DNA from: Syncephalastrum monosporum B8922
Lineage: Eukaryota > Mucoromycota > Mucoromycetes > Mucorales > Syncephalastraceae
DNA: 64,000 nucleotides
Assembly: GCA_000697355.1 (NCBI GenBank)
Contig: JNEN01001278.1
Location: 1 to 64,000, forward strand
Reading direction: 5' to 3'
Below, one piece after another: positions 1 to 64,000 of this stretch (within the stretch, counting starts at the first letter, position 1; each line of letters opens with the position of its first letter). The position numbers were made by a program, and so were the translations under genes. Under the pieces are notes generated by a model. It saw only the letters and a program-made list of their open reading frames with translations. It was not told the origin of the DNA and made no database searches.

Positions 1-590
<590 letters not shown>

Positions 591-632
591 ATGCGCCCTA
601 AGTAAATGCCGCTCGCACCAATCAACGCATCC

Positions 633-640
633 TTCGGGAA
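633..640. promoter_or_regulatory. Heat-shock-element-like palindrome
   Basis: TTCGGGAA matches the inverted pair nTTCnnGAAn bound by Hsf1. It lies about 45 nt beyond the TATA box of the polyubiquitin gene. Polyubiquitin genes are commonly heat-inducible. Only two clean units are present; a further GAA at 649-651 is one base out of register. The call is suggestive, not firm. Confidence 0.35.
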
Positions 641-720
641 GCATCCAAGAAACTATCACTTGTTCTATATTAGGCAATTCACTGCTTTCAACCTATGACG
701 TTGCGCCTCTTCTCTCTCCC

Positions 721-768
<48 letters not shown>

Positions 769-958
769 TCTGTCTTCTTCTTCTCTCTTCGCTGGTTCGA
801 ATATAAACATCACGTTGGATTCCCACTTTATCTCCTCAGCGTCAGTATTATTTTGGGACGGTATGACAGTGTGTCGCGATATAGCGTATTTATTAGAGTT
901 GTGCAATGTGTGTGTGTGTGTGGGTATACAGTACTTAGTATTTGGCTGGATAATCACG
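641..958. repeat. Intergenic DNA with long poly-C/poly-T tract and GT microsatellite
   Basis: A run of C (about 718-728) is followed by about 37 T (to 765), and then a (GT)n stretch at about 907-921. Translations across these runs are low-complexity artefacts. No gene is seen in the interval between the polyubiquitin promoter and the next gene's 3' end. Confidence 0.7.
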
Positions 959-1720
959 TCAGAAGTCGAAGAGATCTACCATTTTTCCTTCATCGCTTTC
1001 CAGGTCACCGTCCTCAAGAGGGTCCTCTTCTTCCTGCTTTACGCTATCATGCTCTTCTGTCTCAGGAGGAAGCGCACCACTAGTGGAGTCGAGAGCGTGC
1101 TGAGTATATTGCGTAAGAACGCTGAAACCAGGCTTGAAAATACGGGAGAGATCATCCTTGTCGAGCGGTCGGTGATGCAGACGGATCCGGCGAGGTTGTT
1201 CCTTCGTTGTCAGTGTATGTATCAAGCTGTTGTAAGCACGCCACCATTCGTCTGCACCCTGCTCATGTTCGAAAAGATCCTTCATCTCATTGCGCCTAAC
1301 AGGTGCCCACCGCCCTTCCTTGTATTTGCCACACTGGCGGTAGTCGAGGACGACGGGTTTCTTTTGATAGTGCAACCGTCGCTTGCGAAGAGCCTTTCGC
1401 CGGTAGCGAGCCACCTTGACATAGTTATACTCTTCGCTCGGCTCTTCCTGATCCGACTCGCTCGTGTCGTCCTCCAGCTGAGCATGTCCATCGTGAAGAG
1501 TCGCACCGGGGTAACTGTACTGGGCAGCTTCTTCCGGGAAACAGAGGGCATAGCAATCAAGTAAATGCTGCGGCAGTCTTGTCTTGCTCCATAGTAGTGG
1601 AGAAGGCTTCGGCGGAAACAAGAGCGACTTGAGATTGGTGTCTCTCTCATTGTATAACGGCTCCTCATGTTCGCCTCCGAGACGTTCGATCAGAAAGTCT
1701 ATGTCCGTCAGTGAAGTCAT
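959..1720 (-). CDS. Hypothetical acidic protein, 253 aa
   Basis: This is an uninterrupted ORF with an ATG at 1720, opening MTSLTDIDFLIERLGGEHEE. It has non-repetitive, globular-looking composition in the middle (Trp, Tyr and aromatic pairs such as EWWRAYNSL) and a very acidic C-terminus ending DLFDF. A basic patch (RYRRKALRKRR) follows an acidic Ser/Glu stretch near residues 85-100. No signal peptide, membrane segment or known catalytic motif is visible. I do not recognise the family. The mixture of acidic tracts and a basic cluster would fit a nuclear or cytosolic adaptor, but this is guesswork. The opposite strand also carries a long ORF (695-1564) of poorer composition that crosses the poly-T tract, so I treat it as a shadow. 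Confidence 0.7.
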   Translation of the reverse strand: MTSLTDIDFLIERLGGEHEEPLYNERDTNLKSLLFPPKPSPLLWSKTRLPQHLLDCYALCFPEEAAQYSYPGATLHDGHAQLEDDTSESDQEEPSEEYNYVKVARYRRKALRKRRLHYQKKPVVLDYRQCGKYKEGRWAPVRRNEMKDLFEHEQGADEWWRAYNSLIHTLTTKEQPRRIRLHHRPLDKDDLSRIFKPGFSVLTQYTQHALDSTSGALPPETEEHDSVKQEEEDPLEDGDLESDEGKMVDLFDF

Positions 1721-4302
1721 GGCATCTTACAAAAATTGGAAAGAGAACAAGAGAACTTTTGTAGAACAGGAGACTTTTGTTCTGCTGTTTGATTCTGTCA
1801 GTTGTCACAGGACTGGCCTCACTCTTTTTTTTTTAACTCAACATAATTCTGCAGTTTTTACCACACACCGACCTCGACATTGTAGTATTTCTGCTTTGTG
1901 TGAGTCAGTGGGTTAAAAGCTAAGATTATTCACCCTTGGTAGTTACGTAGACGGTCGTCGGTATGGTATTGTATCCGTTAGAAACATATATGTCCTTGAC
2001 ACATCGCATCACAATGACTACTTGCTTTGACGTTTATCAAAGGCTCGATAGTCGACACGCATGGCCCATCGCGTTCCTTATAAAACTTTAGCCGAGTATC
2101 ATGTAATGCAGAAGCAGTAACTGATAGCGCACACTGGTGGATGCGAGTTGGATATTTGGATGACGCTGTTATCACCACAACGTTGAACTTTCTAGACTAC
2201 TAGGCGTACCATGTTTCGTCGTAGGTACAGACACCGTAACGAGCTTATGATATCACACCGTAGGAAGCTCTTACGCTGAGATCCTTATTAAGCCCCCCTA
2301 AAAGTTCGCAGCAGTATTCCAGAAGTAGAAGTTGTTCAAGTATCATCATGAAATATATGTATTTTGTATGTCACATGACGGCATAAAAGGTATCACTATG
2401 ATATGAATGTAATAAGCCTATGGGAGACCACACGTCACTTTATCTACGTCCCTGAGCGACCGGAGCCGGGGTCGTCAATAGGTGCTTACGGTGCCTGGCC
2501 ACTGCCTCAGCTGTGGCTGAATAGAATCCTTGAGCCACAGTGTCAAATGTCTTCTACAAATTCTTACCAGTGGGTGTGGGGCAGACATGTGGCGCAGTGG
2601 CACATGTCTATGAGGGGGTTCTCGACGGTGGTACCGGCCACCGACCGCCTAGACTAGGGGTACGCAAACGCGGAAAAAGTACTAGAGAAGAGCAAGCGGA
2701 GAGAAGGAAGAGACTCAAACGGAGAAGACAAGAGGAGAGGCGGAAAAGAAGACAGCAAGTTAGATATATATGGCGGAAGAAGATTCTTGGTTTATAAAAA
2801 CATATACTCTTGACACAATAACGCATTCCGTGCACATCGATGAAATTGGGACGGACAACCTGTGGCAGAGGGACTAGGGGAAACTCATGCAGCCTATGTT
2901 GCGCTTATGAGATTACACTTAAACCATAATTCTTATCAACGTACTTGCCAGAAAAAACTTTGACCAGAGTAAAAAAGAGCAAGAAAAAGAAAGCAAACGT
3001 ATGAGAAAACAACCGTCTTTAACGAAACAGACATGCATCGATGGACCTTATGCGATGACATACACCGCGTCTGCCAATGGGTAAAAGAACGCAGGAAAAA
3101 AGATTCTGACAGGAATCCACATCAGGCATTTTTCGCGTTCAGAAGGACTCATATATTAGTTAAGTCTGCTATCACGCAGTCCACGTTCACCGGGGCCCGA
3201 GGTTCAACACCTGCTTTGCGTACGGGATTTATAGCTGGTTACAAGACCAGTTCTTGCTCTTTTTGTTTCGGACCAACATGGGAGTGTTGGAGCCCACCAC
3301 AATCTCACTAGGCGTAATTTTCTTAAAAATCTGATTACTTATGCAGCTCTTTGCTGTTAGCTGTGTCCGGCTCATGAGTTTGACTTTTTGTGAGAGGAAC
3401 TGCTCCGTTACAAAGTCTGTTCAACATTACTTTCAATATGTGATCGATGGATCTTCTGATATTGAAACATGACAAGAATTCGAAGTGATCTGCACGAAAT
3501 TGGGAGATGTAAAATAGAGCGGAAGCAGAGATATATCCTACACAGATCACAGATATGTAAGTTTTCGTGGCCTTGGTAGCTACCCTGACCAGGGCGCATC
3601 TCTTTTCTTCGCTGATGCAGGCGTTTGTCTATTTGTATTTGTAGTTGAAGCACGTATAATAGATCTCTTCCAAATTACATACTGTATAGATATAAGCATC
3701 TATCCATTTTCGTACTTTTAGTCCAAGTATCTTATTATTCCATAAGCATCATGGTTTCACCCCTATGCTCCATGAAGAACAGCCATGTAGGCTAATGCAC
3801 TTGCTTATTTAAAAAATTCAGAACAGAGCATGACATGATCTTGTGCCACGATAAATGTTCGTTTCTTATGTATATGTATAGTATTGCATGGGAAGCAATA
3901 AAAGGAGAGTGTCTATGTACTGTTGTTGTTGTCTGTCTGTACAAAGTATATGGTGTAATAGAGGAGAGCGAAGAAACTAAGCACTTTCCACGAAGAAGAA
4001 AGAAAAAATAAGGTAAATGGAATAAAGGGGAGCGATATCATATAGACATAAGAAAGGTTGGTACATAGAGCATCATACAAAAAAAAAAAAAAAAGAATAA
4101 AAAGATAAAAGGCGAAATTATACAAGAATCAGCAAAAAAAAAAAATCAGAAGGGGACGAGAGAAAGACATAACGAATAAGTAAACAAGTAAAGAGCCGCA
4201 TGAGAATAATAAGATAAAAACAGGAGAATTGGAAAGGAAGGGGCAAGAGTAAGAAAAAAAAATAAAAGGGAAAGGAAAGGGATGAAGGAAAGCGTAAGCA
4301 GT
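1721..4302. other. Intergenic region, 2.6 kb, no supported gene
   Basis: Short ORFs (for example 2403-2657 and 3033-3311 on plus) lack recognisable motifs, clear splice structure or gene-like codon use. The piece at 2460-2660 is more GC-rich than its surroundings and could be an old inserted fragment, but I cannot name it. A/T homopolymers dominate 4080-4300, which probably includes the 3' UTR of the homeobox gene. No tRNA-like fold was noticed. Confidence 0.5.
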
Positions 4303-5640
4303 TTACCATGTCATCTCGTTGGTGGTGCTGGTCATAGTGGTGGTGCTGTAAGCATCAAAGGGGGGAAACATCCCCGAGTATGCGGTGGCACAGTGTGGGG
4401 CCAGAGGAACAAAAGTATCTTTATTCTCGGCTGTTGAGGCTACTCCTTGGTCGTTGATAGCGTGAAATGGACGTGTCATTGTGATCTTTAAGCGTAATGT
4501 AAAAGAAATGAACCATATATAGTGAGTACATGGAATAGAGAAATGGTCAGCTATTGTATTTACCTCGAAGTCCTCAGAATGTTGAGAAGCCCACGCAGGA
4601 ACCACTTGATGCTGCTGTTGCTGTTGCTGTTGGCCTTGGTTCGACAACCAGAGGAGGTATGATTCATCGGAATGGCGTCGTATATGATGGAGCCTTCTTT
4701 TAAGAGGATGCGAGGAAGACGACCATGAGCGCATCGGATGTTGCTGCTGCTGCTGCTGCTGATGCTGATGCGGTTGAGCTTGTACGACCGGGACGGTCTG
4801 GATCCAGTCAGCGACGTCGCAGAAATCGTAGGATGGATTGTTGGACGTGCTGTCAAGCAATGACTCAGTTGGCGCCACCCAAGAAGAGGTATCTTGGTAA
4901 GCATGAAGCTTATAAGGCATGTATGCGTTGTCCGCTGACGGTAAGCACGACGGATGCTCCTCAAAGTTGATGGCAGCAGGTGACGGTGGGTCGATGGGAG
5001 TCAGAGGCGTCATGAGCAGTCGCTGCTGCAGGCGCTCGGTGGTGTCAGCGTCATCCGTACTACTACCACTACTGCTGCTACTGCTGCTACTGCTTGACGG
5101 GGGCGGCGACGGATGGTGTCGGATTACGGGGGGCTTTCCGTCCGACGTCGTGCCATCCGAGCGAGTCACATGGTCTGACTTGCTCGTCCCATCATTGGTC
5201 ACCAGAGGGGTGAGGACCCATTCGGTATACAGAGGCTGAAGCATTGGTGGCGGTTGAGTAGAGGTACGCTTCTTTGATGCGGTTTCTGGGTCTTTGGGAC
5301 GTTTGATTGTACCAGGTTGCTGTTTCGCCTTAGCACGACGGTTTTGAAACCATATTTGGACATTGCGAGGTTTCATTGACAGCTCTTCAGCCAGGCTCTG
5401 CCTTTTGGCTGCACTCGGCTTCGGATTTTCTTCGAAGGAAGCCTCAAGGATACGTGCCTGAGCCCGCGACGTGCGACGACGATGTTTCGTCTCGAATGGA
5501 TTGTAGAAGGTCGGCTTAAACTCATTTTTGGCTGCCTTTTTGTCGTCCATCCCGGTCGATGACGGTGCGTTCGTCGCATGAACTTCGTCGTGGGCCATGT
5601 CGGGAAGGCCAATGGTCGTGCTGTCGGCGCTTAATGGCAT
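4303..5640 (-). CDS. Homeobox transcription factor
   Basis: The ATG is at 5640. A homeodomain occupies about residues 50-110: a basic N-terminal arm (KHRRRTSRAQ), then helix 3 with the diagnostic WFQNRRAKAK at about residues 97-106. This gives sequence-specific DNA binding in the nucleus. The rest is Ser-, Gln- and Pro-rich, with poly-Ser near residue 185 and poly-Gln near 300 and 340, typical of a transactivation or disordered region. The ORF stays open for 445 aa, but 4486-4563 has a donor (gtaaat), a central tactcac branch-like motif and a terminal ag. It is 78 nt long and codes hydrophobic, intron-like residues. Removing it leaves 419 aa in the same frame. Both isoforms are possible; the spliced form is more likely. 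The homeodomain looks of the typical fungal (non-TALE) class. Target genes are unknown. Confidence 0.88.
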   Translation of the reverse strand: MPLSADSTTIGLPDMAHDEVHATNAPSSTGMDDKKAAKNEFKPTFYNPFETKHRRRTSRAQARILEASFEENPKPSAAKRQSLAEELSMKPRNVQIWFQNRRAKAKQQPGTIKRPKDPETASKKRTSTQPPPMLQPLYTEWVLTPLVTNDGTSKSDHVTRSDGTTSDGKPPVIRHHPSPPPSSSSSSSSSSGSSTDDADTTERLQQRLLMTPLTPIDPPSPAAINFEEHPSCLPSADNAYMPYKLHAYQDTSSWVAPTESLLDSTSNNPSYDFCDVADWIQTVPVVQAQPHQHQQQQQQQHPMRSWSSSSHPLKRRLHHIRRHSDESYLLWLSNQGQQQQQQQHQVVPAWASQHSEDFEVNTIADHFSIPCTHYIWFISFTLRLKITMTRPFHAINDQGVASTAENKDTFVPLAPHCATAYSGMFPPFDAYSTTTMTSTTNEMTW

Positions 5641-8431
5641 ATGGGCATAAAAGCTTATAGTAAAAGCTTAGTTGGGTGAGAAGAAAAAAGGAAAATAAAG
5701 AAAAAGGTGAAAAAGCTTGGAAGAGAAGAAAAAGGAAATAAAAAGGGCTTGGACAATGTAAAATCAAAGGACACTCAGATATATATACGGGATGCCGATC
5801 CGGAGTGTGTTGTCCGTATCAGTTGAATGAATTGGGAATGCGGGCCAGACGGGGGGAGTGGGGGCATCGGGACGAGGCGATTGGTGTGCGTTATGATTTC
5901 CCTTAGATTCAGGAGGCTCTGCTGCAAGAACAATGTCGTCGAGTCGAAGCAACCAGAGCACCAATAGCTTTCCGTCACCAAAAGCCCTGGGCCACACAGA
6001 TGATACGATGTCGGTGCGCCACCCGCCTTTCCTTTTACTTGATACGGAAGTGGACGTTGGGGTTACGCGTGTATGGGGGGTGGGATGGGCCATGAAAATG
6101 CCTCTTTTGTTTTGCGTGGTAGCAGCAAAAAGACAAAAAAGCGTAGCAACTTCCTGACATTAAATGGAAACAACAGAAAGAATGATGAAAGCGTACAGCT
6201 GCGGGGTTGGGGGTGGGGGTCCAAAAGGGATTTGGGGGTTAAACGTCGTGATCCGTGAACGTAACTCATTCCATTTTAGTCCGCCTATCTGCTTGTTTGA
6301 CCTTCTTCACCCACGTACTATCTCTTTGATAACTTCTTTATGCCAGGGGCGCGGGGCGGAACTCGGTCTGATTCGCCTTCATTGCTTCAATATTTTCAAC
6401 GCAACCGCGTAATGCCAGGCGAAAACGAGGGTCATGCGGTTTATCACCATGGGTGGAAAGCCTGTCCATTATATTGATGATGCAGGGAATCTCTTGACAA
6501 GCAATCATGCTCTCGCAGCTCCGAAGACAGGAATAAAAATAAAGCGGGGATGGTCAAGGAGGTGTGGGGGAATGGCACTGGCACGCAACTAACCCAGAGC
6601 ACCGCATTATCCACTTTAACCACCACCATCACCACCATCATCGGGTGGTCATTGCTGCTGCAGCTGCTTGCTTGCTTTGCTCTATCCAATGAAAGGGGTG
6701 TAGCATTGTTCGGGGGGGGGGGAGCGGGGGAGGGATGGGTATTAGGTTACCACTGGAAGTTGACATGATTGTGGGCAACCATGCAGTGAGTCAAGCTCGG
6801 TTGACTTATCATCCAGAGAGTGCCTGAAAGCGCAGTCATAAGTATCCCTTACTTTTTTTACGTGCTTTCTTTATTTGATTGACTTCCCCACCTTCACTTA
6901 GTCGCGTTAAAGTGCATGACGCAGTTTGTCTGCAATGACCGCATGCCTTCAAAACCCGACCCCCTTGTTTTCCAGGCCCCACAAGGATCGGAACTTTCTT
7001 CACCAGCGATCTACCCGGTTGCTGATTCAGGCAAAACATGTACCACATGTACATACTTCTCATGGAGTTGATATTTTGGGCTCTACTCTGCCTTGCTCGC
7101 TTTTTTCAAGCTCCAACCGGGCAGGAAAGCAGACAGACCAGCCTTATTTTTAGGACTCGCGCCTTGAAGTCACAATTTCGGATCCCACTCCACCTTGCCG
7201 ACCCGAGAGCCCGTGTCACAAACATGAGCAGATGATACATGGACCCACGATGGCGTGAGCCTCCGTCATCCCATCCGTTGGGCCCTCGATGAAGGTCACC
7301 TTTCTGTGTAATTGACGCCCGTTGTGTTATATACCGCAGCTAACTCATATCGAATCCCTCACTGGCGTCATTTGTCGAATTTAAAGTCCCCTTTCAACAC
7401 ATGGCATCGTCATCAGGATTGACCTGGGCATCCGAACGATCCGATATTTCACTTTCAAAATTCCATGCTATGGAGTCACATGTTCGACCATATGATTTGT
7501 TTCTTTTTTCGCAATGATATGACTCCACCGACATATATTTCAGATTAATGTCTGTACATTGTAGCAGTACATATAACGTACTACTAGTTTCTCTTCTACT
7601 ACAAAGTGCGCCTATAAACGCGTACCCGGACGGCTGAATAATTTAGCGCACTCGCCTGATTAAGAAATACTACATACGGAACGCGAGTTTGGGACCTGAT
7701 CAAAATAAGCGTGAGATTTGGCCATCATACTCACATGGGTCTGGAATGAGTGTGGATAGAATAAGACCTATGCAGCATGATTCAAGATATGTATTCTACT
7801 GCTAGTATGATCAATGATTGGTGGTGTTGATTTTACGTTGATGGTAAAGTGGAATCATTTTATCTTTGACTACCTGTTCTGAAAAGTTCGGGAGTGTTGA
7901 GCCTAATGAAGGGACACAGATGGCAAATAAGCATGTCTCCTCCTACCTTAAATCCGCGCATACGTCCATTGTAGGTACATATATAACATAGCTGGTACAT
8001 AATACCACGTCAACCTCCTTCTCCTGCTCCTCTTTATCAGTATGGAACAGCTGTCAAAGAAAGGGATCTTGCTCCTGATTGGGTTGGTCTCATGTGATGG
8101 CCACCTTGCAGGACCCGCACATTTTGATTGCAGGATTGGTTGCGCCCCACAGGGCATATAATAGGCGTGGTGCATATTTAGACTGCGATGACAAACGCCT
8201 CGGTGCTTCTGCTGCCCGTTGCGTTAAGGAGGTCACGCGCATAATAAGTGCGTGCGTATTGGACAGCAATGCGAGTATTGTCTCATGATAATTTTGTAGA
8301 GCAAGCAGGGCAAAGCAGGCTTTGTTTTTGCCGCACCAGCCAGAAAAAATTGTCACTTGTTGAAACATGTCTGCGCTTCAGGGAACGGGGCTCGAAATGT
8401 GCCTTCCGTCAACTGTTGTAGCCCTTTGGCC
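5641..8431. other. Intergenic region, 2.8 kb, no supported gene
   Basis: This is the long upstream region of the homeobox gene (minus) and of the Nudix gene (plus), so both promoters should lie here. I see short G-runs (about 6710-6730), CAC/CAT repeats near 6620-6640 and T-rich stretches. No ORF shows family motifs or consistent exon structure. Long upstream regions are common for developmental regulators. Confidence 0.5.
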
Positions 8432-9338
8432 ATGGTCGAGATCACACAAACAAAGCCTCTGACACTCGTCCTTACGCTGAACGAGCAAGACAAGCAGGTT
8501 AAAAGACAGAACTTTGATTTCGCTCATACGAGAATGAATCTGACAAGGCACAGATCCTTCTCGGGTGGAAAAAACGCGGCTTTGGTGCCAACATGTACAA
8601 TGGTGATTAAAGTTTGAATCATACTGGACCCTGGTTGACATTGAGCGACAGGCTTTGGCGGCAAGCTGGAGAAGGGCGAAACGGTTCTGCAGGCTGCACA
8701 CCGGGAGCTTGAGGTAAACATACTGTCACTCGTACACACCCGTAAAACTTGCATAAATAATTCTAATAATCCAATAACAATAATATTCAATCATTATAAT
8801 TATATTAATGATCCTTGCTATTCGATTAGGAAGAAGCTGTGATCAAGGCACACCACTTGGAACGTGTTGGTCTCAACATCTTCACTTTTGAGAATGATCC
8901 CGTTGCACTCGAAGTTCATGTGTTCCGGGCCACGGAATATGAAGGCACACCAACCGAGTATGCACTTGCTCCTCCCTCTCTTATTGCATAATGCTCCCGT
9001 CAGATCAGCAGTACATAGCACCACATCGACTCACACGCTTTATCTTACCCTAATGCAGGACTGAGGAAATGAGACCAGAATGGTTTGCCTTTGATAGCAT
9101 TCCATACGACCAGATGTGGGCCGACGACCGCCAATGGATGCCTCTTTTACTCAATTGTGAGCGTTTCTTTGGCGAATATCACTTTGATGTTGCTGGGGTA
9201 AGCCCATATACTCTAATCTAGTAACAACCCTGCTAACTGTATATTTGTATCAAGCTGGAAGGCAAAATTCTCAAACAAAATCTGCGTCGCGTCGATTCTG
9301 TACCCGAGACGTATGACATTGCACGACGCACCATTTAA
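8432..9338 (+). CDS. MTH1/NUDT1-type Nudix hydrolase (oxidised purine nucleoside triphosphatase)
   Basis: I reconstruct six exons: 8432-8497, 8554-8602, 8652-8713, 8830-8957, 9059-9197 and 9255-9338, all gt...ag, giving 175 aa. The order of motifs follows animal MTH1. First comes a short strand TLVLTL, then LLGWKKRGFG, then GFGGKLEKGE. The Nudix helix RELEEEAVI follows. TPTETEEMRPEWF and MWADDRQWMPLLL come next, and a C-terminal strand closes the protein. Such enzymes hydrolyse 8-oxo-dGTP and 2-OH-dATP to monophosphates, cleansing the nucleotide pool. The Nudix box (GX5EX7REUXEEXGU) is complete in its metal-binding Glu residues, but the usual Gly before the last hydrophobic residue is Val here. 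The start has good context (ggccATGG). No single ORF covers this gene; confidence comes from the exon-by-exon match. Confidence 0.9.
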
Positions 9339-9733
9339 AGTTCGTCAAGGGTTCTCATCTACGCCCTTCATCCACCCCCCAAACACCCACCCTCGCTTGC
9401 GAATAAAAGCACATATGTACTTTATCCTGTTATTCTTCTGTTTTATTAGGCAACGATTTTATACCCTTCTACGTATCGCGTTGGAATGCATGAGTGAGAT
9501 GAATCAGGAATAATTTATAGCCCAAAAATAAAATAAAAAAAGAACGACAAGGCTTAAAGGAAAGTAACGGTGATGTAAAGAGCTGCTCCATCTGGCAATG
9601 TGCAACCATACTCTAGCACGAAATAAGAGTGGAGCGGATCTCGTCATGTCAAACCTTATGGCCAACCAGCATGGAATGATTTATCCTGCAAATCAAGCCA
9701 TGGGTCATGCAGCTCGTGGCTGCTAGGCGCTTG

Positions 9734-9916
9734 TTACTTTTTCTCTTTGGTGATTTGCTGGTTTGCTGCAGGAGGAACGGTACCTTGGAGAATATTCCAC
9801 ATGATTTGGAGATCCTTAAAAATGATATACCCCTATTTGACCAGGGCTAAAATAGCAGAAGAGGGCGTATCGCTACGCTATCGTTTTTTTTTTACAAAGT
9901 GCTCACTTGCACTCAT
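9734..9916 (-). CDS. Candidate micro-gene, 39 aa, two exons
   Basis: Exon 1 is 9896-9916 (ATG at 9916) and exon 2 is 9734-9832. They are separated by a 63-nt intron with a gtaaaa donor and an aatag acceptor. The predicted peptide begins MSASEHF, has a hydrophobic middle (GYIIFKDLQIMWNIL) and ends with a polar tail ITKEKK. A TATA-like element (ATATATAAAAAAG on minus) lies at 9941-9952, about 25-35 nt upstream of the ATG. The single hydrophobic segment resembles small mitochondrial or ER membrane subunits, but I cannot name it. The alternative is a 22-aa ORF from the internal ATG at 9802, or no gene at all. Confidence 0.35.
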
Positions 9917-9940
9917 TCACATACCCTCACAAATTCCTGC

Positions 9941-9952
9941 TTTTTTATATAT
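9941..9952 (-). promoter_or_regulatory. TATA-like element upstream of the 39-aa candidate
   Basis: Minus-strand ATATATAAAAAA is placed about 25-35 nt upstream of the candidate ATG at 9916. It is a consensus match only. Confidence 0.35.
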
Positions 9953-11865
9953 GACAGCTTCTCTGCTGGAATAATAGATGTAGGAGGAATGTTATGGGAC
10001 AGCTTGTAGCAGGCAGACGAGTCAAATGTCATGTGGTCAATAAACGCGGTTTCGCGAACAAAATAACCTAAGTGCCACCTTGTTCAAGAATGTAGCTGTA
10101 TTACACGTGTCAGCTACAAATTGAGGAGTCCAGTCGTTTTCCAGTATCGTTTGCGTGATGCTATTACTATATGTAGGATGAAGAAAGCAAAAATATATTA
10201 CACATGTCCAGCCAGTATAGCCCTGAACAGCCAAAAATAAAATCGTGAAATGATGTGAGCAAATTATAAACTTGTCTCTTCATCTGGAAGATAGCCTCAA
10301 AGGTGTGATCGTGAGAATAAAGAATGCCTCGTTATAAAGGAACGTCATTACGCCAAGAAAATTGTTTTGGATATCGGACGTTCAGATAAGTTATATACAT
10401 ACAAGGAAATGTGTGGTAAAAACCGGTTTTCTCCAGGCTTGTTGCTCAGCATCTTCTCATAGAGAGTGACATACAATCACCGAAATTGCGCACGGACATT
10501 CATGTAGCGTAATTAATAAAGACCACATCGCTACCGGTAATCACGCTGGGGTGTGCAATGTGAACCATATCCGGTAACAAAGCCATATTGACAAATGTTG
10601 TACAATACTAATAACAGGTGTCAATCCTTGAAGAGCAAGCTGCATTAGCGTCTAGCAGCGCGCTATCGTTTATCGGCAGAATGCTCCATGGTCATGGACT
10701 ACAAAGAGGAGTAAAAGGATAGAAATCCAGGACTTTGGGACGGGGGCCTAGAAATTTCGTCTAACCGTTTTCTGTAAAATCGACTCAGTGTGTGTGCACA
10801 GAAGCAAAAACTAGCATTTGAGGGAGAACAAAGAGAACAAAGAGAACAGGTACTTTCGTCACAACATTTGTATCACAGTTTGTACAGAGCCTCCTCAATT
10901 TTATGATTGTGATTACGGTCGAAGGAGTGGGACTACACACGGAGGTACGATACGACATACCATGACGATGAAGATGACGGCGGAATCTCATGGGAACCCG
11001 TATCAAGTATAAACGCATGTCCGTGAAGACAAGACAGCCCTCCTGACGCGAAACAGGCGTATATAATGGCACGACGGGTGCTGGTAGGCGTCCCCGGCAT
11101 GTCCTGATCAAGATGAAATCCGTCAGGGCTTTTTTGTTTTTTGTTTTTTGTTTTTTTGTGCAAATAAGAATGTTAATACTAATAATGGAGAGAGCTAGAA
11201 AGGAGAAAAATGACAGCAAAACCATGCCCAATATAGCCTGATGCAAAAAGCAACCATTGTTAACCATTATTGCTAATATAGACATGTATAAAGTTGCCGT
11301 TAAAACCAAAGGAACGGTGAAAGAAGTTTAACGATTCTTCTTCGGTATTTATATCGTGGGATCTTGGGACATCTGCGAACATAAAGAAAAAGAAGAACAA
11401 AAAAAAAAAGACAAGATATACCCCCGTGTTGATGGTGAACGCTCTAGGCTGCTTGGGATCGTAACAGGGGTGAGTAACAAGAAAAAGAGAGAAAACATTG
11501 TATGCCTCGTCTAACCAAGTGGGCCGTTAGGAGATCAGCAAGGGCGACAGCGCATTGTTGGCCGGGTCAAGGAGAATAAGAAAGCCAAATGACTATAGGG
11601 AACACAGAAAAAAGGGGTGACCCAAACGATTTCATAAATTGTGCTCTGAAGAATGGAAATGATCTTCTTACCGTAACACTTTCTTCATCTCTTTCTTTCG
11701 ACGCTTCTCGCTTTGTGCCTCGTCGCCCCGTCCCAATCCTTTCACAACACTCTCTATTTATTTAGTATCACTATTCTTATATTTCATTCTTAGGCCGCCT
11801 TCTTTGATTGCCCCCATTCCATCTCCTCTTTCTCTACTTTTACCGTTACAAAATATTTTGAAATT
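9953..11865. other. Intergenic region, 1.9 kb, no supported gene
   Basis: This interval is mostly A/T-rich. ORFs such as 10785-11309 on minus are interrupted by T-homopolymers and have no recognisable motif. The C/T-rich stretch at about 11680-11860 just before the next ATG looks like a promoter or 5' leader of the 11866 gene. Confidence 0.5.
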
Positions 11866-13113
11866 ATGCCCCAGAAGAACTTGACACAACAACGCGCCGC
11901 GCTCCGACCTTCGAAAAACGTGGCCTTCTTTTACGACGACGACGATGACGATGATGTATTCAGCATGGATGATAGCAGCATTGCGGCGTCCATGGACAGT
12001 ACCCAGCTGCAGGCTGACACTTTTGCGCTCGCCCAGTTCTTAGCGAGCACGAGTCCGGATGAGTTTGCCAAGCCGTCCAAGAAGCAGCAGAACAATCCCC
12101 AATTCCGACGCGCATCCAAACTGATCAGCAAGTTGCGCAAACGTTCTACCACTGCTACACTGCGATCCGATGCAGCGTCTATCAAAAGCAGCAGTGCCAG
12201 CATCCACTCTCAGCAGAGCAGGAAGAAGCCAAATCACATTCCTTTGCCGGAATACGTGCCGTCTCCGCCACCCACAACTGAGCCAGAGCACCCGCTTCAG
12301 CAAGATCGTCATCAAAAGCAGCAGCAGCGAGAACAAGAGCACCAGAGGCATCCGTCCTGCCTACGTGACTCGGGTGTGTACAGCGAGGCGTCCGATAAGG
12401 ACGTGATGATGCACCCCCCGCCACCTCCCGTGCCTCCGCCGCCACCGCCGGCCCAGCAACAAGCAGGCTCGCAGCAATTCCAGGACATGGAGTTCCCCAT
12501 GCCTCCCTCTGTGCCGGCCAAGACCCACGCTCGGCAACCCCGGCGGCCGGCCCCCTTACCTGCCGCCGTCGCTTCAGCCGCGATTGCGGCAGCAACGAAC
12601 GAACCACAACAACAAGAAAAGATGCCATCCCACCGCACTGTGTCGACATGTTCTAGTCTTTCAGAAAAGTCAGTCGTGCGGTCGGTGCCTTCGGCTGCGC
12701 TCAAGCGACGCTCCATTATCCGTGCGCGTCATGCCCAGGTGCAAACAGAGGATGCAGAGACGCAAACAAAGCAGACTGGTGCCTGTCCGCACTGCCGCCA
12801 GATGCTGCCCCAGCAGCAGGCCGAGGCCGAGGACCACCGTCGTCTGTCGTGCCCACCTGCCATGGCGAGTGGCGACCTTCTCTCGGAAGAGGAAAAGAAG
12901 GAGAAAGCCGCAGATGCTCAGAACCTGATGGCCATGATTGAGCAGCTGCAGAAACAGCTCCTAGAAGAACAGCAGTCGCGCAAGAAGCTGGAGCAGCAAA
13001 TGTCACGTCAGCAACAGGCTGCTTTGAAGGCGGAACAAGTGGCACAGGAGCGTTCCCGGTGGAAGGGAGATTGTCTCTGGCTCCAGGACCGTATTGCCCT
13101 GTTACCCGAGTAA
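11866..13113 (+). CDS. Gln/Pro-rich coiled-coil protein, 415 aa, unknown function
   Basis: This is a single-exon ORF starting MPQKNLTQQRAALRPSKNV. In order: an Asp run (about residues 24-31), a Ser/basic region, a Pro-rich tract (PPPPPVPPPPPP, about 184-198) and Ala/Gln-rich stretches. A short Cys motif CPHC follows (residues about 307-310) after a TEDAETQTKQ segment. A strongly predicted Gln/Lys/Glu coiled coil runs from about residue 340 to 400. The poly-Pro tract could bind SH3/EVH1/profilin-type partners and the coiled coil could dimerise. A lone CxxC is too little to call a zinc finger. The overall plan resembles fungal cytoskeletal or signalling adaptors. I do not recognise the family. 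The ATG follows a pyrimidine-rich leader. Confidence 0.8.
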   Translation: MPQKNLTQQRAALRPSKNVAFFYDDDDDDDVFSMDDSSIAASMDSTQLQADTFALAQFLASTSPDEFAKPSKKQQNNPQFRRASKLISKLRKRSTTATLRSDAASIKSSSASIHSQQSRKKPNHIPLPEYVPSPPPTTEPEHPLQQDRHQKQQQREQEHQRHPSCLRDSGVYSEASDKDVMMHPPPPPVPPPPPPAQQQAGSQQFQDMEFPMPPSVPAKTHARQPRRPAPLPAAVASAAIAAATNEPQQQEKMPSHRTVSTCSSLSEKSVVRSVPSAALKRRSIIRARHAQVQTEDAETQTKQTGACPHCRQMLPQQQAEAEDHRRLSCPPAMASGDLLSEEEKKEKAADAQNLMAMIEQLQKQLLEEQQSRKKLEQQMSRQQQAALKAEQVAQERSRWKGDCLWLQDRIALLPE

Positions 13114-13552
13114 ACTTTCTTCTCTGATCCCTTTTTATAAAAGAAAAAAGCGCTACCGTAGTCTATTCTCGCCCCCTGTGTCTCTTTCTTGTACATCACA
13201 TAATCTCTTCTATCTGGTCATTTGCACCTTCCTTCGAAATATCCTTTACCGAATATATATATATTATTATTTACCATACTGATATTTTTGTCCATCCAAA
13301 CTGCCATTGGTAATGTATGGTCTTCTGTTTCAGCGCTGCATAAACTGCCCAGGCTCGTCGCAGAATGAGGTGATCAGTTGGCAATATGGAATCAATGTGA
13401 TGCATGAAAACGTGAACCAGATAGAACGTTTCAGAAACAGCATAACCCTTGTCAGAGTGGTATGTCATATGCCCCCTGACTTTGGTCCGCCATATATAAA
13501 GGATTTGCGGTCCACCCTGCGGAAGTATTTATAATTTATACATTTATACATC
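13114..13552. other. Intergenic region / promoter of the Gln-rich gene
   Basis: About 440 bp lie between tandem plus-strand genes. It starts with the T-rich 3' end of the preceding gene and ends with a strong TATA box (13492-13500). No gene is seen. Confidence 0.55.
13492..13500 (+). promoter_or_regulatory. TATA box of the Gln-rich gene
   Basis: ATATATAAA lies about 53-61 nt upstream of the ATG at 13553. It is the clearest TATA match in this part of the window and suggests a highly or inducibly expressed gene. Confidence 0.6.
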
Positions 13553-13993
13553 ATGTCTCGTTTTTTGAACGCATTTAAAAACAACATCGGCAACGACCAG
13601 CAGCAGCAAGACTCGTCGTTTGGTGACCAACAGCAACAATTTGGTAATGACCAGCAGCAGCAAGGCTTTGGTCAGCAGCAGCAAGATTTGGGTCAACAGC
13701 AACAGGACCCGTCTTATGGTCAGAGCAACCAGTACGGCCAAGATAGTGGCTTTAGTGGTCAGGGTGACAGCTATGGCCAACAGCAAGATACGAGCAACGC
13801 TATTGGCCAGCAAGACAGCTACGCGCAGTTCAACTCTCAGCAAGGCTACAGCCAGCAACAGACATCTAATGTCTCGGGTGATCAGCAGGACCAGTTTGGC
13901 CAACAACAGGGCCAAGGTGGCATCCAGGGAAGCCAGTACTCAGGTGGCCAGATGGACAACGGCTACCAACAAGGACAGCAGTCCTCATGGTAG
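13553..13993 (+). CDS. Prion-like Gln/Gly/Ser-rich protein, 146 aa
   Basis: A short N-terminal head (MSRFLNAFKNNIGN) is followed by almost pure low-complexity sequence. This consists of imperfect repeats built on GQQQQ, FGxQQQQ and DSYGQ, with scattered Tyr and Phe and almost no charge. This composition is that of prion-like or phase-separating domains and of fungal stress proteins rich in Gln/Asn/Gly. There is no signal peptide, so it is presumably cytosolic. Gln is coded by a mixture of CAG and CAA, so the tract is not a recent triplet expansion. It is a single exon ending at 13993, with a poly-A tract (14066-14083) in the 3' flank. Function is unknown. Confidence 0.8.
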   Translation: MSRFLNAFKNNIGNDQQQQDSSFGDQQQQFGNDQQQQGFGQQQQDLGQQQQDPSYGQSNQYGQDSGFSGQGDSYGQQQDTSNAIGQQDSYAQFNSQQGYSQQQTSNVSGDQQDQFGQQQGQGGIQGSQYSGGQMDNGYQQGQQSSW

Positions 13994-14602
13994 GATGGGA
14001 TCCTCTTGCTCACCTCTTTTTCCCTTTTTGTAAATATGAAGTATCTTTGTAAATAATACTGTCCAAAAAAAAAAAAAAAAAAAGGACAGAATATGTATTC
14101 GTAAACAAAACAACACAATATGTTAATAATAGCAGCATTACCTTGCTACAAACATTGATGCTTCGTGCTTCAAATTTACGTGTGAACGTGTATACGTTAT
14201 GCATGTTAAACTGGCAGGAACAAATGGGATACGCTAGCGTGCACAGAAATCATGCATTGCCTCACGTGGGGATTTTGGTCCTTGATCTATTCGTTCTGGT
14301 ATTTATCTGGGCCCGAGTGGCAGACATGGGTTTAAAACATAAATTCCCAACTTTTTCGACTTGACCAAAAACGAGATGGCGCTCTGTGATACCACAAGTC
14401 ATTGACCAATCAAAATCGTTAAATTTCTAGCAAAGGGCCGGGCCCAACCCAAAGACAAAAAGAGAGACGCGCGTGCAGACACACCATATTTTAGGGCCCA
14501 GAATAACGCGCAAAGAGAAGGCAGCCTGCCATCTAATGAAAATGAATTTAATTAAACGCTTTGACGAACAAGGGTCTTGCTTTTAAGCATCCACCTATTT
14601 TT

Positions 14603-14971
14603 TTAAGTTCTTTCTGCCAAGTATATGGTATTACACAAGACGACGACGGAACAGGATGTTGGACCCAAGAATAACTTTTCGTTATACTCTATGCGTCTCA
14701 ATTTTTTTTCCGTGACATAATCAGAAGGTGCTAACAAAGAAGGCTTCGGAGCGGAATGCCGGGTGAGGGGAGCACTCTGCAGAAAAGACAGAGGGTCTCG
14801 CCATGCATCACGCACTTATTTTGTCCTTTGCAGTATGGGGCCAAAAAAATTTTTTTATAAGGGATAGGCTTAAACTCTTTGAACAGAGACACGTACCGAG
14901 AGCGGAGAGGATCGTCCTCGACGGTCTGTTTCGTGTGTGTCAACGGCCATTGGCTTGGCGTTCACATTCAT
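14603..14971 (-). CDS. Candidate small gene, 82 aa, two exons
   Basis: Exon 1 is 14897-14971 (ATG at 14971) and exon 2 is 14603-14776. The 120-nt intron has a gtacgt donor and a ttctgcag acceptor. The joined protein starts MNVNAKPMAVDTHETDRRGR, continues with Ser/Pro-rich sequence (SSPLS|SAPLTRHSAPKPS), then VTEKKLRRIEYNEKLFLGPT, and ends with a short hydrophobic tail. The SP/TP-rich basic middle would suit a small phosphoprotein. Splice sites are good, but there is no homology I can name and the first ATG is not unique. Another minus-strand ORF upstream (14940-15131) overlaps in a different frame. Confidence 0.35.
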
Positions 14972-16121
14972 TTCGTCGTCGGAATTCTTCGTAAGATTTT
15001 CGTCCACTCTCTTCCACTTTGTGCACCCTTTTCCACCTCGCCAACTTCAGGTGCACATCGTTCAATGTAGGTATACGCGCTTTTTTTTTCATGGTCGCCG
15101 TATTCTGGATGACCTGGAACCGGCCGAACAAACCAAAAAAAAAAAAAACATGGCCAAGGTCCTTGTGGAACAGACACGCTGGGTCCAGTTGCCTTTGCCC
15201 AATTTAGCAATGAGACTAGCAGCATTTGCCATGCCAATCATCAAGATCACCTTTTTCTCTATATAATTTTTTTATTTTTACTACGCGTGTGGTTTATCAA
15301 AGGTAAATAGGTACAAAAGGTTCGAGGGTATTGGTTCGTTCCCAAAAGGAAATGGGAAGGTAAAAAAAAAATATGAGATCACAAGATGGCAGAAGCGGGT
15401 GGTCTGGCCCGAAAAAGTCCAAAGGTGTATTCCTCTGCGAGTATGTGGTCAATACTCTTGTTTAGATAAAAATAAAAAAAAATAAAAATGGTGGAAGGGA
15501 GTGCTTAATGGGGTAAGCATTGCAAGCGCATGATTGGATAGCTGTTAATGAGCAACGGGTCTCGAAATGACACTACATACAGATTATTGAACTTTCTCTG
15601 AAAAATAACTGCTCACGTCCACATCTTTTTGTTGCCACCCGCAGTGTGTAGACCTTCAAGAGATAAAGAATGGGGAGAAAAGCAAGAAACGACGAGGAAG
15701 GAGAAAGTTGGGGGTGGAGGTAAAAAGGTATAATGAAGCCATTAGTGAGGATGAAGTGCGATTTTCGATCTCCACTTTGATTTCGGGTGCCCATGGTCCC
15801 ACCATCTCCTATTTTTTCTTTCCTTGTGTAAGTCTCTCCAGTAAGCTCCTTCGTCCATCGCTTTCTTTTTCTCTCTTTCACTTTTGCGAAACGCTTTTTT
15901 TAACCCATTTCCCTTACTGTCTTTTTCCTTTCCGCTTGCTTTCTTCTTGCTCTCTCTCCTTCCTCCTCCGTCGACACCCAAACCTCCCTTTTTTCCTGTT
16001 TCTTTTTCCTTCTTCTCATTTACTTACTTGTTAGCAGGCACCACCCCAGTGAACTCATCCCTCTCGTTTCGTTCGACTCTTTTTCTTTCTCTCTCAGCCT
16101 TTCGAGCATACCCAACCGCTC
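14972..16121. other. Intergenic region, 1.1 kb
   Basis: Poly-A/T runs occur near 15085, 15135, 15265, 15365 and 15470. The last 300 bp before 16122 are strongly C/T-rich, as expected for a fungal promoter or leader. Minus-strand ORFs around 14940-15240 cross homopolymers and change frame there. I do not call them genes. Confidence 0.5.
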
Positions 16122-19100
16122 ATGCCATCCATGTACCTGACCGTCCTGGCCGTCCTATGCTGGGCGGCTAGCGTGACGCAAGCCTACTTTTACGTACCCA
16201 ATTTCATGAGCCAGCTGCCCTTCCAGGGCGGCATGGCATCTGCACCGCGGGGTAGCGACTCGCTGATTCTTTTCGGCGGCGAAAACGCGACATCCCACTA
16301 CTCGAACAACCTCTATCAACTGGCCCAGACCCAGGACACCTTCACCTGGGAACAACTGCCTGCGACGAATGCACCCAACGGCTCAACTTATGGCCAAGCC
16401 ATGGTGTCCAACACCGGCGACACACTGCTCACCATGGGTGGCATGTCCGAAAGCACCGTGAACCAGGTCATCCCTCTGCAGATGTATTCGTACAGCTTCA
16501 ACACACATGAGTGGAACGCCTGGCAGGGAAACACCAACATGAACGCCACGGGTGTCCCCCAGAACCGCCAGCTCTTCTCGGCCACGTATGATAACTCGTC
16601 GACTGTCTACATCTATGGCGGCGCGCTCAACAACTCGGCCGTCTTTGCCGACTTTTGGTCGCTCGACACCAAGACGATGACTTTCACCCAGCTCCCCACG
16701 CCCAACATCCCTCGCTATGGCCATACTGCTTCCCTCACAAGGTACTCTACTACATAGTGTTCCTAAAATAACCTACTTCGCACGTGGGTGATGAATTTTT
16801 TATTGACTTCTGTGCTCCCCGACCCGGGGAAATTTTTTTATTTTTACAGTGATGGTAAACTGGTCATCCTTGGCGGTGTCGCTCTGAGTCAGTCCAATGG
16901 CCAGGTCACCAGCTCCCTCGCTTCGATGCATAACGTTCTCATCTACGACACCAATGCGAAGTCCTGGTCCCAGCAGGCTCTGAACGGCGACAACGGTCAA
17001 TTCCCCTCCACCCGCAACTCGCACTCCGCTGTCATCAGTAAGTCCGTTACTATGCAACCGATCACATCCTTACCGATCCGTGCTTATTTTAATAGCTTCT
17101 GACGACAAGATTGTTATCTTTGGTGGTATGTACTATTTTCCCGTGGACACCCATCCTGGTGCCGTAATCAACTAACATTATTGCCATTGTTTCAGGCGAC
17201 AGCGCTGCTCCTATGCGTCAGCGTCAGTATCTGAATGCTATTGCCATCCTCGATACCAAGTCCTGGACTTGGACGATCCCGCAGGTCAATGGTATTACGC
17301 CCTCCCGCCGCTCGTACGCCTCAGCCATGCTTGTCCAGGACAAATACCTCATGGTGTCGTTCGGTGAAGCACTGAACACCTACTACAACGACATCAACGT
17401 TTTCAGCATTAGTGATTCGTCCTGGCTCCAGTCCTTTGACGGCAACGAAGATAGCTCGAGCTCGGGCGTCTCTGCCGGTCTCATTGCGGGCGTCACGATT
17501 GCTGCGGTCGTGCTTGTCGCCATTCTCTTGTTCTTGCTCTGGCGTTTCCAGGCCTACGTCCGCTGGCTTGTCACCCGCATCCACAATGACATTTGGAAGC
17601 CTCGGTAAGACCAATTGGTCAATGTCCTTGCAAAATACTCACTGTACTTGTTTCCTTTCTCGTAGTACTGGTGAGCCTGTGTGGGCCGAGACGACGCGCA
17701 TTGTCTTCCAGATCTTCCTGCTCTTCATCTTTGTTGTTTTCTTGGTGTTCGTGATTCGTCAGGCAGTCGATAGTCCCAATGTTACACAACGTATTGAGGA
17801 GCCAGTGGCCCAAGTTGATGTGCCAGGTACGGCAAAAATTAGCCATTTCCAGGCTGTTCTCGGCCCCCAAATGGTTCCTGAATTGACCCCATGATCATTT
17901 TTTTGTTTACTTAGACGTGCGTTTCTGCTTTGATGGTTATCCCACCTACGCGGATGCAAGTGATGCGCGCAACCCTGGCGTTGTGTGCCAGACTGACACA
18001 GGTTACTCGTGCACGAACTTTGTCCAGCAGCTCAACATGAGCATTTTCACGCCCACGTTCGCCTCTGACCTGGGTGCTGTCAACTGTTTCCTGTTCCGAG
18101 GCGACTCGACCTTCAAGATGACTTCGACCTCGGGTGCCAACAATGGCTCACGCCTGTTGTTCACATTCTTTGGTGACCAGTCGATTCAGTATGGCCGCGT
18201 GCACGTCTCGGTGTACCCGAAGGCGATGGATCCTAACGTCAAGGTGTACAACCTCAACGACAACATCCCGGTCATCATGTCTGACGCGGACGTTCTCAAC
18301 TGGCAAAATGCCGAACGCAACGACATTCAAGCCACGAACGTGTACGAAGTGCAACCCTCAACGTACAGCGCTCTCAGCTACGATCTTGTGGACCACCGTT
18401 ATCTGCAGTCTGTGGGCTGGAACTATGTTGGTTTCGCGCCCATCACCAATTCGACGCCCGAGGTGGAGTCCAACTTCCGTGCCGAGGCGCAGAACCCCGC
18501 CTACACCCAGACCCACAGCGACCTTGCCTTCATGGCTATCTATCCCAACTCATACCAGAACCTGACCGACCGCGAGGTCAAGATGTATACTCTTGTGAAC
18601 GCGCTCGGCTTCGTTGGTGGTATCTTCGGTCTCTTGATCGCCGTCCAGGCATGGATGTTTGGCTACCGACCTCGCTCGCCTTGGGGTGTTGTGCACCGAT
18701 GGTCGGTGGGTGACATGAAGCGGTCCCTGTTGCGCGGTTTGCAGCACAACTTCAAGACATCCGAGTCGTCGATTCCGCTTGTCCACCCGCTCCACCCCCG
18801 CTTCAGCATGCAGAATTTGGGAGCCGATCTAGGCTACGAAAGTGAAGGCCAGCGTATCTCGCGCGTCGAAGAGCGCATGCAGGTGCTGGAACTGCTTTTC
18901 AAGGCGTATTATGTCGATGACGAGATCTTCCGCTCGCTGGACAATGCCAACAAGAACGTCCCACCCTCCCCAACGGGTGGCGGCCCGTTCTTCCCTCCTA
19001 CGGAGAAGGTCGACGGGTTCGGCCGGACCAAGAGCGGCGGCTTCTCGCACATGTTCAACCATCGCCAGAGCGTGGCCAGCGTCAGCAGCGATAGCAACTC

Positions 19101-19152
19101 GCAACGCCATCTGAACGACCGTAACGAACAGATGCAGCTGCGAGATATTTAA
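16122..19152 (+). CDS. Kelch-repeat membrane protein
   Basis: I read six exons: 16122-16741, 16850-17037, 17096-17125, 17196-17604, 17666-17826 and 17915-19152. An N-terminal signal peptide (LTVLAVLCWAASVTQAYF) leads into a beta-propeller of Kelch-type repeats (LILFGG, LLTMGG, VYIYGG, LVILGG, IVIFGG), with several N-glycosylation sequons. Three membrane segments follow. They are a long helix after SSSGVSAG (exon 4), one in exon 5 (IFLLFIFVVFLVFV) and one in exon 6 (LGFVGGIFGLLIAV). Between the last two sits a Cys-containing domain of about 220 residues (RFCFDGYPTY onward). A cytosolic tail carries a short helical region and a Ser/Arg-rich end. The propeller should face the secretory lumen or cell exterior, suggesting a cell-surface or endomembrane role. 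The specific function is unknown. The layout is typical of large fungal Kelch membrane proteins. Confidence 0.85.
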
Positions 19153-19478
19153 ACAGCACCATGACCTAAAAAAAGCTCTCCCTCACCACACCCACACAAA
19201 CTCTCTATCTCTCACACACACACTTTTTACTATTATTCCTGGCTTATTTCGGCACGCCCATACCCAGCCGTGCTCTCCCTCCAGCAAACTCACTTCACAC
19301 ACATACTCCACACATTAGCAAACGAGACTCTTTTTTCCCTTTTTCTTTTTTCTCTTCTTATCCTCCCCTTTTATTTTCTCTCTCCATAGCACAGCACAAA
19401 CAGCAAGACATGTATTCTTTCATCTATTTTTTTTTCATTAAATGCGATATTTTCGCCCATTGACGCATTCTGTCTTAC

Positions 19479-19486
19479 GCTATAAA
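19479..19486 (+). promoter_or_regulatory. TATA box before the NMNAT-like gene
   Basis: CTATAAAA lies about 30 nt upstream of the ATG at 19511. It argues that the in-frame ATG at 19442 is not used, because it sits upstream of the TATA. Confidence 0.45.
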
Positions 19487-19510
19487 AGCCCACTGCGGAA
19501 CGGGAGCTGT

Positions 19511-20167
19511 ATGCCCAGGATGTCTTTGCTCAGCCCAACTCTAAAGGAGCATGCCTCGGATGACCTCTACATTGTGTCTCGCCCTCCATCCTGGTCGTCC
19601 GAACGTCTTTTAGTCCTTGATTCGTCCTTCAATCCGCCGACACGAGCTCATGCCGCGTTAATTAATGAGACGCTTCACGTATCGCCTCAGTTCAGCGGGG
19701 TCCTGCTCTTGTTCTCGTCGCGCAATGCAGACAAGCAGCTGAGTGGTGCGTCGATCCGGCAGCGGGTCGAGATGATGCAATTACTTGCCAAGTCACTTCC
19801 CAACTGCGCTGTCGGCATCACGGTGCATGCCCGCTTTGTCGACAAGGCACGCATGCTGGACGGCGCGTGTTTTCTAATGGGCGTGGATACCGTCGAGCGC
19901 CTCTTGGACCCAAAGTACTATGATGAACCCGTCGAGGTCGCTCTTGCCCCCTTTTTCGCACGGTGCAGTCTCGTATGCGCAAGCCGACCTGGTTTCACGC
20001 TGGAGAATAGCCTGTTTTCTGACCAAGTCAAGCATATCACGCTCGACCCGGAGGTCGCCTCGCTTTCAAGCACCCTTGCAAGACAGCACGCGAACACGGA
20101 GGTCCTCGATACCATCGTGAGTCCTGCCATTGCAGACTACATACGCCGTGCCCGTTTGTATCAATAA
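19511..20167 (+). CDS. NMNAT/POF1-like nucleotidyltransferase
   Basis: This is a single-exon ORF. The frame is open from an ATG at 19442, but a TATA box at 19479 favours the ATG at 19511 (218 aa). The core has the nucleotidyltransferase alpha/beta-phosphodiesterase signature: a strand LLVLDSSFNPPTRAH containing the (G/S)xFxPxTxxH nucleotide-binding motif. Further on are FLMGVDTVERLLDPKYY, the family's substrate-binding helix, and a C-terminal helical end. Such proteins adenylylate nicotinamide mononucleotide to make NAD or belong to the related fungal POF1 branch. The usual ISSTxxR near the C-terminus is not clear here (the region reads IADYIRRARLYQ), so activity on NMN is inferred, not shown. 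It is convergent with the elongase gene, with 130 bp between stop codons. Confidence 0.8.
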   Translation: MPRMSLLSPTLKEHASDDLYIVSRPPSWSSERLLVLDSSFNPPTRAHAALINETLHVSPQFSGVLLLFSSRNADKQLSGASIRQRVEMMQLLAKSLPNCAVGITVHARFVDKARMLDGACFLMGVDTVERLLDPKYYDEPVEVALAPFFARCSLVCASRPGFTLENSLFSDQVKHITLDPEVASLSSTLARQHANTEVLDTIVSPAIADYIRRARLYQ

Positions 20168-20296
20168 TAATTTATAGAAAAAGCAGATTACTACATTGAA
20201 GTGGAAGATATTTTTAAATGGGAAGAAAAACAAGGAACGAAAGGACAGCCGGGGGCTTTCTTCTTTGCTTTTGTTTCTATCTACGGAAATTCTATA

Positions 20297-21419
20297 TTAG
20301 ATTTTCTTGCTCTTCTTGGCAGCAAGGGTGGAAGAGGAAGCAGAAGAGGCGGCGGCGGCCTTCTTCTTGTAGGTCATGCGGTAAAAGTTGATGAAGAGGA
20401 AGAGGTACGAGGTCAGGATGGCACAGCCAAACCACGCCGCACCCTCGCCACCCGAGCAGGTGCCAAAGTTAGGCAGAGCAGGGTAGTACTTGTTGGCATA
20501 GAAAGTATAGGTGCAGCTGTAGATGATGAACAGGTCAATGACGAACTGGATAATCTGCATCGTCGTCAGGTAGCGCTTCCACCAGATCTTGGCACCCGAG
20601 GCGGTGCGGAAGTAATAGTAGTACATCAAAACGTGCACGGTCAGGTTCAGCGTAATAGGCACCCATGACTATAGATAATAAAATGTGAGTGTCATTCGCT
20701 CTCCTTCTTCAGCGACATGGTACATACGACGGTGGTACGGCCAACAAGCTGGGTATAGCAGAGAATCATAGTCATGCTGTGATGGAAATAGTGCAGGAAT
20801 TCTAACAGTAACAATCGCATTTCAGTCAGTACTCAGCCCCATTCTTCCTCCCATAGCCCAATAACGACAACATACCAAGCTTCTTCTTCTTCACAACAAG
20901 GAAGACGGTGTCAGCCAGTTCCCACCATTTGACAAGGTAGTTGAGGTAGTACAAGAGTTCGTGCTTCTCGGTCCACGCGTCAGACGAGCAGATCGTATAG
21001 TAGAAGCCATGACGGGCGAGCTGGGGCACCAGCTGCTCAATCAAGAGAAGCAGGAGCGCGAGAGACACAAGCGTCAGCAGGAAGTTGTGGACCTTGAAAA
21101 GGAAGCGCGGGTTCATTGGTGAGGAATCCTTCAACAGGAATTGACCACCGAAGATGACAACAAGGTAGGTGATGGCACCAACCACGACTATAGAGAGAGA
21201 GAGCCGATACAATGGGTTATACAACGCGTTACAATATGTTATCAATTGATAATTCATGACTAAATTACCTTCAGGGACGGTGGACAGGACGGTCTCACCC
21301 TCGGTGAAACGGAAGTCCAGGGCCGACTGGCCAGTGACAGCCGTATACAACTGGTCAAAGTAGTCGTAGAGGTAGACACCGAAGGGGCGATCGACGCTGA
21401 AGCTCACGGCGGTGGCCAT
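20297..21419 (-). CDS. ELO-family very-long-chain fatty acid elongase (3-ketoacyl-CoA synthase)
   Basis: Four exons on minus are 21269-21419, 20876-21187, 20728-20801 and 20297-20668, giving 302 aa. The ORF continues upstream of 21419, but only with a TTG, so the ATG at 21419 is the start. Diagnostic elements appear in family order: KWWELADTVFLVVKKKK, then, across the exon 2/3 junction, LEFLHYFHHS containing the catalytic HxxHH. CYTQLVGRTT and VLMYYYYF follow. Multiple hydrophobic helices indicate an ER membrane protein, and the C-terminus is Lys-rich (AAKKSKKI), consistent with a di-lysine-type ER retrieval signal. It condenses malonyl-CoA with acyl-CoA in the ER elongation cycle. Chain-length specificity cannot be told from sequence alone. 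It sits tandem behind ODC, whose stop is 290 bp from this ATG. Confidence 0.95.
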
Positions 21420-21708
21420 CGTCAAAACGAGAAAGAGAGAGAGAAAGAAAGAGGGAGAAAAGGGAGACGGAAAATGGAAAAATACGCTGGCTTAGGATTG
21501 TTTTTTTCTGTTGCCGCCCAACGAAATTATTATATTATCTTTTGCCCCGGAACATCCGCACCGGTGGCCCTGGCAGCACTTGCCATGTTACACATGCACT
21601 ATTCACCCGCCCTTTCAATTCGAATTTATCCATCTGCCTGATGCACGTGAATTTCTGATGGGACTTCTTAGGCTCCTTTATTCCCAGTTCATACTAAGGA
21701 TCGATCCT

Positions 21709-23139
21709 TTAGAACGTATTTGTGTACATGACCTTGGAGCGGTTGAATCCGTTGAAATTGGATGCGGCACAGATCGTGTACGCACCCATGTTCTCAAAGT
21801 AGAGCCAGTCACCATCTTCCAGCAACGGCAGCTTCAAGTCCTGGCCAATGCAATCGATCGAATCGCAGGTCGGGCCCCACAAGCTGCAGCCGAACTGCTC
21901 ATCCTGGAGGTCCTCCTCCTTGACGTAGGTTTTGCCGCGCATCAGTACCTTGGGATAGACCCCCTGGTGATCAAACAGGATGCAGTTGAACGAGCCATAG
22001 ACGCCGTCGTTCATGTAGTACATGTACTTGGTCAATGTTTCCGACTCGTCCGTCACCGTGCGACGGCCAATGATATGCGTACACACCGAAAATGCCGATG
22101 CCACGTAGAATCGGCCTGGTTCCGCAATCACTTGCACGTGCGGAGGAAACATCGCATCGACCTTGGGTCCGAGGATCGCAGCCACCTTTTCAAAGGTGAT
22201 GCCGTCCTTGACATCCGCGCCTGGGAAACCGCCGCCGACATCGAGGAATTTGAAATCAAAACCGAGCTGAGCGCCAATGTCAAAGGCCTTGCGTGCACGT
22301 TCCACCGCGTCCTCAAAGGCGTATTCATCCGTGCTGCCTGAGCCAACATGGAAACTAGAGGCGACACGTTCAGTCTCTTATCCTTATTCACCTATCATTG
22401 TATAGTTTACCTGATACCAATGACATCCAGTTCAAGGTCCTTGGCAAGCTGGAGCAAGGGAGCGACGCGATCCATGGGGGCACCAAACTTGAGACCGAGC
22501 TGGCATAAGGCCTTGGAATCGTCGGTGAGAATACGCAAGACGACCTGGGCAGTGGGATAGAGGGCCTTGATCTTGTAAAGCTCCTCGGCATTATCAAACG
22601 TCATCTTGGCCACGTTTTGCTTCTCTGCATAGCGAATGAAGGAAGCCTGCTTGCACGGGTTGGCGTAGATGATGCGGCTCGGTTCTACACCGAGGTCCAG
22701 CACCTGTTGAATCTCGGCTTTGCTGGCACAGTCAAAGCCGCAGCCGAGGCTGGCGAGGAGTCTGGACACGAGGGGGTCGGGGTTACACTTGATGGCTACA
22801 TGACGCCACATTCATGTCACCGTCAGCGAACCATCATACACAGAAACGCAAAAAACATAGGGTCTTTTGCTTACCATAGTAGGGAGCAATACGTGGCAGC
22901 ATGCGTTTCCAGCGCAGGTGTTGACGATAGACCTCGCCAATATCGCAGACAAAGAACGCGTTCTCCTGGTCAGACTCCCACTTGTGCGCAGCCATGGCGT
23001 CGAGATGGCGACGCATGACTTCCTTGACGGGAAGGGAGTGAATCTTGGGGGTCTCGACTGGGTCGTTCGAGGCCATGAGAGGGAGAGAATTGGCAGCCGC
23101 CGGAGTGGGGCGCAGGTGGGTAGCAAGTTCGGTGTGCAT
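21709..23139 (-). CDS. Ornithine decarboxylase
   Basis: Three exons are 22875-23139, 22411-22795 and 21709-22354, giving 431 aa. PLP lysine sits in YYAIKCNPDP, formed exactly across the exon 1/2 junction. Then come GCGFDCASKAEI, SFHVGSGS across exon 2/3, the PLP-phosphate loop GGGFPG, EPGRFYVASAF and the active-site-cysteine motif GPTCDSID. FENMGAYT lies near the C-terminus. The enzyme converts ornithine to putrescine, the first step of polyamine synthesis, as a cytosolic homodimer whose two active sites lie at the interface. The ATG at 23139 is the first in frame; a second at 23077 is possible. Antizyme-mediated control is known for fungal ODC, but nothing here shows it. All key residues appear intact. 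Confidence 0.97.
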
Positions 23140-23631
23140 GTGTTGAGTGGTTGAGAGGTAGCGAGTGGAGTGAGTAAGAGTAGTAACAGGTATGGATTTC
23201 GATCGTTTCAATAGCGTGTTAATGACGGCCAGGGAAGTCAAGCAAGCCAAGGTGGGAACCCGCGTCGGTTGAATAACGAGAATACAAGTCTGGTTTCTGA
23301 AGTCGTGATGGGCGACGCAACGGACGAGAGGGAGTCCGCTGTATACAAAAACGAGAAAGGGTTTAAAGAAAAAAGATGAAAAATAAACCCGAAGTTAACA
23401 GCAATAACGGTGCTTCAGGCGTTGAAATAAGGGGAATTTAAATAGTTAAAAAGAGATCTAAAGCAGGTGGGTGCGGTATGATGTGCTTTCAGCAGACAAC
23501 AAAAGTGAAAAAGAAGTGAAGGAAAAAGATGGAAAGCGAGACGACGTCAATTGCCGGGCAAAAATTTTTTTAAAACAAATAGCGTGCTTTAAAAATGCAA
23601 GGATGCAAAATCAGATAGTCCCATGGATGCG

Positions 23632-25087
23632 TCAAGATGTCCGGCTCGTTACCGTTTTAGCTAGTTGCACAAGGGCTGCACGAGCGTCGGAAGGCGCCAG
23701 ATTGGCGATCGCATCGATGGAACGCTGAGAATGCGTGGTGGCCAAATCCAACGCTTGCTTAATACCATCGCTACGGTACAACAATGTGCGTGCCTGAATA
23801 CATGGTTTATACAGTAAGGCTTCACGAACCCTGATTTACGTGTCTTCTTCTTTTCCCTCACCTTCTCCGCGTCGCCAGGTCGCGTGCAGCCCTCTTCAAC
23901 GAGCGGTCGTAGCTCTGGCATGGATTGCCATGCAAACAGAAACGGTGCAGATCGAAGATCTAGCGCTGTGTCAGGTGACGTAGCACGAAGCACATCATCC
24001 ATAAGCTATTGCACAGTGATACAATTCATCGTACATGGGTCATTTCGTCAATTCTAGGGCTGTATTCGCAGGTGCACTTTTTTAATTTTCGACGTACCTG
24101 ATGAGCGATGCCGAAATGCTTGCCGAAATTATAAGCGGCCTGAGCTTCGTCGCTCGTCGTGCAGAGACCACCCAGGACGGCGGAGGCCTTGCAACTGTGG
24201 GCCATTAGACTCGCGGTACGCATGTAGGCTTTCTTCATATATCCCTGCATTAAGATGTCGAAATCAATGGGTTCGTTTGCTGAGAGATGCATAAACTCGC
24301 CCTCGACGCTATCAGCAATACAGGTCGCCATGACCTCGACGCACTCGGGGTTGCGCAGATACGCAAGTGCAAGCGAGGCACGTGCGAGTAAGAAGTCGCC
24401 TGCAAGGATCGCGAGCTTGTTGGAGGTATCGGCGTCACCGTCGAGGACATCGTCATGAAGGAGGCTGGCGGTATGGATCATCTGCGTGATCTCTGCAAGA
24501 CGGCGCTGGGTCGGAAGGATATCCTGCTTCGAGGTCGACAAGGCCATCAAGAGCATGGTGAGGGGTCGGACTTGGCGGCCATCCTCGCAGAGGAAATGGG
24601 TCATCAGCGTTGACAGAAAAGGATGGCCTGCCTCCAGTAGCCTGGTAACATTGCCCTTTAGTTCCCACAGGTCAGGCCCAAGGAGCTTGACAGGATCTAT
24701 CAGCCGCTGCTCCTTGTCGTTTAATACCAGCCCTTGTGCCTCGCTGACAGCATCCTCCCACGTAGTGGCCTGGCCTGAAAAGGGCAATACCGACGGCTTT
24801 GTCATTTGACGCAGGAGGAGATTGCCGCCCACTGTTGTTGCCTTGATCGTCTGCTGCAGGCCTTGTGCAATTTTGCTCAGCGGACCATTGCCGATCGATG
24901 GCGCCTCGACATGGTGTCGCGGACGTGACGGGCGGTAGTGGCGTATAGCTGCAGTGGCTGGCGGCTTTGTTCTTGTGAGAGCTGCTTTGAGCGGATATCG
25001 CCGATGGTGAGCCGTCGTGGTGAACTCACGCGCGCTACGACACACTTCAGTCAGCCGTTGACAGCCACTCCTCCGTGCAGGTATCAT
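23632..25087 (-). CDS. Divergent polyprenyl diphosphate synthase (COQ1/DLP1-like), mitochondrial
   Basis: Three exons are 24098-25087, 23862-24005 and 23632-23793, giving 431 aa. An Arg/Ser/Thr-rich start (MIPARRSGCQRL) looks like a mitochondrial presequence. The trans-prenyltransferase fold is recognisable: LKGNVTRLLEAGHPFL, DGRQVRPL, MIHTASLLHDDVLD (first DDxxD intact), NKLAILAGDFLLARAS, ASLMAHSCKA and FGIAHQLMDDVL. Ubiquinone side-chain synthesis is the expected pathway. Several catalytic elements deviate. The RRG-containing loop after the first Asp motif is missing, with ADTS joined directly to NKLA. The second motif reads DDVLR instead of DDxxD. The following GKP...K loop is absent, and the KT before ASL is RT. 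These losses resemble the non-catalytic partner subunit (S. pombe Dlp1, human PDSS2). It may therefore be a regulatory subunit, or an active enzyme with short loops. Confidence 0.88.
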
Positions 25088-27378
25088 GATGTTATTCTAT
25101 TGGATAATTGTTCTATTTTCAAAACCGCCTCCTCGACATTTTTCTTTTCTTTTTTCATGCCCTGGCCTAGAAATCCCCTGTCACAAATTCGATCGGGATA
25201 AACACGCTCCCCGCTCCTCTACTTAGCCGTCTCTAATGTCATCTCACGAGTCTATGTCACGCTCTATAATCCGAACCTGGATTCATATCTAGAAGATAGC
25301 TCTCTAGCCAATTCACACCTGAGGATTTTCTTTGTACGTACATTGCCTGACTGACAGACGATGCTGAGACGTGCCAACAACGGTGACCGTACTTTTTTAT
25401 GTGGTGTCATAAAGCGGCATACTTCTAATCGATCATTGCTGACCGATCCTGCAGTCTAATACATATCGGATGCTAACATGACATATGCAATGCACCATCC
25501 TCACAAACAAGAACTTTTATCTTCGTAATTTAGCATCTCAATCGCAAAAAACATAACACGACATACAAATAGTAACCCACGAGCACCCAGACGTATCAGT
25601 GTACGCAGCAGTATGGGGCGATTGGTACATATATACCTACAGAACGGATCAAGTTCTTCTTTGTAGCAGGTTGTTGAGTATCACATCATGAGCTGCCTTC
25701 ACAAAAGACTTTTCTGTGAAGCAGTTTATGTTGATTCAGTCATTGCACATCATACAGTACCATACCAGCTGATAGAAGGCCTACAGTATACAGGTCAAGC
25801 TTATTATAAAAACAAGAGTGACAATGCGACTTAGGATATGGCACGTGGAGCTTACCACCACACGAATTGTTTACGGAAGAGTTCCGTATACTATGGATGC
25901 GCATAATCTATGGGCATACGCACGCGCCTGCCGATACATAGATGAAAACCGCTTAAAACACATTGCATATGTCAACAGACGAAATAATTGTACATATGAT
26001 TGTGCTTAATGTCATTTAAGAGACGGTCGTCCGTTATAGGGGCATGCATTTGATAACGCGTTTCAATTCGCGACACTGTCCTTTACGTACAGCGACGTCA
26101 GGAAACAGATCGGGATTTGTATCCTTTTTTGTGACACCATCAACGGCATGTATCAACTGTATACATATACAAATTTACGCTAAACAAAGTTGTTTAGGTT
26201 CATCTTCGCGGTCCCGCTCGCCATCAGATAACTGGACGAACCACTACTCAATCTCGTTGTTAGGAGTTGCTCCTCTCGTATCGTTGTTTGTTATCTTATG
26301 GGGATCTTACTCAGATCCGGTCAAGATAAAAGTGCGTATACGACTTATTAGGAGCATGCAAGTACTCTGGATGTAATTACGCCTCGATGGAAGCATATAT
26401 CGCTGAATGACGATCGTGAAACTACGAGGGTGAGAAGTTTAACACTAGGCACGAGGGTGATTTGAGAAGTGGAAGGATCAAGGGTGAGACAAGACCAAGC
26501 GAGACCGGGTATAGCTGCATGAGACGTTGTGGTAGAGCAGGATTGTCCCTGTAGTACCACGATTATCTTGATCTGACCCCTGCTCCTCAAGCCCAAATAA
26601 AAAGATAATCGCACACGCTGTCGGCTTTGACTGAATCTGATTTTCCGCTTTTTCCTTGAACCTAGACGAATGATACAGTATATCGATCGCCATGCTATAT
26701 CATAGTATCCAGCATAAAAACGTCAGAATGTGTCTCGACATCATTTACACCAGCATAAAAGTAACCTGACTTCTTAATAAGTACTTATGGGAGCTGACCT
26801 CCAACTTCGACATGCCTACACAGGGGTAGGATATCAACTTATTGCGTAAAGCCCTGATGGTGCGAAGAGAAAGATAATGCGAAGAGAAGGAATGCAGATA
26901 CGAGGATAGGCAAATGATGACCATTAATACGAGAATGGGTCCATTAAAAAGAGATATATCTGGGATTTGTCAGTCATACCCTTTGCGTAGTGGCATCTAC
27001 CGAACGCGTCGAGGCAGACACCGAACGCGTCGAGGCAGACACCGAATCGACACAAATACAGTTAAACGCGTAGGAAGACGACACCATTTCGACAATAAAG
27101 TATATCTGGTCACATATACGCGCGCACTTGAAGCAGCACTTGCTCGACACTATCGATTGTAGTATTCTTGTATTTCTTGTAGCATAGACTTTATAATAGG
27201 AGAGATTGCATAATCAACCGTAAAATAGTAGCACGATGAAAAAGGAACTCGAATATATAGCATGATGTGGAGAAGTCAAATTTAGCCAGTGTGCAATGGG
27301 CATGCGTGTGCATCGGAGTTTGTGGAAGACGGATATACGTCTCCAGGCCCAGGATGGCATGCTTTAAGCTACTCAACC
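25088..27378. other. Intergenic region, 2.3 kb, no supported gene
   Basis: This is A/T-rich DNA with many short ORFs on both strands and no recognisable domains. It contains a short tandem repeat at about 27000-27045. The promoters of the polyprenyl synthase (minus) and eIF3a (plus) should lie at its two ends. Confidence 0.5.
27000..27046. repeat. Short tandem repeat, unit about 21 bp
   Basis: The unit CGAACGCGTCGAGGCAGACAC occurs twice in direct succession. A third partial copy (CGAATCGACAC) follows. It lies in an intergenic stretch with no gene. Confidence 0.6.
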
Positions 27379-30300
27379 ATGGCCCCCTTCTACGCCATCA
27401 AGCCGGACAACGCTCTTAAGCGGGCTGAAGGTAACGAGAGGATGACGAGACAGACGGATGGATGGATGAATGGATGGATGGATGATACTGACACACGCCA
27501 TGACAGAATTGATCAACGCCGGCCAGGATGCAGTCGCATTGCAGACCCTCCATGAGGTTGTGCTGTCCAAGCGTTCGCGCAGCTATGCCCTGAATGTGAT
27601 GGAGCCGATTATGCTCAAGTACGTTGAGCTTTGCGTTGATCTGCGCAAGGGCAAGATGGTCAAGGAAGGCCTTCATCAGTACCGTAACATTGCCCAAAAC
27701 ACGAGTGTGAACAGCATTGAGGTTAGCAACGAATTAAGGGGGATTACGACACCATTCCAATGCTTACGACGTCATGCACGATAGACCATTATCAACAAGC
27801 TGCTCGAATTAGCCGAGCAGAAGGTGGCCGAAGCACGGGCCAAAGCGGATCAGATTGCGGTCGAAGTGATCGACGATCTGGAGGCATCCGAGACGCCCGA
27901 ATCCATTATGCTCAGCACCGTCAGTGGTGAGCAGAGCAAGGACCGCACCGATCGCGCGGTCGTGACGCCGTGGCTCAAGTTCTTGTGGGAGGCGTACCGC
28001 ACCGTATTGGATATGTTGCGTAACAACGCTCGCCTGGAGACGCTGTATCACTCGGTTACCAACAAGGCGTTCTCGTTCTGTCTGACGTACGCGCGCAAGA
28101 CCGAGTTCCGCCGTCTTTGCGAGATCCTGCGCAACCACTTCCTGAACGTGTCCAAGTACTCGCACCAGCCCCACTCGATCAACCTGAATGACCCCGATAC
28201 GCTGCAGCAGTACCTGGAGGCGCGTTTCACCCAGCTGAACGCGGCTGTCGACCTCGAGCTCTGGCAGGAGGCCTTCAAGTCCGTCGAGGACATCCACACT
28301 CTCCTCACCACCTCGAAGCGCCCTCCCAAGCCCGTCATGATGGCCAACTACTACGAGAAGCTCACCAAGATCTTCATGGTCAGCGACGACTACCTCTTCC
28401 ACTCCGCTGCCTGGAACCGCTACTCCAACATCGAGCGCGCCATCAACAAGAACCTCTCGGACGAGCAGCAGTCGCGCATGGCTTCCATTGTCTTGCTCTC
28501 GGCCCTGGCCATCCCGATCATCACCACCACCAAGACCCGCCCTGGCTACATTGAGGCCGATGAGCACCGCATCCAGAAGCTCAACCGCCTCTCCATGCTG
28601 ATGGGTCTGTACCAGCACCCCACCCGTACCGGTCTGTTGAAGGAAGCCCTCAACAAGAACATCTTGTCTCGTGTCCGCCCTGAGATTCGCGACCTCTACA
28701 ACATCCTCGAGGTCCAGTTCCACCCCTTGTCGATCTGCAAAAAGATCAACCCCATCATGGCCAAGCTGGCCGACGATGCCGACATGGCCAAGTACGTCCG
28801 TCCCCTTCATCAGGTCATCTTGACCCGTCTGTTGCAGCAGGTAAGCTAGCGATGCTCATCAAGGAGTGACGATCTTTTTTTCTTACTGACGATGACTGGT
28901 AGCTTTCGCAAGTGTATACCACTGTCAAGCTTGACTTTGTCTTGGAGCTCGCTTCGTTCCCTGAGCCGTACAGCCATGACGCGGCCACCATCGAAAAGTT
29001 CATTATGAACGGCTGCAAGCGCGGTGAACTCAACATTCGCATTGATCACTCGTCTCAGAGCTTGATCTTTGAGACCGACCTGTTTGCTCCCCCGAAGGAC
29101 ACCGTCACTGAGGGCATCCAGCTCCAGTCCTCCCCTGCTGACCTCATGCGCACCCAGCTGTCGCGCCTCGGCAGCAACCTCCATGCCGTCGTGCAGATGA
29201 TCGACCCCTCGGTCAAGAGCGCTGCCAAGGATGCCAAGGAGCAGGCCGTTAAGCTTGCGCTCAAGGGTATCGCAGACGAACACAAGGCGGCCCTGACCCG
29301 CAAGGCTACGATCGAACACCGCAAGGAGTTGATCGAGTCCGAACTGGCCCGCAAGGAGAAGCAGATTGCCCAGGAGAAGGCGGCTGCGGCTGCCAAGAAG
29401 GCCGAGGCCGAGCGCAAGCGTCTCGAGGAAGAACAGAAGCGTCGCGAAGAAGAGCGTCTGAAGCGCATTCACGAGGAGGTCCAGCGCGACCAGGCCAAGC
29501 GTATCGCCGAGGAGATCACAGCCAAGACTGGCCTGCAGCTCAAGCCGGAGGAGATCGAGAACTCGGACGTCAAGACCCTGTTGGATCTCAAGGTGTCGCG
29601 CCTCCAGAGCGAGAAGCGCGAGCTGACCGACCGTCTGAAGCAAATCGGCCGCCGTCTCGACCACACCGAACGTGCGTACCGCAAGGAAGAAATCCCGCTC
29701 CTCGAGAAGGATTACGAGAAGCAGCAAAAGAACGACAAGGCCTTCTTCGAAGCCGCGCGCAAGGCGGAGCTGACCAACTCCAAGATCCAGCACGAGGAGA
29801 ACATGAAGCTCAAGTCGCGTCTTGTCCGCATGCTCGGCGACTACAACACCTACAAGCAACAGATCCACGAGAAGCAAAAGAGCCTCATCGACGCCAAGCA
29901 GCGCGAGTCCGAAGCTGCGATCGAGCGCGAGAAGCAGGAGCGCATTGCCGAGTGGCGCGCACGTCGCGAGGAGATCCAGGCTCGTCGTGCGGCCGAGGAG
30001 GAAGAGCGCCTGCGCCGTCAGCAAGAGGAGGAAGCCGAGCGCGAGGCGGCCGAGCGCAAGCGTGCCGAGCAAGAAGAAGCGCTTGCGAAGCGCAAGGCCG
30101 AACAGGAGGAGCACAACCGCCGTCTCGACGAGGCAGCTCGCAAGCAGCGCGAACGCGAGGCCGAGATCGAGCGCAAGCTGCAAGAGAAGCGCGCTGCTCC
30201 CGCATCGCCTGCTCCCGCATCGCCTGCTCCCTCGCCTGGCCGCTGGACCCGCGGTGGCGCTGCCTCTGCTGCCTCTCCGCGCGGTGGTTTCGGAAGAGGC

Positions 30301-30438
30301 CCTGGCAGCTGGCGCGACAATGCTCGCGAGAGTCCCCGCGACAGTCCTCGCGACAGCCCGCGCGACAGTCCCCGTGGTCCTGGTGGTTCGCCGGGTGGCA
30401 GCCGTTATGTGCCCCCTCATCTGCGTAATCGCCAATAA
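27379..30438 (+). CDS. TIF32: Eukaryotic translation initiation factor 3 subunit A
   Basis: Four exons are 27379-27430, 27507-27721, 27785-28840 and 28903-30438, giving about 952 aa. It begins [18 protein letters not shown], the conserved eIF3a start. The N-terminal helical repeats lead into a PCI domain spanning the end of exon 3 and the start of exon 4 ([19 protein letters not shown]). A long, highly charged coiled coil rich in Glu, Arg and Lys fills about residues 530-880. The C-terminus has short SPRD repeats and ends [11 protein letters not shown]. eIF3a is the scaffold of the eIF3 complex, bridging 40S ribosome, eIF3b/c and mRNA. Coding GC is high and codon use strongly biased, fitting high expression. 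Intron 1 holds a GGAT-type microsatellite (about 27457-27485). Very long antisense ORFs across this gene are shadows of its biased codons. It is convergent with SUMO, 217 bp apart. Confidence 0.97.
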
Positions 30439-30655
30439 GGAACAGAAAAAAAAAGAAGAGTCTGAAAGAAAAAGAGTATATATTTCATCCCACGTCTTCC
30501 CACACACGACATACAAAAAACACCTCTTCTCCCTCTCCCTTTCTTGACACTTACTATCGCTATTTCTCTCCCGCCTCTTCACACATACAGACATACATAC
30601 ACGCATTGGACTGGTTTTTTTTATATAAAGCAATGGGTGTTATTTTTGTGCGAGC

Positions 30656-31103
30656 TCATGCCGAACCGCCAATTTGTTCGACCATCACGTCAATGCTATC
30701 GCCATCGTCCATATCCAACTATAAACAGCATGTGTGAGAAAGGAGGGTATTCGTGCGCGAGGAAAAAGGAGTTGAGGACAATTCATGATAGCAAGGATAA
30801 TAGAAAGAATGAAGCAAGTACCTCCTGAGGCGTGTTTTGAGGCATAACGCGGTTACCGTCGTAGAGGAATCGGACAGAACCAGGAGCCTTGCCTTGTCGC
30901 TCACAGTACGCATCCATGAGCTTCCGCAGCGGTGTCGTGCGCTTGATTTTAAAAAACACTTCGTTTTGATCCTGTCATTCCGACCATGGATGAGATTCGC
31001 GTTGATTATTTCAGAGAATCAGTATACATACACTGCCGACAACTTTAATGTTGATGTGCTCAGTCGCAGTGGGGGTTTCCTTGGTCTCCTTGCCGGCGTC
31101 CAT
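30656..31103 (-). CDS. SMT3: SUMO (small ubiquitin-like modifier)
   Basis: Three exons are 31032-31103, 30822-30971 and 30656-30718, giving 94 aa. After a short flexible N-terminus (MDAGKETKETPTATE) comes the ubiquitin-like fold: HINIKVVGSDQNEVFFKIK, TTPLRKLMDAYCERQG, VRFLYDGNRV, TPQELDMDDGDSIDVMVEQ. It ends QIGGSA, so a SUMO protease would remove two residues to expose the di-Gly used for conjugation to lysines. The FFKIKRTT segment and RFLYDG are typical of fungal SUMO. The ATG at 31103 is the first in frame with a plausible leader. The gene is divergent from the DDX21-like helicase, with about 1 kb between starts. Confidence 0.97.
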
Positions 31104-32108
31104 GAGAGTAATGTCGAGCGTAAAGAAAAAACAAGACTTACGGCGCCGCGGTTTTGCTGAAGAGATCCCTAAGTCATTTGAAACACCGACGTCGGCAACA
31201 CTCCAACGACGCACCACCCATAGTAGCTCCAGCAATGGTTTTATCACGTTCGCATAATATAAAAAACTTTCAAAGCTAGGGTAGTCGTATTTAATAAGTG
31301 TTTATCTTATTTGCTTCGAGTCAGCCAGTTTGTTGTCAAAGCATGTTGGTACGTAAAAGAAAGCTGGTACCTTTTTCTGCTCATTACGCTACAAGACGTG
31401 TTGTTCTCTTGTTACATCACCGTTTGTAACGCCCAGTGTATAGCGGCAATGCTGCAGTCATTAAGGGGCCTGGGTTTATGCAAAAGTTGACTGAACTGTG
31501 TTAGTGCTGCTGAGGGAAATCAGAACCACGCAACAGATAGTCGTAGACAAGAGGTATGCATCTTCGTATTGGAGATGGTGACATATCGCTGGTTCTTACG
31601 TCTTCCGTATGATTCTGGGATTCAGATGCTTGTCTGCAGTTTCCACCTCTCTCTTATCTTTTGTCCTCAGCTTTGTGAGGTTTCCTTTCCGGCATGGGTT
31701 TCGGTGAGCACGTATTGTTCCGTGAAGTCTCTGGCCGGCGACTCACTGCATCTCAAACAAGAATGTACGGCCAATACCCTGTCTATAAATGTGCTTGAGA
31801 TATAGTCAAATAAAAGTTTGCTCTGCAGTGAACATCATCAGCTCTGATGCAATTTTTATGAGCACAAATTTGCCCTCTTTCAGCGTAGTCGCAGGCACGA
31901 CGTTGTCCGCTTTCTAAAAAAGAAAAAGAAAATAAACTTATCAACTCAGACTTCGGTGTCTCAAGTGAACGCGTGGAATAAAAAATCAAAGCGTTTAATT
32001 GGTTGTCTCGCCTGATTGGTTTGACAAGTAAGCTGTGACGGTTTTTATGCCGCTAAAGCACAATTTTTTCTTTTTGCCTTTGCTCGTCCCTTTTCATCTT
32101 TCTTAAAT
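31104..32108. other. Divergent intergenic region between SUMO and helicase genes
   Basis: One kilobase between two divergent ATGs should contain both promoters. A TTATATTATG stretch about 150 nt upstream of the SUMO ATG is TATA-like on the minus strand. No gene or repeat is recognised. Confidence 0.5.
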
Positions 32109-34228
32109 ATGCCGGCCAGAGTTGCGAACAAAGGTACCCGCTATCACACTGAAGTTTTGCGACATAAATTAACAGAAGAGTAGATAAACCCAGCGTGTCT
32201 GACCGTAAGCGCAAGAACGAGCAGGAGGACGCTCAGGAGGAGGTGACCAAGCCCCAGAGCGATCTCTCCAAGAAGCGCAAGATCGAGGAGGAGGCTCAGG
32301 GCGAGGCCGAGACGGAGGAGATTCCAGAGGAGCTCAAGCTCACCAACTTCCGGATCTCTGAAGACACCGTTAACAATCTCGCCGCCCGTGGGATCAAGTC
32401 TCTGTTCGAGATCCAGGCCAAGACCTTTGACCCTATCTTTGATGGCGAGGATGTGCTGGCCCGCGCTCGCACAGGTACCGGCAAGACCCTCGCCTTTGCC
32501 TTGCCTGTCATCGAGAAGCTCGCACTCGACACTGGCTTCAATGCCAAGCGTGGCCGTGCGCCCCGCGTGCTTGTGATGTGCCCTACGCGCGATCTGGCCA
32601 AGCAGGTCTCGGGTGACTTTGCCTCGCTCTCGGGCAACCGTCTCCAGACCTTGGCTGTGTATGGTGGCACGCCTTACCAGGAGCAGACCCAAGTTCTTCG
32701 CGCTGGTGTAGATGCTGTCGTCGGTACGCCCGGCCGTATTCTCGATCACATCAACTATGGCAACCTCAAGCTCCATGGCATCCGCTACATCATCCTCGAT
32801 GAGGCCGACGAGATGCTCAACGCCTCCGGTTTCGAGGAAGAAATGTTCAAGGTTCTCGACAGCGTTCAGCAGCAAAAGGAGGAGCGTGACTACCAGATCT
32901 TGCTTTTCTCTGCTACTGTCCCTGATACCGTTTTGGAGACCATCAAGCGCTTCATGAGCAAGGACTATAAGCGTATCGACTTGATCGGTAACGCCACCAA
33001 CCGCACCAACAAGAATATCCGCCATATCAGCATTCCCTCTTCCTACCAGAACCGTGCCGACGTCATTGGTGATGTCGTCAATGTCTACGGTCGCTCCGGT
33101 CTGACTGTCATCTTCTGTGCTACCAAGGCCGATGCGAATGAGCTCGGTACGAACGAGAAGCTCAAGAACGCAGCCGTGCTCCACGGTGATATCTCCCAGA
33201 ACCTGCGTGAGTCGACCATGGACAGCTTCCGCAAGGGCAAGCTCCGCGTCATCGTCTGCACGGACGTCCTCGCCCGTGGTCTCGATATTCCCGAAGTGGA
33301 TCTGGTTATCAACTGCCAACCTCCCCTTGATACCGAGAGCTACGTCCATCGCTCTGGCCGTACCGGCCGTGCCGGTCGCAAGGGTGTGTGCGTGACCTTT
33401 TACAAGCCCCGCGAAGAGAGCATCCTGCAGCTCATCACTCGCAAGACCGGTGTCAAGTTCGAGTTTATGTCTGCTCCCCGTCCGGAAGACATGGTCAAGG
33501 CCGCTGTAGAGGAGGCCGTCGAGTCCGTTGCCGCCTGCGACCAGAGCGTGCTGCACCTTTTCAACGAGCAAGCCGCTGAGCTGATTGAAGAACACGGCGC
33601 TGAGAAGGCTCTTTCCAGTCTGCTTGCGTTCGTCAGTGGCTGCCATCAAGGTATCACTCGCCGCTCTCTGCTGACATCCAGCGCCGGCCTTGTCACGCTC
33701 TACTTTGAGCTGGATCAGGAGATTCGTAACCCCGGCTACGTCAAGGGTATGCTGAGCCGTGAAAATGCGACTTTGCTCGACCACTTCAAGCTGTGGCGCA
33801 TGACCAAGGACATGAAGGGTGTCATCGCTGATATCGCAGAAGACCAAGTCGAAGTCAAGGATAATATCGTTTACCTGGGCGGCCAGTCGTTTGCCGAGAA
33901 GCGGAATATGCGCCTCTCTATTCCCGAGACTCTCCCTGAGCTGTTACCGCGCGACAATAACGATGGACGTGGTGGTTTCGGCGGCGGTCGCGGTGGCTAC
34001 GGCAATGGTGGCGGTCGCGGTGGCTATGGCAACAACCGTGGTGGCCGTGGCGGTTACGGCAATGGTGGCGGCCGTGGAGGCTATGGCAACGGCGGCGGTC
34101 GCGGCGGTGGCTTTGGTGGCGGTCGCGGCGGTGGCCGTGGTGGTGGTCGTGGCGGCTTTGGTGGCAATCGCGGTGGTTTTAACAGCAGCAGCCCCAAGCC
34201 ATCTGGCACGAAGACCGTTTTTAACTGA
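32109..34228 (+). CDS. DEAD-box RNA helicase, DDX21/DDX50 (Gu) type with GUCT domain and RGG tail
   Basis: Exon 1 is 32109-32133 (MPARVANK) and exon 2 is 32181-34228, giving 690 aa. A Lys/Glu-rich, nucleolar-looking N-terminus precedes the helicase core. The core shows the Q-motif region FEIQAKTF, ARTGTGKT (motif I, about 100-107), LDEADEM (motif II), FSATVPD (motif III), TDVLARGLD and HRSGRTGRAG (motif VI). After the core, LLAFVSGCHQGITRRSLL... to about residue 580 matches the GUCT domain specific to the Gu/DDX21 family. The last 100 residues are RGG/GGYGN repeats for RNA binding. Expected role: nucleolar rRNA processing and transcription coordination. No ATP-binding residue is missing. The start is assigned to exon 1 because the exon 2 frame has no ATG before the Lys-rich region. 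Confidence 0.92.
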
Positions 34229-35746
34229 ACACATTAACTCATATACGCTCTCTCTCACCTGTTACTCTACCCTCTTGCATTTGCATACCTTTGTTCGTTT
34301 CTTTCTATTCTTTTATTTTGCATTCAAGTAACCTTATCCATTTCATTTGTTTATCCTTGTTTGTACTTTACATTTCAATATAAATTTCGTTCCATTAAGT
34401 TGTTCCAAGGAAATACACGACTGCACATTATGAGAAGATCTATAAGGAAGCATAATACTTGAATATATCGGGTACAGTATTCAAGTACCAAGGCTGCTGT
34501 CATTGTTTTCTTCAGACCCTTTGACCGCAAAAGTGCCACTCCCCAATAATAAAATAGTAAGCAAGTGTTTGGCTAGCAACAAGGAGACACATCAAGTACC
34601 ATAACGCGGTAGAAGGTACGATGCCGGGAAAATGTCTGGCTCTCTAACTTGTAATACCATTCCAGTGGCAATAAGTTGTATTAAGCAACAGATAATGTAA
34701 TCCAGTAGCGGACATTCAGGATTCGAATTCGTCGTGAAAAGGCAGGTGCCATGATAACGAAAGGTTACCAAGACCTCCGCTCGGCAGTTTTTCGACTGAC
34801 ACAGTACGATATAACGGGGAATAGATCCTTTTCCGTATTCAATGTAATAGCCTTTGTCCTCAGGTCGGGAGTTTTGACTTGAGGGAAAGCATATCGGGTC
34901 TATCGTAAATCATATGCAGGTGAAAAGCAACATGAACGCGTGACTATCGCGTTACAATGGACGGCAGTGTTTAAAATATGGAACTTTTATTAAGGCGGGA
35001 AGGTAATGACAAGGACAAGCGTGTTTACGGTTGCTAATAAAAGACAGCTCAGCCCGACTTCACGATGTCATTGATATATCCTTAGGGTCTGCATGTAGGA
35101 CTTGTACTCTTGTAGTGATTTGTTACCCAAAAGACCAAGGGTGTTATTGGCAACGACCGAAGGTCGACCAAGGTTTGTCGTTACGATCGACCAAAGGTGG
35201 CTCCGGTACAGATAGATTGGTTGCTCAGCTTACCACTGCGTCCATCTCTTGCTTCAGACCTTTATAGAAGAATTTTGCATTGCTGACAATGGTAGTGCCC
35301 TACAAATACAGTGATTACTAACATAAAACCTCTTCAGAGTCCTATAATACACAACAAACACACCGATTCCTAATCATTAGCTCCATAGTTTTGGACGCCC
35401 GAATTTCAAGGCTAATTTTGTGTATTGATTGCTTTATGGCTGTATGGCCGTATGGCTGTATACTTTTTTGATAAAATGAGGGGCATGATAAACTTGAAGT
35501 TGATGAACGGTTCTACTATGGAGACTATATAAAAGTAGGTCGTAGTGTGAATGATAAAATTGCGCAACTGAAACAAGGATTTCTATGCATGTATATGACA
35601 AGAAATTTAGAGTAGAGGGGTGTGTAGGAAGACATATGCGTCATAATAGCATACTCATCCAAATGTACATATCCATATCAACATATGTGGACGCATAAGA
35701 GCAAAAGGAAAACGAAAGAGTAGAGAGGAAGAAAGAGGGGTATAAA
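34229..35746. other. Intergenic region, 1.5 kb, no supported gene
   Basis: This A/T-rich stretch lies between the helicase 3' end and the cyclin 3' end. It holds small imperfect direct repeats of a TATGGCTGTATGGC type near 35435-35460. No gene is seen. Confidence 0.5.
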
Positions 35747-36903
35747 TTAAGGGGGTCGTGAAAGGTGCCCAGTCGCTGCTGACGTACGGTGGCGTCGCCC
35801 AGGAGACGAGGACGACGGCTGAGGTAACGGCGGCGGGGGCTGGCTATGGTGCGCCGTGCACCGACGACGCGAGGAGTGATGGACAGCCATGGGTAGCGGG
35901 GGAGGCGCTAATGGATCCTGCCAATAGCTTGGATGGTGCGGCTGTAAATGCGGTTCCTCGGCTCCTAGCGTAGGTGGAGGCAAGGTTTTGTCAGCGTAAT
36001 AGGAGCGGATCGCTGCTTCGGAGGATAGTGAATCGGACGCCGAAGAGTTGCTCGAAATAGAGGTTGAACTATTATTATCATCCGACGCCGAAAACAGAAC
36101 CGAGAAAGATGAATTAGTTGACGCGACGGATGATGAGGAGGAGTAGCGTGCGTCGCGCAGTGATGGTAGCAGGACGTTGGGACGGCCGCTTTGGGCTACA
36201 GGAGGTGGCATAGATACACCTCCGTCAAGAGGGTGCGACAGTTGTTGCTGTTGCTGTTGCTGATGCTGTTGTGGAAAACGCGGGGGTTGCTGGTAAGGGC
36301 GACGGATGACTGAGTTGTCAAAGCGAGCCAAAGCCCCATAGAGGTCCTCGAGTGTAATCGACAGTTGAAAATCCTAATCGTGACTCAGTCAATGACACGC
36401 GCTAAGGCAAGCCTCCTGCTTTTGTTCACACACACACCCCCAACCCATGCTCCCTTTTCCTTGACCACCCCCCCTTCCGCAAATCCCCCAATCTCTGCTA
36501 CGCCCTGTACTTTTACGCGAAAGGAACAGGAAAACAGAACGAAAATTGAGAAGATCCCAGCCGCTCACGCGTAACTCAACAACTTCCGATGTGCTGTTAT
36601 CTTACCAGTAAAGCTAGCAGCTGCTTTTCCATCAAATTAATTTCTGCCACCGTGAAATAATGAGCATAGCGTGTCCAGTGACGGTTTCTCGGAGCGGTAT
36701 CGTGCAGTGCTTTAGAGGTCACGATCAACGTGGCGAGAAAAATGCGCTGGCAAGTGCAAGGCATGCCACGCGCAATAGGTGCGAGTCTCTCCCGGAGACG
36801 GTCGAGCAGAACCAAAACGCCAAGCAAGGTGCCCGGACTCGTTGACGATCGTCGCACAAGGAAATTGACAAAAGTTGGTAAAGGTGGTATCGATGGCTGT
36901 TGC

Positions 36904-36934
<31 letters not shown>

Positions 36935-37070
36935 CTGCGGGTGAAGCTGACTGGCAAGGGATGACAAGCGATGTTTGGTGTGCTATGTGCGCGAGAAACG
37001 ACACGGCGGTCGGACGGTCAATGAAGTCCAGTAGGCGACGGTGCTGCGGGTCTTCAGCGAGTGCAGCCAT
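35747..37070 (-). CDS. PCL/PHO80-type cyclin
   Basis: Exon 1 is 36606-37070 and exon 2 is 35747-36373, giving 363 aa. The cyclin box shows the family's typical run: FVNFLVRRSSTSPGTLLGVL, LDRLRERL, ARGMPCTCQRIFLATLIVTS, HWTRYAHYFTVAEINLMEKQ. The junction then reads LLALLDFQLSITLEDL. This is the pattern of fungal Pcl1/Pcl2/Pcl9-like cyclins that partner the Pho85-type CDK in G1 control, polarity and metabolism. A 12-residue poly-Gln loop interrupts the N-terminal part (about residues 47-58). The C-terminal 190 residues are Ser/Pro/Gln-rich and disordered, with many SP sites. The two exons join in phase at the predicted donor (gtaaga) and acceptor (attag). It is divergent from the CENP-M-like gene. 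Confidence 0.9.
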
Positions 37071-37956
37071 TTGCTTTTTAACGTAGGAGAAGAAAGGAAG
37101 AGAGAAACAAAATGGAGAAAGAAAGAAAAGGTTTTTGGTGATGGCGCCCGTGCGTCTCCCTTTATTTTCTAACGGAAAAAAATTGGCGGGCAACGGTAGA
37201 AAGGGAGTTTTGCTTTGGTTCAAGGTGGTCCCTATTCAAATCCCTGTTGTGAGCTTGCTACTTACACCTCTACGCGCGCACACACACACACACACACACA
37301 GATACATACATAATACACACAAGCACACAGCATACAATGGCACACACGCACTTATTTCTCCGGGCAACTCAAAGGTTAAGATTATGCGGCGTATACGCTA
37401 CCCCTGCTTTGGGGTCATTGCGCGCAGACTCCCCTTCTCTCACGGGGACCAGTGATTTGTTCCGCTTGCTTCGAATCCTTTACTATACCATGCGCGCAGT
37501 ATGGAGTTGAAGTCGGGGGACATATACGGATCAGTTGGATGCGTTGGTAACACTTCTGCGCTTTGTTGTTATCTCGAATCGACCCGAAGACGGAAAAATA
37601 GATCGGATGTCTTCAGCCGAAGCTCCGTCGTTCGCGTCGGCCCTCGACGCAGTCGTAGCGCACGCAAAAGTCTAGATCGGCGCCGTGCAGGTAGCACGCG
37701 TATAACCGGCGCGCCACATGATGAGCGCTGCACTCCAACATGCGACTCTGAGAGTTATTACGATGGGGATATGTAATCCTGTACATTGCATGTAAATGTA
37801 TATATAATATCTATACTTTCATGGACTTTTTCGGCTGAGAAAGATTCATTGTTGTACCGACAGCTTGGAAATTCGCCACTTTTTCAACACTGATCACGCG
37901 TCAAACACTGCCCTAGCAAGCAAAGCGAAAAAAAAAAAAAAGCCGTAACGCTTGGC
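37071..37956. other. Divergent intergenic region with CA microsatellite
   Basis: A (CA)n stretch at about 37276-37301 is followed by further CA-rich sequence to about 37330. The interval should hold the promoters of the cyclin (minus) and the CENP-M-like gene (plus). ORF 37501-37776 on plus is Ser/Arg-rich with no motif and is not called. Confidence 0.5.
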
Positions 37957-38741
37957 ATGCAGAGGCCCATTTACACGCAGAGGCCTGCTGATCTTCTTGT
38001 AAGGACTCATTGCTTCCTTTTTTCTGTTTAATGACCCTTTACAAAAGATTGTCGGTTCAGTTAGTAGTGGAAAACGAACTCTGGCGAGTCGGTTACTCGA
38101 ATGGAGTGACACTTATATTTCAGTGTAATCCGGAGCATACTCCACTTGACAATAGTCAGCTCATGCTTGTTTTAGACATACATCCGAAGTATTGCCTCGT
38201 GACGCAACGCTCGATCGTAAAGACTGCATTGTTTATCTTGCTGATCTCACTGATTCCGCATGCTGGAAATCTCTGGAAACATCCCTACAATATGAAGTAC
38301 CGCGTTACATGTACGACAAAACCATCATTGTTTTCACCAACAGTACGTCTTTGTTGTTCCATCTATCAAAGCTAATGTCTATGTATCCATGTGCAGTGAA
38401 CAAGATTGACCAATATGCCATATTTCCGGATGTCCTGCAGGAGCGGCTACAGGAATACTATGACTTCCCCATCTTTTTCGCTGATTTCGAGGTGAATTCG
38501 AACACAAGCAGCAACTTATCGATAAGTATATTAATAAAAAGAGGTTTTCTGTTAGGACGAGACTATCTTGAAAGAAGTGAGCCAGCAGGTAGCCCGATTT
38601 GTACGCATTGCGGCACTGCAGCATTCGGAGGTGACGATGACTCTTTTGCGTACATTAGAACACCATGAAGTGCCTATCACGACGGATTATCGCTCGTTTG
38701 AGTCATTGTCCCGTCTGTCAGCTGCAGCAGATGAGGAATAG
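37957..38741 (+). CDS. CENP-M-like kinetochore protein (small-GTPase-fold)
   Basis: I reconstruct five exons: 37957-37998, 38048-38105, 38160-38342, 38397-38491 and 38556-38741, giving 187 aa (human CENP-M is 180). The start MQRPIYTQRPADLLIVGS parallels the first beta-strand of CENP-M. SSGKRTLASRLLEW then replaces the P-loop. DCIVYLADLTD corresponds to the strand DLIVFVVNLH. TIIVFTN is followed, across a junction, by DQYAIFPDV, and YYDFPIFFADFE matches the region YQSPLLYCDLE. The C-terminal helix VSQQVARFVRIAAL comes last. CENP-M is a GTP-binding-incompetent member of the inner-kinetochore CENP-H/I/K/M module. The intron 2 boundaries (38106-38159) are my choice among alternatives. The other junctions fit good gt/ag sites. 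Coding potential is invisible to single-ORF views because all exons are short. Confidence 0.72.
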
Positions 38742-39044
38742 CGAGTGGATTGCCAAAATTGAAATCCCATAGAGAAACAAGCAATGAATGTAATAAATGG
38801 ATTCTATTGGATACATTTTGCACTCCGAAAAGCAAGTTTTCAAAAATGGGTGGAGAGAGAGAATGGCGGGGTGAACCCCAAGCAAGGGAGTCAACCGCCA
38901 ATTTTTTGTACGGGTAAGTTGGGCTATTCTTTGTCGCGCGCTATTCTCGCTATAAGATCCATTGCATCGTCGTTTGATCCTTCTGCTGATGCGTTATTTG
39001 TGTTCTGATCGCCATCATGCTAGCCTGCCTCGACCCTCCTGCTT

Positions 39045-39586
39045 ATGAATCCACCATCCACCTCTCAGCCAAGCGACGCCCATGTGCCCCCATTAGACGA
39101 GACCTTGGAAAAAGTGTCGCAAGTAAGGCTTTGTCACTGCCTTTTTGTATTGTCCTTCACGCGTTATTCACCTTCACCTGCAGCGAGTGCGTCAGCTTGA
39201 AGCCGATGGTGAAAAGGAAGACGGCAAAAATGAACTGTCGCAGCTGATGGCCTTTCTGCGTATACTGCAGCAGCAGCAGCAGCACGTCCAGTTGATACAG
39301 CAGCAGTTTCTTCAAAACGTATCTCCTGAGCAACAGCAACAGCAGGTTCAGGCTCTGCAGCAGCACTTGCTTCAACAGGCGGGCGGTCCGCAAGGTAGAA
39401 GGGACAAAGACAGTTGACCGACTCGTTTTGCTCATATCAGTAGTGCCAGTACCAGGAGGTTTACCCTCTGCGAAAGGCATCCCCAACAACATGTTCCAGC
39501 AAATGCTCGCTTATAGCCTTTTGACCAAGAATCTTGGATCATTACCCAACCCTGCCATGGTACCCCAGCAACTACCACAGCAGCAA

Positions 39587-39621
<35 letters not shown>

Positions 39622-42600
39622 GCAGCCACTGCCACAGCAACCACAGCAACCACAGCAAGACCAGCCACAGCTCTCTCAAACGAAGCCACCGGCCGAAGAG
39701 CCTCTGCCCTCAATAGAAGAGCAACGAAGACGTCTGGGCGAAAAACTTGTGGAAGCCGTCCGCAAACAGGAGAAAGACCATCGTCTCCTGATGGGCATGA
39801 AATTTCCTGACATTCAACTTGAAAAACACTTGACCCCCATCGATTTGCTCGGTGGACAGCAACGATCACACGCGCATGCATCGCGCCAACAACGCCTCCT
39901 CCTACCTGATTTCGTGCCGGCCGGTCTGGCGCCTGCTACAGTGCGTTTGGAGCGCGACCGTCGGATAGACCAGCGTGCGCAGCTTCGACTTGAGCAACTG
40001 GAATCACATATCGAAGAAGACGACGGCCAGCCCCAGCCACAAACGCTGGGCTATCTTCTGGATCAATATTACAAGGAGACTGTCATGACTGCCTCTTCGA
40101 AACGGTTACAAGCTATCGTCGAGATAAAGTCTTTGCGACTCCGCGAAAAACAAGCCAAAGTAGGTTGACTATCCGTCGCATATACCCAACGCTAACTGCT
40201 GTGATAGCTTCGATTGGAGGTGATGAAAGGCATGGACGAAGTGAACCGGATCGCGACCTCGGTGGATAAGACCGCTTATCGTAAGCTGATCCGGCAAACA
40301 CTGCGAGAAGCCAAGATGACAGAAAAGCTGGAGCGCCAACAGCGGCAAGACCGAGAGAAACGAGAAAAACAAAAGCAGCTCGACTATCTTCAAACGGTGT
40401 GCAATCAAGGTCGGGAACTTCTTTCGTTCCATCGTGGCTATCAGGCGCGCTTGGGCAAACTAGGCAAAGCTGTCTTGCAGTACCACAGTCACGTCGACCG
40501 TGAGGAGCAGAAGCGCCTGGATCGTCGCTCCAAGGAGCGTATCCGTGCTCTGCGTGAAGACGATGAAGAGGCATACATGAAGCTGATCGATGAAGCAAAG
40601 GACACACGTCTGACCCTGCTGCTGAAGCAAACCGGTACCTACCTTGACTCGCTGACACGTGCCGTTGTGACGCAGCAAAACGACCCTGTGCATGCTTACG
40701 AAGAGGAAACAAGCGAAGAGGATTTGATGGGCGGTCCGCCCGATGAAGAGACCATGTTGACCGATGCAAACGGCAATAAGATTGATTACTTCCGCATGGC
40801 ACATCGTATTCAAGAAAAGGTTTCACAGCCCAAGATATTGAGTGGCGGAAAGCTGAAAGAGTACCAGGCAAGTTAGAGCAGAAGACCTGGTAAAATGGCG
40901 ATTTACACGTGTATTTTTATTAGATCAAGGGCCTTCAGTGGATGGTGTCCTTGTACAATAACCGACTGAACGGTATTCTGGCCGACGAAATGGGTCTGGG
41001 CAAGACGATCCAGACGATTAGTTTGATTACGTACCTCATCGAGAAGAAGAAGCAGAACGGGCCTTTCTTGATCATCGTACCTCTCTCTACCATCACAAAC
41101 TGGGACCTCGAGTTTGAAAAGTGGGCGCCTGACGTCAACAAAATTGTATATAAAGGCACACCCGAGGTCCGCAAAAGTATCCACAAAAATCGCATCAAGA
41201 ACAACGACTTCCAAGTGCTCCTGACCACGTTTGACTATGTCATCAAGGACAGGCCGCAGCTCTCCAAGATCAAATGGGTGTATATAATTATTGACGAGGG
41301 TCATCGCATGAAGAACACGCAATCCAAATTGACGATGGTTCTTCGGCAATATTATGCATCACGTTATCGTCTCATCTTGACGGGCACGCCTCTTCAGGTA
41401 AAAGGAGAAAAGTCTCCTACTCATATGATTCAATCTGTATACTAAGAAGCGAATAGAACAACCTTCCTGAGCTATGGGCCCTACTTAATTTCATTCTGCC
41501 AAAGATCTTCCACAGCGTGCAGAGCTTTGAAGAATGGTTCAATACCCCATTTTCCAATCAAGGTGTCCAGGATAAGGTTGAGTTGAACGAAGAAGAGCAG
41601 CTGCTCATTATCAAGCGTCTCCACAAGGTAAAAGACAGGCAAACCGATTAATAGAAGTCATCTCACGCTTTGTACCAGGTGCTGCGACCATTCTTGCTGA
41701 GACGTCTCAAGAAAGATGTTGAGGCCGAACTGCCCGATAAGGTCGAGCGTGTCATCAAGTGCAAGCTGTCTGCTCTACAGGCTAGACTTTATTCACAAAT
41801 GAAGCGCCACGGCATGTTATTCGCAGGTGACAGCGCCGGAAGCGGGTAAGAAAAAAGACCATATATATTATTCTGCACAACCTAAAGTCTCACTTATCGT
41901 TAGACGCACGAGCATTAAGGGCCTTAACAACACGATCATGCAGCTGCGCAAGATCTGCAACCATCCGTTCGTCTTTGAGGAAGTGGAGCGAATGGTGAAC
42001 CCATACAAGATTACCAATGAGCTCCTCTACCGCACCTCGGGTAAATTTGAGCTCTTGGATCGTTTACTCCCAAAGTTGCGGGCGACCGGACACCGGGTGA
42101 GTCCTTTCAAAAGAGAATAATTAATTTGGGTACTGATGGTTTATGCATAGGTTTTAATTTTCTTCCAAATGACACAAATCATGGATATCATGGAGGATTT
42201 CTGTCTGTTGCGGGACTATCGGCATCTGCGACTGGATGGGTCGACAAAATCAGAAGACCGATCCCGGCTATTGGAGGTGTTCAATGCACCAGACTCACCC
42301 TACTTTGTGTTCTTGTTGAGTACGCGTGCTGGTGGTCTAGGCCTGAATCTGCAGACAGCCGACACTGTTATTATCTTTGACTCTGACTGGTAAGTTTCGT
42401 ATCTTTCGAAGGTACAAAAGAAAGGCGCAAGGGTTAACGAGTGATTCGTTATCAGGAACCCGCATCAGGATCTGCAGGCGCAGGATCGTGCTCACCGTAT
42501 TGGTCAGACCAAGGAGGTGCGCATCTTCCGACTCATTACACAGAATTCGGTGGAAGAGACCATCTTGGCCCGCGCACAATACAAACTAGACATAGATGGC

Positions 42601-43116
42601 AAAGTCATCCAGGCCGGCAAGTTTGACCATCGAAGCACAGAAGAAGACCGTGAAGCGTTTTTGCGATCCCTCCTGGAAGACAAGGCGGACGAGCAAGACA
42701 CCAACGAGGAGAATGAGGACCTCGATGATGAGGAGCTCAATCTGATGCTCAAGCGGACCGATCAAGAATATGCCACCTTCACCAAGATGGATCTGGAGCG
42801 GCAACGGGCCACAGCCGAAGAGTGGCGACGGCATTATGGAGACAACCATCCACCGGGCGCGAAACCGGAACGACTCATGCAAGACTGGGAACTTCCGGAA
42901 ATATATCGCACGGATAGCGCGGATATCAGTGAAGAGATGACTGATACGGCCCAACTCGGCCGTGGCCAGCGATCGCGTGAAGCAATCCAGTATGATGATG
43001 GCATGACGGAAGGACAGTGGTTGCGTCAAATAGAACGGGGCAGTAGTCCGCGGAAGCGCGCGGGAGGAACACCATATTCAGGCGATGCGGGCAAGAAACG
43101 CAGCCGTTTGGAATAA
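39045..43116 (+). CDS. SNF2/STH1-type chromatin-remodelling ATPase (SWI/SNF-RSC catalytic subunit)
   Basis: Ten exons are 39045-39122, 39184-39394, 39441-40159, 40208-40867, 40924-41397, 41457-41627, 41679-41845, 41904-42096, 42151-42389 and 42456-43116, giving 1190 aa. The order is: Gln-rich start, a QLQ-like stretch ([15 protein letters not shown]) and a poly-Gln run. An HSA/post-HSA helical region (exon 4) follows, then the ATPase with [49 protein letters not shown] and [25 protein letters not shown] and an SnAC-like acidic region end the conserved part. It slides or evicts nucleosomes using ATP. The protein ends GKKRSRLE without the bromodomain usual for Snf2/Sth1/BRG1. Intron 4 is gc...ag (CAG|gcaagt). 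The gene starts 303 bp after the CENP-M-like stop. Confidence 0.95.
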
Positions 43117-43174
43117 ACGTACTAAATGCACATATATATACATACATGATTTACGCAAGCGCAAAATACAGTTA

Positions 43175-43448
43175 TCACGTACTCGCACCCGGTCGTCCCC
43201 CTTCCATCTTTGCTGCCATTAATTTTGATCCATTCCGGACACCTTCTGTTCCCCACAGCTCTTGCTAAAAAAGTATCATAGATAATTGCGACAAGCAGAG
43301 ATATGAGGCATACATACACAAGGAAGATGCAAGACAAAAGCGGAAAGTTGGATGATATAAATGAGGGAGAGACAACACCTTTTTTCACAGCGTTGAGATA
43401 TGCAAGACTGGTATTGAAGGCGAATTGAGAAACAACATGCGGGTCCAT
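43175..43448 (-). CDS. Small conserved protein, 49 aa, convergent with SNF2
   Basis: Exon 1 is 43389-43448 (MDPHVVSQFAFNTSLAYLNA) and exon 2 is 43175-43264 (QELWGTEGVRNGSKLMAAKM...). They join in phase across a 124-nt intron (gtgaaa...ttttag). The ATG is directly preceded by a good acceptor (ACTAAC branch, CTCACAG), so a 5'-UTR intron is likely. A diverged copy of exon 2 survives at about 48660-48765. Differences between the copies fall largely at third codon positions or are conservative, which argues that the frame was under selection. The first half is a possible amphipathic or hydrophobic helix. I do not recognise the family. It ends 58 bp from the SNF2 stop. Confidence 0.6.
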
Positions 43449-43689
43449 CTGTGAGCAAGAGTTAGTAAGATCATAATGTACCCTTTGTGTGTTAATATCA
43501 TGGCACCTTTTTTTTTTTTACAAATAACTTGTTTTTTTTATTCCAATAACAATTAAAGATTTTTGTTTTGCATGCATAAGCAATAAATGACATTCTACAT
43601 AAATAATGTTTTGGCATCATTTCATTTTCACTAGAGACATTAATTATATCTATAATAAAATACTGTGTCTTGGTTCGCCAACACTGATA

Positions 43690-44400
43690 AAAGGACGTCC
43701 CGGCAATCGCCTATCAGGGCCTCATAAAGCTCGCCCCTTCGCCTACCGTATATGGCTCTATAAACTTGGCAAGCATCATAATCCACCGTCCCGACAATCT
43801 TGTCGCGATTTACACCCCGGTGACAGCCTCGGCCGTATTGTACCGAGACCTCGAGGACCGGCTCAGTGTTCGCCAGAATGGGTACAGAAAGAGCGTAACG
43901 TCATCCACATAACCTCGCACCTTTGAGAGGTGGAGCCCGGCGCGGACAATCCGAAAAGGTAAGCGAAGGAGGTTTAAAAAGGGAAGCCAAGATACGCTTA
44001 ACGGCAAAGTGGTCGTCGAACGAGCGGTTCCAGGACCAGGAAAGCGAGGCGGTGAAGGAATGAAGGTGACCATCGGTAGTTTCCTGGTGTAGAGCTTGAT
44101 ACTACGTATTACGTGCCATGTCTTGCATCTGCCAGACCCAGAAGGCGAGCCAGGCTGCGGACAGGACACGAGAGGCTGTGCTCGAAGCGAAAAACTGATA
44201 CGCGGGAGAGGGAAGGACTCCATTGCGAGACTCCTGGCAGTGTATCTATGAGACAACACATTCGAGCAGCAGCGACCGAACCGGATCCGGCACAGATGGA
44301 GTCCCGACTTGATTATAAAGGGGCAGACAGAGGATCGAAAGAAGTCGTATAACAGGATGTGGCCGTCCATGGGTTTGTGAAGAACTGGCGAGACAGGATA
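43690..44400 (-). pseudogene. LINE-type (non-LTR) reverse-transcriptase relic
   Basis: On minus, a broken reading shows PLSVSWLPFLNLL (remnant of the GDPLSP...LF motif), then AGLHLSKVRGYVDDVTLFL (YxDD catalytic box). After a frameshift comes QYGRGCHRGVNRDKI (the downstream N-R-D-K motif). Spacing between these motifs is that of non-LTR retrotransposon reverse transcriptases. Stops and frameshifts make it inactive. Upstream endonuclease sequence is not recognisable. The element's ends, target-site duplication and poly-A tail are not visible. This is a dead fragment in the decayed interval between the two SNF2 copies. Confidence 0.6.
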
Positions 44401-47299
44401 GGGTACCGCACGCCGTTTGTGGTGCCTGTGGTAAACGACAACATAAACGAACAGTTCGCGCTGGCCTGTCGGATAGAAACACTGCTGTCAGAGGGAGAGG
44501 GAGAGGAAGAGCCGCTGCAACGGAAGGGCCCAGACGAGTCTAGTCCTCATGACTGCAGAGGCCACCGTATAGCCTTCCGGAGATCGGGGTTAAGGCACGG
44601 CGGAAAAACGAGGAGAAGTCGGGGATCCGGATCCAGGCAATGTCCTGCTTCGTCCAACAGAACCGTACGACGACGTTGGAGATGTGTGAATCCAAGCGTT
44701 GATGCACTTGAGCTGGAGGGCGCAATGTTGGACGAGAGGATCCACTACGCCAACGCCGCTCTGCGGTCAGGGGCCTCTGAGAGCGGAAGACCTGACCGGC
44801 AAGCACCCACAGCTAGTGCGTAAGAGACGGAAAAATGGAAAACGAGACGGGCTGGCGAGACGAAAGGAAAGGCGAAGAAATGACAAGACAGGCACGCGCG
44901 CCCGTCGGAATGTCAGTGCATTCCCTATTAAGGAAGCAAGAGGCATTTTTCATCTGCTCGGTAGCTGTTCTTTCTGGAGATAACCCTATACTTAATACGT
45001 GTGAGTGAGCAGTTTGGCATATACCTTGGCATCGCAAATATAGAGAGACCAAGCTTTGTATGACAAAGACACACTAGAAAATTGAGCAGACTGTGGAGAA
45101 AAAGAAAGAAAGAAAGGCGAGAGATAGAGAAGTTCATGTCCGTATCATCCGTACTTTGGAATACATCGTGGGATCTTCTCAAGATGAACATTGGCCGTCT
45201 TTCTTTTGTAAGATAATAAAAGACATCCTTTTGCATATCTTAAAATTGCATCTTGGTTTTGCGTATAAAAGGAGATTATGTGTAGGTTCTCAAGGAATAC
45301 ATTACTGGCCAATCTAAAATTCGTTGACAGCCTCAGTACTACATGGTGTCATCGGCTGAGATTCAAAACTGAAGAGCATAAAATGACACCTCATCCAAGT
45401 CCATTTTATCTTCTGTCCCTGTTTCCCATTTTATATTTTTGTATCTCTTCTTTGTATCATGTCATTGACTCATTAAATCTCGACACCGCTACACATTTCT
45501 ACAGCTGTTATAAAGTCATTAGTTGCTTTTCTCTCGAACGAACCAATATTCGTAACTCATTCGAATAAGCGCTCAAACAACGACGGTCGTCAGTCCACGA
45601 ACAAAGACAACAAGTTTAATGGTTTCAGAGTCGAATAATATCTCATCCGAACAAGGAGAATGAATTTTTTCAAAACGAACAAGAACAAAGAATTGTTTAT
45701 TGCCGACCCCTGCTGACAGTGACGGTGATGATCAGCTAGCCTTGCTCAAACAGCAACCAGCCAAAAGCAGCCGTGCGAGATTGGGCCAGAGACTGGCTGC
45801 CTGCCACCCTGTACCTCTCGGAAGAGGTGCAATGAAAGAAACTGTTGTTGGCCGAACTTGCTGATTTACGATCCCCTGGAACTATATGACAAGCTGTTAA
45901 ATATAACGTTCTGGCGGACACAGACAATGTCGACCCAGCTCCAGTGCCTCAAGCCGATCCTCTGGAAGCTCTGGCTATGGGCCATCTCAACGCCCAGATT
46001 TTTGGAGACCTGAGCACAGTGCTCAGCGAAGGGCCTTGCCCTATCGATCTGCTGCTCCGACAGCCATTACCCAACGACTGGACCATGCCGACACCCACGT
46101 TATCGCCTCCTTGTTTCAGACGGACTGCGATACTGGTACCCCTGCCTTCCACGCAGCCACCAGATCTGAAAACCTGATGCCTCGCACTATAGCCAGTACC
46201 TTTCGATGCTCGCCTCACCAAGTTTCATTGTCGTGCTTTCACCGTTTGCTCGCACGCGAACAATACATAGAAATGGACGATGAACTATCAGAAATCCTGA
46301 ATACCGATTGGAATCGGCGACCGTGGTTGCGGTATTGCTGCGTGAAGATGTTCGAGGGACTGATCCTGTTGGATTCTTTAAAGGCATAATGCACGAGATA
46401 TCGTCATCGCATATTTTACTTACTTTTTTATAACAGGCTCCTTGTCTGCTCAGCTGAAGTTTACGGTCGTACGGCAGACATTGACGCACATTACGAAAAA
46501 ATCAAAGCAACCAAGACGCAAGTCTTACCCACATCGCAGCCGTCAACCGCAACAAGATACCCCAATGTGGAAGCGAGGGTTATTTTAGATGACAAGAGTA
46601 CAAAGCTGATAATAGGCTCAAAGTCTATGTCGGTCCTTGTTACAAGCTCAGTTCGCATGGACTGTCAGCTGGCAACCAGCAGATCTCTCTGTATTTTATC
46701 TCTGCACAGGCAAACTACAATGCACATGGCACTGAGTATTGTCTCTCCAATTTAATAAATACAGTAGTGCTGTATATGCGCACATATGTGCAAAGAGCGG
46801 ATGTACTATTCGCATCGCTATTACTGCAGTCCGTGCTGCACCGTGTCTTAATGAACAGTATATTACCAAGGCTAGACCGAGAGCGTTATACTGGCAGATA
46901 TGAGCTCTGCGGACTCCTCAACAACAGTTTACGGGAAGTTCCCATAATGTTCTCTCCAAATCTTGTTTCGTCCGGACCTCCTCCGCATGAAATAGTCTAT
47001 CCCGGTCATAGTCTCATCCCCGTGAATTCATTCAGACCCTTGCCCCAAACCTGCCTGTGTCTTTAAAACGCTGATCTTCATTCAAAGCGGAAATTAGTAA
47101 TACAGTTTGTTTCACGATTGTTTCATAGTACAAGGCATTCTATATGCTACAGTTTTGACTCCCGGCTGCTTTGCCACAAGCATGGTAAAGACATGTCGTA
47201 ATTTGTAACACACTTGGGCATCTGTAAGGTCGTAGTTCGCTTTCCCTAACATGCTTTTCTTTATGCTTCCCTTTTACTCCTTTCAAAAACCTTTATTAC
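44401..47299. other. Decayed intergenic region, 2.9 kb, no confident gene
   Basis: Several ORFs of 80-150 codons on plus (44359-44823, 45944-46177, 46036-46389, 46767-47066) have reasonable amino-acid mixtures. However, they overlap in different frames, lack recognisable motifs and are not joined by convincing splice sites. They may be remnants of a mobile element or of genes disrupted when the neighbouring SNF2 segment was duplicated. Nothing more can be supported. Confidence 0.4.
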
Positions 47300-48485
47300 T
47301 GAAGAAAGCTTTTGAGAGTAGTTCATTACCCTGTTTTCCATTTGAGATTTTCAGGATCAGGTTGGGTTAAGTGAAGAAAAGGAGTTGCACATCATCAAGT
47401 GTCTCCACATGGTAAATGAATGGAAAGACCATGCAACAGGAGAAGGTACTGCAACCGTTCTTGCTGACACATCTCAAGATGTAGGGGCTACTGTCTGATA
47501 ATGCTGAACATGCTATCAACTGTAAGTAGTCTGCTCTACAGGCGTGACTCCCTTCATAGATGAAGCGCCATGGCATGCTAAACCCGAATAATAGCGCTGG
47601 AATGGGTACGGCACTCTTATTTCTTTTTTTTTTTTTTTTTTGCATGAATGTGATCTCATATATTGTTGGAGACCTAAAACACCACCCTGCAACTGCGCAA
47701 ATTCGACATTCACCGCGAACGGTCAACCCATACAAGATCACCAATGAGCTCCCCCCCCCTCCCTACCGCACCTCGAGTAAATTTGAGCTCTTGAACCGTT
47801 TGCTTCTAAAGTTGCAGACAAGCGGAAACCAGGTGAGTTTCCGGCTCCTGAGCACTGATAGTCTACACCGTGGTTATTTATTTGTTTCTATTTTTTTTTT
47901 TTTTTTGCCTCAAATGACACAAAGTATGGAGTTTATGGAGCATTCTGTCTGTAGCAGGACTATCGGTAACGACAAATGAGAAGATCGATCCCTGCTACTG
48001 ATATTGTTCAAGACACCAGACTCACCTACTTTTTGTTCTTGTTGAGTACGCGTGCTGATGGTCTAGGTCCAAATTTGCAGACAGCCGACACTGCTGTTAT
48101 CTTTGACTCTGACTGGCAAATCTTTTTCTCTTCAAAAGGTGCCAATCAAGGGCACAAAGGTTGATTTTTGATCCTTGCTGGGAACCCGCACCAGCATCTG
48201 CAGGCGCAGAATCGTGCTCACAGTGTTGGTCAGACCAACCAGTTCATAAAAAAGTGAGCCTCCGGAAATATATCGCACGAGTTGTGCGGATATCAGTGAA
48301 GAGATGACTGATATGGCCCAACTCGGCCGTGGTTAGCGATCGCGTGAAGCGATCCAGTACGATGATGGTATGACGGAAGGGCAGTGGTTGCATCAAATTG
48401 AACTGGACAGTAGTCCGCGGAAGCGCGCGGGAGGAACGCCACATTCAGGCGATGCGGGCAAGAAACGGAGCCGTTTGGAATAAAC
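47300..48485 (+). pseudogene. Degenerate duplicate of the SNF2 3' half
   Basis: Blocks match the intact SNF2 gene at 41500-43116 in order. They include the exon 6 end (ATCATCAAG...CTCCACA), exon 7 (CTGCAACCGTTCTTGCTGAC), exon 8 (CCATACAAGATCACCAATGAG) and exon 9 (GTACGCGTGCTGATGGTCTAGG). The final 170 nt up to the stop TAA at 48483 also match. A stop replaces the codon after CTCAAGATG in exon 7. A C-run is inserted in exon 8. About 390 nt corresponding to 42508-42894 are deleted, and introns have gained T-runs. It cannot encode an ATPase. Homology continues past the stop into the 3' flank. Confidence 0.9.
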
Positions 48486-48599
48486 GTACTAAATGCACAT
48501 ATATATACATGAACGTTTACGCAAACGTAAAATACAGTTATCACGTTGCTCACTTGCCATTCCTCTATGGACCATTGGTGTCACACAGCGTGGTCTCGC

Positions 48600-48780
48600 G
48601 CGTTGGGAGTACATATACGTCCAAAGAACCTGTTCTGTTACATTTGTAACTGTGATTAAGATCTTTTCTTTCCGTGTGTACTCCCACCTGGTATCCCCCT
48701 TCCATCCTTGCTGCCAGGAATTTAGATCCATTCCTAACACCTTCTGCTCCCCACACACCTTGGTAAAAAAGCTTCATAGA
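48600..48780 (-). pseudogene. Degenerate duplicate of the 49-aa gene
   Basis: The exon 2 equivalent reads WGAEGVRNGSKFLAARMEGG against WGTEGVRNGSKLMAAKMEGG in the intact gene. The splice acceptor TTTTTTAG of the intact gene is TTTTTTAC here, so splicing is broken. A 1-bp shift follows the conserved block, and the reading then continues in another frame. No exon 1 equivalent is seen. The copy travelled with the SNF2 3' end. Confidence 0.7.
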
Positions 48781-49163
48781 ACTTATACGACATTCCAGGA
48801 AAGTACCATGAGTGAAAATGAACGTGTAACTCCAAGAACGATGCAATAGAAAGCGTGAAGCTGGTTGAAAATAACTATGAAGGAGGGAAAAATGGATCAT
48901 GGGGTTTGATTCGTGGCACTTTGTGATATCGAATCAAACGAAACCATGCCGACGCATAATCATGAATGATTGGACAAAATAAAGAAGAGAGACGACACAG
49001 ATTACATGAGAGTATCCTCTTCTTTTCTTCACCCCTTTTTTCTGTAATAATAAGCCTTCCGCTCTTCTTTTCTCCTTCCTCTCTCTGTCTTGGCATCCAT
49101 AGAAGCAATTATCGACGTCAATTAATTATCTGGATTCTTCCTCTTTAATATCCGCACATTGCC

Positions 49164-49823
49164 ATGTCATTTTCGCTCGAGCCCACGTTTATCGCTGACG
49201 ATGTGGATCCTGCAGCATGGCCCAGTAGCTACTACGGACGCACACGTCGTATTGATCTTGCCAAGCTGTATCGCGACACATTGCTTGCATCACAACAGCA
49301 GTCTGGGAAAGAAGGCGAGTGCAAACGTCTCAGCAAGCCACGCCGAGCAGTGAGCTTCGCCGTTGGCCCACCTACGGTGCATGAATATGAGGCAGAAGAT
49401 CAAAACGAGGTGCTACACATACGACGCTCGTTACTCAGCAGAAAACCATATCTCCAGCTGTGGGACATAAGTCAGAAAGATCTGCGACCTGTACCTAATG
49501 AGCAGTATCACAAGAAGCCAAAAGTCAGCAAACAGCAAAGTGGTGATCCTGAGACAGAAGAGGACATGGAGTATTATGGAGATATTGAAGACGAGAAAGA
49601 GTGGCTGCTGAAGCAGCATGGGCTACGACAGTCAGGACAGCCACAGCAAAATTTGCCGCCTTCTCCACCGCTGTCACCTGGAGCAACAGCAGACAGCGAG
49701 CCGCTTGCATGGATAAAGCCCGCGCAAACGCGGTCGTCTCCAGCACGATTGATGAGCCTGACGCTGTCTCGGATAAAATGCCCCTGGACACCAACAAGCA
49801 AGCGGCGGGCGCCCCTGCTGTAA
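49164..49823 (+). CDS. Hypothetical protein with PP1-docking RVxF motif, 219 aa
   Basis: This is a single-exon ORF starting MSFSLEPTFIADDVDPAAWP. Around residues 65-80 lies KPRRAVSFAVGPPTVHEYE. RAVSF fits the (K/R)xVxF docking motif for protein phosphatase 1, and a preceding RLS plus flanking basic residues could allow phospho-control. A second conserved-looking block is LLSRKPYLQLWDISQKDLRP. The C-terminal third is acidic then Pro/Ser-rich (PPSPPLSPG). No membrane segment or enzyme motif is present. The pattern suggests a PP1-interacting regulatory protein, but RVxF motifs occur by chance. I do not know the family name. Confidence 0.7.
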   Translation: MSFSLEPTFIADDVDPAAWPSSYYGRTRRIDLAKLYRDTLLASQQQSGKEGECKRLSKPRRAVSFAVGPPTVHEYEAEDQNEVLHIRRSLLSRKPYLQLWDISQKDLRPVPNEQYHKKPKVSKQQSGDPETEEDMEYYGDIEDEKEWLLKQHGLRQSGQPQQNLPPSPPLSPGATADSEPLAWIKPAQTRSSPARLMSLTLSRIKCPWTPTSKRRAPLL

Positions 49824-50101
49824 TCTTCCCTTATATCCCCATCTCTTCCATCATAACTGACTTCATGGTATTATTTTGTTTATACTTTCATCCTCTTTGG
49901 AGTCTGTGCTTTTCAATTTGTTTTCACCTTTGTGCCAAAAAAGGCAAGTGGAAAACAATTCAAAACTCAAGATAAAGAAATCAAAAGGCAGCACCATTGC
50001 TACTTCTTCCTGCTTTGCTGTTTCTCCTTTTTCCGTTTTAATTTTTCGGCTGTTCTTTACTCTCCCTCAACTTGATTTCTCATTGTGTATTTATCCCTCA
50101 T

Positions 50102-52072
50102 ATGGACTCAACAGCATCGCCGTCGTCATCATCCTCCTCTCCGCCGCGCCTGCTGAACCGTGTTTCGGGGTTCTTCATGCAAAAAAAGCCGGCAGGCCGT
50201 GAGCTTGGTGGCAGCCAAACAGCCAGCAGTATCCCGAGCGCTGTCATGGAAGAAGATGCGCAGTCGTCCAGGGCGGACTCTATGTTTTCTTCGCTCTCGT
50301 CCATCCGGCCCAACCCCAACTCGCCTCCGCCCTTGCGCACGGTCCGGCTTGACCAACCCATTGTCCACGACTCGCCCTCTCCCATCACTCCGCCTCCATC
50401 GGCCTCACCCAGCAAGATGCGGCCAGAAGAGGTTGACGCCGCGTTCGATCAGCTGATGCAAGAATATGCACTTGCGGCCAACATCCGCCCTAGCCTCACT
50501 CAGCTGACCACTGAGCAAAAAAGCGCCTTGTTACAATCGAGTAAGGCGCGCACCCAGCGCAAGAGCTCAACATTCTCGGCCGCAACCCAGTTCTTTAGTA
50601 CGCTCAGGGGTAGCAAAAACAATAGTAATCATTATGGTACGGTTGCAACTTCCTCGGAAGTGTTTGCTAGCCACCAGGTCGCCCTTCCAACCGACCTTTT
50701 CGCGGCATCCGATGCCGCCGAGCAGAAGCGCCGCATGATAGGCGCCCCAAAACGCAGCAAACTTAAATCATCGCCACAGTATTTTGTACGTCTTCTGAAT
50801 GAAACACCGGCCCGCTCTCTCGAAGACACGGATGTTTCTGACCTACGCATTTTCTTGCGTAACGTCGTTGTCAGGTACATGACCTACAATCAAGTTGGGG
50901 GAGGGGATGTAAGGCTAACGCGTACTTTATGCGTTCTAATGGATAGCTGGACCACGGAATTTCTCGCGTTGGGAGGATATGAAGCTATCGGGAACGTCTT
51001 CCGACAAATGCAACACGTGCCGAAACGGATGCCATCCGACGACAAATTGCTGCAGCAATTTGCAAAGTGCTTCAAGGCTATCATGACTCACGAAGCGAGT
51101 GGCATCGAAAAAGTGCTGACGGACCCGTCGCCACTCGTGCATGTGCGCGATCTTTTGTTTGGCCCCGCCGACCCAAAAGTCAAGGCTGTGTATGGCCTTG
51201 ACATTGTGACGCGTGGCCAGCTTTTACAGCTCCTCTGTACTCTTCCGTCACTCCAGGTCACGACGCGGGATGGCCGCTATATCCACGGCTACGATGTGCT
51301 CTGCGGCTTGCTCCTTGACAAGGCTGATGTCGAAGAGGATGAGAAGAAAGACACCAACTACCCGTTCCGCATGTCGCTCAAGGCCGATCCTCAGACGGTG
51401 ATGAAAATGATTGTCAAGGACGGGGTTGCACCTCGTTACACAGCCTGGATGCGAGAGATCCAACACACAGTGGATCGACATATCGAGCCTATCACATTCC
51501 TGGCGCAGGTCCTGGATTATCGGTTCGAGAGCGCCTTTCGCCAGCTAAAGTCCTCTCCTCAGCAGACACAACCGCAAGTCAATACACTGCCGAGCGGCGA
51601 GCCTGAAGGTCTCGTCATGGTCGATGAGGGCGTTGTAGACTATTTGATTACGCATCTTCGGTTGATTTTCACCCTGGTGATGACGCCACCCACGCAGTTC
51701 CAGGGCGAATATGACGACTATCAGCAGGAGAAGGTGCGGCTGGAAATCATGCTCTCTGGCTTTGACAAGACTGCCAAAGCACTTCAACAGTGCCCGCATC
51801 CGACCTTGTACGCTTCATATGTCCGCTACCTTCAACCGCTCATCAGCCCGCGGGCCGATCTGACGATACCGTCCATGTCCTCGTCCGCGTCTTCGACCTC
51901 CACTGTGGACGATCTCATGGCGCGCTGGAACCGCGAAATGACCCTCCATCAACCACAGCAGCAGCAACCCAATGATAATGCCTCGTCGTCATCTTCATGG
52001 CAAGATACGGACGATGATGAAGATCTGGAAAACTATGATGATATTTTTGATACGGATGAAGCTTCTCTGTAG
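50102..52072 (+). CDS. Formin GBD/FH3-domain protein lacking FH1-FH2, 656 aa
   Basis: The ATG at 50102 begins MDSTASPSSSSSSPPRLLN. After a Ser/Pro-rich N-terminus (about 1-115) comes an armadillo-like region typical of the diaphanous GTPase-binding and FH3 domains: VDAAFDQLMQEYALAANIRP, SPQYFVRLLNETPARSLEDT, LRIFLRNVVVRYMTYNQVGG, FLALGGYEAIGNVF, YGLDIVTRGQLLQLLCTLPS. In formins this part binds Rho-type GTPases and autoinhibits the actin-nucleating FH2 domain. Here no poly-Pro FH1 or FH2 follows. The ORF ends in a Gln/Ser stretch and an acidic tail (DTDDDEDLENYDDIFDTDE), with intergenic DNA beyond. It is probably a Rho effector or polarity regulator. No introns are seen. Confidence 0.85.
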   Translation: MDSTASPSSSSSSPPRLLNRVSGFFMQKKPAGRELGGSQTASSIPSAVMEEDAQSSRADSMFSSLSSIRPNPNSPPPLRTVRLDQPIVHDSPSPITPPPSASPSKMRPEEVDAAFDQLMQEYALAANIRPSLTQLTTEQKSALLQSSKARTQRKSSTFSAATQFFSTLRGSKNNSNHYGTVATSSEVFASHQVALPTDLFAASDAAEQKRRMIGAPKRSKLKSSPQYFVRLLNETPARSLEDTDVSDLRIFLRNVVVRYMTYNQVGGGDVRLTRTLCVLMDSWTTEFLALGGYEAIGNVFRQMQHVPKRMPSDDKLLQQFAKCFKAIMTHEASGIEKVLTDPSPLVHVRDLLFGPADPKVKAVYGLDIVTRGQLLQLLCTLPSLQVTTRDGRYIHGYDVLCGLLLDKADVEEDEKKDTNYPFRMSLKADPQTVMKMIVKDGVAPRYTAWMREIQHTVDRHIEPITFLAQVLDYRFESAFRQLKSSPQQTQPQVNTLPSGEPEGLVMVDEGVVDYLITHLRLIFTLVMTPPTQFQGEYDDYQQEKVRLEIMLSGFDKTAKALQQCPHPTLYASYVRYLQPLISPRADLTIPSMSSSASSTSTVDDLMARWNREMTLHQPQQQQPNDNASSSSSWQDTDDDEDLENYDDIFDTDEASL

Positions 52073-52255
52073 CATATATCTTACCGTCATACCCATTGAT
52101 ACCCCCTTCCCATAAATGCACAATCAAGCTTATCGACAACCATCCACTCGGTCACATATCATGAGCACACATAAAGTATATACATACAGGAAGTTCCCCA
52201 ACTCGAATAAAAAAATAAATGGAATTTATATGAAAACAGGGAGTATACAATATAT

Positions 52256-53086
52256 TTACATAGCCTGGTAGCCACCATCCACAAACAGATCCGAACCCGT
52301 CACATACGTACTTGCGTCGCTTGCAAGGAAGCAGACAGCACCCTTAATCTCCTTGGGCTGGCCCATGCGCTTCATAGGCGACAATTCTTCCCACGCCTTG
52401 GCGAGGTCAGGGCGCTTCTCGATAAATTGCTCGAGCATATCGGTGCGCATGTAGCCAGGGCAGATTGCGTTAACGCGGACACCACGAGTACCCCATTCGT
52501 AGGCAAGGCATTTCGCCATCATGCTGACGGAGGCCTTGGTGCAGTTGTAGCCGCATTGGAACTGGGGTTGATTCGCGAGATAGGCAGAGACGCTCGACAT
52601 CAGGATGATGCTGCCCTTGCCGGCCTCGAGCATATACTTGGAAACGGCCTGGACACCCGTAAACACACCGTGAACGTTCACGTCAAAAAGACGGTTCCAA
52701 TCCTTCATATCAAATGTCTCAGCCGGGCCGCCGATTGAGATGCCGGCGTTGGCCACGAAGACGTCGATACGACCGAACTCGCTGTGAATCTGGTCCACAG
52801 CAGCCGCAAAGGCAGCCGCGTCGCTCACGTCAGCTTTGTACGCCTTGCAAACCACACCAAACTCCTCGGCAATGGCCGCCGCGGTATCATGCGTCTTGTC
52901 GCTCGAGACATACATCAGTGCCACGTCGGCTCCGGATTGTGCCAGGCCCCTGCAGATCTCGAGACCAAGGCCTCTATGCTTGACGTGAATATGAAGAACC
53001 TATGCACATACGTGCCTGTACGCGTACCTGGCGCCACCGGTGACAATCACCTTCTTTCCTTTAAGACTGAACTCGGGGAGCGACAT
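52256..53086 (-). CDS. Short-chain dehydrogenase/reductase, sorbose-reductase-like
   Basis: Exon 1 is 53028-53086 (MSLPEFSLKGKKVIVTGGA) and exon 2 is 52256-52973, giving 258 aa, the usual classical SDR length. The cofactor motif TGGARGLG is formed across the junction (residues 16-23). VANAGIS is the NAG motif and LMSSVSAY holds the catalytic Ser. YNCTK supplies the catalytic Tyr and Lys (YxxxK), and INAICPGYMRTDM follows. The C-terminus DLFVDGGYQAM is standard. It resembles fungal NADPH-dependent sorbose/xylulose or polyol reductases. The exact sugar substrate cannot be told. It is a cytosolic tetramer by family. Confidence 0.92.
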
Positions 53087-53908
53087 GGCGTTATGAAAGT
53101 TTCAAACAAGAAAAGAAAGAGAGAAAAAGAGAAAAGAAGTAGCACTCAACTCCTGTTCAACAGGACGGTAAGCTCCAGCATTTATCCTTCTGCAGAAAAC
53201 TCAGCTGAAAAAACAGTGTTACCAGACCTTGGATAAAATAATCCGGTTGGTCCAGTTTCGCGGCCTCTTTCCGAACGTCATTCGAACACGGAGATCTTGC
53301 GTGCGGGGTACTACTTTTTAGTCTCTGTCTCGGGATATTTTAGCTTCCATGGCTTTTATTTTCAACTATGAGTATATTGTAGCTTCACTTCGCGTTCCTG
53401 GTTGCGTGACGCCTTTTAACGTGAAGCAGAGATAGAAACAATGCTCATCTGCGGTTTCAAAACCATCTTATATTGATTGCCGCGGAGGCTGTACATTTTA
53501 CTTGATTCTGTTCCTTCTCGTCCGTTTGAGGCGGTCCTAGTTATAAATTCTCTGCAACGTTGGCCACGCGGGAAGGATAAGGGAAATGGTAGAGTGATAT
53601 AAATTATTTGCGGGTTTATGCCGATTTAACGTACCAAAGGTACAAATATTCTTATGTAACTTGCGAAATCATCACCACCCTGTAGCACGTCTGTACACTT
53701 GTAGACAAGTTACTCTCATCAAACATGGAAGTAGTTGTCACGTGGCCCACACGGACTTCAGGCGTGAACTGACAGTAGCGTACATATTTTTTGTGCATGT
53801 TGCCATGTAAAAAAAAGAAACCCTTCATCATGTATTGTAAATCGATAATTTCGTAAGCAGAAAATAAATGATGGGAGGCGGGCGGATTCGGCAATGCACA
53901 TTTGCTAT
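53087..53908. other. Intergenic region, 0.8 kb
   Basis: This is the promoter side of the SDR gene and the 3' flank of the Gln-rich regulator (both minus). It is A/T-rich with no gene recognised. Confidence 0.5.
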
Positions 53909-56430
53909 TTACAGTTGTTCATTGTTGCGTCGGCTCGTGTAGTGTCTGGGATACTTGTTGAGCGCTACCATGCCCGGCACGGCGGCAGCAGAAGCAGCGA
54001 CAGCGGCCGCAGTTACGGGGTTAGGATTACTACGCGATGGGTTCTGTCCTATCACAGCTTGCTGTTGCTGCTGTTGCTGCTGCTGTTGTTGCTGTTGGCT
54101 CTCGACGGCTTGGCACGCTGAGAGCATTTCGTCCGCCCCAGAAAAGGCCTCTTTGGCAGTCTGTAGAAATTCCTTGTTCTTGAAACCTTGCTGACTCTCG
54201 AGAAGCCGGCCAAAGTCGGACACACGCTGGCGCAAAGTGTCAAATTGTTTCTCCACCTGTCTCGCCTGCCGCTGCTTCTGCGCGCGTTGCTGCTGTTGGT
54301 GCTGCTGAGGCCCGGAGGATGCGGGGTGATGGTAGCTGCTGTTATGGTGGTTGTTATGCGGCACAAAAGGCGGGTGGGCGTGTTTATGAATCAAGGTCAC
54401 GTGTGCGACGCGTTTGCTGAGATCAATAATGATGGTCAGCGCACCGGCGCAGTCGTAGCGGTTCGTCGCTTTGGGATGATCTGTTCCTTTTCGCGGCTTG
54501 GCCGTGTCCGCACGCTGAGAGCAATAATAGCGCAGAGTGGAGAGCGTCTCGGGGGTCTTGATCGACCGTCGCTGGTCCTTCAAACTGTTCAAAACATCAA
54601 TACAGAACGCCAAACCCAAATTTGCATAGCTTACCTGAAATTGAATTTGGTGCCGGTCAAAACATGCTCACATACACCACGGCCAAGTTGTGAGAACCCG
54701 GCATTTTCACCCATACGGGAAATCAGGGGAGATATGTCAATGTCGTATTGTCGCTTATCAAAGTCCGTCTCGGACTCCAGCGCACGTACAAACGCGTCGA
54801 GTGAGAGTGGCTCACCGTTGGCGCCTGATTTATCGCGCGTCAACATGGATGGCGATCGCGTACCATTGACGCCAGGGGAAGCGGATGCTTTTATGTTGGT
54901 GAGGGGCGATTGTTGGTTCGACGCAGCAGGCATCAGAACCGAGTTGTCCTGGCGTTGTGGCTGCTGCTGTGGCGTGTGCGGTGCATGCTGCAACTGCTGT
55001 TGTTGCTGCTGATGCTGCTGATGCTGCTGGTGCTGCTGTTGTTGACGTGGGTCAGGCATCGGCATAGCCGAAGGTGAAGACTTCATGGGCATCACGTTTT
55101 GAGGCGGCGGCTGTTGCTGCTGTTGCTGTTGCTGCTGCTGCTGTGGTGGTGGGTGCGGCGGATGCTGTAAAGAAGGTGGCGGCGGCAAGCCCGTCTGCGG
55201 TGACAGGTGTAGGTGCATGTGCATACCTTGCTGCTGCTGATGTTGCTGTTGCTGATGTTGCTGGTGCTGTTGCTGTTGCTGGTGCTGCTGTTGTTGTTGC
55301 TGAGTAGGCAGCGGGAGCGGTAGAGACATGGGCGAGGGTTGCATGACTTGGGCTTGCACGTGTGATTGCAATTGAGACTGGGTGCGAAGAGGCGAAGCAG
55401 AGAAGAGCTGCGACTTGTTGGAGACTTGGGGTAGCATCATCGAAGGCGATGACTGTGGCGACGAAGAGGCCGGAAGACGAAGGGCGGTCATAGGCGTGGG
55501 GGGAGGCCCTGCAGGCGTATGCATCTGCTGAACGTGATGCGGCGAGAGCGCATGGTGAAAACTCGTGGCAGACGAAGAGGGCAGCTGAGGGCGATGCTGC
55601 TGTTGCTGGTGTTGTTGCTGGTGGTGGTGCTGCTGTTGCTGGGATGGTTGCTGGGGGTGATGCTGGGAAGGCGTTGTGGAAGAAGGGTGTGGTGGAGGGG
55701 GTATGGTGGATGCAGCAGCAGCAGCGGCTTGGTTATAGCGTACGTGCTTGATGGCGCGATCGTCTTCGTAGAGTTCGTAGCCCTGCTTGCGTTTCTGGAG
55801 GTGCTCTGAGCGAGGCTGGCGGCAGAGCCAGCAGACCTGGCTGCGGCCGCCACGCTCGTCCTGGAAGTAGGTCGCATGGCGGTAGACGCGGCAGCCCTCG
55901 CAGAGATAATTGTCAAGCGGACTTGTGGGTATGCCCAGGGCTCGCCGAGGATTGGCGGTGGCAGAGGTGTTTGAGTTTGAGGCGGTGTGATGCGGATGCG
56001 GGTGCGGGTGGTGAGGATGGTGCGGGTGGTGAGCGTTGCCTGTACTTGACGAAGGGGCACCACCGGCACCAGCGCCGCTAGCATTAGCACCACCAGCAGG
56101 ACCAGGACCCGTCGTATTATTATTACTACCGGCACCTCCCGCACCTGCTGCTCCTGTTCCTCCTGCTCCTCCTCCTCCTGCTCCGACCGCTGCTGCTGCG
56201 GCCGCTGCCGCTGCTGCGTTCTGTGCTGCCGCGGCAGATGGATGACCAGTTTGTGAGCTATACGCAGTCGGCGCTGTGGAGGATACGGTGGATTGAGCCA
56301 TGGCCGCGGCATGATGCTGAGCAAAGGCTTGCTGGGCCATGAAGGGCTGGCGGTGAGATTGCGATGTCATGGAATTGGGGGGTAAGGTCGAAAAGCCTTG
56401 AGCTTGAAAGGCACGCCCGCCGTGAGACAT
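53909..56430 (-). CDS. Gln-rich nuclear regulator with Cys-pair motif, 823 aa
   Basis: Exon 1 is 54635-56430 and exon 2 is 53909-54584, giving 823 aa. The N-terminus is Ser/Ala/Gln/Gly-rich and a His/Pro stretch follows. Next is a compact Cys motif at about residues 170-205: YLCEGCRVYRHATYF then QVCWLCRQPR (CxxC-x20-CxxC), a likely zinc-binding module. Very long poly-Gln and Pro/Gln tracts follow. Exon 2 brings a second conserved-looking block: LRYYCSQRAD, PKATNRYDCAGALTIIIDLS, HVTLIHKHAHP. Its C...C...HxH arrangement recalls FLYWCH/FAR1-type DNA-binding folds. A coiled coil precedes a final poly-Gln. A nuclear transcriptional regulator is the natural reading; targets are unknown. I do not recognise a named orthologue. 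Confidence 0.82.
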
Positions 56431-59400
56431 GAGGGCGGGTTGGACTTTGGTGGGTGCGTAGGCAAAGGGTAAATGGGTGAATCAAAGAAGGTGTACGTTT
56501 GCCCTTTTCGGAAAGGGTCTCGCTCGATGGTGATTCCCGAATGAATACGTGGACCAGGTGTAGATAGTCAGTAGTATTGTAGCCTGTAGTAGTAACCAGT
56601 ACTTGGGGGAGTATAGTGTGTTTATACGGCAAAAAGAATGATAACGACTGGCTGAACCGAACCAAAGCTGGAACTTGCGTGCTGTTGGAAATCAATTGAT
56701 TGGCCTACTCTACCTGAAAAAGTCACACTCATTCAACTCGATCACATTTTCATTTTTTATTATTCCCTCTCTTCCTCTGCCTCTGCGCCTCTCTCTCTCT
56801 CTACGTCGTATGTGCTCTCTTTCTTCTGTCCCGCTTTTTCGGCAGTCTCATTCGTACACGCCTTATCTATGTACCCACCCGTATTAAATACGCTTTTATA
56901 ACCAACTACTGGTATACAATGATTCGGTTTTATAATAGACATAAATCACATGATCTGAAATCATTTGGATATCCGAGTTCGAGCCTTTACACGAGATCAG
57001 CCTGTTCACAGCTTATTAGAATAGACACATCACCTCATACAACTGGGTATTTATAGAGTTTTCTGCGCCACTGCCCAAGCCGGTATCCTCGCCACTGAGC
57101 CATGTGCCCCGTTTCCGGCACTTGCTGAACGGATATCGATTTGAGCGCAGCGTTTATACAGTATTTCACTGATCCTGATTGAGCAAGTGTGCCACTGCCT
57201 CTGCAGAGACCCGCCTTCTGATAAGCACCCCTTCGGTCATATCGATCGCACGCAACGTATGGAAGCAGGTAAATGTATACTCCTTCAAGGCTCTTTCACT
57301 ACCTTACGCGTTTGACGCCTTATCTTTCTAACGACCCGTTAACTCTCGTAGGCGTTTGATACAATATGTGGCTAACACAGACTTATCGATAGTACTGTCA
57401 AACCTCTCTCCACGGAATAACTCTGTTTGGGAGATACCTGCTGTGACAATAGCGAACCCCCAATTGCGGTTCGAAATTAGCGTAGCATACTCTACAATAT
57501 GTACAGCTGTTAATTTCTTACAGGTTTGAATACCAACGCTTCTCTTTCCTGTACTAATTTTATAGTAGTATAGTCTCCTCACTGTTTGATTCAGAACTCT
57601 AATGAATAACGTCCTCATTTTGGGTAGTGCAAGGACAAGCAAGCGACATATCAACGCAAGAGAACGATAAGCAAAGACGTACAGTAACTGATTAAAACTA
57701 GATAAAGTATTTCTACAGTTGTGTATATATCTCTCCTTTTCTTTTGCATGTTGTTTGTACCTTTAGAAGAATTATACTTGAAAATACAAGACAAGCCTAC
57801 TGTATGTCCGTGGAGGAAGCTTGATCTTGTAAAATGCGGCGCATCTTTTGAATACTGTACTGTATTAGTTGATAACGAATCACTTTTCAGAATGTGTACG
57901 TCGCCTATCTGTGTTTCCATTAGTCACGAAACGTCGACAGTGACTACAGATACTACAACTTGCTGTGAATGAAATATGCGATTTAGCTTGCAAATACAAA
58001 GGTGTGGTGGCTACCACGCGCCTTGACCGCGCCTAATCCCACCCCAGGTTCCAGCCGCTAAAATATATCGAAACAGTTAGTTCAGATGAACGACAACTAC
58101 CTACGGAACGAAAACTTAGAGTATTTATAATGTAAACATAAATAAGATGATCAGCCAATAAATCAGTCACGCGCATGTTGATCGACCTGTTTGATCTCGT
58201 GTCATCTCTCGCCCCTTTTTCGCGCCCGGCGATGCAGCGCGTATCTATATATTAACATTAAAATACATCGGGAACGACTACAAAAAACTTAAGCTGCTGC
58301 CTTTGGATTAGTGACGGTGTCACCTATATAAAAAAGGGAGCACTAGCCACAATTCGACACGTGTGCCCCGTGTCATGATAATTGAGTACTAGAGAGCCTG
58401 TTTCACTTTGCTTTAAAAAATATAACTAGAGCAAAAGGTCTTAATCATGCAGAACAATCACTTGATACGAAAGCGATTACTGATGCTACGTGGTCAATCA
58501 TTGATTCAATTTTGCTGTAGTACATAAGCAAACAAAGGGGATAGTCAATAAGTGACCTTTGCCAGGTCACATGTTATTTCATCCAGGCACGGCCTCTACT
58601 TATAAATAAAGCTATATGTTCGTGAGCCAATGCAACACCTCTGATACAATAGGCAGATATAGTAATACTGTTCAGACAGAAAACTGGTGCTAATGGAATG
58701 AAGTCTAATAGAGGCTTGTATAAAGCGCTTGGCTTACAAGAGGACATAAAATAATAGGGAAATCAACCGATTCGATCAGCAAAAACTTAAGTAGCAAATA
58801 TATGCGCATACAGAGGATGGTGTGATAAAGAAATATCACAGGCCGTATATACGCATGTGGAAGATAAACCACGGCTATATCTAGACCACTGGTCATCCCA
58901 TCTGAGAGGTCTTAGAGTAGTACGGGTAATGGGTGAAGGGAAGTAGATGATTCCCACGGAGAATGTAAGCTACGGCCAGCAAACAACAAAAGAAATGGAA
59001 ATAGCGATAGTAGACATATATCAGCAATATGTAAAACTCTTGACCGCGGCATTGCCCGTTAGTAACTTAGAAAATGTGGCAGCAAACAATAACATCGGTT
59101 ACTAGATTTTGTTTCATTAATGGCATACTGTCTGTAACGGCTGTATGCAGTAAAATAAGTAATCAGAGCACGGACAGAAGACGCGGGCTACGACGTACAC
59201 ACTTTTCATTGCTGATCCCTTCTGTTGGAACCATTTCATCTCTCTCACACGAGCATTATTTCAGGAGAGACTTGTTTAATAGAGCCCAAAATCCCGGACT
59301 TGTGGACTTGGGCAAGATCTGTTCGCATGTGTGTAAAAGAGCATAGCTATGGGATGTGGTGTTAAAGATGTATTTGTACATAAAATGATCTTAAGGATGC

Positions 59401-59982
59401 GTTTCACTTCCTTGCTAATGGCCAGGAAAGAAGGACCGTAAAAGAATTTATTTGATCTGGCATGCAATCTACCTTGAAAGAAGCAAAGTTTTCCGAGCCC
59501 CAAAATGCTTTCAAAATTCTGTCATTCATCAGAACGAAGCTTGTATAATTTTAAGGAATGAGTGGGTGCAGCCGCAGACTGTTCACGGAAATAATCCAGA
59601 AGACATCACATGCACAGTGAAACGTTTGTTTGTCATGCATCATGCTGCAGGAACGACGGGACAGGTTTCATTCGAGTCAAAGGAAAGAGCGGTTGGCCAT
59701 CTTTCAAGACATATACACAATCATAGGAAGAGGCTCTGTGCGCATAATTGCTTGCTGTATCTTCCTATGCGCATTGACTCAGATCCATAGGTTTCAGGTC
59801 GCACAGTACCAAACACACGTCATTTCCTATTTCATAAGGCTGTGCCACGAGAAGAAAGAGACATCAAATGAAGAATTCCAGCTAGAAAGCAGAAAAGGGA
59901 AATCCAGTTGACTTTGTCTTTTCCTTTTTTCCTCTGGGCGTTCTTCTTCCCTTGGTCTCATTCTGACAACTCCTAAGAGCCC
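56431..59982. other. Intergenic region, 3.5 kb, no supported gene
   Basis: This is the longest empty stretch. ORFs such as 57721-57972 (plus) and 57328-57654 (minus) are isolated, A/T-rich and motif-free. The first 400 bp should be the promoter or leader of the Gln-rich regulator. CT-rich sequence occurs at about 56760-56850. No mobile-element signature was recognised, but an old degraded element cannot be excluded. Confidence 0.45.
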
Positions 59983-61488
59983 ATGAGTTCACGGCTGGGC
60001 AATGCAACTGTTGGCTACATTCTGCCCTTCGTGGTCTTTGGTCTCGTTGTCTACACTTGGTACATTTACGTCTTTCGTGTTTGCAGTGAGTCTCCATTCC
60101 ATCGCATACTATGCATTGCTGTATATGCTCGATCTTTTCAACTGCTTATCTGTTCGTTCGCCTATAGGCCGTTTATTACTAGAAAGTGCACCTGTCCGTG
60201 TCGCCCACGGAGGTAAGCCGATATCTTTCCGTTGGTTGCGCATTGACCTACTTCATTTCCAGTCATTTTCATTGTCATCGACTGTGTCTTTTGGCTCTTG
60301 ACTCTCATAAGCTACCTACGCGTCCTCTTTTCGTATCCGGGCAAGGCCATCAATGCAAGTGTTATCGTCTATGAAATGCTGAGATTTATGCTTAAGGGAG
60401 TAACTAGGTTGCCACTTTTTCTTCCTATGAAGCCGCTTTACCGCGAAATACAACTCCTCGATACGCTTACGCACCTGGTCTCATAGATCTGCGTACCATG
60501 GAAGCTATGTCGTCCGCAGACCAAAACCGTTCCAATCGTCCCCGCGTCTCAGTATCGCGCAGTGATGGCTTACCTCGCTTCTGCGAAGTCTGTCGATGCT
60601 ATAAACCCGATCGAACACATCATTGCAAAGACTGCAACGTCTGCGTTCTCAAAATGGACCAGTAGGTTATATCTACCTCTTTTCCCTGCGTTCCATTGAT
60701 ATTTTTTTTTCTTTTGCATTTTACTTCACTTGTAGTCACTGTCCATGGATCAGCGGCTGCGTCGGTCATTACAATTACAAGTACTTTTATCTCTTCACGT
60801 TGTACACAATGTTGTATGCCGTCTGGTCCTTCAGCAGTGGCCTCCCTCTCGTCGTTCAGGCTCTAGTATACCGGGTATTTTATCCACTTCAACTATTTGC
60901 AGCGTGAGAGTTTACCCACTGTTCTCTCCACACCGTATAGGATTTCGAACTTGATCCTGAATGGATCGTGCTTATTGTGCTGTAAGTAATCACTATGCAG
61001 CACATCAACATATCACAGCACAACTCAAGCATGGCTCACATGACGTCTTCTCTTAGTGCATCTCTTTTTGGATCCATTCTGATCGGCTTTGTCGGCGTGC
61101 ATACCTATTATATACTCAAAAACGAAACTACCATAGAGCATATATCCCAGCGACCGACTGAGGTGCGAGTCGACTTTGACGAAAGCGGTCATAACTACGA
61201 AGTGGTGACGATGCACTACAATGAAAAGCTATGGGACGTCGGATACGTATACAACTGGCGGGCCGTGATGGGGAAAAACCCATGGACTTGGTTTGGTAAT
61301 GAAGCATCTATCATAAATGTTATCTGTTCTCAACGATCCGACCGGTTTTAGTGCCTCTGGCGGGTGCCCTCGGTAACGGGTGCGCATTCCCATTCAACGA
61401 AGCCGTATACAACAAGGTCGTCGAACGAGCCAAACATCAACGCGATAGCCTAGAGCCATCTGCCGTACATTCTACCTTGCAGCACTAA
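59983..61488 (+). CDS. DHHC palmitoyltransferase (PFA3-like)
   Basis: Eight exons are 59983-60085, 60168-60212, 60263-60354, 60408-60661, 60736-60874, 60941-60981, 61057-61295 and 61352-61488, giving 349 aa. Two N-terminal membrane helices ([20 protein letters not shown] and [16 protein letters not shown]) precede the Cys-rich domain: [20 protein letters not shown], then [18 protein letters not shown]. The catalytic DHHC is split by intron 4, at residues 164-167. Two more helices and the TTxE motif (ETTIE) follow, then NPWTWFVPLAG and a basic tail. It S-acylates proteins at the vacuole or endomembranes. Intron 3 is best read as gc...ag (AAT|gcaagt). All zinc and catalytic Cys/His residues are present. 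Confidence 0.93.
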
Positions 61489-61804
61489 GTGTCATACCTT
61501 CACATCATCATCACGGATTCCCCGAACTGTACTGTATATATCACCCACGTAATTCCCCAGACTTAATATATTTTTGCATGAATGCGCAGATTGGATGGTT
61601 CTATACCATTGTGCGGGAAGTTTACAACACCCTCAGTAACATTCAAGTCAATAAAAGTAGAGCGTAATAATTAATTTATAACATGGAACGGGAAGTATAT
61701 ATAACAATGACAACAACAGTATTCCCAAAATAAATAGCGAGGTATAGATGGTATTGTTGCTAGGTTCTATATGGACAAATGGGCTGGGGTGATCAGATCA
61801 GAAA
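61489..61804. other. Convergent 3' flanks
   Basis: This A/T-rich stretch of 0.3 kb lies between the DHHC stop and the RGS stop. No gene is seen. Confidence 0.5.
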
Positions 61805-63243
61805 TTAGTGCTTCTTCTTTCCAAAGAAGTCAAAGATATCTTTTGGTAGTAACTTGGGCGACTTGACGGATGGGGAGGAAGAAATAGAAGACTTCATGGT
61901 GGGACTGTGCATTCGTTGCTGCTGGTGCTGGTGCTGTTGCTGTGCACGTCGCTGCTGGATACGGTATGGATCGACGTCCATTAAGGTACGGCAGAACTCG
62001 AATATCATGAACTTGATGAGCTCATGCCGCTTCCTGGAAGTCTGGCTGATGCTGGCAAACACAGGTGCGTCTGTATGAGGGTTGGTGTAGATCATGTCGT
62101 GCTGCCGGTCAATATACTGCATCAAGGTCTCGATCGCCATGTTTCGAGTATCGGTATCGTAATGGGTGGTCAGTTCACCACAGTTCATCACCATGCGCTG
62201 GAAAGTGTCAGTCGTCACGAAGCGCATGAAACTGGACTCCAAGAGGGAATACACCGCGCGCTTGGCAGAAGTAAAGCAGCCTTCGACACGCTTTTCTTGA
62301 ATAGCAGCTGTGACCTGGCGCCGAACCTTGTCGTCTAGATTAACCTCAAAATGGCTGGCGCGGGAGAGATAAGTGTTGTAAATGTGCTGGGCCGTAGCAA
62401 GCTGCTGAACGAGCGACACATAACGGAAGGACTCGTATTGCTCGATCTCGATGAAAAAGAACTGGGTAAACATAAGCAAGTCAGCTCCTTTCTATTCTCC
62501 GCTCATGCGAACTGATAACGTACCAAATTCTCACTGCTGTACTCCTCGAGGAGATGATACAGAAAGTAGCACAGTGGTGTTTTGGACTGCAGCATGGCCT
62601 TGAGGCCTTCTTTCCGGATCTCCTTGATGCAGATGTCGTGGAACGCCTGCTCGCCAAAGAAATGGTCCAGCTTTTTCGAGGATTTCGTTGTTTTGATTTT
62701 GTACGACATGTGGCCCTCCACGTTGGGAGCCGGATTTGGACCTGCTGCAGCAAGTGCGGCCGCGGTTCCCTGTGCTGCTGCGAATGCCGCAGCTGTAGCA
62801 TGAGCGGCAGTTCCCGCTGTCCTCCCTGCGAGCGGACCGGGCATGCCAGCAGAGGGAGTGCTAAGGATACTGTCGGTTGAGGACGACCGAGGCCGGGTCG
62901 GCAGAGCCTCACAGTGGTCGACGTCCATGGTCTCGGTTGTCTTGGGTGCCTGGAAGTAGCCCGAGACCGCATTTTCGGACAGGAGCGAGGGGGTGAGTTG
63001 TTGCGGCGAGAAGAAGTTGTTCGCCAGGCTGTTTCTCCGTGAAGAGGACCGAGAAGAGCCTGAGACAGAGGTGGTGGGCTGTGGAGGAGGGAAAGTGCTG
63101 GTGTTCTCAGCGACGATGGACGATCGTCGAGATTTAGAAATGGACTTGGGGGTGCGAGGGCCTAAGCGAGTCTCGGCAGGGAGAGAGTTGACGCCGCTCA
63201 AGTTGATGTGGGATGGACGGCGCTTGACAGCAGCCGTTGTCAT
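61805..63243 (-). CDS. RGS-domain protein
   Basis: Exon 1 is 62524-63243 and exon 2 is 61805-62461, giving 458 aa from the ATG at 63243 (MTTAAVKRRPSHINL). The first 190 residues are Ser/Pro/Ala-rich and disordered. The RGS helical domain begins near residue 192: KKLDHFFGEQAFHDICI, YFLYHLLEEYSSENL, then across the junction FFIEIEQYESF. LDDKVRRQVTAAIQ and TDTFQRMVMN continue it. RGS proteins accelerate GTP hydrolysis by heterotrimeric G-alpha. The tail is Gln/Ser-rich and ends FDFFGKKKH. The frame stays open upstream to an ATG at 63477, adding 78 residues. That ATG is only 13 nt from the neighbouring stop and the stretch is pyrimidine-rich, so I take it as 5' leader. Confidence 0.88.
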
Positions 63244-63489
63244 ATTCAGTAGGAAGGGGACTAGTGGGAAAGGAAAAGGAAAGAAGGTCGTACGGGCAAA
63301 GAATTTGTAAGGGTGTGCCTGAACAAAAAAAGACCGCGGCGGAGCATCAAGTGATCGATGTTTAGCGTATCTTGAAAACAATGGTGACAGCCGATCGGTA
63401 AGAATTTCGGTAATCTGTCTTTGTTCCATTTCGGTCCTGTCCACGATATACAGATGTGAAACATCCGACAGCGTCATTCCTGAAGCGCT

Positions 63490-64000
63490 TTATTTTTTGG
63501 TTTTTGAAACTAGGTCGGTTAATCCATTGAGAAACGGATCGGCTTCCATGACAGTCCGCTCCAAAATGAACGGGTAATGCTTCTTCCATTGCCAGGCGAC
63601 GGCCTTGCTACCTGGCTTGGAGACGTCCTTCAGCTCAGAGAGCCACAGGCTATGCTCGCGGTATCGGCCGATGGGAGAGCAGGTCTCGATACCAACGTAT
63701 TTGTCTGGCTGCTGAAGCATCTCCTTCGGTCGTCGTCGCTGCTTCTCGACAGTCCGGACGTCGTCGTATACCATTAACCGTGTGACATGGCCCCGTGTAT
63801 ACCAATGGACAAAGGCAGCTGGTGTGAGGGCAGATATGCCGGCTGTCGTGCAGACAAGCGTTAGCACACAATCCATCATGATCTACAAGTGCTTTCGTTC
63901 GCGATACTTGCTGAATACGAGGCTCATGATCGGGGCCTGGCCGGTGCTGAGAAGGGCAGGCACAGCGCATAACCCGCACACGCCAAACAGCGACGCCACC
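63490..64000 (-). CDS. TMEM70-like mitochondrial assembly factor (5' end outside window)
   Basis: The 3' exon runs from 63490 to about 63890 and reads MMDCVLTLVCTTAGISALTP, then FVHWYTRGHVTRLMVYDD. An upstream exon, about 63925-64000 and continuing off the window, reads ASLFGVCGLCAVPALL. Together they match the TMEM70 pattern: a first helix (SLIGLTFLPY in human), a second helix ending in T/SPxxxHxxTKGYVxRL, then a soluble matrix domain. The family assists assembly of ATP synthase c-ring and complex I in the mitochondrial inner membrane. The end of the protein (FLNGLTDLVSKTKK) is shorter than the animal one. The intron between the two exons must be very short (about 36 nt by the best gt/ag pair), so the boundary is uncertain. 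An in-frame TAG lies in it. Confidence 0.7.

What the first reader, a model, noticed from the sequence alone, without database searches (positions are those of the whole stretch)
37957..38741. CENP-M homologue in a fungus, hidden in five short exons
Spliced reading gives 187 aa, near the human length of 180. Strand and helix order match CENP-M throughout, notably DCIVYLADLTD, TIIVFTN and PIFFADFE followed by an amphipathic helix. CENP-M is an inner-kinetochore (CCAN) subunit best studied in vertebrates; budding and fission yeast have no recognised one, as far as I recall. No ORF longer than about 160 codons marks the locus, so annotation pipelines could easily miss it.
Basis: partly seen in the sequence, partly recalled or inferred. 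Interest (0 to 1): 0.78.

Follow-up and report, generated by a model that had tools for sequence, protein, structure and literature searches.

The report
CENP-M kinetochore gene in Syncephalastrum-like fungus

Summary
The gene is real and the identification is correct. Five exons (37957-38741, + strand) join to a 188-aa protein that aligns without gaps (171 of 188 identical) to a 'hypothetical protein' of Syncephalastrum racemosum already carrying Pfam PF11111. Pfam scores the window protein as CENP-M at 2.6e-12, 46.8 bits, cut-off 25. The only PDB sequences matched at E<=10 are human CENP-M. A profile of 15 mammal and bird CENP-M proteins ranked this exact exon chain first of 32,880. [quoted passage not shown] The implied novelty does not hold: reviews list CENP-M for Mucor circinelloides (PMC7729030; PMC9252888), with CENP-A and CENP-C lost. 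Mildly interesting: this protein keeps a near P-loop (GSVSSGKR) and NKID, where human CENP-M lacks the P-loop GK and NKxD; a P-loop in distant CENP-M was noted in 2014 (PMC4080450).

The parts
37957..37998 (+). CENP-M exon 1 (MQRPIYTQRPADLL)
   Evidence: gapless to P0001
37999..38047 (+). intron 1, 49 nt, GTAAGG...CAAAAG
38048..38124 (+). exon 2, includes P-loop-like GSVSSGKR
38125..38175 (+). intron 2, 51 nt, GTAATC...TTTTAG
   Evidence: junction residues YISVHTSE match P0001
38176..38342 (+). exon 3, DCIVYLADLTD and TIIVFTN strands
38343..38396 (+). intron 3, 54 nt, GTACGT...GTGCAG
38397..38491 (+). exon 4, NKID and PIFFADFE
38492..38555 (+). intron 4, 64 nt, GTGAAT...TGTTAG
38556..38741 (+). 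exon 5 with stop TAG; C-terminal helices

Best explanation
A nuclear gene, found at one locus only, of a Mucorales fungus close to Syncephalastrum racemosum that encodes CENP-M, the small pseudo-GTPase subunit of the inner kinetochore. By analogy with the human protein it binds and stabilises CENP-I within the CENP-H/I/K/M complex, which in Mucorales would support a CENP-T-based kinetochore without CENP-A and CENP-C. Shown here: gene, exon chain, family, candidate partners in the genome; fold by a model of the S. racemosum orthologue. Inferred: binding to CENP-I, localisation, function.
Against: Identity to human CENP-M is only 20-23% (of P0001). The two human residues whose joint mutation breaks CENP-I binding, L94 and L163 (PMC4080450 passage), align to Y86 and M155: hydrophobic but not identical. 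The usable structure model was made with 15 vertebrate CENP-M rows, which favours the CENP-M result; the model without an alignment failed (pLDDT 43.2). The exon-wise PF11111 search of the genome found nothing. CENP-H stays below its cut-off. No transcript data.
Confidence: 0.95

Rival explanations
1. An ordinary Rab/Ras-type small GTPase or other P-loop protein that merely resembles CENP-M.
For: Near P-loop GSVSSGKR and NKID in the sequence; weak GTP_EFTU match 0.011, below cut-off; Rab folds follow CENP-M in the fold search.
Against: CENP-M is the only Pfam family over its cut-off and the only PDB sequence match. No DxxG is possible: the protein has two glycines, at 17 and 22, both in the P-loop-like stretch. 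The stretch between strand 1 and the strand DCIVYLADLTD aligns with that of human CENP-M with gaps of one and two residues.
Confidence: 0.02
2. CENP-M by descent that now does a different job, or a decaying gene.
For: Function not tested; CENP-I contact residues not identical.
Against: Frame open over five exons and 171 of 188 residues kept between two species; matches to CENP-H, -I and -K in the same genome.
Confidence: 0.03

Closest known systems
S. racemosum hypothetical protein BCR43DRAFT_485215 (P0001)
   Same: 188 aa, 171 of 188 identical, no gaps; PF11111
   Different: Called hypothetical protein, not CENP-M, in the names listed; about 9% of residues differ
CENP-M of Mucor circinelloides (Navarro-Mendoza et al. 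2019, not held; known here only from passages of PMC7729030 and PMC9252888)
   Same: Same family name, same order, same CCAN setting without CENP-A and CENP-C
Human CENP-M (PDB 4p0t, 4wau, 7pkn)
   Same: Small-GTPase-like fold; 180 against 188 residues
   Different: 20-23% identity to P0001; human lacks the GK of the P-loop and the NKxD; this protein has a longer C-terminal tail

Membership tests
CENP-M (PF11111) | Score over the Pfam gathering cut-off along nearly the whole model | tested here: met
   46.8 bits v 25; profile 16-171 of 174
CENP-M (PF11111) | Closest to CENP-M rather than to true GTPases by sequence | tested here: met
CENP-M (PF11111) | CENP-M fold, closer than to Rab/Ras | tested here: met
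   on a model of P0001 made with CENP-M rows, so only supportive
CENP-M (PF11111) | DxxG of switch II lost | tested here: met
   Glycines only at 17 and 22
CENP-M (PF11111) | Partners CENP-I and CENP-K in the same genome | tested here: met
   Both over cut-off
CENP-M (PF11111) | Partner CENP-H in the same genome | tested here: inconclusive
   Two collinear matches, both below cut-off
CENP-M (PF11111) | CENP-I contact residues (human L94, L163) | tested here: inconclusive
   Y86 and M155 in alignment A1
CENP-M (PF11111) | Binds CENP-I and sits at kinetochores | not testable with these tools
   needs wet experiments
Active small GTPase (Ras/Rab) | P-loop GX4GK[S/T] | tested here: not met
   GSVSSGKR at 17-24: R in place of S/T
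Active small GTPase (Ras/Rab) | DxxG (switch II) | tested here: not met
   No glycine after residue 22
Active small GTPase (Ras/Rab) | [N/T]KxD | tested here: met
   NKID at 97-100

The most novel reading that the evidence does not exclude
Syncephalastrum CENP-M may be an intermediate between a working GTPase and the vertebrate pseudo-GTPase: it keeps the P-loop lysine and the guanine-specificity motif NKxD and might still bind a guanine nucleotide without switching or hydrolysis, serving as a structural cofactor in a kinetochore without CENP-A.
Probability: 0.12. Interest if true: 0.5.

Novelty: new member of a known kind. Interest (0 to 1): 0.25.

Why it matters
It gives an exon-level model of CENP-M in a second Syncephalastrum-like genome together with candidate partners. 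[quoted passage not shown] the second paper itself lists CENP-M for Mucor. The NKID and near P-loop make it a useful sequence for asking when CENP-M lost nucleotide binding.

Tried and rejected
Exon model with a 33-nt intron 2 (194 aa) and the 187-aa model: rejected. The 188-aa chain fits the S. racemosum protein best and the vertebrate profile best (introns of 40-80 nt only, so the 33-nt model was not among the chains), and the Pfam score rises from 37.3 (194-aa draft) to 46.8 bits.

Limits of the chain test: start and stop were fixed at 37957 and 38741, introns 40-80 nt, at most five. One search scored only the first 20,000 of 32,880 chains; one search scored all against P0001, and 32,857 of 32,880 got a score from the vertebrate profile. 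The 15 profile rows were aligned together with P0001 (A2) before P0001 was taken out, and come from the listing of a search seeded with fungal and human sequence.

PF11111 against the own genome, exon by exon: nothing at E<=1, though the gene is there; probably the exons are too short for it.

Other fungal CENP-M proteins were sought: the 187-aa model found only P0001 (1 of 136 candidates), P0001 residues 54-157 found only itself (1 of 7). The profile search reported 498 at E<=1 and listed 120. Among the 119 besides P0001, every row that names an organism is a mammal or bird; rows from source lgn alone name none; the 378 not listed were not seen. So the spread of CENP-M in fungi was not measured here. 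15 of the 119 were used in A2.

CENP-N (best E 0.073) and CENP-Q (0.033) gave only matches below cut-off. CENP-C_C: none at E<=1, but the search is blind to introns, so absence is not shown. CENP-T_C: 6 matches, 5 of them at places that also match histones. Some CENP-I and CENP-H matches have a stop inside the open frame scanned, as expected where a frame runs into an intron, but I did not build those genes. Histones: 17 matches; H3 aligned against all 17 loci marks four H3 genes, two intronless and identical, two split by introns and canonical; the other loci do not match H3 at E<=1 except where a flank holds one of the four. A very divergent CENP-A is not excluded.

AlphaFold without alignment: pLDDT 43.2, not used.

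Papers: six searches, listings only except the following, of which I saw passages: PMC4080450, PMC5579357 (no CENP-M or CenpM in the main text; figures and supplements not seen), PMC12925627, PMC7729030, PMC9252888, PMC6326798, PMC7377519. Navarro-Mendoza et al. 2019 is not held; its content is taken from the two reviews. One listed paper holds both Syncephalastrum and kinetochore; its title is on basidiomycete kinesins.

Full report
What is there. On the + strand at 37957-38741 five exons (37957-37998, 38048-38124, 38176-38342, 38397-38491, 38556-38741) join to 567 nt coding for 188 aa and a stop; the four introns are 49, 51, 54 and 64 nt, all GT-AG.

How sure is the exon chain. A protein search found one relative, the 188-aa S. 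racemosum hypothetical protein BCR43DRAFT_485215 (P0001). It aligns without gaps across all four junctions, with 171 of 188 residues identical. I listed every open GT-AG chain between the fixed start and stop with introns of 40-80 nt and at most five introns: 32,880. Against a profile of 15 mammal and bird CENP-M proteins (P0001 removed from the alignment), this chain comes first with 44.3 bits; the best of 2000 shuffles of its protein has 6.7. Against P0001 the same chain comes first too. So two references, one fungal and one vertebrate, choose the same chain.

Setting. The three matches of P0001 in the genome are all exons of this gene. The genome also has matches to CENP-I (two collinear, over cut-off), CENP-K (over cut-off), CENP-H (two collinear, below cut-off) and CENP-T_C (over cut-off, at a place without a histone match). 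CENP-C_C gave nothing at E<=1 and the four H3 genes found are canonical. This fits what is reviewed for Mucorales: CENP-A, -C and -QU missing (PMC7729030 passage), CENP-H/I/K/M, -L/N, -O/P and -T/W/S/X identified in Mucor circinelloides (PMC9252888 passage). My searches for CENP-N and CENP-Q gave only sub-cut-off matches.

How it most likely works. In humans CENP-M is a pseudo-GTPase that binds CENP-I and stabilises the HIKM complex (PMC4080450 passages). The same role is inferred here. The two mutated human contact residues correspond to Y86 and M155, so the contact is plausible but not shown.

Motifs. The P-loop-like GSVSSGKR keeps both G and the K but has R where the Mg-binding S/T is expected; DxxG is absent; NKID is intact. 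In the alignment human CENP-M keeps the first G only and has no NKxD; its DxxG region is called highly divergent (PMC4080450). The same paper already noted that distant CENP-M members keep a P-loop. Weak nucleotide binding is possible but unproven.

Novelty. Basilico et al. [quoted passage not shown] Later CENP-M was tabulated for Mucor circinelloides and named in its CCAN, though the latter review also calls it lost in fungi. The S. racemosum orthologue already carries the Pfam domain. Hence a correct identification, a new member of a known kind, low surprise.

Noticed in passing
window 40208-41445 (+): Downstream gene has HSA and SNF2 domains (4.6e-19 and 1.2e-59), so an SNF2-type chromatin remodeller; glutamine-rich reading frames precede it at about 39200-39700.
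   Followed up: partly
window 36597-37235 (-): Upstream frame on the other strand has a cyclin N-terminal domain (7.3e-7).
   Followed up: partly
L023 and L024 (own genome C137 and C61): Two histone H3 genes split by several introns that differ slightly (S to T, R to K, S to A) from the two identical intronless H3 genes; perhaps replacement-type H3.
   Followed up: partly
PMC9252888 (literature, not the window): The same review lists CENP-M in Mucor circinelloides and later says CENP-M is lost in fungi (passages).
   Followed up: yes
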